DNA of 64,000 nucleotides, taken from Candolleomyces eurysporus (lineage: Eukaryota; Basidiomycota; Agaricomycetes; Agaricales; Psathyrellaceae). The notes beneath the pieces are model-generated. The model was not told the origin of the DNA. It did no database searches and saw nothing but the letters and a program-made list of their open reading frames with translations. Location: assembly GCA_027579435.1 (NCBI GenBank), contig JANBPK010001203.1, positions 46,970 through 110,969 of the forward strand, written 5' to 3'. Each line of letters opens with the position of its first letter. Position 1 is the first letter of the stretch. The translations under genes were made by a program, and so were the position numbers. This document shows positions 1 to 64,000 of this stretch, in pieces.

Positions 1-48
1 GTCAAAGCTCAATGCTGAAGGGTTACGAGAGGGCGAGCTGCGGGAGAG

Positions 49-56
49 TATATAAA
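49..56 (+). promoter_or_regulatory. TATA box of the first small secreted-protein gene
   Basis: A perfect TATATAAA lies about 107 bp upstream of the ATG at 156. Position and motif fit a core promoter for the downstream signal-peptide gene. No experimental start site is known. Confidence 0.55.
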
Positions 57-155
57 CACCGGTCATCAGCTGTCTCACCATCCCAAGCCTCTTTCTAACT
101 GATTTCTCGAGCAACTTACTCTTGTTTCTACCCAATCGTCCCAACTTGAACCAGG

Positions 156-860
156 ATGCAGCTACTTTCAGCAGTGACCTTATCCGGTGTACTGGTTGCG
201 CTGAACACCGTTGGTCTCGCGTCTGCGATCGACATGCGGTCTTTCAGCTCGAATAACTGCAGTGGTGGATACCGTACGGAAATCTTCCTAACGGCGCTCT
301 CTGTAATCTTGGAGGCACGGCTGCTGCTTCGTTGAGCTGTGTGAGTATCGCCATTATGATAGTTATTTGATCTCCTCCTACTCCGCGGGAGTATAGCGAC
401 TGCTCTGGGCGGGGGAAACAAAATTTGCCAGAACCTACGAGCGCTCCAAACCGCTGGACTCCCTGGATGTATATCTCCTAACTTTTTGGGGATCCCTTTT
501 GCCTGTGAGCTTGAATGTTGTATCATTCCACCGCCTGTCATCGTGTCTTATCCTTCGCAATGACCAACTCATCTGCTGCTATCTGCAGTCTTCTCTGGCA
601 GCTACCATCTCACAGGTAGCGGCATACGTCGCAAGGGAACAGCTGTTCAAGGTATAAGCAGTCTGAACCATGACACCACTATGGCTGTAGCTGACAACTG
701 CGTCGAGCCAGATATCTTCGGGTATATCGATCAGAATGGGAAAGAGCAAGTTGCTCAGATTCCAAAGGACGAGAGGAGGGGGAAAGCTGTTTGCAGTGCA
801 CTCGATAGAGAGAATTTGGAAGCCCCTGAGACTGGGTTTCAGCCCTCTTCTGAGGGTTAA
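156..860 (+). CDS. Small secreted cysteine-containing protein, multi-exon, frame partly unresolved
   Basis: The ATG at 156 opens a clear signal peptide (hydrophobic core about residues 4-20, ending near LASA). The first exon seems to end at a gtgagt donor at 341, but its own frame stops at 333-335; a single-base slip near 280-290 restores a cysteine-bearing frame with no stop up to the donor. A convincing last part runs from about 588 to 860: an exon starting FSGSYHLTGSG, a short intron gtataag...ctgtag (about 651-690), then an exon beginning with the residues ADNCVEPDIFGYIDQ and ending at TAA 858-860. Exons between 341 and 588 are uncertain. The family is not recognised. A related exon follows at 1018-1222. 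The slip may be a sequencing error or a real break, so this could be a pseudogene. Confidence 0.45.
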
Positions 861-1017
861 GAACCAAAATTGGTCCGTTTTGTGTATGTAATTCGAACGA
901 CCTTTTGTACATCCCTACCAGGACCTGGGTCTCACACTTGCCTAGCCTTCCCCGTCCCTATGATAGTGTCAAAATTTATCGTGGTCATTTTTATATCTCT
1001 ATCCATACGGTCCACAG

Positions 1018-1222
1018 CGGAAACTACCACTTTGCGGTTAGCGGTGCGCGCAAGTCCGAGATCTCGAGGGCTAACGCCACATTCCATCAGGAGGACTGCC
1101 TCGGACCCGATGCTTTCGATTACGCTGACAAAACGGTATTGAGCATGTCAGCGCCATTGCAGAAGGAAGGAGGGCATAAAAAGTTAATGTCGTCGTCGAG
1201 AAAGGTGACAGTTCCTCTTTGA
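1018..1222 (+). pseudogene. Partial tandem paralogue of the preceding secreted-protein gene
   Basis: After an acceptor-like ...tccacag at 1017 the frame reads SGNYHFAVSGARKS, matching SGSYHLTGSGIRRK of the upstream gene, then a cysteine-aspartate stretch (EDCLGPDAFDY against DNCVEPDIFGY), ending at TGA 1220-1222. No signal-peptide exon is seen in the 157 bp between the two, so this looks like a tandem duplicate of the 3' exon only. It could also be an alternative last exon of the upstream gene. Confidence 0.4.
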
Positions 1223-1701
1223 AGGTTGACTTGTGAGAGCACGCTGTCAAGTTACAGCTACTCGCATTCAGCACTATGCATGTAACGCCTTGTCAATTTA
1301 CCTATCTCTAACTACTGCTATTCTCTTGGAAATTCGCTTCGTGCTGGGCGGGCGGATAACAGGGTAAGCGTAATTGCCCACTTATTTGCCTTCTACATCT
1401 GTTCAACCACGACTAGCGACTAATGATCGCACTACCCTCGAAGTTTCCGTTCATTCAACGCCCTTCGGCGGCTATTCCATTGAGGCCCAAATTAGGATGC
1501 TCGCTTAGCGGAGTGTGAATGTGAACTTTGTGATCACGTTTACGTTGTTCGACCTGCATTGGCCACAGCACGCTTGTTCGCCCTTTACTACCACAGTGTC
1601 TCCGTTATTCATCCAATTCAATTGTTATTTGAGCTTGGTATGTTAAATTATTTCGCTTGGATTGAGCCCTGGTCTAATTCATTTAACCTGAAAGGCAGAC
1701 A
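1223..1701. other. Intergenic, no gene recognised
   Basis: Spacer between the secreted-protein remnant and the FunK1 kinase. It presumably holds the kinase promoter. No clear TATA box, repeat or coding frame was seen. Confidence 0.5.
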
Positions 1702-4003
1702 ATGCGCACTCGTCGATCCACTGAGCGGGCAGGAACCGCCTCCCAGCCAGCCAACCAGATCATGAAAGAACAAAGGGAGTTGATAATTATAGAGCTTGAG
1801 GGAGCATATCAGCTTGAGGACAACACTTTCGCTCGCTCTCTGTATCACGACCTCGCATCCGATTCCGCTATCGACAGTTTCTTGAAGAAGTCGCGGTTGT
1901 ACGACATAACGCAGCGTCGTTGGAAACTTCCTCAAAGCTTCACCAAGCTATTTGACAGTAATCCCTGCGCCCCATTCTTTAAAATTGTCTCGTCCATCGT
2001 AAAGCACTTTTGGCGCGATGCGACGGCGGAAGGGACGCGTCGAGTTGTAGACACTCACGCTACAGATCTCCCACACATAGAGCGGAGATACCCCAATCAT
2101 AGTTCGCGACCTAGCATCGTGATCAAGGCTGAAGGCCCTTCCTTCCAGCTTCCACAAACCGAGACGGGTGATATACTTGCAAATTTGGGCTTTTCCAATG
2201 TTGCGGCCTGCATTGAGATCCAGGTGGAGGGTAGCGAATTACCCGCTTTGGAGCAAGCTATTCGAGTCGGAACTTATGCCAGGTGGGTTTAGCCATTGAC
2301 CTTTGTCTTCAAACCACTAATAGACTCCGTCAATAGACAAATATTTGGACAGCAACCGAATCGAGAATTCGTCCGCATGCTCTTCTTGACTGAGCAGCAC
2401 CTTCGCCTCTTCCATTTCGACAGCAGTGGCCTTCAATGCACACCGCCTATCAACTTTCATGAAGAGCCTCACACTTTCGTCAGAATCGTCGTCGGCCTCA
2501 GCTCTCCCAACGAGTCTGATCTTGGTCTGGATACCAGCGTCCAATGGACGATCGAGGACGGGCGAAAAGTCAGTGGGACTTTGACGGCCCGTGGAGAGGA
2601 CGGCAACACTGAGAAAGTGTATCCGTTACGCAATGTCGAGCCCGTCTTCTGTCGCAGTTATTTTCATGGTCGTGGCACCAAGTGCTGGTCGGTTATTGAT
2701 GATGAGACAGGCAAAGCACTTTTCGTCAAAGACTCTTGGAGGTGCGACCACCGGACCTCTGAGTACGTCCACCTCAAAAGGGCTCTCGGTGTTCCGGGTG
2801 TCGTACAGATGATTTCCTGTGAGGACAATCGTAGGACCACTAGGGAGTTGCGTGGTTTCAAGGAAGGAGACATTGCCCCGGAGCATCTGGATAACCACAC
2901 TTCTATTCGTGTCGTGACAGAGTCTTACAGTCTCCCACTCTTCAAGTTTACTGACGCGAAGCAAGTTCTGTGTATCTTTCGCGACGCCATCGCCGGTACG
3001 TCTTTTGACTTTTCTTTCACGCTACTCTCGTAGTTCTCACCATCGTCGTGTGATAGGTCATCGTGAAATGTTGAGAGCAGGGAGTTTACACCGAGACGTC
3101 TCACTTCCAAACATCCTACAAGGAAGGCCAGGAGCTGAGCCAGGCAATCGCGGTATCCTCATCGACTTCGATATGGCTACCTCCTACGATCCAAATGCCA
3201 CGTCCAATGCTCAAACGGATTGGACAATCGTAAGTAGCCCGTTTCTCTTCCACGAAAATCAAGTTTTCCTCACATACAACCTTTTCTATTTACAGGGCCA
3301 CCCCAAATTCCAATCCGTAATGGTCCTTCTCAGCCGCGAGCTGGGCGAGATGGCACTCGTGCACGACAACCTCGACGACCTCGAGTCCTTCCTATACGTC
3401 TACACACACATCATCCATGAGTATGACAGCTCTGGCGAGTTCCACCCTCTGGCTCAACTGGATCCGCTCAGGCTTTGGGACAAATACCAGGACAACCCAA
3501 AAATCGTGGCAAAGTTGAAACGAAAATTCCTAGCAGAGCCTCAGGGCTCCACACCCAAGGATGTAGAAGCCAGGTGGCCCAAAGAGTGTTTAGACGTCTT
3601 GGGAGGTTTCAAAGCTTACATGGCAAAGGTTGTGATCAAGTGCAAGATGCGTCTCATTGAAGAGGCACCGGTGAATACTAGAGAGGAGATTTTGAAAGAG
3701 TTGAGGTTGAGCTATGAAAAACATTATAAATGTATCCTTAGGGCGTTCGATGAGGGTATTGCGGCGTTGGAGAGGGTCGAGGCTGCTGCTGACGCTGACG
3801 AGGACGGTAATGCCCCTTCCCCTGCCTCCCTTCCTCCTCCTGCTACTGCCGAGGATGATGGTGATGCTTCCCCTCCTTATCCTCCTCCTACGGCTGGAGG
3901 AAACCGTTTGAAGCGGCCTCGTGAGGACGAAGAGGAATTGCCACGGGCCAAGCGCGCCACCTTAATACCCGGGTGGTCGGACGTCTCGAACCCCTTCATA
4001 TAG
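1702..4003 (+). CDS. FunK1-type fungal protein kinase
   Basis: Four exons with phase-consistent junctions: 1702-2282, 2337-2995, 3057-3229, 3296-4003, giving about 706 aa. This is the usual FunK1 layout of basidiomycetes: an N-terminal helical region, a variable N-lobe with the candidate ATP lysine in LFVKDSW (about residue 325), a catalytic loop HRDVSLPNIL (about 425) and a DFG-equivalent LIDFDMA (about 450). The C-lobe has the FunK1-type HDNLDDLESFLYV stretch. The tail is Pro/Asp-rich and carries KRPREDEEELPRAKRA, which looks like a nuclear localisation signal. The first in-frame ATG of the long opening exon was taken as start. FunK1 kinases are expanded in mushroom-forming fungi; the substrate is unknown. 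Confidence 0.85.
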
Positions 4004-4548
4004 ACATCCTGTATCTGCCACTAATCTCCTCATGTTCTCGGTGGATCAATGGATTAGTCTATAGCTAGTGTGACCAGTAGTGTGACCAGTAGACTACAGA
4101 TTAAGTGTACGATTGTTTCTTCCATCCTATCCTACAGGACAATTCACGTACACGGGTCCCTATACCACGGACACTCCAGACGCCTCGCAGTACCTGACCT
4201 GTACATGAGAAGGGTGTAACCAATTGATTGATATATGATGTCTGTATATAATGTACAATCCAAGTAAGCAAGCGAGCGATCGTTATGATCATCTAATGGT
4301 AGCGTTATGTGCAGTAAGGTAAGCCAAAGTCTGGTATAGCATGTATAAGAAAGGGTCAATAGAAAAGGATCCTTGAAACGTGGAGTCATGTACAGGTGAA
4401 ATGTGAGGAAGAGTTAATGATACAAAGTCAACCGAAGGAAAGGAAAAAGATAGAGAAGGAAAGGGAATACGCTTAAATCCGTAATCCGCCTAGTGGTTTT
4501 CCTCTCGCGCCCGCCACACCATACTAGTACGCCTCGACCCTGCGCTCA
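4004..4548. other. Convergent intergenic region between FunK1 and chk1
   Basis: Both neighbours point into this 545-bp spacer, so it should hold both 3' UTRs and polyadenylation signals. A short tandem duplication, tagtgtgaccag, occurs at about 4066-4090. No gene was seen. Confidence 0.5.
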
Positions 4549-7500
4549 TCACCGATATTTCGAGTTCGGCTTCATCAAAACCCAAGGCTTGACCGTCTCG
4601 CTCAAGATCAACCCCTTCCAGAGCTGCCTCCACGAAATTGGACTGCCCTCATCCCTCTTCATAACCACGAAACTGCCTTCCTCTATACCGAGGTGCGACT
4701 TCGCAAAGGGCTCAAACTCGACCCACCCCTTGAACTTCTCTTTCCGTTTGTCGTATCCGCCTATTCGTAGTCTCAGTGTGGCTTTCGGTGAGATCTGTTG
4801 ATTATAAGGTGTTTGAGTCTCCTCTTCGTCCTCTTCATCGTCGTCAGCGTCCATATCCTCGTCCCCATCCTCGTCCCCAGAGTCCGACCGGTTCCTGCTA
4901 CCAGGTCGATGGTAGCCGTGGACGCAGTCGACGTGGTAGATGAGAACGAGGCGTTGGATACATTGCTTGACGAACTCGGGTGAACTCGGTCCGGCGCCCT
5001 CTTACACTTGACCCCGAGTCCCTCCAACGCACTCTGCACGATCTCGATGAGATCGCTCGGTTTGTTGCGTGCGTAGAAGCGGGTGAGGTGTGGGCAGTAC
5101 CGGGAGCCTGATTGAGTTTGGGACTGTCAGGTCGCACCATCCAGCCATGGAATTGAATTACAAGAAGGGCGCCAAGTTGGGTATAGGAAATGTGATATCG
5201 ATATCGCAGATCGATTGGTACGAGACGACGAAGTGTGAGACGGGGATAGGTCGCGGAGGGTGTAAATGGGTAGATAGATGAAGCGAGAAGAGAAGAGGGG
5301 GGAAGGGGGGAGAAGCGAAGAGAACAGATGAAATCACGCAAGTCAGCTTCGAACCTCCCACACAAGTATATTGAAGGATGATCAGAGATACGCACGAATA
5401 ACATCAAACTCTGCGTGAACTGCGACTTTTGGTATGTACCACCCGCAGTCATCATCGGTTGATCCCCGTCTTCGTCTTGGTCAGTGTCCCTGTTTATTCG
5501 CACATTCATCCACATAAACGTTTTGTTTGATAAACGATCGTTGGATACGTTCGTTCAATATGTTCAAGCACAAAGGAAAGGGAAGAAGGGGGAGAGAGCG
5601 GAAGATAGACAGTCAGTGAACAGAATACGACTCAGTAGAAGAAGTAGGAGGAATTGGATAACAATAAACGAGAGAGAAAATCAATGTGGCCTTAACGATG
5701 ACAAATGAATGAGTGAGCGACCGGCTCACTCATTCGTCTAGTCCATTCACGAAGGCGGGGAACGGCGAGACCCGAGTCCCAAGCCAAACGAGAGCACGAT
5801 AGAGAACGAACGAAAGTAGGCCAAACCAAATTTAACGGCAGCAGCGTCCGAGTCCGAACGAAACGAAGAACAGAAACAGAAACCNAAAAANCGCAAACAC
5901 GGAAAACGAAAGAGATAAAGGCGACACGTACATCCGATCCTCAAAACTAGGCGACGCCAAATCCAAATCCCCACTCGCCCTCAAATTCTCAGTCAACTTC
6001 TCGGCGAGATCGCCGGGACTTGTTCCATGTAGCTGACTGAGCCTGTCGAAATAAAAGTAGGCGCGTCAGTCCATCTGCGCGCGCTATGAGTGGGTTCGAA
6101 AGTAGGGCTCATGAAAGGGTGTAAGACGGGAAGTATTATCAAGAGCTTCAAGTTCTCAAACAGCTCGCTAATCCACCAACCCAGATCGCTCCTCGCTCAT
6201 CAGCAGTCAGCCCTTCTAAACCCAGCGGCCCTTGGTTCATTCATTGAATGAACGTTCAGAAGCGGAGCTGTGGATTAGAAAAAGCGCTGCGATAAGAGAA
6301 GAGGATCGTAGGCAGGAGAGATGACGCAGAACCGGCAGATAGAGAACGACCCAAAGAAAGAAAGAAAGAGAGGATAAAAGAACGAGGAAGGAAAGAGGGA
6401 GGGAGTAAACCCAACCCACCTTATACACCACCCGTGTGCGCTTATATCGGCGAGCGAAAACCGATCCTGCGGGTTAACAGTTAACATGCCTCTTAGAAGT
6501 GCTAGAACAAGTAAAAAACATGCATCAGTACTCTGAAACACCCGTAATGGTTAGAAAGAAAAAATCGTACCCAAGGCCTGCTCTCCGATCCTCCTCCAGG
6601 GATCCTCCTTGAAGATCGTGCCATTGACATACGCCACGAACTCGGGACTCCGAATAGTCGGTTCGTCCCATGGCGTATCTGCCATTTGTTCGTCCATCGT
6701 CAGTAAACCACTCATAACCTCGAGAACAAAGCGAAGGAACAAGAAAGGAAAACACGCACTCCCAACTAACAAAGTAAACAAAATAACCCCACAGCCCCAC
6801 ACATCCACGGGTTCCGCATTATATGGCTGCTCGTTCGCCAACTCGGGCGCTACGTACGGCAAGCTGCCACACCTCTCTGTCAGCATCCGTGTCCGACCTG
6901 TATCTTTGAGTTTGTATACGGCGGAGAGGCCGAAATCGGAGATTTTGAGTGTGCCGGCGGCGTCAAGGAGAAGGTTTTCAGGTTTGAGGTCGCGGTGGCA
7001 GACACCCTGGGAGTGAATGTATTGCTAGATGTAGATAAGTCAGGGAGTGGGATCAAAGAAAGGGAGATGCAGGGAAGAGACATACCATTCCATCTATGAC
7101 TTGTTGGAAGTAGTAGTGCGCGAGATCGTCCGAGACGCCTTTATCAGGAGCTGCAGCGTCCCATCGTCAGTCGAAATCCATCCCAGATGTAGAGCGCCCG
7201 CGAACGCACCAATCTTATCAAACAAGTCTCCTCCAGCCGCCAACTCTAACAGTATGTAGATTCCTGGATGATAAGTATGCCGATGCTTCAGCTCCACAAT
7301 GATCGCGTTCAGAAACTCGAGCACGTTTTTGTGTTTCAAGGCAGAGTGCACACGCATCTCCTTTTCGACATTCTTTCGTTCTTTCTCAGAGGTCTTGTCG
7401 GATATGGTTATGACCTTGCAGGCGGCGACGCGGTGCTCTTTGAAGTTCGTTGCGCGGTAGACGCTGGGGGTGACTGGGTTAGATTATGTTCCGGGAGATG

Positions 7501-7713
7501 GCGATGATGAAAGGAAGGTAGGGGGTGGGCAACGAGAGACAAAGGATGATTGATACACACGTTGAGAAGCCTCCGCCACCGATCTCCTCCGTCAGCTCAT
7601 AGCCTGATTCGAGTACACCATGTCAGTCAAGGACGATGAGTGTGGCAGGCATCAAAGGAAATGAACACACCGCAGATCTTGGGCCATGTCGGGCTTTTAC
7701 CCGATCCACTCAT
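4549..7713 (-). CDS. chk1: Checkpoint kinase Chk1 (DNA-damage Ser/Thr kinase)
   Basis: Ten exons (from the start): 7671-7713, 7561-7603, 7210-7463, 7086-7150, 6760-7024, 6571-6678, 6420-6501, 5932-6042, 5396-5489, 4549-5123. Kinase features in order: glycine loop EEIGGGGFSTVY, VAACKV lysine, hinge ELAAGGDLFDKI, catalytic loop HRDLKPENLLL, ISDFGLS, and the Chk1-typical CGSLPYVAPEL...DVWGCGVILFTLLVG then NTPWDEPT. The C-terminus has the KA1-like Chk1 domain (LRLRIGGYDKRKEKFKGWVE, then a PISWRQLWKGLIL stretch). Chk1 acts in the nucleus downstream of ATR to stop the cell cycle after DNA damage. The last exon needs one base near 4905, or a 44-nt intron, to keep frame. Three 3' introns are long (377, 442, 272 nt). 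Length about 530-546 aa is normal. Confidence 0.9.
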
Positions 7714-7944
7714 AGCTGATCAATCCCTTTGATGATTCCAATCGTATCTAAGTGTAGCAGCACTAGATGGCTGTATAGAGGCGGCGAGGGCGCCAGGTAG
7801 GTAGGTAGAAGTAGAAATAGTGAGAGTGAGAATGAAAGAAAGGATAAGGGTCTTGCAATGAGGCTGGTGTCAAAGAGAACATAAACGCGACACAGATGAG
7901 TCAGACGAACCGCACGTGCCACCGTGACCTTAATTGAATGGGGA

Positions 7945-7958
7945 CGCGACGCGTCGCG
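7945..7958. promoter_or_regulatory. Palindromic MCB-like element upstream of chk1
   Basis: A perfect 14-bp palindrome CGCGACGCGTCGCG contains ACGCGT (7949-7954), the MluI cell-cycle box bound by MBF (Mbp1/Swi6) in fungi. It lies about 235 bp upstream of the chk1 ATG and 60 bp past the stop of the reductase gene, so chk1 is the likely target. MBF control of G1/S and DNA-damage genes is known in yeasts; use at this locus is inferred. Confidence 0.5.
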
Positions 7959-8015
7959 ACAGCATGCCTCGGTCCCGAAATTCGTGTACTACTGAGCTAA
8001 GAGTAGAAACGTAAT

Positions 8016-9411
8016 CTACAATCCCTTTTCCGAAAGATCCGCCAACATGTCCCTCACCGTCTTCTCATACTCCATATATTCCATCCCAAGGACCCTCTTC
8101 GACTTTTCGTTGTTATAGCTCATCATCGTGACCTCGCTCCTATCAAAGTCCGGTATCTCTTTGGTGATGGAAGCCTTGAGAGGTGGGAGGTTGTCGAGGG
8201 AGTTGGCATGTTCAACTGCAGTAAGCGCACGGGTCAGATTTAGAGCGCTGATGGTGAGAAATGAGAGATTCACTAGCTTCCACCCACCCAACCGANCCCC
8301 CCACTTACGATAACCCTCTCCCCACCCGCTTCTGGCCTCTTCAACGCTTCCACATGCGCTCTCGCTGCATCTCGCACGTCTACATACGGGCACGAGCCTC
8401 TCAGTGTAGTAGGGAAGGAAGGGTCGGACGAGCTGTCCTTGATGACGACGCTAAACCACCATTGGACGCCAGCTGAGATTGGGAGTGCGGATATGAGATT
8501 GGGCTATTCGTTTGCGTTCATCAACGACCCATTCGTAGATCATATTTAGGCCAATCAGCCAATGGAACACGGAAAAACTTGGAATAGAAGTGACAACGCA
8601 CCCCCAAAACGAAAGGAGGGTTCAACACCACCAAATCCCAACCCCCTCCCTCCTTCTCATCCTTCTTGTTGCTCTCACGATGATACTCCCATGCGGCCCG
8701 TTCAGCCAACGTCTTCGACGCCCTATACTTCACAAAGTCACTCGCTTTGTTTCCCTGTTCTTCAAGAATATCAGGGTCGCGGCCCCAATCTTCTTCCGTA
8801 AACACCGTGTGGGGGGAGGTGAGTGGGTACCTGGAAATCGCGCTCGTGGAAGAGGTGTATACTACCCGTTTGACAGTAGAATCGGGGGAAGAGGTAGAGG
8901 ATTTGAGGAGGCCGAGGGTACCGTCTCGCGCTGGCTTTATGTATTCTACAAATGAACTCGGTGAGCGAACTCGGAAGACGAGCTATGCAGCACACACCAT
9001 CAGCATCAACACCCCCACCTTCCGGCCCAATGGCAGTACTCCCAACCTGAAGAGGCGACGCCAAGTGTACCACAGCGTCTACACCTTTCACCGCTTCGCC
9101 GAATGCATCCTCCTGTCTCATCATTCACGTTGGCCCTCCCGATCATAAGCAGAGAGCATAGTGATTGGAATACGTACCTTCAAGAAATCCTCAACAACGT
9201 AAAACTCCAGTCTTCCTGTATCACCGAGATATGATGCAAAGAGCTCTTTCAGCTTCACCGTCTTCCAACTCGTCTCATCCCTAACCACAGCCCGAACTCT
9301 AAATCCATCCTCCAAAAGGTACTTGATAACCCAGGGCCCTATGTACCCCGTTCCGCCTGTTACAAGAACCTTTGGCGGTGGAGTTTGTGAGGCGGAGATA
9401 ATGGCTGGCAT
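8016..9411 (-). CDS. NAD(P)-dependent reductase, extended SDR (Gre2/cinnamoyl-CoA-reductase-like)
   Basis: Five exons: 9178-9411, 9019-9112, 8602-8945, 8274-8503, 8016-8215, giving about 366 aa. The Rossmann glycine motif is VTGGTGYIGPWV near the N-terminus. VVHLASPL and RVVYTSSTSAI are typical strand regions. The catalytic pair is in FVKYRASKTLAERA (YxxxK). Such enzymes reduce aldehydes, ketones or dihydroflavonol-like substrates with NADPH in the cytosol; the substrate here is unknown. The N at 8296 in exon 4 must be ignored (length zero) for the frame to run through SGGSVGWVEA into the last exon. A second start 21 nt upstream (9432) is possible. A decayed 3' copy lies upstream at 9988-10345. 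Confidence 0.8.
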
Positions 9412-9514
9412 AATTTGTACGTAGATAGACAAATAAGAGTAGAAGAAGAGAAGTAGAAAGGGATAGATTACCCTGAAGTGGTGATGGGGAGACTGAAGAT
9501 GAGATGCAGATTTA

Positions 9515-9522
9515 TTTATATA
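9515..9522 (-). promoter_or_regulatory. TATA box of the reductase gene
   Basis: On the minus strand this reads TATATAAA, about 104 bp upstream of the ATG at 9411. Spacing fits a core promoter. Confidence 0.5.
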
Positions 9523-9987
9523 CCCTCCCAGATTGCCGTGAAACCTACTCGGTACTTACGCGTCCGACCGGCATTGACATCATGTACTAGTACACCCACT
9601 GAGCTCTCGATTTTTGGAAGTTCATCGTTTAATCAGCATCGATGACATGACCCTGCAGGCTGCATATGATCATAATAATACCGAAGGTGCTCAGGCTTTT
9701 GTATAATAGAGCCGCTCAGCCGAGTACATGAATCCAAGACGCCTCCAATCCCTCTCTCGCAGGTCACCCATCCAGCACCCCTTGCGAACGAAACTTTACA
9801 CTCTAGCCCCAGTCATCTCCCCTTTCGCTTCCGGTACTTGAATCCATCCTCCGTTTCTTGCAGAAAAGGCTTCACAAGTCTTGCAATGAAGTTGGTCGAC
9901 AGTGTCGAAGAAAACAGAACAAGTTCATAACAAAATGTGGTGCACACTGACTACGACACAGTAAAGCTAACGTAAACCTAACTTAAC
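9523..9987. other. Intergenic, no gene recognised
   Basis: Upstream region of the reductase gene, running to the 3' end of its decayed copy. No further feature supported. Confidence 0.4.
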
Positions 9988-10345
9988 CTACAACCCGCGC
10001 TCCGAAAAGTCCTTCAACGTATCCCTAACCGTCTTCTCATACTCCACATACTCCATTCCCAAAACCCTTTTCGACTTATCATTGTTATAGCTCATCTTCA
10101 TGATCTCGCTCCTATCAAAGTCTGGTATGCCTTCGGTCATGGGAGTCTCGAGAGGTGGGAGGTTGTCGAGCGAGCGAGTTGACGTGGTCAACTGCATTGT
10201 TACAAGAGCCGTCAGCTGAAGTATTCTGGATGAACATTGCGAAAAAGAATATTACACAGAAGGAGAGAGGAAAAATGCCGGTGTGAGATGACGGAGCACG
10301 ACTCGACTCGACTCACTAGCTTCAACCCAACCGACAGAACCCCCA
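9988..10345 (-). pseudogene. Truncated copy of the reductase gene (last two exons)
   Basis: The frame ending at 9988 matches the reductase C-terminus closely (IPDFDRSE..., SKRVLGMEY.EYEKTVRD, SE.GL). Upstream, at about 10310-10345, the end of the preceding exon is also present (SGGSVGWVEA then a gtgagt donor). Two faults make it a pseudogene. The acceptor-side exon has a 4-bp GCTC duplication relative to the functional copy (near 10165-10180) that shifts the frame. Homology also stops abruptly at about 10345, so the N-terminal two thirds, including the YxxxK site, is missing. It probably arose by a partial tandem duplication. Confidence 0.75.
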
Positions 10346-11921
10346 CTCATAGATCTCGCCTTTCTGATGAGCAAAATTTCCTGCCAGGCGCATCATAGAG
10401 CATTTGCGATAATGCCCTTGAGGCCATCGACCAGGTAAGGGAATGTGCTAGGTCGGGTGGGAGCGTCTCTGTCGCCTCACAACTCGACTGGGAGGCATAT
10501 ACAAAGAGCACCTGTGTCTAGCGAGGATGACATTCTTGTGAATTCGATCTCGTGTCCATTGCTCTGTGATAATACCCGTACTTTGTAGGAGAGCATAACT
10601 TTCGTACCACAGAAATGCTCAAACACCCAAATTATCGCTCGTGGGGTATATGAACCATGGGTGTAAATAAATATGCCAAACGTAGTACAGCGAACAGATT
10701 TGTCAATCCTCATTATCATGGGCGGGAATGAATGATCGCAAAAAGCCGGCCGGATGAAGCTGCAGATGCCGTGTGCATGGTCTTGGCGCTTTTTCAAGGA
10801 GGTCTTTAGTACCCTCGGGTTAAAATGCCTCGGTAATATGCGATTGTGACGAGTGACGACGGGCGACAGCTGGGGCCCGGGGCTCCAACCTCGCTCGCAG
10901 TGTTAGCTCATCTTATCTGGGTGCTTCAGCCTTGCCAGTGGCTATGGTCTCTTTTGAACGAAATTTTCAAGAGCCACGGCCCAAACAATGGACCTTGAGG
11001 GAGAAGTCAAGCTCACTTTCGAAGCAGCATTTCCCATTCCCATTAACAGGCGTCACGTTGGAGTGAGCTTTCCGAGTGGTCGGCGCTCCACGCCTCCTTG
11101 TTTTCTTACGAAGGCATGTCGTATTGACCACAAAGCCAGCCTTCTACTAAGGTGGCTTTGGTGTCCACAAAAAATCAGGGTGGGGCTTGACGATGGTTGA
11201 CAAAGAGGCCATTTATACACATCTTCTTTGATACATTTGGATCAAACTTTGTAGAGGCCTTTCAATGTCCTCAGGAACATCACCGCGTTTGTAAAAAAGA
11301 GTTCTAAAACGATATATGCCGTTGCGACTGCGCTTCGAGAGGCACCTAGCCATCAATGGTCGATCATGAAAATGCTGAAATCTGTGCATAATAATGCTTC
11401 TTGCATGGTCGCAGCAAGTCAAATGACACTTACTGGAGGTCGCACAACTTCTTGATTGCGATGTACAAGGAGAATGAGTAATCGAAACCATTGGCTCGGT
11501 CAATGCTAGCATTGGCATCAGTCTTCTCAGCCATGATCAGTTACGGTCTCGCCTGTAGGGACTGGCCATTGCGCTCCCAACCAGGAAGGGTACTCCTTTT
11601 AAAATCTCTACTGCTATTTTAATGAGTTGAATTTGAAGAAGAATGGAGGCGGCTGCTGGGTACGCACCGTCTGATGACTTCTGGAGGAAAGCTTAAGCAA
11701 TTTGTGATACTCAATTTAGCCGGTTAGCGGGAGAAGAGTGGTGGCCAACGACGGGATGATCCCAAGATATACAGCACATGAAAAATTTGAAGAATATTGT
11801 ATTACGGGGTGCCAGACCTTCTTTTTGGACCTCTGGAACCGCCGCAAGATATTTTATCTAACGAAATCTGAACATTAACCAAATCCCGAACTTCCGACCC
11901 AAAGAACCAGAGGTAAAAAGG
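10346..11921. other. Gene-poor stretch, nothing recognised
   Basis: About 1.6 kb with only short unrelated frames on both strands. A roughly 30-bp segment at 10807 (taccctcg...aaaatgcctcgg) recurs at about 14921. No coding, RNA or transposon signature could be supported. Confidence 0.4.
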
Positions 11922-11927
11922 TATAAA
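11922..11927 (+). promoter_or_regulatory. TATA box of the 10-cysteine secreted protein gene
   Basis: TATAAA, 48 bp upstream of the ATG at 11970. The short leader fits a highly expressed small secreted-protein gene. Confidence 0.5.
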
Positions 11928-11969
11928 GTCTGAGCTCAGAGTAGTCTACTCTCCTCAGTATCAGCAGCA

Positions 11970-12489
11970 ATGCAGTTCACTCTCAAAGCAACCATCGTCC
12001 AGATCGCCACTGTGGCCCTCTTTGTGACCAGCGCTGTCGCTAGCCCCACCCCCGTAAGAATTTTCTCGCTTGTGGATGTCATCACGTCGTTGAGCTCACC
12101 GCCAAATTTTCTCGCAGGTTGCGGCAAACGTAGTTGCTAACGCCCAGCTCGACCACTGGCTCGCCACTACCGATGCCAATTTGACCTTCATCAACGACGT
12201 CAATACTACCAGCCCTCTCGCCGGCCGTGCGACTCTGGACACACGAGTCGTCTACTGCAATATACGCTCGCACAACTTGTGCGGTGGAGCTTGCACCGTT
12301 TATAACGGTAATTCCAGGTGCCTCGATGCTGCGGGAACCAACTGCCTGTTCGCGACGACCAATGTCGGATTTTGCGACCGTGATGGATGCGGCGGCACGT
12401 GCAACCAGTACTCCAGCTGTGGAACCAGGTTGGACGGCGGGTTCTGCTACACCCCCGGAACTAGGTCGATCATTGTGCCTTTCACTTAA
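11970..12489 (+). CDS. Small secreted protein with ten cysteines
   Basis: Two exons, 11970-12053 and 12118-12489 (intron gtaaga...ctcgcag, 64 nt, phase 0), about 151 aa. The signal peptide is strong (MQFTLKATIVQIATVALF, cleavage near TSAVA). The mature part has ten cysteines in the C-terminal half, with repeated C-G-G-x-C (LCGGAC, GCGGTC) and a final GGFCYTPGTR. The even cysteine number and spacing suggest five disulfides and an extracellular role. The N-terminal propart has an NLT glycosylation sequon (and VNTT just after it). No enzyme motif is seen and the family is not named with confidence; an effector-like or wall-associated role is a guess only. Confidence 0.75.
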
Positions 12490-15400
12490 CCGAAAGGGTC
12501 GGAAATGGATGAAGATCATTTGGCCGCTACGAATGTACAAATATGGACTCGCAGTGATTGGTACTTGTTGGCTTTTTGTAAAGGATTCGGAAAGCTCGTT
12601 ATAGTCGAAATAAGATATAAAATATGGATGAGACTGTTGTCGAAGCTTTGAGCTACTAAATCGACGCACTGGGATGCGACCGGTTATCCTTCTTCGTTCT
12701 CAAGAATTTGAGCCACTTGAAAGCTGGCTAAATGGCCAATCGAGCCAGTCCCCTACTACCAAGAGAATATTAAAAGTCGGCAGCTATTAACATCAGATCG
12801 AAAAAGGCAGGCGGCAAGACCCATTCGGTCAGGTCCGAGTCGCTCTTACACTTGATGCCTCTTAAGATAGAGCAGCTTTCACATGCACCAACAGAGCCGA
12901 ATGTCCTAGTAGGTACCACGCCCTGCAGATCCAAGCAGCTCACTCAGGCTGGCGGTCTCCTTTAGCCTTCAGCACCCTAAATTACTCAACTTGAATGGCA
13001 CAACACGTTCGAAAGAAGTAGTGTTGTCGAGATGTAGACTTCGGAAGGATCATTGCAAAGTGAACACGGAAACTTGTCGGTATCTCATCATCCTCTCGTC
13101 TGGGTTCATTTACGTGAATATCGTGAAGATCGCGGTTCTTCATCGAAATCAAAATCGGAGAAAACTTTTCGGGATTCCATGGTTCTATGGGGGTCGACTG
13201 ACCTTTGAACCTTATACGGGCTTCAGCGCCCATGTTTAACCACGGTTCACATTCACGAACTCGTTACAGGAGAGGCTGCGTGTCAATATTCTTCTTGAAT
13301 GTTCATGAAAAAGGTCTAGAGACACGATATTAGCCCGACCTGATATCCTTGGGACACTCGGACCTTCGGCGCTTGTCCGGCGCTTAGAGTTCACGACCAC
13401 AACCGAAGACGAGAAGCTCAACTCAAGAACTAGACTTCCCGATATCATAGAGAAAACAAGGAAAGGCAAACGTGGCCAATCGGAGGCCGAGACCATATCA
13501 TGGACAGAAGTTAGAACCACAGACTACCGAACGCTCGGGTCACCTCCTTCCCGCGAATCATCGCATTCTGTACTTCCTTCTCGAGTTGGTGTACAACTCT
13601 AACCAGGCCATATCATCGTCGATAAAGTTCGCTTTGGGTACAGTAAAATAAAGAGCTATAAAATACAATGGCCCATCCGGGCGAACCTGGACACCCTACT
13701 GCCTCGTGTACGGTCGATACACGGTGAAATGGTCGATATAACCAAGCACCACGATCCAATATACACATGGTAATCATAGTGCTGCCCATCCCATACAGTA
13801 AATTTACCTAGCATCGCCCGTACCAGACTTTAGCCAGGTAACACATGGGAGGTGTCCGCGCTCTTGAGCTCGTCGGCCAGACCACGTCCCAACGTCACGG
13901 AAGTCGACATGCGTATTTGCGCGTGTTAATACTAAGGATATCGCAGCCTCGGCTTCTGTGGAAGCAGCAGCTAAGTTGCGCTCCTCTCATCCAGAAATAG
14001 AAAGGAGTTTCACAGCGAGAAGGAACTCACGGTAGCTAGATGTAACATACATACATACATTTACTACATTCTATGCCAACAGGGCCGTCCCTGAGTGAGA
14101 GATTGTGCTCTGTCCTGAGGAGCGACTGTGGCCCAAGGAACGAGGATACTGTAGCAGGGATTGGACAAATGGCCATATACTGTATGACGGAAATATGGGA
14201 GCAATCCAGAAACTTGACGCTGAAATAGCAAATTCAATCAATTGATTGAAGCTTACCTCGTGGTCGCGTTGAAGGCCCCTCAATGCCTGAAAAACGGTGT
14301 CAGACTTCAAGTCCCATCTACGCTTTCCACACAGGCCCACACACGCCAATCTCCTGCCCCAATTTCGTGTGGAGCTCAGAAAGGTAGAATTCGAGCTCCA
14401 TTATGAGACAGGAACTCTGGTCGATGTGATCGAGTCGAAAGTGGTTGAGCAAATGAACCAAGGCACCATTCCTTGACGATTGAACATGCAGGATAACAGG
14501 CCTGGCAGTGGCCGATGCTGCGCACGGCAGGTGCCGAGGCATTTTGACGGGCAGAGTGAGTGTCTATTCTCCCTCATCCCTTTTGGCTGGGAGTGCCTAT
14601 GGCTTTGGGAACAGGTGCCAGGCATTTTTTGCAAAGGCCAACTAACATTCCGTTGCATCAATAATTGTAAAGACTCGTACTACCGTGTACTGCAAGGGCC
14701 TCTCAAAGTCAAATTGGAGCGGAGCTAGGAAAGGCGCACCACTAACGGAAAGAGCCGAAGGACGGAAGGAAGCCGGTGGCATGATGGAACTCAGGAATAT
14801 GCCCGGAGCTGGGAGGTTCGCCATCAGTCGGCAGGACACGGCAACCCACGCCAAACAACAGCGTCCGTCACAGTGAACTTCACATGGAACTTGGTCTTGG
14901 CCCCCAACCAACCCCCCTAAGTACCCTCGACAAAATGCCTCGGCAACATCAGGTTCTCCACGCTTATCAAGGCTGAGTGCTGAGACGACTAAATGCGTTT
15001 ACGTTGAATAGAGTCAAGATGCCTCGGAGTTACGCCGGGCGATGCACACGATGGTGTCTGGATCAATGTCGATAGCGCTCGGTAATGGGTGGATCGAGCT
15101 CTACAGAAGGTGTTATTCATCCTAGCGCGTAAAATATGCCAACTGTGACAGGTTCTATGACTACTTGACACACTTCAGACACTAGGATGTGCACAACGCT
15201 AACTACTTCAAGTGGCTGCACTCTTGCGACCCATTTGTAAACAAGTCGAATTCGGGGGGTATCTGGGCGTGAAGATGACTCCTGGAACCGTATTCTTCCC
15301 GCTAGAGATATATGTCTACATCTTGGACAGGGGTTTCGTATGGCAGGGACTCGTTCGTAGCTGTGGTAGACTCGCGTTTGCAAGTTCTTACGGTCTCCCA

Positions 15401-15696
15401 GGTAGCTATTGCCTTGATCATACTTATTCTTTGCATTGTTCCTGATTTTCCATCCACCACCGCTGCTAGGATTGCAACAACGGAGACCGGCATTCTGAAC
15501 CCAGGCATACTCGGCCGAGACAGCGTCGTGTCTGGCGCGGGTACATATTAATCCAGCATGTCAGCCCATTCAGGAATTTGTAGGACTGTAACTAATGAAC
15601 ATTTGAATAATTTGTTTTCCGATGCAGCGATGCAGCAGAACAAACAAGGCATTCGGATTGGGGCTACTTCTATTACAATCACATTACTACAATGGC
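12490..15696. other. 3.2-kb gene-poor region
   Basis: No frame with codon structure, no RNA gene and no element ends were recognised on either strand. It holds a small (CATA)n microsatellite at about 14045-14061 and a partial repeat of the 10807 segment at about 14921. It may contain old transposon debris too decayed to name. Confidence 0.4.
14045..14061. repeat. (CATA)n microsatellite
   Basis: Four tandem copies of a tetranucleotide, catacatacatacat, within an otherwise unremarkable stretch. Confidence 0.7.
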
Positions 15697-16709
15697 TCAA
15701 TTAACAACGCCCCCAATGGCGCGGATTATGAAACGCTGACGTTCGTCATCGCTAGGGTCTGCTGCGATCATGCCATAGTAGGTCGCATATACCTGCAGTT
15801 GCTCAGCAGTTAGCTGTCGAACTACGGCGTTGCTAGTCAGTACAGGTAAGTTCTACAACAATGATTCGGTTTAGTGAACATTAGAACAGCTGAAACGTGC
15901 AAGAAACCTACACGACTAGCAGGATTGGTACCATCAAGGAATGGAACAGGGATAAAGGGGATATGCGCGCCGTCAAACGCCCGGAAGTTGATGGCCTGAA
16001 TGGGTTTGTGCGGTGAGGGTGACAGTTTATATATGAGCAGGGAGCACATATACCCGTGCGGCATTGCGAGATACCTCGGGCAGAACTCGATTCATGCCTT
16101 GAACCACCCGTAATGTTGTATTCGCCACCACCAAAAGCTCCTCCACACGACCCTCCAGGACATTAATCCTTCCCGCCAGGTTTTCAACACTTCTCTCCAG
16201 GTTGTTAAAACTTCTCTCCAGGTTGTCGGCACTTCTTTCCAGGTTGTCAACACTTCCCGCCAGTCCATTAAGCCCTCCCAACAGTTCATCTGCCCTAGCT
16301 GGCAACCCAACCAGTGCATCCACCTTTGGTATCAGATCGGCCTGAGGTGCCCCTAGATCATGCAAAGATTGCTTAATTTGCGCTCGGAAAGGCCCCACCA
16401 ATCCGGGGACGTTCTCACCTGCAAAATCCAGAGACTGGAGTTAAAGTTGCCCATTCGCTAAAACAATGAAGAGACTGACCATCCTGGGCTCCGTCACCAC
16501 CAGCTGGCTGGAACTCGCCATTTACATCCTTCTCTGCGCGCACTAGATCAGGCAATAAAGCCTGGCGACGTTCATCCTGTGCTGAAAGAGGCAGTTTAAG
16601 TTGAAGAGGGAAGGGCGAGTTGGCCAACGGCCGACGACGTACTTTGAAACGCAGACGTAAGGCTGAGCTTGAGCAATATTGCCCTTTGTAGATCTTCCTC
16701 TTGCATCAT
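15697..16709 (-). CDS. Mug135-like coiled-coil protein
   Basis: Five phase-consistent exons: 16643-16709, 16480-16581, 16054-16418, 15912-15995, 15697-15852, about 257 aa. The middle has perfect heptad-like tandem repeats (DNLERSADNLERSFNNLERS) from roughly residue 100 to 135, followed by RINVLEGRVEELL: a strong coiled coil. The C-terminal third reads AINFRAFDG..IPFIPVPFLDG then NLPVLTSNAVVRQLTAEQL, the pattern of the Mug135-like C-terminal domain common in Agaricomycetes. The function of that family is unknown (fission-yeast mug135 is meiotically upregulated). No signal peptide or membrane segment. Two adjacent ATGs exist (16709, 16706); the first was chosen. Confidence 0.7.
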
Positions 16710-17315
16710 GGTGACTGCTGTTTCAGGATAGGGGTAGTGGTGGTTCGAGTGTTAAACGCAAAGACATAGATTGGGTCGGGCGTCGCCTTCAATCAAAAGG
16801 TATTGATTACGTGAAAGGTTTGATTGCCGCCACCCGCTTGTGATCGACAGGACAAAAAGGCAAGTAAGCCCACCCACAAAAGATGGGCATAGGCGGAGGC
16901 GAACCACCACCATCCTCTCCCCCCGCGACTCTCACCACGACCCAGCCCATATAAGCTGGTCGACATCCACCCAAAGGCCTATGAGGGACCACAGTAATTT
17001 CAAGTTGGCTAAGACCAGACGGAGTTTAGTAAGCAGATATACAATTCAACGAGGCTCGTCGAGGTGCAAGGGAGGTTGATCAGGAGGCTGGTCGACGCTT
17101 CGGCGACAGCGGCGGCGGCGGCGGCGGCGGAGAGCTCGGGAGCGGGAGGAGGAAGGCTTAGAAGAGGGAGTGCGAGTGTAGGAGAAGGGAAGAAGGCGGA
17201 CCGGGGGAGTTGATGGCTACAAGTTTATGGTAGACAAAGCGACCTAATCAAGTTGTATGCCAGGACTTCATGTGTTTGTATCCAGATAAGAAGACGGGGC
17301 ATATACAACGGACGG
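16710..17315. other. Intergenic with a CGG microsatellite
   Basis: A (CGG)n tract of about seven units lies at 17110-17131. The rest shows no supported gene. It ends at the left LTR of the element at 17316. Confidence 0.5.
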
Positions 17316-17504
17316 TGGAGTAGTCCAGAGACCACTCGAGTCGGCGCAGGCTCAGATAGCTAGGTGAGGAGCACCTCGTATAGCGTCGAGGGCAAGGATC
17401 GGATGCTCTATTCTGGCACGCTGGCATCGACTAAATATACGGATCACACCCGCGATCTAATCTAATCTAACCTACCTACCACTCTGCCAGGATCCCCTAC
17501 CACA
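17316..17504 (-). repeat. 3' LTR of the non-autonomous element
   Basis: 189 bp, paired with 18912-19100. The conserved core includes ctaatctaatctaacct and a block running from caggctcagatagctaggtg. Termini TG...CA. Confidence 0.75.
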
Positions 17505-17540
17505 TGTACCCACCCCCGGAGTAGCAACGCCCTCGTTGCG

Positions 17541-18602
17541 TCACGAAAATCGTGTCCGACATGATTGAGTCGTCCAAGGTGGTACGTGAGAATGGCAAAA
17601 CTGCATGCAAGGGCACGGTGGGCCCGGGTAGAATTTGTCAAAGAAGGGATATCGGCTGCGTGGATGTCTGGTGGGTCGGAAAGCNTCGAAANGNGGTCTG
17701 NGGCGCAGTGTGAATCGCTGTCCGCGTCGTCTATCACGCCCGCGGCGGTACTGAAGGCTCTTCCAAGGATTGTTGCCTGATTTGAGCACGGATACGTCGC
17801 GAGGTCGTAGATTTGGTGCATGCTGGATCGTCTCGGCGGTGATGTACGGATCATCAGATTCGTCGGACCATCTACAAATCACAGGTGTCGACTTGGAGAT
17901 CTGGGTAGGGAGCGGTGATGGTAGTGGTGACGAAATGGAAGAAATTGGCATGGGTGCCGTGGTTTTCAGTGGAACGGAATGCGTGGTGACAGCGGGGAAA
18001 TCATCGGTCTGGGTGGACATCTTGTTTGTTGGTGGGGAGCTGGGGGGCAATAAGACAAGTCGCATTTGCGGGATGGGAAGAGTAGCTTGGGTAGCGACAT
18101 CATGAGTGATAGGTTGGGGAGGCTGAGCAGCAGCTGCAAGGGGAACCGTTTCTGGAAAGGTTTCTTCGTTGAATTCGGAGAATATGGTGTCCGGGTAAAT
18201 GGCGAGCCATCGTGCACGCTCCTCATTGACACCTGATTCCCTCCCAACGCCCTCCGCTGAAAGGGCGATTCGTCGGTTACGCCGCTCTCTGTCCTCCAGT
18301 TGTGTGAACCTTTCGGTCATCTGCTTCTCCGCAAGTTCAATACCAGCTTTGAGACCGCGTTCGAAAGCTTCAGCTACTGCAGCTTTCCAGGTGGCGACAT
18401 GCTCGACATTATCGGGGGAAATAAACGTCGGAATATTTGAAGAGTTGGGGGTCAAGTGGTCGGTGTCGTCGCAGAGTGAGTCGTCAACAGGTAAGGTTTC
18501 GGTAACCGTCGCAGTTGCATCGGTGTTAGTAGCATCCTCAGCTTTGCGTGCAGCTCTGTTGGCGCGTTGACGGGCTCGTTTTGCCGGGGTAGCAGCTGGC
18601 AA
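17541..18602 (-). CDS. ORF inside the LTR element (gag-like position)
   Basis: About 353 codons open between the LTRs. The N-terminus is very basic (PAKRARQRANRAARK), followed by an acidic Thr-rich region, then an Ala/Glu-rich helical stretch (WKAAVAEAFERGLKAGIELAEKQ cut here to its sense) likely to be a coiled coil, then Pro/Ser-rich linkers and a basic tail with RRGRDRRRGQRF. No protease, RT or zinc knuckle is seen. Four Ns at 17685-17701 break the 3' part of the frame. The open frame begins with a non-ATG codon, so the true start is upstream, perhaps in a leader exon ending before the acceptor-like aactag at about 18605. Its position suggests a structural (Gag-like) protein, but the family is not recognised. 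Confidence 0.5.
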   Translation of the reverse strand: MPAATPAKRARQRANRAARKAEDATNTDATATVTETLPVDDSLCDDTDHLTPNSSNIPTFISPDNVEHVATWKAAVAEAFERGLKAGIELAEKQMTERFTQLEDRERRNRRIALSAEGVGRESGVNEERARWLAIYPDTIFSEFNEETFPETVPLAAAAQPPQPITHDVATQATLPIPQMRLVLLPPSSPPTNKMSTQTDDFPAVTTHSVPLKTTAPMPISSISSPLPSPLPTQISKSTPVICRWSDESDDPYITAETIQHAPNLRPRDVSVLKSGNNPWKSLQYRRGRDRRRGQRFTLRXRXXFXAFRPTRHPRSRYPFFDKFYPGPPCPCMQFCHSHVPPWTTQSCRTRFS

Positions 18603-18886
18603 CTCTAGTTAAAATTATGGAAGGGAAATTGCACGTTCTCGTTGGCGAATCTTCTGGTTGTCCGCGTGGTAGTCGTGTTCGTTCTTGTTCACTTGTTCTC
18701 GGTTTCTGGTTCTTGGATGTACGTATGCACAGGGTCTTGGAGCTCGGTTTCTGGTTGAGACTATGGATGTCTGGTCGGGGCTTCTTCGGCAGGGTAGCCA
18801 GTAGTGATGCAGCTCGAGCCTCGAGGATAAACAGTAGCCCTGGTGAAGGACAGCTGGCAGAGTGCGGCAAGTTTCACTAGACGTGC

Positions 18887-18909
18887 TTCGAATCACACTC
18901 TCGTCACCA
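18887..18909 (-). other. Primer-binding site of the LTR element
   Basis: Minus-strand TGGTGACGAGAGTGTGATTC plus GAA is complementary to a tRNA 3' end finishing in CCA with a TTCGAAT T-loop. It starts 2 nt inside the 5' LTR, as expected for reverse-transcription priming. Confidence 0.65.
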
Positions 18910-18911
18910 AA

Positions 18912-19100
18912 TGGAGTAGTCCAGTAGACCACTCTAGTCCGCGTAGGCTCAGATAGCTAGGTGAGGAGCACCTCGTATAGCGTCGAGGGCAAGAACCCGA
19001 TCCCTATTCTGGCGCGCTGGCATCGACTAGATATACAGATCATAGCTACAATCTAATCTAATCTAACCTAGCTACTACTCTGCCAGTATCCCCTACCACA
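18912..19100 (-). repeat. 5' LTR of the non-autonomous element
   Basis: 189 bp, paired with 17316-17504. TG...CA termini; adjoins the primer-binding site on its inner side. Confidence 0.75.
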
Positions 19101-19422
19101 ACATGACAACTCCCGCACCGTCATCGTCCTGTCTCCGTCCTCGGCCGCCCAATGCAGAGCTCGTCTATCAAATCGACTCGCCTGTTCGGTAATTTCACCT
19201 TCGCATACAACTCCGAGACTCATCATTTAAATTTCTCTTCCCTCGTACTGCTCAGGGGATTGGCTAAGACAGGGGAGTAAAAGTCGGAGAAGTTGCGACG
19301 ATCGGAATGACTCTCATTGTCAAACGAGCCAGGCTATCGATGGTAAAATATCGCTAAGTTCCGATAATGTTTGATCGCCTAAATTTGCAATCGCTAACTA
19401 ACAGCGTCCAATCTGGACAAGA
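19101..19422. other. Intergenic, nothing recognised
   Basis: Short spacer between the LTR element and the 3' end of the next minus-strand gene. Confidence 0.4.
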
Positions 19423-20154
19423 TCAGAGGAGAACTGGTCCATCCAATTTGCCATCTGCGTCCGCCATCGTGTATTTCTCAATGCTCGTGACCACACCACG
19501 GCTTTGTGCACCCTTCAACACGGGCAGTTCAACTAGGTTCCAAACTCCGGCAGGGTTCCAGATCTGACCCAGAATGACCACTACCTTGCCCCGGGCGTTA
19601 CCTGCCAACGCCCTGGATGTAGCGGTCCATTCCAATGCATCCTTCCACCGCCCAGTATCGCTCTGGCTTATACCGGCTTTGGCGAGAAGGCTTCCAAAAG
19701 ACTCGCACCCGAATCGCACCTGGAATGTGCTCATCTTCGTCCAGACGGGTGTGATTCCGGTTGCCCCACTGTAGAAGCAGATCGTGTTGTATTGCTTCCC
19801 CTTGGTCTCCAACCAATCGACGAACTTTTCAGCGTTACTGTCTGGGAGCATCAGTTGACTGCCAGTTCAATATGTAGGACGAAAATGAATCTTACGCCTC
19901 CATCTTCGGTTTGGGATTGGAAGGGCGTGATGGCCCAGAAGGTTCAGATGAACCGGGCGGGGGAGACCCTTTCTTTCGAGCTCGGACCTCCAAGCCTTGC
20001 TGAAAGAAGTATCAATTCGTAACTTCATTGTATACATAATGTAGAGAGACAATTTTCTCACCTCATAGCCTATAATAGGTGCCGCAAGGAGCTGCGTGAA
20101 CGAGATGAAGAGGTAGAGAGAAACGAGGAAGCGAGAGAAAATAGAGAACTTCAT
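19423..20154 (-). CDS. Secreted protein of unknown function, about 203 aa
   Basis: Three exons: 20062-20154, 19896-19999, 19423-19837, all phase-consistent. The signal peptide is clear (MKFSIFSRFLVSLYLFISF, cleavage after QLLAA). A short basic, proline-rich linker (ARKKGSPPPGSSEPSGPSRP) follows. The globular part begins AEKFVDWLETKGKQYNTICFYSG and contains SDTGRWKDALEWTATSRALA and GKVVVILGQIW. It has two cysteines and a conserved-looking hydrophobic core. The domain is not recognised with confidence. A minus-strand TATAAA lies about 110 bp upstream (near 20262). The third-exon acceptor was placed at agacag|TAACGC because the nearer ag gives an immediate stop. Confidence 0.7.
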
Positions 20155-21928
20155 TCTGGGATACGCTTTGATGGAGAACTGAGCAGAGATTCGATAGACC
20201 AGCTATCTTCTGGAGACGTATCAAACGTTTCTGAGTAAACGACTTGAGGCTCTCTCTTGCATTTATACTTCTCACTCGGCTATTGATAGCGGTGATAGCG
20301 TGCCACGTTCACGACAAAGGGGTCAAAGCACCGGAATTTGAACGGAGGTCTTTGGACCAATAGCACAGCATAGGCCCATCAAGGAAGAAGCCGTCTAGAT
20401 GAGTTTCAGTACTATCACGACGATCCTATGTTGACAACATCTGGAACACCGCCATAAGAAGGTCAACTTCAAGCACGTTGCAAAGCAAGGACGAGCATTT
20501 CTTGTTGAGCCAGGAGCTTATTCAGGCATATATCTTAAGTGAACCAGAGAAGGCAGACCAATACGAGTCTGAAAGGATAAGAAGGAGTAGACAATCGGCT
20601 TACTGGCCAGTGAGAAGGAAGATACGATTGTAGAAATACTTGTTCAACGGCGCACAGCCTACCATAGATGCAAGAATCTTTCATGATGAAGAGAGCTTAA
20701 ACATCCCCATAGCCTTCCACAAATATATTAGCCAAGAAAGAAGCAAGGATGGCAATCGAATTCTTCAGCAAGAGCTCTCCCCACTTCGAGATTCGTACCG
20801 TTAGCCAAGGCAATCATCTGACGACGGTGAACTTAGAATGCCGTAATGTTGTAACCCTCCATTCTGCGAGCATCTGAAATAAAATGTGCATAACCCTCAA
20901 AGATTTGTAGTAGCCATTATGGTATATGCTCAGCTTCAATGGATTAACGCAATGATAACGTAGGGATGAGCCGACTCCAAAAAACGATGGCTTCAACTCA
21001 GTCATATCCGAGTAGATGCGTGTATCAATCCTTCAGATCACGAATGGCATTCCGTACAGCTCAAAGTGCATATGAGATCAACGACCTTTCCGAGACGATA
21101 AAGCGTCGAGAGTAAGAAGAGAGGCATAGAAACGGGATGGGCAGCCCTTTGTGTAAAATCATCCAATCCTCGTTCGTCAATGACGACTCATCTCAGGTCC
21201 ACAGCGTTTAAGAGAAGAGAGAAGAGGTGACACGAACAGTCAAGGCTTTTAAGGACAGAAAAAATATCAAGACCTTTTCCACTCCGTTTCACCAGTACCG
21301 AGTCTAAGATGTGTTCTATGGCCCCGAGATCGATACGCTATTGGGAAAGGTTGTGCGGCAGAGGACGCGCTGGGACAGTCATCATAGTCTTGATAGAGGC
21401 CCGAAGGAATCGATAGCTGGCCGCACTCACTGGCGTGTCGTTCAACGCACTCGAGCCCAGTCCACTCTCGAACGCTTCAAAGACTCCACGATCAAGATGG
21501 AAAGTATNAAAAAATGGTCAGGTGGACTAAAACCTATCAGGATTACGATCCCAACCAAGAAATGCCGATTTGTCGGCTTGATTTTTCCAGACCCAGATAC
21601 ATATTCGTCTACTGACTTTCGTACTCTTCAGTCTGGTGAACTTCCGGATTAACATCGCAATGAATGGTATTTAGGATAGGAAGTAATTTAGGATAACCTG
21701 ACAGGATAGTAGTTTTGTTAAAGGGCCTAGGTAAGCAGATTTCGACTATGGATGTACCTCGGGCTGACATGAGTAGGAAGGTTCTATTCACACCGCACTT
21801 CCTTTCTATCTCGGATGGTCATTGACATCTGTGACTGGCGCTTGACAGCTTATCTGAGTGTAAGCGATGGAAATCAGAAGCTCGAGCCTTGGGAGTATTA
21901 GTCCCGGGTCTGTATAAATCGGTCTTTC
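20155..21928. other. 1.8-kb intergenic region
   Basis: Promoter of the 19423-20154 gene at its left end; otherwise no supported gene or element. One N at 21508 precedes an A run. Confidence 0.4.
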
Positions 21929-22255
21929 ATGGCCAAAGTCACAAAGTGGGCTCGCAATCGACTCTATAGGATGTTACTGTCACGCATTCCGTTCATCACC
22001 CTGCTCCTCATTGTCCACTGCACACACTCACATCCTCATCCCGAGATCACCCCCGCCCCGAATGCCTCATCCCATCTCGATAAACGATGTAGCCCACCAG
22101 CCAATCCAACGATCACTCGCAACCTGTGTCCGACTGGCTCCCATGTGAGCATCATAACGACCATATCAATCTCTCCAGGGCAGTGTCCGCCGTTTACGTG
22201 CATTGCGGATACGACGTCGACGTCCACATCAACCGTGCAAGCCCCAACACCGTGA
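21929..22255 (+). CDS. Small secreted protein 1 of the CPSGS family
   Basis: Single exon, up to 108 aa; a second ATG at 21971 gives a more typical signal peptide (MLLSRIPFITLLLIVHCTHS). Features: a dibasic LDKR just before the first mature cysteine (a Kex2-like processing site), then C-x(n)-LCPTGSHVS, then PGQCPPFTC and a Ser/Thr-rich tail. The same core (C..., C-P-S/T-G-S, C-P-x-x-T/V-C) recurs at 22692, 30721-31039 and 32014-32312, so these form a family. TATA-like gtataaat lies about 15-20 bp upstream of the first ATG, which favours the second ATG as the true start. Confidence 0.65.
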   Translation: MAKVTKWARNRLYRMLLSRIPFITLLLIVHCTHSHPHPEITPAPNASSHLDKRCSPPANPTITRNLCPTGSHVSIITTISISPGQCPPFTCIADTTSTSTSTVQAPTP

Positions 22256-22691
22256 ATTGGCGAACATTCCAATATGCGATCGGAGGACAATAAGATGACG
22301 ATTTAAGGAAGAAATTCAATGTGAGCGATATTTTCAGGCATTGAAAACGACGACTTTATTGAATAGCCAAAGTTACGGCTTTATTCCATGGGTGCCTGGT
22401 CGTCACTTCACAATACGACTCGACCCCCTTCCGGCGCTGTAGCGATCCCAGGAGTGATAAGCATTTGGCCTTTACACAATCTCTTTCTAAATGATATTCA
22501 ATTTAAATGATAACCATCTTCAACTGCACACACGCATTGACCACTCAGGAACAACAAAAGCGGATAGAGAGTAACAATAAGCCCCACCCCTCGATCCATA
22601 AAAGCGTGGAATACCAACGCCCACTCGTCTCTCAAGCCCCTGCGAGATCAATCACTCTCTCTTCACAAGCCTTCAATCGTCCGCCGTGACC

Positions 22692-22886
22692 ATGCGATCC
22701 CCAGCGTCGTTCTTTTTGCTCTCCTTGCTACTCACTCTATCACCCTTCACTGCTCTCGCTTGCACACCACCGAAGGATGGACCCGTAAATCCGTGCCCCA
22801 GTGGATCCCACGCAAGCATCTTACCATCGAAGACGACGGTTCCGGGCCAATGCCCTTCTTATACCTGCCTCCCTGATGCTCCTTGA
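22692..22886 (+). CDS. Small secreted protein 2 of the CPSGS family
   Basis: Single exon, 64 aa. Signal peptide MRSPASFFLLSLLLTLSPF, cleavage near TALA. The mature peptide is only about 42 residues with four cysteines: AC..., NPCPSGSHAS, PGQCPSYTC. It is the shortest member of the family and lacks both the Ser/Thr tail and the dibasic site of its neighbour 440 bp upstream. Its upstream region has cataaaag about 95 bp before the ATG. Function unknown; small secreted peptides like this may be signals, wall components or effectors. Confidence 0.6.
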   Translation: MRSPASFFLLSLLLTLSPFTALACTPPKDGPVNPCPSGSHASILPSKTTVPGQCPSYTCLPDAP

Positions 22887-23065
22887 AAGATCGGCTCGAT
22901 TGAAGAAGACACTGATCATTGTTGGTGAGTTTCACGTCGTTTCGAACGGTGATATGGATCGGCGTTCTGATACAGCAACGGCTTGAATAGCTTTGCAACC
23001 CAACCTGTTTCCCTAATTATTAATTGCTCGTCCGAAGTCGACCCTGTAGTACGACCCCCCAACTT

Positions 23066-23360
23066 CATGTATCTCAATAGATCTGCCAAAGAATGTTCTA
23101 ACTACAATCCACCAAGTGTGTCTACATTGTCAATGATACACGTTCGAGTATCTTCGGCGGCGGTACATACAGGAAGGGCTTCGGTAGCAACGGTAGTTGC
23201 ATCACAGATTCATACCCCAGCGACCCATAAAGCACCTTGGCACCGAAAACCCAAAGTTCACGTTCTCGAATGGCGACACCAGAGCATAAAGTATTCTGGC
23301 GCTCTGGATGAGAATTTGCATTGCATTTGGAGTCTTAGCCACAACTTCCCTGGAGATAGC
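23066..23360 (-). pseudogene. Decayed 3' fragment of an F-box/LRR gene
   Basis: The plus-strand sequence tracks the 3' end and 3' flank of the F-box gene at 34020-35979: tctac.....cgttcgagt.tc.tcggcggcggtacata, then cataccccag.gacccataaagca, then aacccaaagttcac. Relative to 34020-34330 there is an internal deletion of about 75 bp after the cccataaagca block and many substitutions. Only the C-terminal LRR part is present. It lies 11 kb from its source on the same strand. Confidence 0.7.
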
Positions 23361-24091
23361 TACGTGTACATGATTTATACTCGATATTGGACTCTAAAAC
23401 GCTCCACGCTATGTCCTACACATGAGTCTGCATGAATCAACAACGTCGACTGACTTCGAAGGGAAAGTGGATTTTAGACAATCGGAACCTACTAACCTTC
23501 GTGGAGGAGGTGACAATGCCACCTACAAAGATCCCGCATACCCGGCGCGAGCCTGTTGAGACGCTCCCAACGCTCTGGAGGTCGGCGACTAGCCCTTTCT
23601 GCATGAAAGAGAGATTGCAAGTTCTTCGCAAACCTCAATTTGCGTATCGTGAGCCCCCCTCAGTCGAGGGTGGTTAAGACTTAGTAAGGCGGTGGCCCAG
23701 ACGGTTGAAGTCGTTAATTCTGCTCGTATCAACGTTGCGGATCGGAAGAAAAGCGTATTGAAGTTGACGCGGTGACTATTATGTACATGGTATGGGAACG
23801 TATGCTACCAAGAAGTGTGACCTCTAAGCACGATGCAAGAAATTTCAAAATTTAGTCGAGCCTGGAAGTGCAAGCGAATCACTCTAATGTCTTTCGAGAG
23901 TCTCCGCTTCTACGCCTCAAAGAAGGGGTCTCAGGAGCCCGGAGGACACTCTGGGGCCAAGAAACGGCAAATGGTGTTGCTGACGCCGACGGTTGGAACG
24001 ATTGAGGGTTCTGAGAAAAAGGAAGTTGGTTAAATGGGTCGGCAGCCGTAGTGGTGTGAAGGATTTTAGAATTACCTTGGATGACGTCTCA

Positions 24092-25342
24092 TCAGACGTT
24101 GGACAACTCTGTTATCAACCCGGTCCGAAAATCGTTGTCTACACAAGGACAGTTGACCAGCTCGAGGTGCTGTCCGTCCCAGTGAGCTATCATCTTTGGG
24201 AGTATTTGGTGGAAGTCGGTAGGCATGTCCACAAAAGTCAACCTTGTATAGCTCGAGATGCGGATGGGAGATGGGGAGGTGAAGTAGCAGCGAATGAGGA
24301 TGAGCGTCCGAGGATGGGTGATCTGCTTGAGAACGAATTCGATCGAGCTCTGGTTGGTGCGCTTGATGATGAGGCGAGGTATGGAGGCAGAGATGAGAGG
24401 TGTCACAGGCTGGGGAGATCCCGACGGTGGTGACGACGAGAGTGGGTCGTAGAAGCTAGGCCCTTGGAGCAACCATGGGTGACCATCATTGATAGGTTCG
24501 AAGGTGTCCAATGCCAATGTTCCGAGTCGTGGAAAAGACGGTAAGACGTCGAGGAAGAAGTGGCGGATAAGGTCGTCAGAATACCCGTCGACGCGGAAGG
24601 TAAGGTGGTTTATGCCAAACGTCTCAAGCATCGGCATGCTAAAGAATGCGTCCTCCACTCCGGATCTACTTTGCAAGCTGGAAGATCGAAGCATGGCTAA
24701 CAGGTTCCTCCCATCGATGTAAATCGTCGTCAACACTGCATTGACTCCAACTCGGCCGATTGAAGGTAGGAGGGAGCCCGACGATGGAGGCAGGAGGATG
24801 GAGTCGTCCGCGTTGCATCTCAACACCAGATTCCTCAGCCTTCTAAGTCGATGAGGATCGCCTGAGCGGAGAAGGAGTAACTGAAAGTCGGGTAAAGACG
24901 AAGCTTGGTTTGTCTCCACGACCAGCACCTCGACCCTCTCCAGGTGCCCCTCCAAAGCACTCAACAGAACCTCTACAGACCAAAATTCATTAAGGTCGAG
25001 GGTAAGCGGAATCTTCTCCTTCCTGAGGAGGTAGACGCAGATTGTGAGGGTCGCCGAGCGGGTGAGATAGATATTGAGGGGAGAGGTCGAGATACTTTCG
25101 ACGGTGTGTGGTGTATCAACGTACATTGGTATGTGCCGCCACATTGAAGGAGTACGGCATGCTATATTATGCCAGAGTCGACAGACGCGACCGAGGTAGT
25201 AAAGGCGAGGATGCACCCGCTCCACGCGACCAGAGAGATCCACTTGAGGGTCGAAATCGATGTTTGGAACGACGGCGTATTGCAGGATATAAGTGATGGT
25301 GTCGGTCGCGAGTTGTAGGATGGGGCAATCGCTGCTAGCCAT
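24092..25342 (-). CDS. F-box-like protein (short form, 416 aa)
   Basis: Intronless frame from ATG 25342. The N-terminus has an F-box-like pattern: LATDTITYILQYAVVP, then LYYLGRVCRLWHNIACRTPSMWRHI, matching the S-xVCRxWRxIAlxTPxLW signature of basidiomycete F-box proteins. The rest has leucine-rich, LRR-like spacing without cysteines. F-box proteins pick substrates for SCF ubiquitin ligases via Skp1. It is shorter than the related gene at 34020 and ends soon after the LRR-like part. The sequence 5' of the ATG has no extra in-frame F-box residues, so this start is reasonable. Confidence 0.7.
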   Translation of the reverse strand: MASSDCPILQLATDTITYILQYAVVPNIDFDPQVDLSGRVERVHPRLYYLGRVCRLWHNIACRTPSMWRHIPMYVDTPHTVESISTSPLNIYLTRSATLTICVYLLRKEKIPLTLDLNEFWSVEVLLSALEGHLERVEVLVVETNQASSLPDFQLLLLRSGDPHRLRRLRNLVLRCNADDSILLPPSSGSLLPSIGRVGVNAVLTTIYIDGRNLLAMLRSSSLQSRSGVEDAFFSMPMLETFGINHLTFRVDGYSDDLIRHFFLDVLPSFPRLGTLALDTFEPINDGHPWLLQGPSFYDPLSSSPPSGSPQPVTPLISASIPRLIIKRTNQSSIEFVLKQITHPRTLILIRCYFTSPSPIRISSYTRLTFVDMPTDFHQILPKMIAHWDGQHLELVNCPCVDNDFRTGLITELSNV

Positions 25343-27043
25343 GGATACGATTGGTGATACTGAAAGAGACGGACAGCAACCGTCTTAAGATAGGTAGGCG
25401 ACGTTAGGCGAGACTGGGAAGATTTCTCTGAGTGTTTGAGCAACCGCCCGCTGCGGAAATCCTGTCGGGATGTTGAGAAAGAGGCTTCAAGGGCAGTAGC
25501 TTGGATTAAGAGCAACAGAGGTAGCTGGCAATCGCGAGCAAGGGCTCGAGATCTTGGCTTGACCGAGTTGGGATTCCGTAGTAAAATGGGATTAGTGCGA
25601 CGTTCAAGGGAGAGGAACTTGGTAGAATTTTCATGGTCGATTTTGGAGCTCAACGCCCTCCACCGGAGGCTCACGCCCACTTTTAAATAAGGTTTGGGGT
25701 GCTCTTGAGCCTTCAGGTGACCATCTGTGCAAAGAATGACAGGATTTTCAAATTCCTCTGCACCATGAGGCGCCGTCTTGGGGGTGGAGATCGTTGCTGG
25801 AACTCGATTAAGCCACCTTCGACCCTCGTTGTCGATTGAATTTCCCGAGATGACACTCTCCGTGATACCGCGGCAGTCGATAAGAAACGTAAGACTCTGA
25901 GTCAACCAGGTCTGCCGCTGCTTGAATCCGAAAGGATCATTCAGCAAGATCTTCAGCGCTTAGTAGAGCAATGATATCAAATTCACCCTTTTTAGGAACC
26001 TGTCAGCGCTGCAAAGAGTTTACTACCTTTGAGATACTGAGACGAGAGATTGAGATATCGATCGCGAGATGGAATTCCCGCAATCCACCCAGGCCCCCCT
26101 GTTCGCCCTAATCCGGCCACTATGCCAACCTGAGGTACCGCTTCACCGGCATTCGAATGTACACGGTCAGCGAGATCCGAATTTCGTGAACCCGCCATGC
26201 GCGCCGACACGAACTTGTGCTGGGCAAATGACTGTCTTATCGTACCGATCCACGTTGATAGAGCGAGCGAGAGGGGATGAGACTGGCTACGAGGACCATT
26301 AGTTGCGTCGGGAGAGTCGTGCTAGGCGGGTTGGACCGTTGGACAGGTCCCGGCCAATCCGATCGTTGGACCCTGACGTGAGGGTGACGACCTACGCAAC
26401 GAGGTCAGACAAGACGCAAGATGAAGAGCTTAATAAATAGTGATCTTTCAACATGAAGAATAAGAGATACACTTGAATCAGCGCATCCACCATCGCTATC
26501 TTCAGCATTACCATCCTTCACTGCCCCAATACTGCCGTGGATAATATAATATCCTTCCTCCGATTACTTGCGGTGAGAGCGCCCTTCGTTGCTGTAAATT
26601 CCGTCGCCGAGAGGGAGGACAATGACGGGTCCCCTGGGAGTTCTGAGTGGGTGTGGGAGGTATGATGACGGTAGTAGGACGAGTTCTGGGATTACGGCGA
26701 GTTGTGTAGGCTCCACCAGATTGGCATTGGGAATACCATGGGTCAGCGCGAAAAGACTGAGTTGATTGGTTGGCTCTTTAACATAGGAAATTCGGGTTGC
26801 ATACAGTCGATGACCGCGAGAAGGACTCAGCCTGGATTGACGACGGACAAAGAAAGAGTGTCGAAAGAGAACGCAAACGACGCTCCCAAGAAGGGTCGTA
26901 GACTCATAGGCAAAGTGTTGAATCAAGTATTCGGCTTGCGGTTGGTATGAGATGTCAGGAATGGCGTCAGGCCTATCGGAGGCGCGGAAGAGGTTCATGA
27001 CATTGATGCTGTCGGGGAAGCGGACAAAGGATGCAAAAAACTA
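25343..27043. other. 1.7-kb region, no supported gene
   Basis: Contains the upstream region of the F-box gene and a minus-strand frame of about 144 codons (26564-26998) with no recognised domain and no sensible start context. It may be the 3' UTR or a decayed exon of the gene at 27044-27536. Confidence 0.35.
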
Positions 27044-27536
27044 TTATTTGAGAACAGCAATACACGCTACAGAATCGGCCAGTATCTGCGCGAACAAGGG
27101 AGAAGGACTACGTCAGCATACAGACAAACGAGCACGGAATGGAGAGCAAGAAGAGAAGAGGCTCATATACCGTTGTAGTATATTTTACCCATCGAACATT
27201 CTCGAAATAACAAGAATGACGTGCGTAGCGATTCTGATATATCTAATCGTCGCCCAAGAGAAGAAATTAGAGGTCACTCACCATTACCACCCAAGCCACC
27301 AGCACCAAGAGAACGAAAGAGACAGTATCGAACGACGAGGACGTCGACGACGAAGAAAGACGCGTCATTGCCGGTGAAATTTTTGATTCCCGGCAATTTC
27401 CGTGCGCAGCCGCGTGGGTGACAACTACCGGAATGGGAGACATCAAGGCCCCTCCAACTCCACCCGTCGCGAACAACGAGCCCGTCCCCCAAAAAATTTG
27501 CTCCTGGATCTCAGGAGACGCAGGAGGGCGTGGCAT
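27044..27536 (-). CDS. Possible small single-pass membrane protein
   Basis: Three exons, all phase 0: 27282-27536, 27189-27242, 27044-27085, giving about 116 aa. Introns gtgagt...gattag and gtaaaa...gcgcag fit. The first exon begins PRPPASPEIQEQIFWGTGSLFATGG and ends in a hydrophobic run, TVSFVLLVLVAWVVM, which looks like a transmembrane segment next to IYQNRYAR. The last exon ends ILADSVACIAVLK. No family is recognised. Codon structure is plausible but the model rests only on matching phases. Confidence 0.35.
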
Positions 27537-29085
27537 GAAGCATCGTGATGACAGAGTCACTCATGCCCTCGTTTGCTCCACGTCCACCGGTGCATGAGGA
27601 GTGTATGTAAATTTGCCTATAATGCCGAGGTGTCTGCAGCCTTCGTCATTAAAGGTGCCTTTTCTTTCCTCGTTTTGTCCCTTCAGCTCGTGCACTTGGT
27701 CATTTCGTCTTGTCTCACCTTCTTCCCGTTTTCCCGAGACTACGAAGCACCCGCATTCATTCTCGTCACCCTTCATCTCCCTTTTTCTATTTTTTCTCGT
27801 CTTACCCTTGGCCTATGCCGCACGGTGCGCGTTTAACCCACTCAATACCTTTTGACGCTTCGATTGACTTCGTTTCTCGAAGCCTTGCGACTCGTGCCTT
27901 GAATCTTCCCCATTTCTATATCATCATACTCCGGGACACCACGTTCCCATTTACCCCCAAATCGTTCACGCTGAACCTTCCCGTGAAGGGTCGAGACTGC
28001 CCCCTTGGTCTCNGGCCCGAGGCTCTACTATTTGGTGCTTTGGCGGATATTCTCCTCTTCTGTTGAGTTGTTTACCGTTCGGCTGTTCCTCACCGCTTCA
28101 ACATCGCCTTTTTTACAATGTGCTTTATTCTCTTTTCCATGATCTAACGTGCCATACGACGTGGTGTACGTAGATTCCAGTCATCGAGTACATGCTCATT
28201 GGCTTTGCCTTCAATTTAGCTCAGCCTCGTTCTTTCTAATTCTGTCCATCAGTGTACTGTCCGAGACGCCACGTTCCTATCTATTTAATTCACGTCCCCA
28301 AACGCTTGTGCCCATGAATCTCTCTGTGGAGTCATCGGGCCTGCCACCCCAGCAGCTCCCCTCGTGGTCAATTGGTGGGTATGGATACATCTGGATCCGT
28401 AGTTCTCCATGTCATCCTCGTGTACTAGGACCGGTGTTCTGGGTCCGTATAGCTGAATACAAGCGCCCATTCGGTCAATGGGCCCGTTCGATGCTGAGAA
28501 GCATCTCCCGGTGAACGTTGCCTCTTTGCTCAGTATTCTTAAGACCCCTTTCTCGTGTTGAATCAAACAGGCGACGTTGTGTTCTACGGTCTGTCTGCGT
28601 TCAACGAGTCTGACGAGCCTACGTTCAAAGGTGCAATTCTGCGATCAGGTTGGTGCAGTCTGTTTAGAGAATTGTCCTCGTGTCCATGTGTTGAGTGATG
28701 AAAGCGTTGGGATCGCTCCGGCCTTATCTACGCCAATTGCTGTTTACGCATACTCAAGTCAGTAGATGTCATTGAGTGAAGATTTACCACATCGATACGT
28801 ATCCTTCTTAGCCGGTGATCCGGAATGGTTTGGGTGAATGCTCAAGGCAGTGCAAACAGCGAGCCAAGGACCAAAGTCCACACGCTTGGGTATTCCACAC
28901 CGTCCAGTAGCATCAGAGTGCTGTAAAACGATGCCGACCTCCTCGCGCGATACATTCTGCGCAGTCGTGAGTTGAGGTTCGGCAACTGTAAAGCAAAGGC
29001 TCCGCCATATATACCAAGTTATTGAGAGAACCTACGCTTTGAAAATTATTCTACTGATCTGCGGCTTCAGCCTCACAACCTAAAC
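27537..29085. other. Pyrimidine-rich spacer, no gene supported
   Basis: The plus strand is rich in CT tracts. Two segments, at about 27920-27980 and 28245-28305, resemble each other (catca.t.tactc...ac.ccacgttcc), a weak internal repeat. One N at 28013. Nothing coding can be supported. Confidence 0.35.
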
Positions 29086-30064
29086 ATGGGATCGGGGCCA
29101 GACCGTACCCCTCCAAAGGGCCTCCGAATTATATTCCCCATCGCATTTGGTATACTTGGCGGACTAGCGATGTTTGGGTGTTTCGTTCGGTGGGGCAGAA
29201 GGCGAAGGCAGGCTGCCCCGCATGGTGCGTGTTGTTGCCCTTTCACAGGTTCATCGTTCTCTGATCCAATCGCAAAGACCCAGAAACAACTTGTGACAAT
29301 ATAGAGCTCGGAAGCTCATCTTCTCGGCCACAAGGGCACCCAGAGACGCTAACAAATCGATATGACGGTTCACACTGTAACAGCACCCTTGCAGCATACA
29401 GGAGGAAGGAAGCGGACGAAACCCCCTCACTGTTCCGTCTATCCTCGTCTACCGCCTCCCTGAAGACCTCCGAGCAAGATCTGACGACGTCGCCATTTCA
29501 CCTCATCCTGTTTGAGCGGATATACAAGCTACCGACTATGATCAAGGAGGCTCAATTATTACTGGAGGTAGCACCACCCCAGAGATACGTGCCTGAATCG
29601 AAGGAAGGATGTGCATTGAAGATTTGAAAGAGATACTGGAATTAGTTGGGAGACCGGAACCAGTGACGGGCACACACACTCTCCCGGAGCGAGAAGCTTT
29701 GACATCGACCGTCCCCAGTACCGCTCCTATCCTCGATTCCTCGCTGAGCGACTCGGAGGCTTTCAGCCGACATCAGCAACTTGAAAAAATGCATTCTCTA
29801 CTCGCTCTCCTCACACCTATTAGAACCGAGTCTACTCCGCACGACCACCCGACGTTTGAAGGCCTTGCCAGTGACGCATCCATCAAGGCTCTGCTCCGCT
29901 CACTCGGTGCTGCTCCCATTCCTCTACAGAATGCTTCTGACGCTGCGGAGCATGAAACCTCCGATCATAGGGAGCGAGATAGCACTGGGATTGAGCTTAA
30001 TCACCCCACTCCGTCCAACATTCAGCCACAGTCAGCCCCGAGACCGTCCTTCAGAGGACCCTAA
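29086..30064 (+). CDS. Putative single-pass membrane protein, C-terminal frame unresolved
   Basis: Exon 1 (29086-29224) and exon 2 (29278-29627) join in phase over a 53-nt intron (gtgcgt...gcaaag). The N-terminus has one membrane span, RIIFPIAFGILGGLAMFGCF, followed by a stop-transfer cluster RWGRRRRQ. The cytosolic part is Ser/Thr-rich. The exon 2 frame stops at 29625-29627. A second frame, overlapping in +1 (29609-30064), carries a well-formed acidic C-terminal region (CIEDLKEILELVG...). Either a further intron or a one-base shift joins them. Resembles Agaricomycete membrane-anchored proteins of unknown function. Confidence 0.45.
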
Positions 30065-30720
30065 CGCTGACCATCTCATGATCTGAGCGTTTGATTTGTC
30101 CTCATCACTGATGCATCCTGACCTCTCCTAGGTCTTTGAACGATTCTAAACACCATCAGACGCGGCTCACATNCCCCCCTCCCTGCCTGTGAACTCTTGG
30201 AGATGCCAAGTGTGCGGTGTACATAGCCTGAGAATGTTGCTACGAGCCACGGATTTGGTATATCTTGAAGGAAAGATTCGATTCAACTGTATGATTGGAG
30301 GGAACCATTGAGCGCAGTGCTCGAGATAGTCGACAAATACAATGGATGGAAACGTAGAATATTATAACTGAGCAAGTCAAGAAATTGCAAAGGGCTGGAA
30401 GCACCTTCGGAAGTATCGTACATGTACCACGCTAACATAGAGAAACTCCCACTTGCCTGCGCGATTGGGTGCCCAGTACAACCCTCACCCAGCGTTCTTC
30501 CAACATTCAATGAGCTTTACTTTACTGCTCTCCGATACGATAGCAACAAGAAAACCGTGTTCAAACATCCGACATACATCGCGTTTATTATAGCTGGTTT
30601 CTCATTTGAACGTCAACCTGGACACGTCGGTCACTCTAAACACGCTCGATGTCTACACAAGTTCTCACCTTTCCCAAGAATTCCCTTGATACGTCCACTC
30701 AGTCTCGCTCGTACTCTTTT
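30065..30720. other. Intergenic, nothing recognised
   Basis: Between the membrane-protein candidate and small secreted protein 3. One N at 30173 beside a C run. Confidence 0.35.
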
Positions 30721-31039
30721 TCAAGGAGTAGTGGTTGACGTTGACGTTGTTGTACTCGAAGTCCCAGTAGGCACACAAGTTACGCTCGCAAACGGACACG
30801 GAGGCGGGGGGGTATTGCGAAGTCGTAGAAGTAGGCAGAGGGAAGAACACCATAGATGAACCACTCGGACACGGAGCAACAGTACATCTGGCGTGGAGTC
30901 CTCTGCCAAGGTTCGGGGAGGCAGGGACTTGTGGTGCCGCGGTGATCGTCGGGTCGTACGAAGGGTGTGCAATTGTGGCGAGGGATAACGTAGCGAGAGC
31001 AAGTGAAGAGACGAGGACGTTCCTTGTGAGAGAAGGCAT
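30721..31039 (-). CDS. Small secreted protein 3 of the CPSGS family, frame broken at a G7/C7 run
   Basis: ATG at 31039. Signal peptide with core VSSLALATLSLATIAHP. The mature part has HARCTVAPCPSGSS, the family core. At the seven-base G run (plus strand 30806-30812) the frame leaves the family pattern; dropping one base restores a CPFASVTC motif and a Thr/Ser-rich tail ending at 30721, just like members 1 and 4. The uncorrected frame runs on to 30665 with no family match. A homopolymer error is the simplest explanation, but a true frameshift cannot be excluded. Gene and upstream DNA are duplicated at 32014-32640. Confidence 0.6.
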
Positions 31040-31194
31040 TTTGGACAAGTGAAGTGGGATAGAATGTGGTAGGACTCGATCAATGGTTCGTGGTCAAATA
31101 CTTACGAGCGCAAATTCGCCTTTTTGTAATCCTGGAGTGCGATCCTGTCGGCCATGTGAGCGACAAGGTGTAACCTTCCACATAAATCCAATCG

Positions 31195-31350
31195 GGCTAG
31201 ATTGATGTCGGAAATTCAACGGTGATTCGAGAACGGCTTCTTATATCTCTTGACAATCGAAATACAAAATCAAACCGAAGTAAACCCTCAAATCCGGGAG
31301 AGTGACCAGTCTTTGGAAGAGTCTCAGGCTTCAGGGATTTCTCAAGTGAT
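31195..31350. repeat. Upstream segment duplicated with the secreted-protein gene (copy 1)
   Basis: Aligns with about 32480-32640: cattc.acggt.attcga, then caaatc.gtccgaagtaaaccctc-like text and ccggg. Together with members 3 and 4 this marks a tandem segmental duplication of about 1.3 kb. Confidence 0.6.
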
Positions 31351-32013
31351 CTTGTGATCATCACAACCAGGAGGATCTTCGAAGGACTATTCAAATGGCC
31401 GCAACCGATCACAACACAAGATATTTTGAATGCACTGGTTTAGTATAATCCGCAAGAAGTCAGTATGATGGACGTACAGTGCCTGGAAGACCGAGACGGA
31501 AAGGAGGTATTGCAGTGAGTGCAAAAGGCTGGACGGGGGTTATATGATATGTTTGGAGAACGAGGGAAGGTATAAGAGAGTCAAGGCCGTGCTTCAGTCT
31601 CGTTTTCCGGGTCAAAACGCGTAGAATCAGTTGCTTGCGTCTTGAGTAGAAAGGGAGACACGTTAGGTGACCCAGAGGCGTCTTGTCTCTGACTGTGAGT
31701 TTACTACCTGGTTCATCCATCTCAGATGCGAGAACTCACTCAACTCAAGCGGATTCGGTGAATCTCAATCTGATATCCCATTCTCCAGTTCTCAAAACTC
31801 GTATCACTCAGTAACAAGCTCATTATTTGCTACTTCAGACCCGACAGCTACATGGTCAATCCACTAGACACTCGTTGATGTTCAAAGACCTATTTATCAC
31901 GTCAAATTCAACCTGGACTGACAAACATGCTTGATTAAACGCAGATTCTTTAACCTCAGACCCATCCTGGAATATTCGAGCTACGATAGCCTCTCTCACA
32001 CCCTGCCATTCTT

Positions 32014-32312
32014 TCAAGGAGTCGCCGTGGGAGTTGTCGTCGTACTCGAAGCATCATTCGCCACACAAATGGTGGACACACTGAAGTTCAAGGAGTGGGC
32101 AACGGGATGAATTCCATATGCGAACCGCTCGAACATGGCAGAGGGCTGCACCTCGCTGAACCCAAGGGGCCACTGCCATGAAGATGAACGTTGGCAGCAG
32201 ACATTTGAGGTGCTGCCGTGATCGTCGCTGGGAGTACGTTTGCCCCGACGGATAAGTTGGCTTGAGCGAGGACAGATGCGAGAGCTCGGGGTATGAGCGG
32301 CTTGGAGAACAT
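32014..32312 (-). pseudogene. Small secreted protein 4 of the CPSGS family, decayed
   Basis: ATG at 32312. The N-terminal region is less hydrophobic than in its relatives. The core SARCSPLPCSSGSHMEFIPLP is intact and close to member 3. The frame then stops at 32088-32090, before the second cysteine pair. Further on, a shifted frame still carries the family's terminal CPPFV...ANDASSTTTTPTATP-type tail to 32014. So it has a premature stop plus a one-base shift. It is the tandem duplicate of 30721-31039. Confidence 0.6.
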
Positions 32313-34019
32313 TTCAAAAATGTGGAGTGGGACAGTAGCTGTCAATGAACGTCGATGGTTAATAGACTGAAACAGAATTACGAAATTGTGGTCATCCTTT
32401 TGTAGGGTCCCGAGAGCCCAAGACACAGGCGTACGTTCTTACATCAAACCTAGGAGCTGCGGTCAGAGACTTCGTTGTACATATGTCTGGGTGCCGGACA
32501 TTCGACGGTAATTCGAAACCTTCTTTGTATTTCCTCTCTCTATGATCAAAATACAGGATCAGTCCGAAGTAAACCCTCGATCCCGGGGGGTAAGGAGCCT
32601 TCGAAGAATATCCAAGTGCGATCGTCAATATAGCAAACATGCTAATGGTTAGGCGGATACGGAGGGTGCAGGAGAGACCGAGAGAACGGCAATCTAAACC
32701 GAGGGGGCCTTCTGCTGGTGGCAACAGGTGATGCCAGACTTGAGGCCAATGGCATTCAGGGCAAGATGTGACGTGAGCTGCCAGCCTCGAAATATCGTTA
32801 AAGAGGAGACGTTAGACGAGATGGAGTAGACACAACGCACCCATCTATTCTCACTGCCTTTATCAAGCAAACCGTCCTCCCAGTTTGTTCGTGCGCCAGG
32901 ATCGAACGCGAGTCCAGAGACAGTACTACCGGAGCTCGAACTAAACCGAGCTGGGATCCAGATATCGTCCGTTAAGACTAGAATCCATTGGGTTATCAAG
33001 GCTGAGGTAACTTTCAGAAATCATTCGGTTTCGCGGGGCCAGTAGTAGTAAAAAGAGAGATGCCGACGAAATACACGAAAGGAAGGCAGAAAATCGGCGT
33101 TCTAATGCCGTCCGGTCATTCAGAGAAGGCCTGTTATATGTATGTTACCAAAGTATTCAGTATCTTCGGTACACATGAGAGTCTAATACGGACCCAATCA
33201 CCGACCGAGCGACCTTTCGGCCCTACTTGCATTATTGGACCATCATCTCATCTGTACGACAACAGCGTATTACCTCTCTCAAATCCTGCCTAGAGCCTCT
33301 TGCTGCTAAAGCTCCAGTTCCGTTCGTCGAGGCGTAGATAATGACCGTAGAACGTGAAGCGTTGTGGATGTAAGCATCAGTTAGACTGAGAGGGACTGAT
33401 CGACAGCGAACCGGTCAGAAGACGAAGGCGAGACGGCCATAGTAGTGAATTGTCCCACCCTTCCAGCTTCCCACCCTTCCAGTTTAGCGGTGTCGGTCGG
33501 GATTCTTGAAGGATCGAAGTGAGGGATCCGAGTTGGGAGCTTGCCGGAAATTTGAAGGTGACCCAGAGCCGGCAATGCGCGGTTGAGGACGTCTTTATAC
33601 CCCCAAGTATCGCGATGCACAATGGGAGCGGCATTTTTCGAGGGAATTTGTAGTGCAGCCTTCTTGCGTGGACCGTTCTGCAGGGGTGTTGTGCGCGACG
33701 ACGAAGAGATGACGCAAGATGCATCAAAGCCGATCTGCGTTTGGTCCGGTCGTGCCGACAGTGCCCTTTCCTGCATCCCTGCTCTTTGAACAATCATTTC
33801 AACGCAAGTAGAATAGAAAGAATGCGAACGATTTCCGAGTTTCTCAGAATTTGGAACAGTAATATTAATCTGGCGTAGTGACGACGTGGCGGACTCGACA
33901 AGCTTTCGAGCCTCCTGACCCGAGTCTATGAACTCCCGCCAACCCGCCAACCCGCCAACCCATCTATCTAAATTTCGCTGTCAAACAATGCTCTAAATAC
34001 AACTCTCTCAGAAACGTGT
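32313..34019. other. 1.7-kb region, upstream copy of the duplicated segment plus unassigned sequence
   Basis: Its first 330 bp repeat the 31195-31350 block. A minus-strand open frame of 189 codons (33381-33950) shows no domain, no usable start context and uneven composition, so it is not called. Confidence 0.4.
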
Positions 34020-35979
34020 CTACGCTATCGGTAATAAACGTTCGAGTGTCTCCGGCGGCGGTACATATGGAAAGGGTTTCGAGACCAGCGGAAGTTTCAG
34101 TATTCCTTCATACCCCAGGGACCCATAAAGCATTTTAACACCATTCATATCCTGCACGTACTTCATCAGCTCCTTCAACTGTTCTTCTGTCACCCCTTCA
34201 CAAAACCCAAAGTTCACACTCTCGAAAGGGAACCCCAGAGCGTGTCGTAGTCTGGCGGAATTAATGAGAACCTGCATTCCATTTACAATCTCAGCCTCCC
34301 CAGACACCTCCATGAACAAGTTTCCGAATAAGATCCCTCTGAAGATGATCATCCTCAGCGCCGGGAATACACTGATCGTCGTCGAGCGCTGCTCCAAACA
34401 CATAAGAAACGCCCTGGCGGGTACCCTATCCAGAGCCAGCATCTCCAGCATTGGCATATGTGCAATCCACACCCAAAAAATGTGCGGGATCCATTTTTCT
34501 GCAGAATTCGACGACAACTCGAGGGAAACCAGGTTGGACATGGATATAGCCCCAGGGAGGCAGAAGGTGTCGAGGTTTGGAAAGAACTGGGAGTGCATCG
34601 TTGGAGGGCTCTGACCACCGAAGTTGATATCGAAAAGGAACTCGGGTTCGAGAGGTAAAACAGAATACGGTCGATATGAATACTGCGATGGTGTGGACTG
34701 GACTGAGGCTCCTCCTAGAGGTCCGTGGCCAGTGGAAGACTCAGAGCACCACGCATACATCGCCATCGGCAACGTTCCATTCTTTGACGACGGCGAGTCG
34801 ATATGTATATGGGTGACTTCAAGTTCCACGAACGATCGCGCAACAGCCAAAGCGTCGAGCAACCGCCCGAACTCAGATGACCCTCGAACGTCGTCGACAA
34901 TCTCGCCGGACGGGACGGTGACGTCGAAGGAAAGACGAGTGGTGGCTGGTATTCGAAATGATCGAAGTACGGGGAACACCACCTCGACTGTTCCGGCCAA
35001 CCTGAGCATCACCAAATGTGGAAACGAAAGGATAGGGAGTGGGTTCGGGTCGTTCCGCGTGATTTTGAGTGGGAGGCCGCCATTTGACAGGAGCAGTGTC
35101 GTCAGGGTTGACTGAACGGGACGTAGGCAGCGATACAAGTCAGCGAGCGAAGGTGGCGTAACCACCAAACGCAGCTCTATGTGCAGTAACGCTGGGCTTT
35201 GGAGAAAAGATGAATTTTGGGGGAGGTGATTGCAGCAGTGCATTTTGAGACGTTGCATACGTGGGGCCGGACGACCACCAAAGAGGGTTTCTGGTATTGA
35301 CAGGTTCGTGAATCTATCTTCTCCCTCCAAATAGAGCGACTCGAGGTAAGGTACTTCTTGGTTGAACATTGACAAGAGGTCTTGAATTTCGTTGGTGAAC
35401 GAGCGTGCCGTTCGTATGCTTAGCTCGCGGAGTCGGGGAGATAGGGCGGAAAGCGTATGGAAGAATGGTTGGACGTCAAACGTTTGGTCGGAAGCATTGT
35501 AAAGGAATGTCTGGAGATCTATTAAGTGACCCTTCGTCCTCGAGATCTGAAGATTTGCAAGCTCTACAGAGCCCTGCGTGAGAGAGTCGATATCGATGAT
35601 GGACCACAACTGAGCGAAATTCAGGGCAACCTCTCGCCAGTGACGGGAGACTTGGCTGACCCACATCCATCGGTGATCACTTGGGGAATATCTTGATATG
35701 TAGAGTCTATAAAAGAGCCGGTTGTAAAGGAAAATCTTGCACAGAATCTCTCCGGGGAGCTGGGCAACTGGGGGCTGGCTTGAGTTCTGGGCGCTTATAT
35801 GACGCCCACGCCCTGACCGACTTCCAGGACCACGGTTGACCGACCTGAAGCAAATTTATGTTTGTGCCATTCTACGAGAAAGCGAATCTAAAGGACTCAC
35901 ATACTACGTTCTTCGTCGTCGTCGGTTGAGTGCGTTGGCTGTCAATGCTGTGCAAGTCCAAGTTGAGGGCCGCTGTCAT
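34020..35979 (-). CDS. F-box/leucine-rich-repeat protein
   Basis: Main exon 34020-35786 (589 codons) with QLPGEILCKIFLYN followed by WVSQVSRHWREVALNFAQLWSII, a good basidiomycete F-box. LRR-like strand repeats fill the rest (for example LRELSIRTAR, YLESLYLEGE, LVSLELSSNS). No ATG precedes the F-box in this exon, so a short first exon is needed: 35905-35979 (TAALNLDLHSIDSQRTQ), joined in phase 0 over gtatgt...gcccag, gives about 613 aa. If that exon is wrong, the ATG at 35666 would lose the F-box start. Probable role: substrate receptor of an SCF ubiquitin ligase. A decayed copy of its 3' end is at 23066-23360. Confidence 0.75.
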
Positions 35980-36439
35980 GTCGTTTTTGCGCCTCGTGTA
36001 TGCCGTTACCATGCAACAGACATGCAGCCTGTAGCGTCCAATGTCTGACCGGGGCTGAAGCTCCGGGACTAACTCTTGCACCGCCATTTTCTATTATAGT
36101 GTAGTATTACATGATCGTTACATGAAGACTATCTGCATCTTGCGGCGTCAAGTTTGGTGTTGAGCCCAGCAAGGATTTCGCGGGACTGTTGGGATGAGAC
36201 GGAAAGTCAGAGCGCCGCCTTTTTGTTGAAGTAGGGGTATGTACAACGAACCTCGGGAAGAAAAATCCATGAAGTACCGTAAAATCCAGTTAACCGTAGT
36301 TCTCGCTTTCTTTGCAGGGCAGTGGTCTGGATCCGACACGGACTTCAGCAAGGCGGAGGAAGTAAATCATGTCAGTCCTCAGTGCAGCGTCAACATTGAA
36401 TCTTCTAACCTTATCCCATGATCTATTTGTACCTATATA
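35980..36439. other. Intergenic, no gene supported
   Basis: Upstream of the F-box gene. A plus-strand 60-codon frame from 36239 with a hydrophobic start (KIQLTVVLAFFAG) overlaps an acceptor-like ctttctttgcag, so it may be intron plus exon of an unrecognised gene. Confidence 0.3.
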
Positions 36440-36561
36440 GACATCGTCAAGACGCATTGAAGATCGTTCTTGAAGTCATGAAGGGTCAATGAGAAATACG
36501 GCAGAAGCTTGAACAGAGCACGAGTGATTCTTTTGCAGGATTCCGAGGTTCGAATAATCCC
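36440..36561 (+). repeat. Array-flanking repeat, copy 1
   Basis: 122 bp almost identical to 63879-64000 at the right edge of the window; about nine differences, all transitions. It ends in an acceptor-like ttttgcag followed by gattccgaggttcgaataatccc. It marks the left side of the NACHT array unit. Confidence 0.8.
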
Positions 36562-36576
36562 CCAACGCTTCCGCAG

Positions 36577-36749
36577 CCCCAGGAAACCAACAAGTTCCCC
36601 CTGAAAAGTTCTTCACATTTCCGTCTCGCCACGATGACTATACAAGTCAATGGAAGCCGTTCCCTGAAGCCGCGTATCGGGACAAGAAGGTATGGAAGAG
36701 GGTTGTACCTGCACCTGGAGAAATCTTCGGCGTTGCTGTTTACATCTGA
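36577..36749 (+). pseudogene. Possible last exon of an unrecognised gene
   Basis: After an acceptor-like cgcttccgcag at 36576 a frame reads GNQQVPPEKFFTFPSR then PFPEAAYRDKKVWKRVV, and PAPGEIFGVAVYI to TGA 36747-36749. The composition looks coding. No upstream exons could be tied to it. Because the block just before it is duplicated at the window end, a second copy may continue beyond 64000. Confidence 0.3.
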
Positions 36750-37270
36750 CTGAGGGTCCCTTCGAGATAACCCCCCAATACATTTCCAATCCTTGTACCC
36801 TAGTCCTGTTACCTTGCTTCTGTTTGCTCAGTTTTGTCCCGATCCTACGTTCCTCAAATCGTGAGCAACGTGCGTTTCCTCTGGCTCTGTTGACCTTCCC
36901 GTTTGTACCCGTTGACCATGATTGTCACGTTGCCCTTCTGCTGAGCTTTCATATCTCTGTGGAGTTTCATCATGTGGATCTCAACGGAAGGTAAGAGCCG
37001 CTGCTATTGAACATGATCAATTGCATCACCCCCATTACTGTAGATACAATACGTGAATATCCGGATGACCACGTTCTATTTGCTTTGGAGTCCGGTGCAG
37101 ATTTTTGGAGTTCAAATCCGAATTCGAATGAGGGTGGTGGAATAGTAGGTAGAACAAAGGGACGGAGGGAGAGATAAGAAAGCACAAACGAAGAGATCGG
37201 AAAGAAACTCAGTTGCCTCATGGTAAACATTGACGGTGTGGGCGAGAGGCGCTGGGAAGAGCGCTGAGTT
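36750..37270. other. Spacer, nothing recognised
   Basis: Pyrimidine-rich plus strand, with no supported gene. Leads into the first copy of the dispersed spacer repeat. Confidence 0.35.
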
Positions 37271-37745
37271 GTGTCGTGCGTGGAATCAGAGTTGCGGTGA
37301 GTGGAGTTGGACGTGATTAGATCAGGCGCATGGAGGTCAATTGAGAGTCAAATCGAGGAGAGGAGAGCTGACGCCGGGCGAGCGTTCGGCTAAGTGCGGT
37401 TGACAACTGAAGAGGGTTGAGGTGAGCGTAGATAGAACAGTACAATATCCGTTAGCTTCGCCATTGGAGGTTGAAGGTCGGAAAGAGGGGAATTTGAATG
37501 AAAGATAGAAAAGGTAAAGAAAAGTATTCTTTGCAGAAGTGGATCCAAGTGGGGGAAAATGCAATAAAAGAATGTAGAGGAAGGAGTGGAAACATCAACC
37601 TGAATCCGAATCTAACGATAAAAAATCATTGTAGCCCCCTCATGGCAAACCTAGTCTCCACTTTCAGTGCGTCCGTCGTGTTTGGCAAACAATCCAGTGA
37701 GGTTATCAGTAGCGCTCTTCCAAAAAGGATGGAAGAAATTCGTTA
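37271..37745. repeat. NACHT-array spacer repeat, copy A
   Basis: Aligns with copy C: ggagttggacgt.gttagat.aggcgcat.gaggtcaa, gagagttgac.gcg...gagcg, ttgaggtgagc, gatagaacag, gttagcttcgc, and near its end tc...cgtccgtc.tgtttggca and ttcgttagtcg. On the minus strand the copies share a small ATG-plus-donor pattern near their left ends. An insertion of about 380 bp separates this copy from further matching sequence at about 38135. Confidence 0.65.
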
Positions 37746-39434
37746 GTCGGACTCGGAAATACTGGAAGGATTCAGGCAGAGGGCAGGTGAGGAAAGACAG
37801 GAGAGGCGCCTCACGAAGTTTTGATGGATGGGCAGAAGAAAAAAGGGGATCGTCCGACGATTGCAACGGTACGCAACTAAGGACGGAAAGAGCGGAGAAC
37901 ACAAGAGGAACACGGACGGACGCTCACTATCCCGCAAGAGTCCAACAAGGGCCACTGGCTGATTCTATTTCTTGTTGATGATCGTTTCTGCTAGGATCTA
38001 TGGAGGAAGTGGATGTAAGAGACCGGGCTGCGACGATGAGAGGTTTTATTGACGTAGAGACAGATGGGAGCGAGAGCAGGAGAAGAATGACTGGGAAAAG
38101 CACACCTGACTCGAACAATTGGCACACTCAATACCTGTCTTTTTCATACACAAGAATTCCTTTCCGCCATCGGTCTCATCTGGCTCTTGAACGCACTCTT
38201 GTCTGACTCTCCAGAGTCTGTGAAAGAAAGCGGTTGGAGTTGTTATGAAAGGGATGGCTCATGCTCCTGTTTACGAACGGTCCCAACTGAACGTAGTTTC
38301 CCAGCATGAAGGAACCTGTATCCGGAGATGATTTCTGGGAGAGTCGTTCGCTGTTTGTCGTCACCTCTTGTTTTCCTTGTCCTTTGTTACGTCTCTTACT
38401 TTTTCATCATATTCTCTGCGTTCACTGTGTCTTCTTTGGAGCATGCTTAAAACGCCACGTCTTTTGACTATTACTTATCCTTTTTGACACGCGACGAGCG
38501 CGTTCATTTTCCTTCGTCATCACTTTCTTTCTTCTCATCATATCATTGTACCCCGTCTTCGTCTAGTCGTTCCTCTCGGACAAACAAAGGCTGGTCCTAT
38601 CATGTTGTTGGACCAGCGCGAGTGAGGTTGCAGGGACACAGCAGCCTTACACATGCCGCTGCTTTCAAATGACCCTGTTACCCGTCGGCGGTCATTGTTT
38701 CGGGTAAGTCAGCTGCCAGAGCATGTCAATTCCCGAGTTCTTTATACATCATTTTGATATGAAGCCGTTTAGTCGAAAGGTATTCAGTGTGCTGTAAGCT
38801 CCCACCAGGCTTTAAATATGACTTCATACAAGGCACAGCACAACACGTTTTCCTGGTGAAGAGACAGTCAAATCCATTGACGTAGATTTGAATTGGGGTC
38901 CTTGATGTCAGGGTAGCTGCGCTTGCATCTAGACAGAGTTTGTCTGGACAAAAGCTACGGCTACATCATCCAGTGGCGAACTCTTTGTTGTACACCTAAA
39001 TTGAACGGTACACAGGCGGTCCAAGAGCATTGAAGATAAGCCCTTTATTGCCACAAGGGGGAATGTTAATCCACAATGACAGAAGCTGTATCATTATAGC
39101 TGTCAAGGAAGCGATAGGTCAGGTTACAGTTTGTTTGGTGCCGCATTTAACTAAACAGTCAAACGGGTCTTAATTTTAGCGCCGAGACCTTACAAAAGAC
39201 TGAGGATTGGCGACGTGGGATCGGGAGGGCACGACCAATTTGGGATGACCCATTGTTGGTGATATCGAAAGCGAGAAATGAATACTTTGACAGCTGTAAG
39301 ACACAGCCAAGAGACGCATATCAATCAATTGCTGTGAGAGGGAGCCCACATATACATACACATGTACACAAGTTGGAATTAAACGCCAAACTTGTCTGAA
39401 CAGCCTCTCCAGCCCTTTCACTACCTCAATCATA
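37746..39434. other. Spacer upstream of NACHT1
   Basis: Includes 38135-38200, which still matches the tail of copy C (tcatacaca.aattcc...tcggtctcat). The last 100 bp before 39435 should hold the NACHT1 promoter. No gene was recognised in 38.2-39.4 kb. Confidence 0.4.
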
Positions 39435-41952
39435 ATGCTGGGGGCAAAGCGACAACTGAGCCAGGGCAGCGTTGACGCAGTGGGTGAGGTCGAAGCATCT
39501 TCGATAGAGGAGAAGGAACTCACGGACTCCAGATATAATAGGCCCTCCCCTTCAACGTCGACGTTCATCGCTCACGCAGGCAGGCATTGATCGGCGGGAA
39601 GAAGACCATGATCAAAACTATGACGGACATTGTAAGTGGTGGTTGCACTGCTCTGCTCGATGTACTAAACTGACCGACTACTAGATGGACGGATGCAAGG
39701 CAACAACACAGTTGATCAGTACACCGTGTACTATCAACAATCTAGCAATGCTCCGATTTTTAACGGGGATAACTATGGCAGTATTCAAAACAATATCTTC
39801 AACCTCAATGGTAAGCTGAGGAGGAGATGCTTTGCTTCGTTTTCATTAACAAAGCTGTTTGCTCCTAGGTCTCCAGTTTCTGTATCAACATGCCGCTATG
39901 GGAGCCATGCACGAATCCGACGAACGGTACCCCCCTCCGTTATGCCACCCTGGTACTCGCGACGTTGTCGTCGGTCGTATCATAGGCTGGCACTTGAACA
40001 AGGATGGACAGAGGAAGATTATGTGGGTGCACGCGCCCGCGGGATATGGGAAGACTGCAGTCGCTGGAACCGTCAAGGAGAGACTGGATGCGATGCAACT
40101 CGGCTTCGACGGCCCCGTTGGAGCCACCTTCTTCTTCTGGAGGAGCTCTCCGGAGCGCAACTCTCCCGCCCGATTCATTATCACACTCGCCTACCAGCTC
40201 GCTCAAACCATCCCAGAACTTTGTTCCGCCATTCAAGTTGCAATCAAGTCGAAGCCGGGCGTCGTGAAGATGGCGCTTGAGCATCAGCTCACGGAGCTCA
40301 TTGTCAAGCCATTCAAATCCCTCCCCCACCTTGAGACTGTGCCTTGTCGGCTCATTATCGTTGACGGGATCGACGAGTGCATCAACTCGGATCGTGAATC
40401 TCGCATGGAGAAAGCGTACGCTGAAGACCAAGAAATCGTTCAGATTCGAGTCCTCGACCTCATCCATCGCCTCCATTCCCACCATCTTCCCCTTTCATTC
40501 CTCATCCTCAGCAGGCCCGAGGCATGGATCAAGCGGCACTTAGAGTCGAGACCATTTCGTGACGTGGTAGAGCCTCTCGATCTTTACATGGTCGGGGACC
40601 ATATGAATGATGTCAAACGGTTCGTGAGAGCAGAGCTCTCCCGCATGGCAGAGTCTCTTAGTTTTGAAGGAGCCGATGAAGAGTGGCCGGAAGAACAGGC
40701 GTTGGTCCGGAGGAGTGAAGGACACATGGTTTATGCTGCCACTGTTATCCGTCACATCGACGATCCATACGGCGATCCTCGACAGCTACTCAAAAACATC
40801 GTCAACAACCCTCCGGCTGACAGTCCAGAGCTCTCGCATTCCATGCCGTTCTCCGACTCCCTTCACGAGCTCTATAGGCAGATTATGTATTCCTGCCCTC
40901 AACGAAATCGGACCCTGATGGTGGAGGTCCTTGGAGAAATTATGAGCGGGCCATTGTGCGGGTACACTGGACATGAGAATGCCCTCGGTATCCTGGACCG
41001 CGTATCAGGGCGATCTCCTGGCTGTGGAATCAAGGCCCTCAGACCGCTGCATGCAGTTCTTTGGGTTGGGAAAGGCACTCCGTGGATAGAAATTCAGGAG
41101 CTGTTTATCCATTCTTCTTTCCAAGAGTTTCTAGAAAGCCCGGATCTCTCTTTCGAATTTGCCGTGGACGCCAGCAAAGTTCGCGAGCGGCTGCTTTCAA
41201 ATATTCTCGATTGCATGACCTCTATCACTATGGATACAATCGGGAGCGGGCTGGACGCTGTCGGTGTATTTGCCTTGAATAACTGGTGCTGGTATCGGAC
41301 GTCACCCAAATGCGAAACAATGTATCTCCACTTGATGAAGAAGATCCTCGCACTCGACTTCACAGCCTGCATTATTCAAAGTTATGACTCGCGAAACCGA
41401 ATCTTGTTCAGGTTGGCTTTATCTCCTCTGTTCGACTCTTCGAAACCGTCCAGGTTCTTCGTTGAATCCAAGAGGTCGTACCAGTGTGAAGAAACTCTTT
41501 CCATGGCTCACAAAGTCACTTCCCATGTACAATCCTGTCTCGACAGTGCATTCACCATTCTGCTCCAAGAAACCACTCTCCCCGCCTTCTCAGAGCAAGT
41601 GACGGAATGTATGGCATCTCACTGTGCAAGCTATTTGGGAGAGGTGGCCACTGAGGCGAATTGGAGGGAGCACAAGGTGATTCAAGCGTTGACAACTCCT
41701 GGCCCAAACGGAGTTGACCTATTCAAGATGATAATCGAATGCCTCTACGAGCAATCAAAAAAGTTGGAGGTACAATGGATCCGGGACATGCTAGAACATA
41801 TCCACGCGGTTATGGTGTGCGAGAAGAATCCGATTCTGGATTCGGAAGACAATCCATTCCGTAGCTTTCTCTATAAGGCCGAAACGGACTCTGAAACGGA
41901 CTCTGGCACCTTGAAATCCCTGACCTCCAGTGTTGATAGTGGCAAAGAGTAG
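39435..41952 (+). CDS. NACHT-domain NTPase 1 (NLR-like), intact
   Basis: Four exons, every internal junction in phase 1: 39435-39483, 39542-39631, 39685-39810, 39869-41952; about 782 aa. A short N-terminus (LGAKRQLSQGSVDAVG), a basic patch PPLQRRRSSLTQ and the motif SSNAPIFNGDNYGSIQNNIF precede the NACHT part. PPPLCHPGTRDVVVGRIIGW is the usual lead-in of Agaricomycete NACHT proteins. Walker A is APAGYGKTAVAGT (about residue 147), Walker B LIIVDGIDECINSD, followed by LPLSFLILSRPEAWIKRHL. The C-terminal half has no WD40, ankyrin or TPR repeats and ends in a Ser/Asp/Glu tail. Such STAND NTPases act in fungal non-self recognition and regulated cell death. Confidence 0.85.
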
Positions 41953-42540
41953 TACTTTCCGCGCAAAGCTTTGGTCTATGGACATCTTATTCTACGGAGA
42001 TGTATTTAGGTTTCTAGCGTACACTCAACTATCAAATAAAATTGACTGCGACATACTCCCCTAAAGTGTTTCAGCAACTGTGCTCCCGACTACAGCCTCC
42101 CAGATACACTATGGTTGCTGCACAGCATCGATTGTTCTCGAGGCGCCCACTCTTCTAAGCCTTAACATGAGAATGCTTCGAGCCAGCCAACCTTAGCTGA
42201 TACAAGTGCATGGCTGAGAGATTCGTACATCTATTTATTGACATTACACTTCACAGAGATAAATAATAGACAGAGATGAGGATAAGAAAGTTTCATGAGA
42301 TCGAGAGACGCGAGAATGAGAGATGAGTAGTACTCGAGGTCAAAAAATAGATATGAAACAGGAAAAGAACCAACAATGGACGGAATCCCGAAGAACAAGA
42401 AAGAATCAGCTCAACTTGAAAGGAGGACAGAGGCAGAAGAAAGGAGGGCGCGAGGGCGCAGGCGCAAACGAGCCGGCCACGCACAGTCTGTGGAACAATA
42501 TACAACACCCTCCGCACTACGAGTCCTAGATGACTCTCGC
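41953..42540 (+). repeat. Conserved 3' flank of the NACHT unit (copy 1)
   Basis: Matches downstream DNA of NACHT2, 3 and 4: tagtactttccg.....gctttggtctatgg, gatgtatttagg, and further on cgagaatgagag, gaacaagaaag.a.cagctcaactt and gggcgcgagggcgcaggcg (the last shared with about 48950). This shows that whole segments, not only coding regions, were duplicated. Confidence 0.7.
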
Positions 42541-43380
42541 CTCGACCTCACAAGTCATACCAAGTAAGCTGATCTCGTTTTCGAATTGGCAGTCACACGG
42601 GATGATTGGAATCGAGAGCGATGAAAAGAGGCACGGTAGTAGGCTTCGTGGGCCCGCTGACACTTCGGAGAGCACGAGGGAGCATTGAGCGACAACAACC
42701 ACTGAACAGACGGGAGAATCGGAAGAGACCACGGCACTTTCTAGCCGGATGATAGGTCTGTCGGTCAGGCGGTAGAAAGAGCATTCTGTCTTGTCCTGTC
42801 CTGTGAGCCCTAGTTAGTTGGCCGCGTCGCAGATGCGCTCTGGGTATTCTGTGAGTGTCGAGTTGGGTCGCAGGCAGAGTCGAATTGCGGTGAGTTGAGG
42901 TTGGCGCGTAGAGGTTGATCCGGAGCCGAGTTGAAGAAAGGAGGGTTGACGGCGAGCGAGCATTTCAGCCGAATACAGTGGACTATTGAGACACGTCGAA
43001 GTGCATTGATAGAACGAGCCGAAAATTCATTAGCTTTGACTGCTCGTGGCTGGAGGTTTAGGGACGAAAAGGTGAGTAATGAGATGGAAAGATAGGCAAG
43101 CCAACGTACCCTTCGCAGTGGCGAGTTCAAGCAGAAGGTGAAAGACGGGGAGGGATGCGCGAGAAAAATGTTGAGGGAGGGGATATAGAAAGAAATATAA
43201 AACGAAAGAAACAAACGAAACCTCACGATAGCTGCCCCATGGTGAACCTCGTCTCCGTAATCCACACCAACCTTTGTCGCGCTCTCAGTACGTCCGTCAC
43301 AGCAGGTAGTTAATCCGGTACGCCTGTCTGTAACACTTCTCCAAAGAAGCTTTATTGTCATTTGTTAATCGCCATTCATC
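42541..43380. repeat. NACHT-array spacer repeat, copy B
   Basis: Aligns with copies A and C: ggtgagttgaggttggcgcgtagagg, ggagggttgacggcgagcgagcatttc.gcc, gatagaacgag, ctgc.ccatggtgaacctcgtctcc, ctcagtacgtccgtca and a terminal ttgttaatcg. Long open frames on its minus strand come from biased composition. Confidence 0.6.
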
Positions 43381-44245
43381 TCAGAGCAGCCGGAATCCGA
43401 GGAGAGGGAACTCACTATCCCACTGAATCCACGGGGTAGAAAACGCTCGAGTATTCGTCCATAATTTTGGGTATAATTAGGTGTTTCAGTAGGGGCCGCT
43501 GCCTGTTTCCACTTCAAGTCGGTAGTCGAGAATCCTTTCTGCTAGGGCCTGTGGGGAAGTGGGTGTAACGCTCTCGAAGCAGTGTACCCACTTCCTCCGT
43601 TCAGATTGTTGACCGCCCACGTCGAACATGTGTATCCTGGGAGCGCCGGGTTGAGTCGTGAGTAGAGTTGGACGTGGTTAGATGAGGCGCATAGAGGTCA
43701 AGCGAGAGTCGAGTGGAGGAAAGGAGAGTTGACGGTGAGCGAGCATTCGGCCAAGTGGGTTGACGATTGAAGCGGATTGAGGTGAACTTGGATAGAACAG
43801 CACGAGATCGGTTAGCTTCGCAATCACAGGCTGAAGGCGGAAAGGAAAAAGGAGCCCTTCAAGGAGAGGAGACAGCAACAAAGCGAATCCAACAATAGCT
43901 CACGATAACCACCCCATGGTCAATCTCGTGTCCGCTCCTAGTACGTCCGTCTCGTTTGGCAGATGGTCCGGCAAGGCCATCCGTAGTACTCGAAGGAAAC
44001 TATGGGAGGAAGTCGTTAGTCGTGCTCAAAGGGGTGCGAGAAAACGCACCATGCGTCTTTCTCATACACAGAAATTCCAATACGCTACCGGTCTCATATG
44101 CTTCCCAATCGTGGCCTGTGAAAGAAATGAGCGCATGCCGAACCCTGATTATGCTGATTCACCTTTCACCGGTCTCGCCTGGAGCTGGGTCCCCGACTCC
44201 ACGGAGTCGAAGGAGGGTTCCGTCCCGTCAATACGTCCATCAACT
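43381..44245. repeat. NACHT-array spacer repeat, copy C
   Basis: Best copy for reference. Core 43600-44015: gttgaccgcccacgtcgaa, gagttggacgtggttagat, gagcgagcattcggcc, ctcacgataaccaccccatgg, agtacgtccgtctcgtttgg, gtcgttagtcg. The following 43.99-44.24 kb lead into the PLAC8 remnant. Confidence 0.6.
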
Positions 44246-44811
44246 CTACAAAGATAAAACTCCCGAGTGTGTGAGAAGGATGTCGATACTCAAAACTTGC
44301 TCAAAACCGGGCTTGTGGGCAACAGTTGCTCTATACGTCCGACCCCATGATTCACCCAAACGAAGATCCGGATTCCGATGACGTAGAAGTGCATGCAAAG
44401 TAGGAGTCACAAGAATATCGAAGCTCTCCTCCTCTAACTCGATATCCCTACTTGAACGAGGTCGCACGGCTGGCAACAGAATGCAGTCATACAGTCTCTA
44501 CATCCTCCTCCACGGATGTTATACCTGCTTCTGATCTTGCCTCTCGTTTGGATCTGGCTGAATATGTTCAGTGGTATGTCGAGGAATAGAGCCGGGAAAA
44601 AGGCAGAGGGAAACGAGAAGTGGAGTTGTCCTACGCACCTGCAAAATCCAACCAAAATCACACGGTGCTTCCAGGCATGCTTAGAGCCACCCATCAGGTC
44701 CACAGAGCCCATCTCGATCAGGATCGGGTTGGCCAGTCCTCTGAAGATGGTCGAGACGGCGTTTGTTACGCGCGTGGGCGAGGCCCGAGGGACACCATGC
44801 CGCGAGACAGC
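44246..44811 (-). pseudogene. PLAC8-family pseudogene
   Basis: The minus strand reads CLAAWCPSG...[15 protein letters not shown], then [14 protein letters not shown], and after an intron (gtgcgt...agccag, 44554-44638) [21 protein letters not shown] with CCQPCDLVQ, then [13 protein letters not shown]. These are the successive blocks of fungal PLAC8 (cysteine-rich, membrane-associated) proteins. Breaks: an in-frame TAA at about 44680 between the first two blocks, and a one-base shift after CDLVQ before RDIELEEE. The N-terminal exon before 44811 is not identified. PLAC8 proteins are linked to metal tolerance and cell size in other eukaryotes. Confidence 0.7.
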
Positions 44812-45717
44812 CTATGGGAGAAGTGCATGCGAATGGATGGGTCGAAAGGCACTTCGTATGTCTTCTCCACCCTTTTTTACGTTCCTCCTCAATAGAACTT
44901 TGTATCTCTTGAACTCTTCTTGGAGCTGATCGTTCTGCATTTGATTTGCCTCGTAGCTTCACCACGCAATTGTGATCTTTTGTACTATCCCGAGCCTTTT
45001 CCTGCGATTTCTGGCGAGCTAACTTGCCTCATAGCTGTGCAGTGCTCTTTGTGACCATCTGATAAGCTGGCCTAGTTTGCTCCACCAAGATATCTTTTTG
45101 GATGCTGTCAAGATTGAATCCGCAATGTTGTGCTTTCATTTGAAGGTGCATCACCCTTCATGAAAGAAATGGAGAATTTTTTCATTTTGCACATTCTAAT
45201 ACATATACCAACCTCTTTACATTGGTAGGATTGGATTACTTTGGAGTCCTTCAAGTTCTCGAGGGTCATTCTCATTGTACTATCAACGACTCCGGAATCA
45301 AATTCAAGTATTCCCACTGTCTGATTTTGACCAAGGATATATATTGCTGTCTGGCAGATTGAGTTCCTCTTAAGTGGCACTTCCGGGGCTCGGTGAATGA
45401 CAAAGAAGCCTCTACGCTGTACAATATCAATTGAGGCCCAGGAATCGGGGACTGGCGCCGCGGAAGCGCCGCTACGATTACCACAGTGTTCGCCGTCAGT
45501 ACGCATCCATCTTGCTTTCCTTGTCCATTCTGCTGCCTCGCGTCAGTGCTGGTGGAGTAGGGACGTAACCAAAGAGGCGCCGTCCGCTCCCCGCCATCAA
45601 TGATTGAATTTGTTCCTGTTTGGGCACGCACAAAATCCGCGATCCTATACCGTATACGCTGCTAACAAGCGCTAAACTCATTTCAACTCTTTCCAGCACA
45701 CCACGATCTCGATTACC
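44812..45717. other. Spacer upstream of NACHT2
   Basis: May contain the missing PLAC8 first exon at its left end. A minus-strand frame of 132 codons (45108-45506) has no recognised domain. The NACHT2 promoter should be just before 45718. Confidence 0.35.
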
Positions 45718-48249
45718 ATGCTAAGGGCCAAGAGGCGGTTGAGCAACGGCAGTGTGGATGCAGTCGGTGAGTTCTAAGCATATTTACCGGTGGAGAAGTA
45801 ACTAACATACTCCGGCCATCATAGGTCCACCCCTTCAACGTCGACGCTCATCGATTACGCAGGCGAGCATTGAGCCACCAGGAGAACATGACGATCTAAA
45901 CGATGACACACGTAGTGCTCGCACCGGTTTTCTCGATGTGCTGAATCGACCGATTACTAGCTCGACGGATGCAAGGTTATAGGCGAGCTTATCAGCCTGC
46001 TGTGTACAACCAACAATTTAGTCATGCTCCTATTATCAATGGCGATATATATGGCAGTGTTCACAACAACATTCGAGATTCCACGCTCGACAGTAAGCCG
46101 AGTACAGGGTGCTTTACGTGGCTTCCACTAACAAAGCTGTTTGCTCCTAGGTCTCCAGTTTCTGTATCAACATGCCGCCATGGGAGCCATGCATGAATCC
46201 AAAGAACGGTGCCCCCCTCCATTATGCCACCCTGGTACTCGCGACGTCGTCGTTCGTCGGGTTATAGGCTGGTACTTGGGCAAGGATGGACGGAAGAAGA
46301 TTATGTGGGTGCATGCGCCTTTGGGGTGTGGGAAGACCGCAGTCGCCGGGACCGTCAAGGAGAGGCTGGATGCGATGGACCTCCATTTCGAAAACCCGGT
46401 TGCGGCAACATTCTTCTTCTGGAGGAGCTCAGCAGAGCGCAACTCTCCTGCCCGATTCATCATCCCCCTCGCTTACCAGCTTGCTCAATCCATCCCGGAA
46501 CTTTGTCCTGGCCTTAAAATTACGATCAAGTCGAAGCCGGGAGTCGGGAAGATGGCGCTCGAAAATCAACTCATCGAGCTCATTGTCAAACCATTCAAAT
46601 CCCTCCCAAATCTCGACGCTATGCCCAATCGGCTTATTATCGTAGACGGGATTGACGAGTGCATCAACTCGGACCGCGAGTCTCTAGTAAAGAAGAAGTA
46701 TGCGGAAGATCAAGAAGCCGTCCAGATTCGAGTCCTTGATCTCATCCATTGTCTGCATTCGCATCATCTCCCCCTTTCGTTCCTCATCCTCAGCAGGCCC
46801 GAGGCATGGATCAAGCGCCACTTGGAGTCAAGACCGTTCAGTGACGTAGTTGAGCCTCTCAATCTTTACAAAGTCGGGGACCACATGAACGATGTCAAAC
46901 AGCTTGTGAGGGCGGAGCTCTCCCGCATTGCAAAACGCCTTGAAGAACCCGGTGAAGAATGGCCAGAAGAAGAGCCATTGGTTCGTAAGAGCGAAGGTCA
47001 CATTGTATACGTGGCCGCCGTTATTCGTCACATCGGCGATGAATACGGCGATCCTCAACAGCTACTCAAGGGTATCGTCGAGAGTTCAGATATGTTACAT
47101 TTCACGCCATTCTCCTCCCTGTACGAGCTCTACAGGCGGATCATGCGATCGTGTCCTGAAAGGAATCGGTCTCTTATGATGGAGGTTCTCGGGGACGTGA
47201 TGGCTGCAGCGGCATACACTCTAGAGTTCTGGGATCATTCACATAATCCAGCTCTTGGCGTCTTAGACCGCCTATCAAAGCGACCTCCTGGCTGTGGAGT
47301 CAAGGTCCTCCGACCCTTGCACGCAGTTCTTCGGGTTGGTAGAGGCAATGAAGACAGCGACATTGGCCAGCTGTTCATCCACTCGTCTTTCAGAGAGTTC
47401 CTGGAGAGCCCGCATCTCTCTTTCGAATTCGCCGTGGACGCCAAAGAAGAAGTGGCGCGGCTGGTTTCAGCTGTGCTCGATCACATGATGTCCACCACCA
47501 CAGATACAATTGGTAGCGAGCTGGAAGATGTCTGTGTATTTGCCTTGCACAACTGGTGCCAGAACTGGTTTCATATCAAGAAGACATTGTTGAAGTCTCA
47601 AACGACCCATCTCCACCTGCTAAATAAGGTAATCTCACTCGACCTCACGGCTTGCATTGTCCAAACATACTGCAGCCTGCACCCGGCCCTATATCACCCT
47701 GACTACCCACCTCTATAATTTTTGTTCGATTCTTCGGAACCCTCCCAGTTCTTCGTCAAACCTATGGAATTGGATGGGTGTGCGGACACTCTTTCCATCG
47801 CCCACAAAGTCACCTCCTATGCACAATGATCTCTCAATAATGCATTCACATTTATGCTTCAAGAAACCACGCCCCTCGCCCTATTACCGGATGCGGTAGA
47901 ATTTCTGGCATGGGACCGCGCCTTTTATTTGCAAGAGGTGACTTCTCAGCCCAACTGGAGGGAGCACGAGATCGTTCGAGCATTGGGAACTCCTGGACCC
48001 AATGGCATTGACCTATGTAGGAGGATTCTTTCTGTGCTCTATGATCAGTTGGGCAAATCTTCTAAAGGAACCAAATACAACCTGCTGAAAAATATGTACA
48101 AGGTTATGGCGCGCGAGAAGAATCCGATTCTAGAATCGGAAGGCGTTCCATTCCGTTGGGACGGCCGAATTGACGAACCGGAATCCGAAAGCGACTACGA
48201 AAGCGACTCATAATCTCTGACCTCCAGTATTAATAGTGACCAAGAGTAG
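45718..48249 (+). pseudogene. NACHT-domain NTPase 2, three nonsense codons
   Basis: Same exon plan as NACHT1: 45718-45766, 45825-45911, 45961-46092, 46151-48249, all phase 1. The pre-NACHT motif is FSHAPIINGDIYGSVHNNI. Walker A is APLGCGKTAVAGT (Cys replaces the Tyr of its paralogues), Walker B LIIVDGIDECINSD. The frame is unshifted over its whole length, but has stops at 47716-47718 (TAA for the TAC of NACHT3), 47827-47829 (TGA for TCA) and 48211-48213 (TAA for GAA). If translated, it would give about 611 aa with a complete NACHT region and no conserved C-terminal domain or acidic tail. Absence of indels suggests recent decay or a tolerated truncation. Confidence 0.8.
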
Positions 48250-49100
48250 TACTTTTCGGACAATGCTTTGACCTATGGCCACTTTACTCTACCGAGATGT
48301 ATTTAGTTAGGTATTTAGTGTATGCTCGACTGTCACAATAGAATTTACCGGGAAATTCTTCTCACCAGCTCTCCACAAACCGCACTCCCGACGACGGCCT
48401 CCTAGACACGCTATGGTAGTTGAAGCCTGCCGAGGATTTTAACGTGCATGCTCTCTCCTATGCATTGATGCTTGAATGCCCTGAACGAGCCCCTCGACTC
48501 ACGCACGTCTGGCAAAGAGATTCATTCACTTATTCTTTCACGCTATACCAAAAAGGACCACGAAAGACGGGATGGGATGATGGCAAAAATGGTGAGTAGA
48601 GACGGTCGATAGTAGACGGAGAGATAAAGAAGTAGAAGACAATGGGGGTGGACATGTTCGATGAGGTCAAGAGACACGAGAATGAAAGAAGCAGTAGACG
48701 TATATGAGACGAGACCAGACGAGAGAGAAGAGCGGGAAGATAGAATGAGAGTAAACGAGAGATATTATATCAAGTACAAACTTTTAATAATGATGATAGA
48801 GTCGGTAAGTAAGACGACCAGCCGGGTTAACTAGCTAGCTACTCAAAGTGAAGAAAAACAAAACAACAGGAAAACAGCCAACAGCCAACAGAACTCCGTA
48901 GAACAAGAAAGTACCAGCTCAACTTGGAAAAAAAGAGAAAGAAAAGAAACAGGGCAAGGGCGCGAAGGCGCAGGCGACAGCAACGAACCAACCCATCCGC
49001 GCAGTCTGCTCGACCGTACAACAGCTTCCGTGCCCTTCCGAAGTAAACCCGACCCAAGAGACACGCGATCCGGGCTCGACCGACTACCACCCACCGACAC
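48250..49100 (+). repeat. Conserved 3' flank of the NACHT unit (copy 2)
   Basis: Matches the flanks of NACHT1, 3 and 4: ttcggacaatgctttgacctatggccac, actctaccgagatgtattta, ctccacaaaccgcactcccgac, aaagagattcattcactta, gagacggtcgatagtaga, cacgagaatgaaag. From about 48890 it tracks the NACHT1 flank (gaacaagaaagtaccagctcaacttgg). Confidence 0.7.
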
Positions 49101-49724
49101 CCATCGTTGACTGGGCTACCATGATGGCCATCCTCCGCCTTGACGTCAACACAACGATACGTCGTATACGCTTAAATGGACCACTCCCGGTGGGTCGAAG
49201 CTGAATCGCTGGTGAGGTGAAATTCAACGTTGGAATAGCTTTGTGAATGGCGTCGATGTCGGGGCGAAAGGGAGTCATTCTTCTCGTCCACAGGTCGCCG
49301 CAATATAAGGCACTCAACGTGCGAAGGAATTGCCCCGAGATGGTGAACGACTCGAAGAGTATGAACGATTCTGCAATCTAGTTCTGTTCGAGCCATCGTT
49401 AGCGAGCAAGCGGGAGCAACTGGGAGAAAGAGCCAANGGGGGGGGGGGGGAGCTAGATCCAAAGGATCGCCAGGGGAAAGCGTGGTAAGCAAGAATGAGA
49501 CGTACCAAGAAAGAGAGAAGAGAGAGGACCAGAACCCACGCCAGTGGAAGAGCGAGGGAATTGCAGATGCAAGGTAAAAGCGCAAAGTCTATTGATATTC
49601 TGTGCGGTATTGAGCGAGTATGGGCAGGTTTAATCTGAAGGGAAGACGCAGGTGAACACTGGCTCTTGATTTTACTTGTCTCAGCTTCGCCTATTTTGTC
49701 CTGTCCTACTTTGTTGGTCCACGT
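49101..49724. other. Spacer with an N and a G13 run
   Basis: N at 49437 followed by a run of about thirteen G. No gene recognised. Confidence 0.35.
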
Positions 49725-50420
49725 TTTCAACATTACGAGTCATTTCTGTCCGGATTGTTGACTGCCCACGTCGAAGACAGGTATTCTGCTGTCGTGGGTC
49801 TGTGCGGTTGTCCGTGCGGATTCAGGAATAAGTTTGAGTGTGAGTGAGAACGAGATGGCCCCGGGTGGGTGGGTTGAACGCGGCGGATTTGAATTATGAT
49901 TAGGGTCGAGCCCCGGTGAATTGAAGTGTAATGCAGTTTGCTGTGCTGGGTCGAAGCAGTGAGTTGAATTGGATTGAACACCGAGTTGGGTGGAGTGAAT
50001 TCGAAGTTGTTTGGAGTTGAGAATCGGATCGGGGCGAACCACGTTGAGTAGCTGTTTTGAGTGCAGTTTTGTCGAAGTGTGCAAATGAGGCAAGGGGGAC
50101 TTGGGGAAAACCTTTTAGCTTAGAGCGCTCAGCATCGCATGATATAATGTAAAGGATGAGGAAGGAACGAGGGAAGGTCTCACGGTGATTTGCCAGGCGG
50201 CTGGGCAGCAGGAAAAAAGGGAGGAAAGAACGTGTACAGGCCCCAAGAGCGAAGAACGAGGGGCGAACGAGGGGGAGTAGACGAGTGCAATATGAAAAGG
50301 GCCGACAACTCACGATAATAGCCCCATCGAACCTTCATCTTTGTGATCTTTGTGGTGCTTGCAGTCTATATCACGAGGACATTAATCCGGACTTGTATCA
50401 GTAGTGCTTCTCCCTGAAAG
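49725..50420. repeat. NACHT-array spacer repeat, copy D
   Basis: The most divergent copy. Shared blocks: gttgactgcccacgtcgaag (copy C: gttgaccgcccacgtcgaa), ctcacgataatagccccat, attaatccgga (copy B) and agtgcttctcc. It lies between NACHT2 and NACHT3. Confidence 0.5.
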
Positions 50421-52467
50421 CTATCACAGTTCTTTTTCACGTCCTCATTGGTACATGAAGTATGAATAGAACGAGGCAAGGTGAGAGGCAAAGTGATTCG
50501 CGGGCACAAAGAGAGTGGAATCGGCGGGACAGAGTGCGGACATAAGGACGAAAGGAAAGAGAGCGGAAGAGGTACTCACCACCGCCGAGTCTATAAGAGA
50601 AATACAGCTCGAGTGCTCGTTCATGGTCTTCATGTCCTAGCTAGTGATGGTTTCTGCGGGTTACGAGTCGATATTGACTGCTATGGCCTGTATGGCCGGA
50701 TGATGCCAGCGAATGAGGTAGGACAATAGTGGGTAGAATGAAGGGTGGCGGGATAGGGTTCTGAGTAACAGAGGCGTAGACGACAACGACATTAGTGAGA
50801 GGGTGATGAAAGACACGCGCATCCTATCGCGGCGTGTAATGTATGTCCTTCTCATCGAAGCACAACCTTCCGCACGCCCACAGATTGACATTCTGCCAGT
50901 TCCATCTTTGACAACCTGTGCTTCTAGATGAAAATTGATTAGCACATTCCGAGCTCATGAAAGCAGAGCTTCATCGTTCGCAACACAGAGATGAATGAAT
51001 GCAGGAAAGAGACTCACCCAACAGTATGATATTAAAGTCCCACTGCGCCATTTGCTATCATTCATCTGCCGTCTTGGGCATGCATGTATTTGAGGATCGT
51101 TCTCATACTGCCATCCCTAAGCAGCTCAGGGGTCACAGAGAAGAGAGAGAAGCGGTCGTTCGGAGAAAACGGGGAATCAAGTCGGTCCATCGAGAAGAAA
51201 GGGATCACCCGCCTTTCCCACGGTGGTCGGTACGGCCTGCTGTGCTGCCGTCAACGACTCGACGAGATTCGAACTGGGTCCGAAGATTAGCGCACCGGGG
51301 AGATACTGGCAGTCGACCGGTGGTGCGCATACTATGATTGAATGAAGCCAGAATAAGCATGGGTAACCGACACCTTCTGCAGGCCCTATTTGATGGGTCT
51401 ACTACAAACTTGCTGTTCAGCGCTGACGATCGAAGTTCCGCGCGGTTGAGAGAGGCTAAAATGAATTAATGGGCTAGCCTTGAGGACAAACGTCGTCATC
51501 AGCTAAGTATCACATCTTGACAGCCAGACCGCGGGTTGTCACCCAAAAGTTGATCATGGAAGATATGGAACTGAGGTTTGCGAGAGCATGTTGAGTTTCC
51601 GTTTCTTTTTCGAGTTGTCATTTCGCTTTCTTATACCTCCCGTCTCTTCTATTATCGTTTTCTTGTGTCTTCTCCTTTGGCGGTGTTTGCTCGTCATTAT
51701 TGGAATTATTGGTATTGAATGGGGTTGTCGTTATACCCTCCGAGAGCAGTGTTTATGCTCATTCATGCATTATGCCACTGTTTTCCATGACCGGGTATTC
51801 CATAACCAGACCATATGCCGGCACGAACGCATGAATGGACGGCCATACGTACTATCCTGTAAAGTTGTCTCAAGACCGAGAGAGAACAGGGACACAATGA
51901 GTGCGAGCGTTCGCTGCACGGACAGAGAAACTGCCAGCCTGTCAGTTCTCAAAAGCCCATCATCCCTAGTCCTCGTGTAAACTCAATTTCAACTCAAGAC
52001 AAATGAAAGGGTGTAGGTAGGCGTACGTCTGCACAGGATTGGACTGAACAACAGCAGGCTTCCTTCGAGCGTCACCGAGCCCGCATGCCCTCTCAATGCT
52101 GCGCCAAGCCGCAAGCCAACTTCACCCAGGGCCGAGACGTCCACAAACTATTCGATAGCACAATCGAGCATCTTCAAGTTACCCACACGTCCCGAACGTT
52201 CTCATTCCCATTGTCGACTCTCGAGTTCTCCGCAAGTCGTTCCAATGTAGAAGAGCTGAGTACACGGGTGATGCAGAACAGCTGAAGATCGGTGGCATCC
52301 CTTCTTATTTGCGACGGGAAAAGCGAATTGCACGAGGGCAGTGAGCTGTATAGCACAGCCAGGAGACGCAGTGCAACAAACTGCCGTAAGAGAGATATGT
52401 AATCCAGGAACGGGCGCTAAATTCGCCCCAACTCTCTTTCCACCGCACCACCACCACCTCGATCTTC
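50421..52467. other. 2-kb spacer upstream of NACHT3
   Basis: Several short frames on both strands, none with a domain or proper gene structure. 50460-50650 resembles the insertion in copy A (37786-37990; gatggtttctgc/gatcgtttctgc). Confidence 0.35.
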
Positions 52468-55400
52468 ATGTTGAGCAGAAAGAGGCAGCTGAGTCAAGGA
52501 AGCGTGGAGGAAGACGGTGAGGTTCAAACATGCTTGATAGTAGGGAAGGAGCTGACGTGCTAGAGCTCTCATAGGCCCGCTCCTTCAACGTCAACGCTCA
52601 TCGATAACACAGATTGACACTGACCGACATCAAGAGAATGGTATTTGCAACCTATACAACTCCGGTACGTGGTCCTGAGCTCTAAGACGAGCCCTACTTA
52701 GCGGGCTGAGCCGCTGTACCGCTAGACCAACAGCCACAAAACCACTGGTATTACGACCATTCTTCCAGCACCGCTCCCGTTTACAGTGCACCCATCAATT
52801 GGGATGACATGTGGGCGCTGGCAAAAGCCTTCATGGATACTCATGACAACGTTTTCAGCCCCGTGAAGACAGGCAGTAGCCCCGGGACATCAGCTCGTAC
52901 TTATGCCTCTCAGACACCTGAAGCTATCATAGGCCCGGTCCGCACCAACTACCACCAAAGGAGTGACGATCAGAACGTTGACTATCATTGTGCGTGATAT
53001 CAGGTTTGGAGCTGAAATCTGTACTGTATACTTAGTTGCTGCATCACTAGACGAAATGCCGCAAGATAGCTGGTGCAACGAACACTCGTCCAGTGATGGT
53101 CCCATTTTTGACAACCTCATATATGGGAGTGACGTCTGGGCGCCAGCGGCCTTCAACGGCTCCGCGACTCCCCCACATGAAGCCCTTATCCTATCTCAGA
53201 CAGGTGGTATCTCTGAAGAGTCAGGTCTTACTGACGCCACCTGGACACCTCACACGACGATAGGCCTGGCCCCCCAATACCATTGGTCATCAGCTACGCA
53301 AGCGAATGAAGATCGCAGCGGTCACGCTTATTGTACGTGGCACTGGTATCAAAATCCCAAGCTGGATCGTTTGTTAATTCGCTCGCCGCCTCCAGATCAA
53401 CAGGCCGAAGCCAATCGCCCGGTTGAGGCACCCGCCGTGTATTATCAGCCGTCCTGCAACGCCCCCATTTTCAATGGACCAGTGTATGGTGGGGTCAGCT
53501 CACAGATTTCCGGTCTTGATGGTGTGTAGGATCTGAAACGTTGGACGGCGATGATACTGACGACATTGTCGACTACCAGGCCTCCAGTTCTTGCTCCCTC
53601 ATGCTGCGATGGGAGCCATGCATGAATCCGAAGAACGGTGTCCCCCCCCCGTTGTGCCACCCTGGTACTCGCGACGTCGTCATTCGTCGGGTTATAGGCT
53701 GGTACTTGAACAAAGATGGACGGAGGAAGATTATGTGGGTGCATGCGCCCTTGGGATATGGGAAGACCGCAGTCGCTGGGACCGTCAAGGAGAAGCTGGA
53801 TGCGATGCAACTCGATTTCGACAGCCCGGTCGGAGCAACGTTCTTCTTCTGGAGGGGCTCGCCGGAGCGCAACTCTCCCGCACGATTCATTATCACCCTC
53901 GCCTACCAGCTCGCTCGATCCATCCCAGAACTTCGCCGCCTCATTGATGCTGCGATCAAATCTGAGCCCGACGTCGTAAAGATGAAGCTTGAGATTCAGC
54001 TTCTGAAACTGATTGTAAAGCCATTCAAGTCCTTTGGTAACCTTGCCACTATGCCCAACAGGCTCGTTATTGTCGACGGGATCGACGAGTGTATCAACTC
54101 GGACCGCGAGTCTCTATTAAAGAAGAAGTACGCCGAAGACCAAGAAGTCGTCCAGATTCGAGTCCTTGATCTCATCCATTGCCTGCATTCACATCATCTC
54201 CCCCTTTCATTCCTCATCCTCAGCAGGCCCGAGGCATGGATCAAGCGCCACTTAGAGTCGGGACCGTTCAGTGACGTAGTTGAGCCTCTCGATCTTTACA
54301 AAGTCGGGGACCACATGAACGATGTCAAACGGTTTGTGAGGGCGGAGCTCTCCCGCATTGCAAAACGCCATGAAATACCTGATGAAGAGTGGCCAGAAGA
54401 AGAGGCGTTGGTTCGTCAGAGCGAAGGCCACATGGTTTACGCTGCCACCGTTATTCGTCACATCGACGATGAATACGGCGATCCTTGACAGCTACTCAAG
54501 GGTATCGTCGAGAGTTCCCCCACCAATAGACCGGATATGTCACATTCCACCCCATTCTCCTCCCTCTATGAGCTCTACAGGCAGATCATGCGATCGTGTC
54601 CTGAAAGGAATCGGTCTCTTATGATGGAGGTTCTCGGGGACGTGATGGCTACAGAGGACGGCGATCTATATCTCTGGGACCATGCGCATAATGCGGCCCT
54701 TGGCGTCTTAGACCGCCTATCAAAGCGACCTCCTGGCTCTGGAGTCAAGGCACTCCGACCCTTGCATGCAGTTCTTCACGTTGGGAGAGGCAATGAAAAC
54801 AGCAACATTCGCGAACTGTTCATCCACTCGTCTTTCAGAGAGTTTCTGCAGAGTCCGCATCTCTCTTTCGAATTCGCTGTGGACGCCAGTGAAGAATTGG
54901 CGCGGCTGGTTTCAGCTATGCTCGATCGCATGGTGTCCATTACCACAGATACAATTGGTGGTGAGCTGGAAGATGTCTGTGTATTTGCCTTGCACAACTG
55001 GTGCCTTAACTGGTATCACAGCAAGAAGACATTGCTGAAGTCCAAAACGACCTATCTCCACCTGCTTAACAAGGTAATCGCACTCGATCTCACGGCCTGC
55101 ATTATCCAAACATACTGCAGCCTGGACCAGGCCCTATATGAACCTGATTACCCACCGCTATACTATTTGTTCAATTCTTCGGAACCATCCAAGTTCTTCG
55201 TCGAATCTATGGAATTGGACGGGTGTGCGGACACTCTTTCCATCGCCCACAAAGTCACCTCCCATGCACAATCATCTCTCGATAATGCATTCACATTTAT
55301 GCTTCAAGCAGCCACGCCCCTCGCCTTATTACCGGATGTAGTAGGTTCTCCAGCATGGGACTGTGCCCTGTATTTGCATGAGGTGGCTTCTCGGCCCAAC

Positions 55401-55685
55401 TGGAGGGAGCACAAGGTCGTTCGAGCATTGGGGACTCCTGGACCCAACGGAATTGGCCTATGTAGGAAGATTCTTTCTGCGCTCTATCATCTGCTGGGCG
55501 ATCCTTATACATACAACCTCCTGAAACATATTTACAAGGTTATGGTGCGCGAGAAGAATCCGATTCTGGAGTCGGAAGATAATCCATTCCTTGACGATGA
55601 CAAAATTCACGAACCCGAATCCGAAAGCGACTACGAAAGCGACTTGGAATCTCTGACCTCCAGTATCGATAGTGACGAAGAGTAG
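52468..55685 (+). pseudogene. NACHT-domain NTPase 3, extra motif exons, frameshift and nonsense
   Basis: Six exons, all internal junctions phase 1: 52468-52516, 52575-52640, 52726-52989, 53051-53332, 53396-53521, 53580-55685. Relative to NACHT1 and 2 it has two more pre-NACHT exons (264 and 282 nt) with variants of the APIFNG..YG motif. Walker A APLGYGKTAVAGT, Walker B LVIVDGIDECINSD. Faults: a nine-C run at 53642-53650 has one base too many against the paralogues, and CGA has become TGA at 54486-54488. After those the frame runs to TAG 55683-55685 with an acidic tail (ESDYESDLESLTSSIDSDEE). The C run may be a sequencing error; the TGA is less easily explained away. Corrected length would be about 963 aa. 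Confidence 0.8.
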
Positions 55686-56508
55686 TGCTTTTCGGACAAT
55701 GCTTTGATCTATGGCCACTTTACTCTACCAGGATGTATTGAGGTATTTAGCATACGCTCGACTGTTACAATAGATGACCGGGACATGCTTCCCATCAGCG
55801 CTCCACAAATCGCACTCCCGACGACGGCCTCCTAGATACACTATGGTAGTCGAGGCCTACCGATGTGGGGATGCCCTCATGCGTGCGACCGTATGGGGCA
55901 TCATCCAGATTTAGAAGTTCCGCNCCCCCGATTAGGCAAGGCACAAGGCGCATGAACGAGGGTGAACCTTTCCCCTCTCCGCTTCTCCCCTATCGATTGC
56001 GTATTCAGCTCGAGTCATCACGACCCATGATGACGCCCCGGTCAGTAGATACCCGATTTTATCTATCAGTTGATTATGACCGTTTGCGCCAGCTCACATT
56101 AGATGGGACGGTCTAGGTTGATGGCGGCAGGCCCCCTTTCCTTCCCTTCCCTCACTTTCGCTCGATCTCTACTCGTTCACACTCGATTCTCTCCCTCTCT
56201 ACAATTATCTCTTTACTTATCATTTTGATACACCGACAATACATTCCTTATCCTATCTTCTCTCCTTCTCGGCGGGCATCGAGCTCCTACCTGAGTCTAC
56301 AGGCTCGAACCCCCTTTCTTACCTGAGAGTTCTCATCCCTCTTCACCGATCGTTTCTTTCCTATTCCTTGACGCTCGAATGCCTCGAACGAGCCAACCTC
56401 AACTTACGCAAGTCCCTGGCAAAGAGATTCATTCACTTATTCATTCACACTATACTAACAAAGACCACGAAAGACGGGATGAGATGAAGACAACAAGAGT
56501 AGGGACCA
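55686..56508 (+). repeat. Conserved 3' flank of the NACHT unit (copy 3), interrupted
   Basis: Same flank as the other units, but split by the insertion at 55864-56345. It resumes with ccttgacgctcgaatgcctcgaacgagcc and runs to about acaacaagagtaggga at 56508, where similarity to the NACHT4 flank ends. Confidence 0.75.
55864..56345. mobile_element. Solo-LTR-like insertion in the NACHT3 flank
   Basis: 482 bp beginning TGTGGGGATGCC and ending ...CCTCTTCA, flanked by CCGA on both sides (55860-55863, 56346-56349); read as ACCGA on both sides if the last A belongs to the duplication. The NACHT4 flank (about 63600-63660) shows the empty site: gcctactga directly followed by tcgtatcaac, where NACHT3 has gcctaccga, insertion, then tcgtttc. 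TG...CA ends, pyrimidine-rich interior and lack of any ORF fit a solo LTR. N at 55924. Confidence 0.75.
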
Positions 56509-57139
56509 GCACGGATCAGACTAATCCGGCTATTGATGAATTTTTATCCAATCTGTTCAGGAATGGATGTATCCGGATAATTATCACGGATTTCGGATGC
56601 ATCCAGAGATATATGCTGCAACATTTTCCCTGCCAAATTAATTGGAAGGCGACCTAAGGCGACCCTGTGCTCGGCTTGCTGCGATGGGATCGATGGCTGA
56701 AGAAATTCAAGTCTTACCGGGGGATTCTGTACTATGTTGAAGGACAGGGATATTTTAGCTCCTTTAAAGCTTTGAGAATCGATTGGTGCCCATTTTTTGC
56801 GAGAAAAGGTCTCATAAATTGAGAAACAGGTAATTATCCTATATAATAAAGGACAGTGGTCAGATCAGATTCAAATTCGAAATGTCGAGTTCGAGATCGG
56901 ACCAAAGTCAATTAGAGATTGGGCTGAATTCCATTGGAGATTGGACTGAAGTTGTTTTGAGATCAGGCCAGGGGTTCTGGTGTTGAATGTATTAATCATG
57001 TAAGCCCAACAGTTCCCGCCCTGAGAGCAGCGCAGTCCAGCCATCATGTATGCCGGTCAATGATGAAGGCATCAGGCTCAGCGAGAGTTGATTCAGGAGT
57101 GTACATAGGACAATCTCTTGAAAGTGGGTTACAGTTTTT
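56509..57139. other. Junction DNA between the NACHT3 flank and the MULE
   Basis: No gene recognised. Holds an imperfect inverted repeat, ggatgtatccg (56565-56575) and cggatgcatcc (56594-56604), which could form a hairpin with an 18-nt loop, and a near-duplicate gagattgg.ctgaa at about 56920 and 56938. Confidence 0.4.
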
Positions 57140-57158
57140 GACTTTTCGCCCCAGTTCC
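57140..57158 (+). repeat. Left terminal inverted repeat of the MULE
   Basis: 19 bp, matching 62560-62578 in inverse orientation at 18 of 19 positions. Confidence 0.75.
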
Positions 57159-57828
57159 AAAACGGGAAGTACCCAAAATGGGAGTGGATTCCCCCGCCAG
57201 CGCTCACGTGCTGAGCCGGCGCGTCCAAATTTGGCTCTGAATTTCGTCGCGTAGATTGTGGCCACCCGTGGCTCGTAGGCACGAAATACAACCTTTCCAT
57301 CATCCTACCACAGCTGTCTTGACTTTCATTTAAGATGAGCGATAATTCATCTAATTTCTCCACATTTTCCGCCGCTCCAGCCTCTGAGAACCTCCCGAAG
57401 CCCCCTGGATCCCAATTTGTGTTTGTAGACCCTGCAGAACACAGCGACTCGGGTTCTGAGGATGAAGAAGGCCCCAGGAGATGCCAAGAGACAATCAAGC
57501 TAAAATGGGAGAGTATGGCTCATGCCAACTCCTGGATCGAGAGCGAAACAGAGTCCAAAATGTTCAGTTTCGCTACCAAAGGCAAGCTGCAGCCCAAGGG
57601 TGGCAGTGTTGGTCTCTGGGAACGGAAGATAATCCTACCAAGAAGTGTGCCTGCAAGTGCCGTCTTACATTGACGATGTTTGCTGGATCTGAGGAAGTGC
57701 ATGGCAATTACTACCCCATTCACAATCACTCTCTTGGGACCGAAAACCTTCGTTTTACACCTATGACTGCAAAAACACGAAAGGAGATTGAGGGTATGCT
57801 TCGGATGGGCATAGATCCTCAAAAAGTG

Positions 57829-59168
57829 GTACGTTGAAGTGATCTTGTATGGCGAGACTACCAAAACACACAACCTAACACCTACACCAACTCTAAGTCG
57901 AGCCGTGCAAGATAAGCGGTATGTATAGACCTTTGTAGTCGTGCCGTACCAAATCGGGGGTGCGAGTATGGGGGGGTAGTGTAGAGTATTAAGAATTTAC
58001 AGATTCTCTCTCTTGTGCACACTAATTCCAAGTAATCGAGGAGTACTTGATAATCACACAGTTAACCCTAAGGTTACTTCTTTATAACTTTGATCTTTCC
58101 TTTAACTTAGTATCATGCCGCGCGAGATAAAAGTCACAAATCCAGTCGATTGCAAACGCAAAGTAAACACAAATAAAACAGTAGTAATTCTCTGGGGAAA
58201 AACTATGCTAAGAGAGTCCAATATATATACTATCGGGAGCCGCGCGATCACCGGAGCATGATAAATAGGTGTACACGAGATTTATAAATAGAGAGAGTCC
58301 AGGCCCCAGGTAGAGAGAGAGATAAAAAGATAAAAGAGGGTATTGGTTACGCCAAGGTGCCGCCGCGCCACTCCTGCGCTCGCGCCATGACTATTAATAG
58401 ATGTTGTTCGCCTTTTCTGGTATGCCATACGATGCCGAGGTTGATCGAGGGTGGTCAGCTTCTGGTTATTCCTACCGCTGCCTTGGGAGTTATCTTTGCT
58501 CAAGCCGCGTGAGGAGGAGTTGGACCTCCGTCAATTGAGTATCTTTGTCTTGGCAAAAACCCTTGTGACCACTTTCCGGGTTATCTCTTCCGTGAATGGC
58601 CTTCCTTTCAGAGTATATTGAGCTCCTTTCTCATGCCGCGCCAACCATCATGCCGTCTGATGTGCTGAAACCTTGCCATGCCATCTCTTTATGTGCTTAG
58701 GGACTCGTCCCACTGCTCTAGCACTGAATGTACTCGATTAATGTGAGGCCGCACGAGAGTTTAGATTCCTTTAGTGCCTAGGAAAATATCTCTCTAGCTT
58801 TAGTAATGAAACTGGGTCTTTCAGCTGCAGGGTAGGCCGTTTGATCTGAAGCAGTGCCAACCGGCTGGCCTACTAAACCCTAATTTCGGGTATATGGCGG
58901 GCGCACCTCTAAGTCGGCAGTCCTCGAGTAGACTCCAACTCTCGTGAACCCAAGAGTAATGTACTCTTTAATTATCCTTTGCGCCGCGCGAGTTATCTTA
59001 GTACTAGAAGGGTTTCTTAACATAGAGATTTAATAGACATGACCGTCTAGTTAATAATGAACAGTATATTCAATAAAGTTGGTATTTATTCGCAAAAATG
59101 CGAATACGGTCGTATCAACGTTACAGTTCATTTTGGTGTATTATTTCACTAACACAAGCTTCACTTAG
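57829..59168 (+). other. 1.34-kb intron of the transposase, probably carrying an insertion
   Basis: The exons before (PQKV) and after (LDHIRG) join in phase 0, and donor gtacgt and acceptor cttag are normal. At 1,340 nt it is some 20 times the usual intron here. It is AT-rich with recurring gccgcgc(gag) blocks (58115, 58238, 58633, 58981), unlike surrounding DNA. A nested non-coding element, possibly a solo LTR, is likely, but its ends could not be fixed. Confidence 0.5.
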
Positions 59169-60577
59169 CTTGATCACATCCGTGGCAACGTATATGATGA
59201 AGGCAACCTCGAAAATCTTCGTTCTGGAGATGCAAAATGCTCCGAGTTTGTCACTCGTGCGGATGTTCAACGGATTGAGAAGGCAATTGAGCAAGAAATG
59301 ATCCGTTTGGCCAAGGACGATGGCCCATTGGTTCTTCAATGGGTAGAGAATATGAAAAAGGAAGGACACAACGTGTTTTTCAAGTCTAGTGCTGACCCTT
59401 GCCCATCCAACTCAAATCTGGACAGAAGATCTTTCTTTTTACTCATTCAAACAAAGTACCAGAAAGAGTGCTGGGAGAAACATGGTTCTTGGTTTGCAGC
59501 CATGGATGCAACACATAATACTACCCATTACGAGAATATGAGTCTCTTTACACTCTTAGCACGCGATCGGTGGGGTCATGGTATGTCAATCCAATCATTT
59601 CTTGTGTTCCGTGCTGACTTATCATTTGATTTAGGGGTCCCAGTTGCATGGTTGATCTCTTCAAATGCAACTGAAGACACAATTACATACTTCTTGAAAT
59701 TCGTTCGCTCTTGTTCTCCATCTGTGGTGCCTGAATACTTCATGTCAGACAAAGATCAGGGTCAGCTAAATACACTTTTAACCCTGAATCTAAGGTTCGT
59801 CTATGCTGGTGGCATGTCCTACATGCATGGCAGCAGCGATTTGATATAAATCTGCATGCGGAGCTCTGGGGGCACCTCAAGAAATGGATTCGCATCACCG
59901 ATGAGGTCGAGTTTTGGGCAGCTTGGGACAAGATACAGCTCAAAGCACCCGAGAGCGTAATTACCTACCTCACAGCAAACTGGCTACCAATTATCAAGCT
60001 CTGGTCTGCTGTCTATCGTAAAGAATGGACACTTTTCCAGCCCTGTGATACAAACATGCTTGTTGAAGCATGGCATCACCTCCTCAAGTCAAAATTCATG
60101 CAAGGGAAGCGTAACCGATGACTCGATCATTTAATTTTTATTCTGGTCAAGCAAGCTGTTCCATACTTCATTCACAGGCACCGCTCACAAGAGTTTGGCT
60201 TTGAAGGTGGGGATCTTGAGGTCCATGAGCATCAAAAGCTCCAGAAACAGGCATGCAAAATTCCACTTGATGACATCACCCGTTCAGAAGAAGACGAGAA
60301 CATATTCTCTGTACGATCTCAAACCAAAAAAGACTGCACTTATGTTGTTGATCTTGAAGCCTACGACTGCACCTGCCCTGCATTCCCGCACACCATTCTC
60401 TGCAAACACATTTTCGCGGTTCAACTCCATTTCCCCGAGATTTGCAAACCAGTCTCTTGCTTGGCCCTTGCTATCACACCAGATGATACCTTTGAAGACT
60501 GCTCCGCTCAGTTCCAAATGGCCGCTCCGCTGCTACCCCTTGATCTGGAGATTGATAATCGATCCAAATCAGCATCA

Positions 60578-61646
60578 TGTTATGTAATAACCCCTAGGGT
60601 ATCTGTTTTTTTCTATTGTTTACTTGTATTTGACTTGGACTCCCTCAGACTTCTCTCCTTAGTAGCACGCTATCTTTCCCCTTTGCTCCAGTCTTAACCC
60701 TTAGCCCGAGGACACCCTTGACCCTGTGGTTCTTTTTCTCATCTGTTTTCTTTTACCCTGCTTCTTTTGCCCTTTACCCTGCTTCTTTGCTATTAATAGT
60801 CGACAGAACCTGATAGCTATCAAGTAGGAACAGTAGAAGCACAAATGCTGGTCATCAGAGTCAAGCCAGCCCGGACTTGCCTGATCAGTTCAAGTAGTAT
60901 AAATACTGAGCTGAACTGTAGTAGTTCTTTAGCTTGTTCTCGAGAATCAAACCTCGTCTACTTGTACCTGGTGCCTGACAGACTTNCCCCCCGACTTCTT
61001 TACCCTGTGCATGCTCAAACTGAGAACACAGTGGACGCTCAACAACGAGTACATTCGCCTCGACATTGTCCCTCATCTTCCTCTCGTCGGAGGCATAGAC
61101 CTTATCCTAGGCCAAGTGCTTCTCACAATACCGATCATTCATCCCCTCGCCCTATTCAATTCACTCAACGTTTCCCAATTGTCGCTGTCTGCTCAAGAGC
61201 TGGTAGGAACCCTACAGCTACGACATCTATTGGGTCCCTTCACTATGAAGAAGGAACAACTATTGTGGATATTACGTGCTTCGAACGCCATCCAGACGAA
61301 AGAGTTATCTCCAACTCTTTCGAACTCCGAGTAACCAACTACATCAACGACGTCGTCCTCATGCTTACGCGATATTGAAGAAGGACTTCGTTCCCTCAAA
61401 TTCCCCTCACTCAATCCTCTTCAAGAGTACCTTCTTTGAACAGAAGGAACCCCTCTTAGTGACGCCCTCGAACCTACTCCTCCCCTCCTCCCTTTTCCAA
61501 ACCCTCCTTCCTCTTCCCCTGTTCCTCCTCAACAGATTCTTCTTACAGAAGCAACTTGTGAAAGAGGCGTTCTTTCTCATTCACTTTACACTTGGCAGCG
61601 ATACGCTTCAAGCCCCAGAATATCAGTGATCTCACTCAACATCTGT
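60578..61646 (+). mobile_element. Nested LTR-retroelement fragment in the MULE gene
   Basis: CATCA lies on both sides (60573-60577, 61647-61651), and removing the insert rejoins the transposase frame (SKSAS then PSRSPIHRT). The left 403 bp (60578-60980) look like an LTR: TGTTATGTAATAACCCC start, tataaata at about 60895, and ggtgcctgaca end. The rest carries pol-like debris (LPLVGGIDLILGQ resembles a retroviral-type protease region) in shifting frames. N at 60986. The right end lacks a second LTR, so this is a truncated copy. Confidence 0.6.
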
Positions 61647-62559
61647 CATCACCCTCCCGATCCCCGATTCACAGAACAATATCATCTTTCACTGTTTCTC
61701 ATCACAGTGAATCTTCATACCTCGTCTTGTATTGTCGAACCTCTGGACAATCTGAGGTACTCCATAACACATCAGCTACACAAATCGATTCTGTTGTTGC
61801 CTCACTTTCTGCTTTCATCGGTCAATTGAAAGCAGTGGATCCTTTAGAAGTCAACATCGAGAGGCTACACAGACTTCAGAATGTTATCAATGACTTCATG
61901 CACGATGGATTCTGCATGAACTCAAACACTTCTGTCCTTCCACCAAAGAAGAAAGTTGCTCCCAATCAACACTCTTGGACTGAGACTGCTGAAGTGATGG
62001 GGGTGCGCGTTAAGAGCAAACGAAAATCAGAACATACAGATCCTTATTCTGGTGGCAAGCGGTCAGGGAAAAAGGCATGTCCTGATGCACTGCAACTCTT
62101 ATTGACAAAAGCTCCCGCAATAGCCACCAAACCTCAACCAACAACCCACATGAGCCTCATACCACCTGCACCACCAACATCACTTCCAGTTTCACAGCCC
62201 AATCTCATTTCTACACAGTCTACGCAGCCACCAGTTCCCCAGACTTTCCTTCCATACACATCCTTCGACGTTGCTCAGGCTTCTGAGTCTCAGTTTGATC
62301 CGACAACCTTCGATTTGCACAATACTCGCGCACTTATGTATCTCAAGAGAGCGGATCTAACTGCTCTCTGTAGACTGTATACTTTATCAGCTGGGGGAGG
62401 GAATGATGCTATGATTAAGAGGCTTCAGGCCGTCGCTGGCAAAACATGTCGAACTTAGTGTATTTTTTGTGTATCTAGAAACGAGCTGATTCATTGTTGA
62501 TGCACGCTGGCGCCGGTTACCGGACCAAACCACATTCCTAATAAGGACTATCCCCAGTG

Positions 62560-62578
62560 GGAACTGGGGCAAAAAGTC
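62560..62578 (-). repeat. Right terminal inverted repeat of the MULE
   Basis: Inverse of 57140-57158 with one mismatch. NACHT4 coding sequence starts within a few bases to its right. Confidence 0.75.
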
Positions 62579-62579
62579 G

Positions 62580-63444
62580 CCAACTGCTGTTCATCCACTC
62601 GTCTTTCAGAGAGTTCCTGCAGAGTCCGCATCTCTCTTTCAAATTCGCCGTGGACGCCAGTGAAGAATTGGCGCGGCTGGTTTCAGCTATGCTCGATCGC
62701 ATGATGTCCATCACCACAGATACAATTGGTAGCAAGCTGGAAGAGATCTGTGTATTTGCCTTGCACAACTGGTACTCAAACTGGTATTACAGCAAGAAGA
62801 CGTGGTTGAAGTCCAAAACGACCTATCTCCACCTGCTAAACAAGGTAATCGCACTCGACCTCATGGCCTGCATTATCCAAACATTCTGCAGCCTGGACCC
62901 GGCCCTATATTGTGACGAGCCACCTTTATACCATTTGTTCGATTGTTCGGAACCATCCAAGTTCTTCGTTGAATCTATGGAATTGGACGGGTGTGCGGAC
63001 ACACTTTCCATCGCCCACAAAGTCATCTCCCATGCACAATCATCTCTTGATAATGCATTCACATTCATGCTCCAGGCAACCACGCCCCTCGCCTTATCAT
63101 CAGGTGTGTTAGAGCCACCGGCATGTAACTGTGCCTCTTATTTCCATGAGGTGACTTCTCAGCCCAACTGGAGGGAGCACAAGGTCGTTCAAGCATTGGG
63201 GACTCCTGGACCCAACCGAATTGGCCTATGTAGGCAGATTCTTTATGAGCTCTATGATTGGTTGGACCGTCCGAATGAAGCAATCAAATACAACCTGGTT
63301 ATGGTGCGCGAGAAGAATCCGATTCTGGAGTCGGAGGACAATCCATTCCTTGGGGATGACGAAATTGATGAACCGGAATCCGAAAGCGACTACGAAAGCG
63401 ACTCGGAATCTCTGACCTCCAGTATTGATAGTGACAAAGAGTAG
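62580..63444 (+). pseudogene. NACHT-domain NTPase 4, C-terminal remnant
   Basis: From LLFIHSSFREFLQSPHLSF the frame follows NACHT3 from about genomic 54815 to its end: DASEELARLVSAMLDRM, then FALHNWYSNWYYSKK, CADTLSIAHKVISHAQSS, NWREHKVVQALGTPGPN and the acidic tail ESDYESDSESLTSSIDSDKE, stop 63442-63444. About 288 codons remain, without NACHT, Walker motifs or promoter. Relative to NACHT3 about eight residues are missing before MVREKNPI. The frame is otherwise open, so the truncation by the MULE junction may be recent. Confidence 0.8.
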
Positions 63445-63878
63445 TACTTTTCGGACAATGCTTCGGTCCATGGCCACTTTACTCTACCGGGATGTATTTA
63501 GGTATTTAGCGCACGCTCGACTGTAACAATAGAATCGACCGGGACATGCTTCTCATTAGCGCTCCACAAATCGCACTCCCGACTCCGGCCTCCTAGACAT
63601 GCTATGGTAGTCGATGCCTACTGATCGTATCAACGGGAACACTCTCTCTTGTGCCTTGACGCTCGAATGCTTCGAACGAGCCGACCTCGACTCACGCAAG
63701 TCCGTGGCAAAGAGATTCATTCATTTATTCATTCACACTATCCCAACAAAGACCACGAAATACAGGATGAGATGAAGACAACAAGAGTGAATAGAGACGG
63801 TCGATAGTAGATGGAGAGATAAAGAAGTAGACGACGATGGGGATAGACATGTTCAAAGAGGTCGAGAGACACGAGAAT
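63445..63878 (+). repeat. Conserved 3' flank of the NACHT unit (copy 4)
   Basis: Closest to the NACHT3 flank: ttttcggacaatgcttcgg, cgggatgtatttaggtattta, ctccacaaatcgcactcccgac, aaagagattcattcatttattcattcacac, then gacggtcgatagtaga (as after NACHT2). It lacks the insertion present after NACHT3 and so shows the empty site. Confidence 0.75.
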
Positions 63879-64000
63879 GACATCGTCAGGACGCATTGAA
63901 GATTGTTCTTGAAGTCATGAAGGGCCAATGGGAAATACGGTAGAAGCTCGAACAGAGCACGGGTGACTCTTTCGCAGGATTCCGAGGTTCGAATAATCCC
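63879..64000 (+). repeat. Array-flanking repeat, copy 2 (runs off the window)
   Basis: Matches 36440-36561. It begins abruptly after the NACHT flank at cacgagaat|gacatcgtc. The sequence continues beyond 64000. Confidence 0.8.

Follow-up and report, generated by a model that had tools for sequence, protein, structure and literature searches.

The window analysed here, a 64,000-nucleotide stretch of a Candolleomyces eurysporus contig, holds three NACHT genes, referred to as NACHT1, NACHT2 and NACHT3, and a C-terminal fragment of a fourth (Table 1). Only NACHT1 retains a full-length frame, and the public protein H1R20_g12269 (P0001) is identical to our four-exon model of this gene. A NACHT domain was recognized in P0001 by PF24883 (E 7.5e-20) and by PF05729 (29.1 bits versus a cut-off of 26.7). 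PF24883 was likewise detected in all of the best 120 of 148 homologues retrieved with the first 200 residues of NACHT1 as query, and the named organisms among these were three Candolleomyces species. Pfam searches of P0001, P0013, P0020 and P0053 gave no match to a C-terminal repeat domain (WD, ANK, TPR or LRR). NACHT2 ends prematurely. NACHT3 carries a run of nine C residues that shifts the frame relative to NACHT1 and NACHT2, and an in-frame stop codon further downstream; from this combination NACHT3 is probably a pseudogene, and the frameshift at the nine-C run may alternatively derive from a sequencing error. The splicing of the public models departs from that of our models at the end of NACHT2 and at the start and in the middle of NACHT3. 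The frames at positions 59150 to 60600, which precede the fourth NACHT fragment (62545), resemble by eye a transposase whose C-terminal stretch is zinc-finger-like.

Table 1. Features of the NACHT genes in the window (positions count from the first nucleotide of the window)
Feature	Position	Strand	Details
NACHT1 (H1R20_g12269)	39435..41952	+	exons 39435-39483, 39542-39631, 39685-39810 (motif exon), 39869-41952; intact 782-aa frame
NACHT1 motif copy YTVYYQQSSNAPIFNGDNYGSIQN	39720..39791	+	40.6 bits; model includes this copy
NACHT2 (H1R20_g12270)	45718..47718	+	exons 45718-45766, 45825-45911, 45961-46092 (motif exon), 46151-47718; premature end, TAA 47716-47718
NACHT2 motif copy PAVYNQQFSHAPIINGDIYGSVHN	45996..46067	+	46.3 bits; model includes this copy
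NACHT3 (H1R20_g12271)	52468..55685	+	exons 52468-52516, 52575-52640, 52726-52989, 53051-53332, 53396-53521 (motif exon), 53580-55685
NACHT3 exon 3	52726..52989	+	phase 1-1; 4.0 bits versus motif, reached by 2/1000 shuffles; 3.6 bits in window scan
NACHT3 exon 4	53051..53332	+	phase 1-1; 5.2 bits versus motif, reached by 2/1000 shuffles; 3.3 bits in window scan
NACHT3 motif copy PAVYYQPSCNAPIFNGPVYGGVSS	53431..53502	+	42.3 bits; 50.0 bits by NLR-only model; both models include this copy
Nine-C run, NACHT3	53642..53650	+	frame shift, ahead of NACHT domain
In-frame TGA, NACHT3	54486..54488	+	inside NACHT exon
Fourth NACHT gene, C-terminal fragment	62545..63444	+	no motif found nearby

Each of the three genes encodes, in a short exon ahead of the NACHT exon, one clear copy of a motif of about 20 residues, [VI]-[YF]-x-Q-x(4)-[AG]-P-I-[FY]-N-G-x-I-x-G-x-V. 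This exon had been pointed out in all three genes by the first-pass annotation, together with the claim that the exons preceding the NACHT domain start and end in phase 1, and both statements were confirmed: in all our models the internal pre-NACHT exons are phase 1-1 and bounded by GT-AG sites, with lengths of 90 and 126 bases in NACHT1, 87 and 132 in NACHT2, and 66, 264, 282 and 126 in NACHT3. The first exon of each gene spans 49 bases from the ATG and ends in phase 1. A six-frame scan of the window, using a model of 59 distinct motif copies that included those of the window itself, found three strong places, one per NACHT gene, with scores of 40.6-46.3 bits; no unrelated stretch exceeded 4.4 bits. 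Genome-wide, a donor site was found by a simple rule after 32 of 36 NLR motif copies (three of them from the window), and it was in phase 1 in 32 of 32. The motif was recovered by pattern in 35 of the best 120 (of 148) NACHT1 homologues, and in the 34 homologues where the distance was measurable it sits 38-44 residues before a conserved ER-x-PPP stretch. In an alignment of 23 copies Q, N and G are invariant, and P, I and G nearly so.

Two further exons of NACHT3, exons 3 and 4, had been regarded as carrying looser versions of the motif. These exons are clear duplicates of each other (score 91, reached by 0 of 2000 shuffles), whereas against the motif exon they scored 34 and 35, and of 2000 shuffles 26 and 21, respectively, did as well. 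Thus, duplication of exons is real, and it is not established for the motif exon; the likeness to the motif itself is marginal, as the bit scores in Table 1 indicate. The idea that the motif is repeated within the NLRs of the window is not supported: a single clear copy was seen in each gene, and it is in non-NLR proteins that clear repeats occur. A block close to NACHT3 exon 4 (score 182) is present in P0012, which is encoded at another locus, and this resemblance indicates that exon 4 is a real N-terminal element, which may be related to the motif distantly or in decayed form.

The occurrence of the motif was surveyed across the genome. A DNA pattern for its core gave 59 matches, versus 14 for the same pattern reversed. 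Three consensus protein queries gave 53, 60 and 51 matches, which merged to 83 places; the second query when reversed gave 0 matches versus 60 forward, its first search stage having passed no candidate. A NACHT preface was found no more than about 0.6 kb downstream at 39 of the 83 places, no NACHT was found at 43, and one place was unread. The motif is conserved well beyond the locus, in support of the first-pass interpretation. Of the 43 places, 11 have no more than 1.5 kb downstream an exon of the family named here GDVG after a stretch of its sequence, four of the 11 being so assigned on position alone, and 32 are others; 12 of the 56 GDVG places in the genome, picked by contig and position, were used for this classification. 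A six-frame scan found no non-NLR copy in the window. Of the 44 places not assigned to NLRs, 18 fall in the 27-117 kb region of contig C1133, where non-NLR motif frames cluster in both orientations; two of the 18 precede GDVG exons, and the C1133 stretches examined showed no sign of NACHT. Because contigs C327 and C994, C1109 and C328, and C77 and C947 seem to be duplicated, the number of independent places is lower than these counts. Motif places on the two contigs of each pair score equally or nearly so, which suggests that the assembly contains parts of both nuclear haplotypes.

Queried alone, the NLR-derived consensus listed several non-NLR places at E-values of 6e-4 to 3e-3 but only one of the 11 GDVG places, at E 0.19. 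With a model built exclusively from NLR copies, all 16 non-NLR sequences tested scored between 17.0 and 43.5 bits, and 3200 shuffles reached 7.8 at best; since these 16 sequences had been preselected by motif searches, the scores document likeness and are not an independent test. It is the genome-wide E-values and the reversed control that carry the weight for sharing of the motif between NLRs and non-NLR proteins. The first-pass annotation had held that a motif present both in NLRs and in separate effectors would support a signalling amyloid. The motif was indeed found in NLRs as well as in separate proteins, of which some have two copies, so that this expectation is largely borne out; the part concerning effectors is not, as none was identified among the carriers. 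A protein search with a chimeric query that joined five motif variants listed 15 proteins at E-values up to 10, all from Candolleomyces, 12 of them NACHT proteins and three of them relatives of the two-copy protein H1R20_g6743. The proteins it reached were about 290-920 amino acids long, and because it depends on five-residue words in common it may miss distant relatives. Compared with the PDB, the NLR motif profile matched only two antibody chains, and we regard these hits (E 1.1) as chance. No paper recognisable by title and start of abstract as describing the motif was found in the literature, and short motif strings used as literature queries returned titles on other subjects.

Among the non-NLR carriers, H1R20_g6743 is an annotated protein of 426 amino acids. 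In our model its two motif copies lie on different exons with a phase-1 junction, and the public model is slightly unlike ours; the tail of the protein is rich in proline and serine and has no Pfam match. Relatives are found in C. aberdarensis (91%) and C. efflorescens (64%), and the two-copy protein is kept in three species. For the C. aberdarensis protein P0122 (EST38_g9485), the annotation apparently joins an upstream gene of similar start, MEFFTNARNFSMGNVEFKTVQGDYHD, to the g6743 relative. Two copies are present in P0121, P0123 and several genes of contig C1133, and one in the GDVG-family carriers. C1133 genes other than g6743 contain, in our reading, little beyond two motif copies, the second followed by EGYxxxPE. 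The motif lies near the N-terminus in P0121, P0123 and the GDVG-family exons read, as judged for the latter from the first ATG of the open frame. A donor site was found in 23 of 35 non-NLR rows, among which some genes recur, and it was in phase 1 in 16, phase 2 in five and phase 0 in two. The GDVG family has the motif ahead at 11 of its 56 genome places; its own region gave no credible match in Pfam or the PDB (chance-level Pfam E-values of 0.045-0.21), and similar sequences are presumably widespread in Agaricomycetes.

No confident Pfam match was obtained in the non-NLR sequences scanned, which represent part of the carriers, and a HeLo model searched exon by exon against the genome, a procedure that introns can defeat, returned nothing credible. 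A dsRNA-binding domain was considered for loci L071 and L081 and discarded: PF00035 matched joined exon pieces at E 0.049 and 0.041, below the cut-off, and a genome search with PF00035 listed 10 places without L071 and L081. Two-copy proteins bridging two NLR classes were also considered, given that the additional N-terminal block 'A' of these proteins, SFFQEASNFKMNNVNFRNIQGN, resembles by eye an alternative sister-NLR N-terminus, SYFKNANNFVANNPTFNTYVSG. With a model of SYFKNANNFVANNPTFNTYVSG-type N-termini, a gapless stack of 27 distinct segments, the scores of six standalone sequences ranged from -2.6 to 7.3 bits, and only P0123 (7.3 versus 5.7) and P0122 (4.8 versus 4.7) fell barely above the best of 500 shuffles; bridging is not claimed. 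At locus L041 (C1133:38000-40500, minus strand) a second frame comes after the motif frame; its roughly 180 residues look like a folded domain, have no Pfam match and may belong to the same gene or to a separate one. Locus L082 (C985:154000-157100, minus strand) has one uninterrupted frame that holds three HNGPIFGN repeats and a fourth, looser copy.

Sharing of the motif with unrelated small non-NLR proteins makes these proteins candidate signalling partners of the receptors. We give an even chance to the reading that the motif is a homotypic assembly motif that would stack receptors with the non-NLR carriers, most likely as an amyloid-type structure. When NACHT is triggered, the receptor would oligomerise and bring together the motifs ahead of NACHT; the clustered motifs would then recruit non-NLR proteins with the same motif, whether single or in tandem. 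This recruitment would most likely proceed through amyloid-type beta-arches that stack on each other, like those of the ascomycete NWD2/HET-S pathway. Physical interaction, amyloid nature, direction of signalling and partner activity are what we infer here, and the signalling-amyloid reading is plausible. A wider proposal, more tentative and short of an even chance, is that an unnamed signalling motif may run the Candolleomyces NLR network through partners that carry it near their N-termini, often in tandem, the disordered-looking two-copy proteins being possible polymerising adaptors and the multigene GDVG family a possible new executor.

According to a survey of agaricomycete NLRs, NACHT proteins of this group have short N-termini, with many amyloid-like motifs, and many copies per genome, and very few partners have been identified on the effector side (PMC9815663). 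Searches so far are described as biased towards the NLR/executor architecture in PMC7889193, and the Candolleomyces non-NLR carriers fit the gap so left. If the wider proposal is correct, effector searches limited to C-termini and known death domains would have missed partners with an N-terminal motif. Since the locus yields a list of non-NLR loci that share one NLR motif in one genome, signalling targets of basidiomycete NLRs become directly testable.

Most of the data would be explained equally well if the motif docked on one common third protein, be it a chaperone, a scaffold or a localisation receptor, where the carriers would meet and never stack; this applies in particular to the fixed Q and N-G positions and to the presence of the motif in unrelated proteins. 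The tandem pairs of some partners, combined with a single copy per receptor, resemble homotypic systems, and we consider docking possible and rather unlikely.

A selection analysis of the motif bears on a further account, which we consider improbable, namely that it is a recycled N-terminal module, exon-shuffled between multigene families and kept for a local reason such as translation, stability or spacing. Symmetric phase-1 exons move easily, and the carriers occur in many copies, some of them in clusters. In comparisons of 36 NLR with 23 distinct non-NLR copies, in which the pairs are not independent, pS was however saturated, 0.77 at core and 0.81 at other positions, and yet the non-synonymous difference was 0.14 in the core versus 0.63 elsewhere, nine of the 12 core positions having belonged to the pattern by which copies were collected. 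This combination of synonymous saturation between the classes and a preserved core indicates that the sharing is old and selected. At the core positions outside the collecting pattern, Y is found in 19 and V in 11 of the 23 non-NLR copies, and Q in all 23 as well as in 35 of the 36 NLR copies; Q was absent from the collecting pattern but present in the queries that found the loci.

Comparison of close NLR pairs, which are not independent of one another, gave synonymous to non-synonymous changes of 24:0 for Q, 48:0 for N, 51:9 for P, 40:5 for I and 54:12 for G at position 20. Hydrophobic positions 3, 4 and 14 varied within the types V/I, Y/F and F/Y, and changes at the unlabelled positions of the motif were mostly non-synonymous. 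With the same dependence among pairs, dN/dS was 0.31 in 114 close NLR pairs versus 0.55 in 102 non-NLR pairs, pointing to weaker constraint in the latter, and the ratio of non-synonymous to synonymous changes in 80 NLR pairs was 0.24 in the motif versus 0.36 in the adjoining upstream linker codons, a modest difference that also tells against retention of a shuffled module for a local reason. From these substitution patterns, the core of the motif is under strong purifying selection. The motif is real and selected, it is common to NLRs and non-NLR proteins, and it was detected in one genus only.

AlphaFold modelled P0121 with very low confidence (mean pLDDT 37), too low for the model to be informative. 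It is highly improbable that the motif is one rung of a beta-solenoid folded within each protein, with no intermolecular role: hydrophobic, N-G and G positions do alternate, and the model of the four-copy L082 protein has short strands at three copies, where its confidence is highest, but the models are of very low confidence (mean pLDDT 38 for L082) and the single, isolated rung of each receptor would hardly be stable alone.

Homotypic assembly can be compared with known systems. The NWD2/HET-S and HRAM pairs, as presented in PMC5485727, likewise have a short motif N-terminal to NACHT, in one copy per NLR, and this motif recurs twice in separate proteins. Two repeats are present in 155 of 579 ascomycete HeLo or HeLo-like proteins, and the gene adjacent to such two-repeat proteins is usually an NLR with a further copy (PMC5485727). 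Unlike these pairs, the Candolleomyces partners scanned have no HeLo domain, no partner gene lies in the window, and no NACHT sign was seen near partner genes in the C1133 stretches examined; also, the motif is C-terminal in the known partners and near the N-terminus in Candolleomyces carriers with readable starts. The likeness to HRAM is one of arrangement. The amyloid-like N-terminal motifs NLR05, NLR08, NLR22, NLR29 and NLR44 of agaricomycetes (PMC9815663) have a similar setting, in NACHT proteins with short N-termini and many copies per genome; that survey scanned the C-termini of effectors, whereas several Candolleomyces partners carry the motif near the N-terminus. Finally, the PP motif and mammalian RHIM are also short and likewise conserve a Q and several G. 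The GxQxG that they have in common (PMC5485727) is absent from the Candolleomyces motif: across 36 NLR and 23 non-NLR copies, the commonest residues two positions before Q do not include G, and two positions after Q it is common in only part of the copies.
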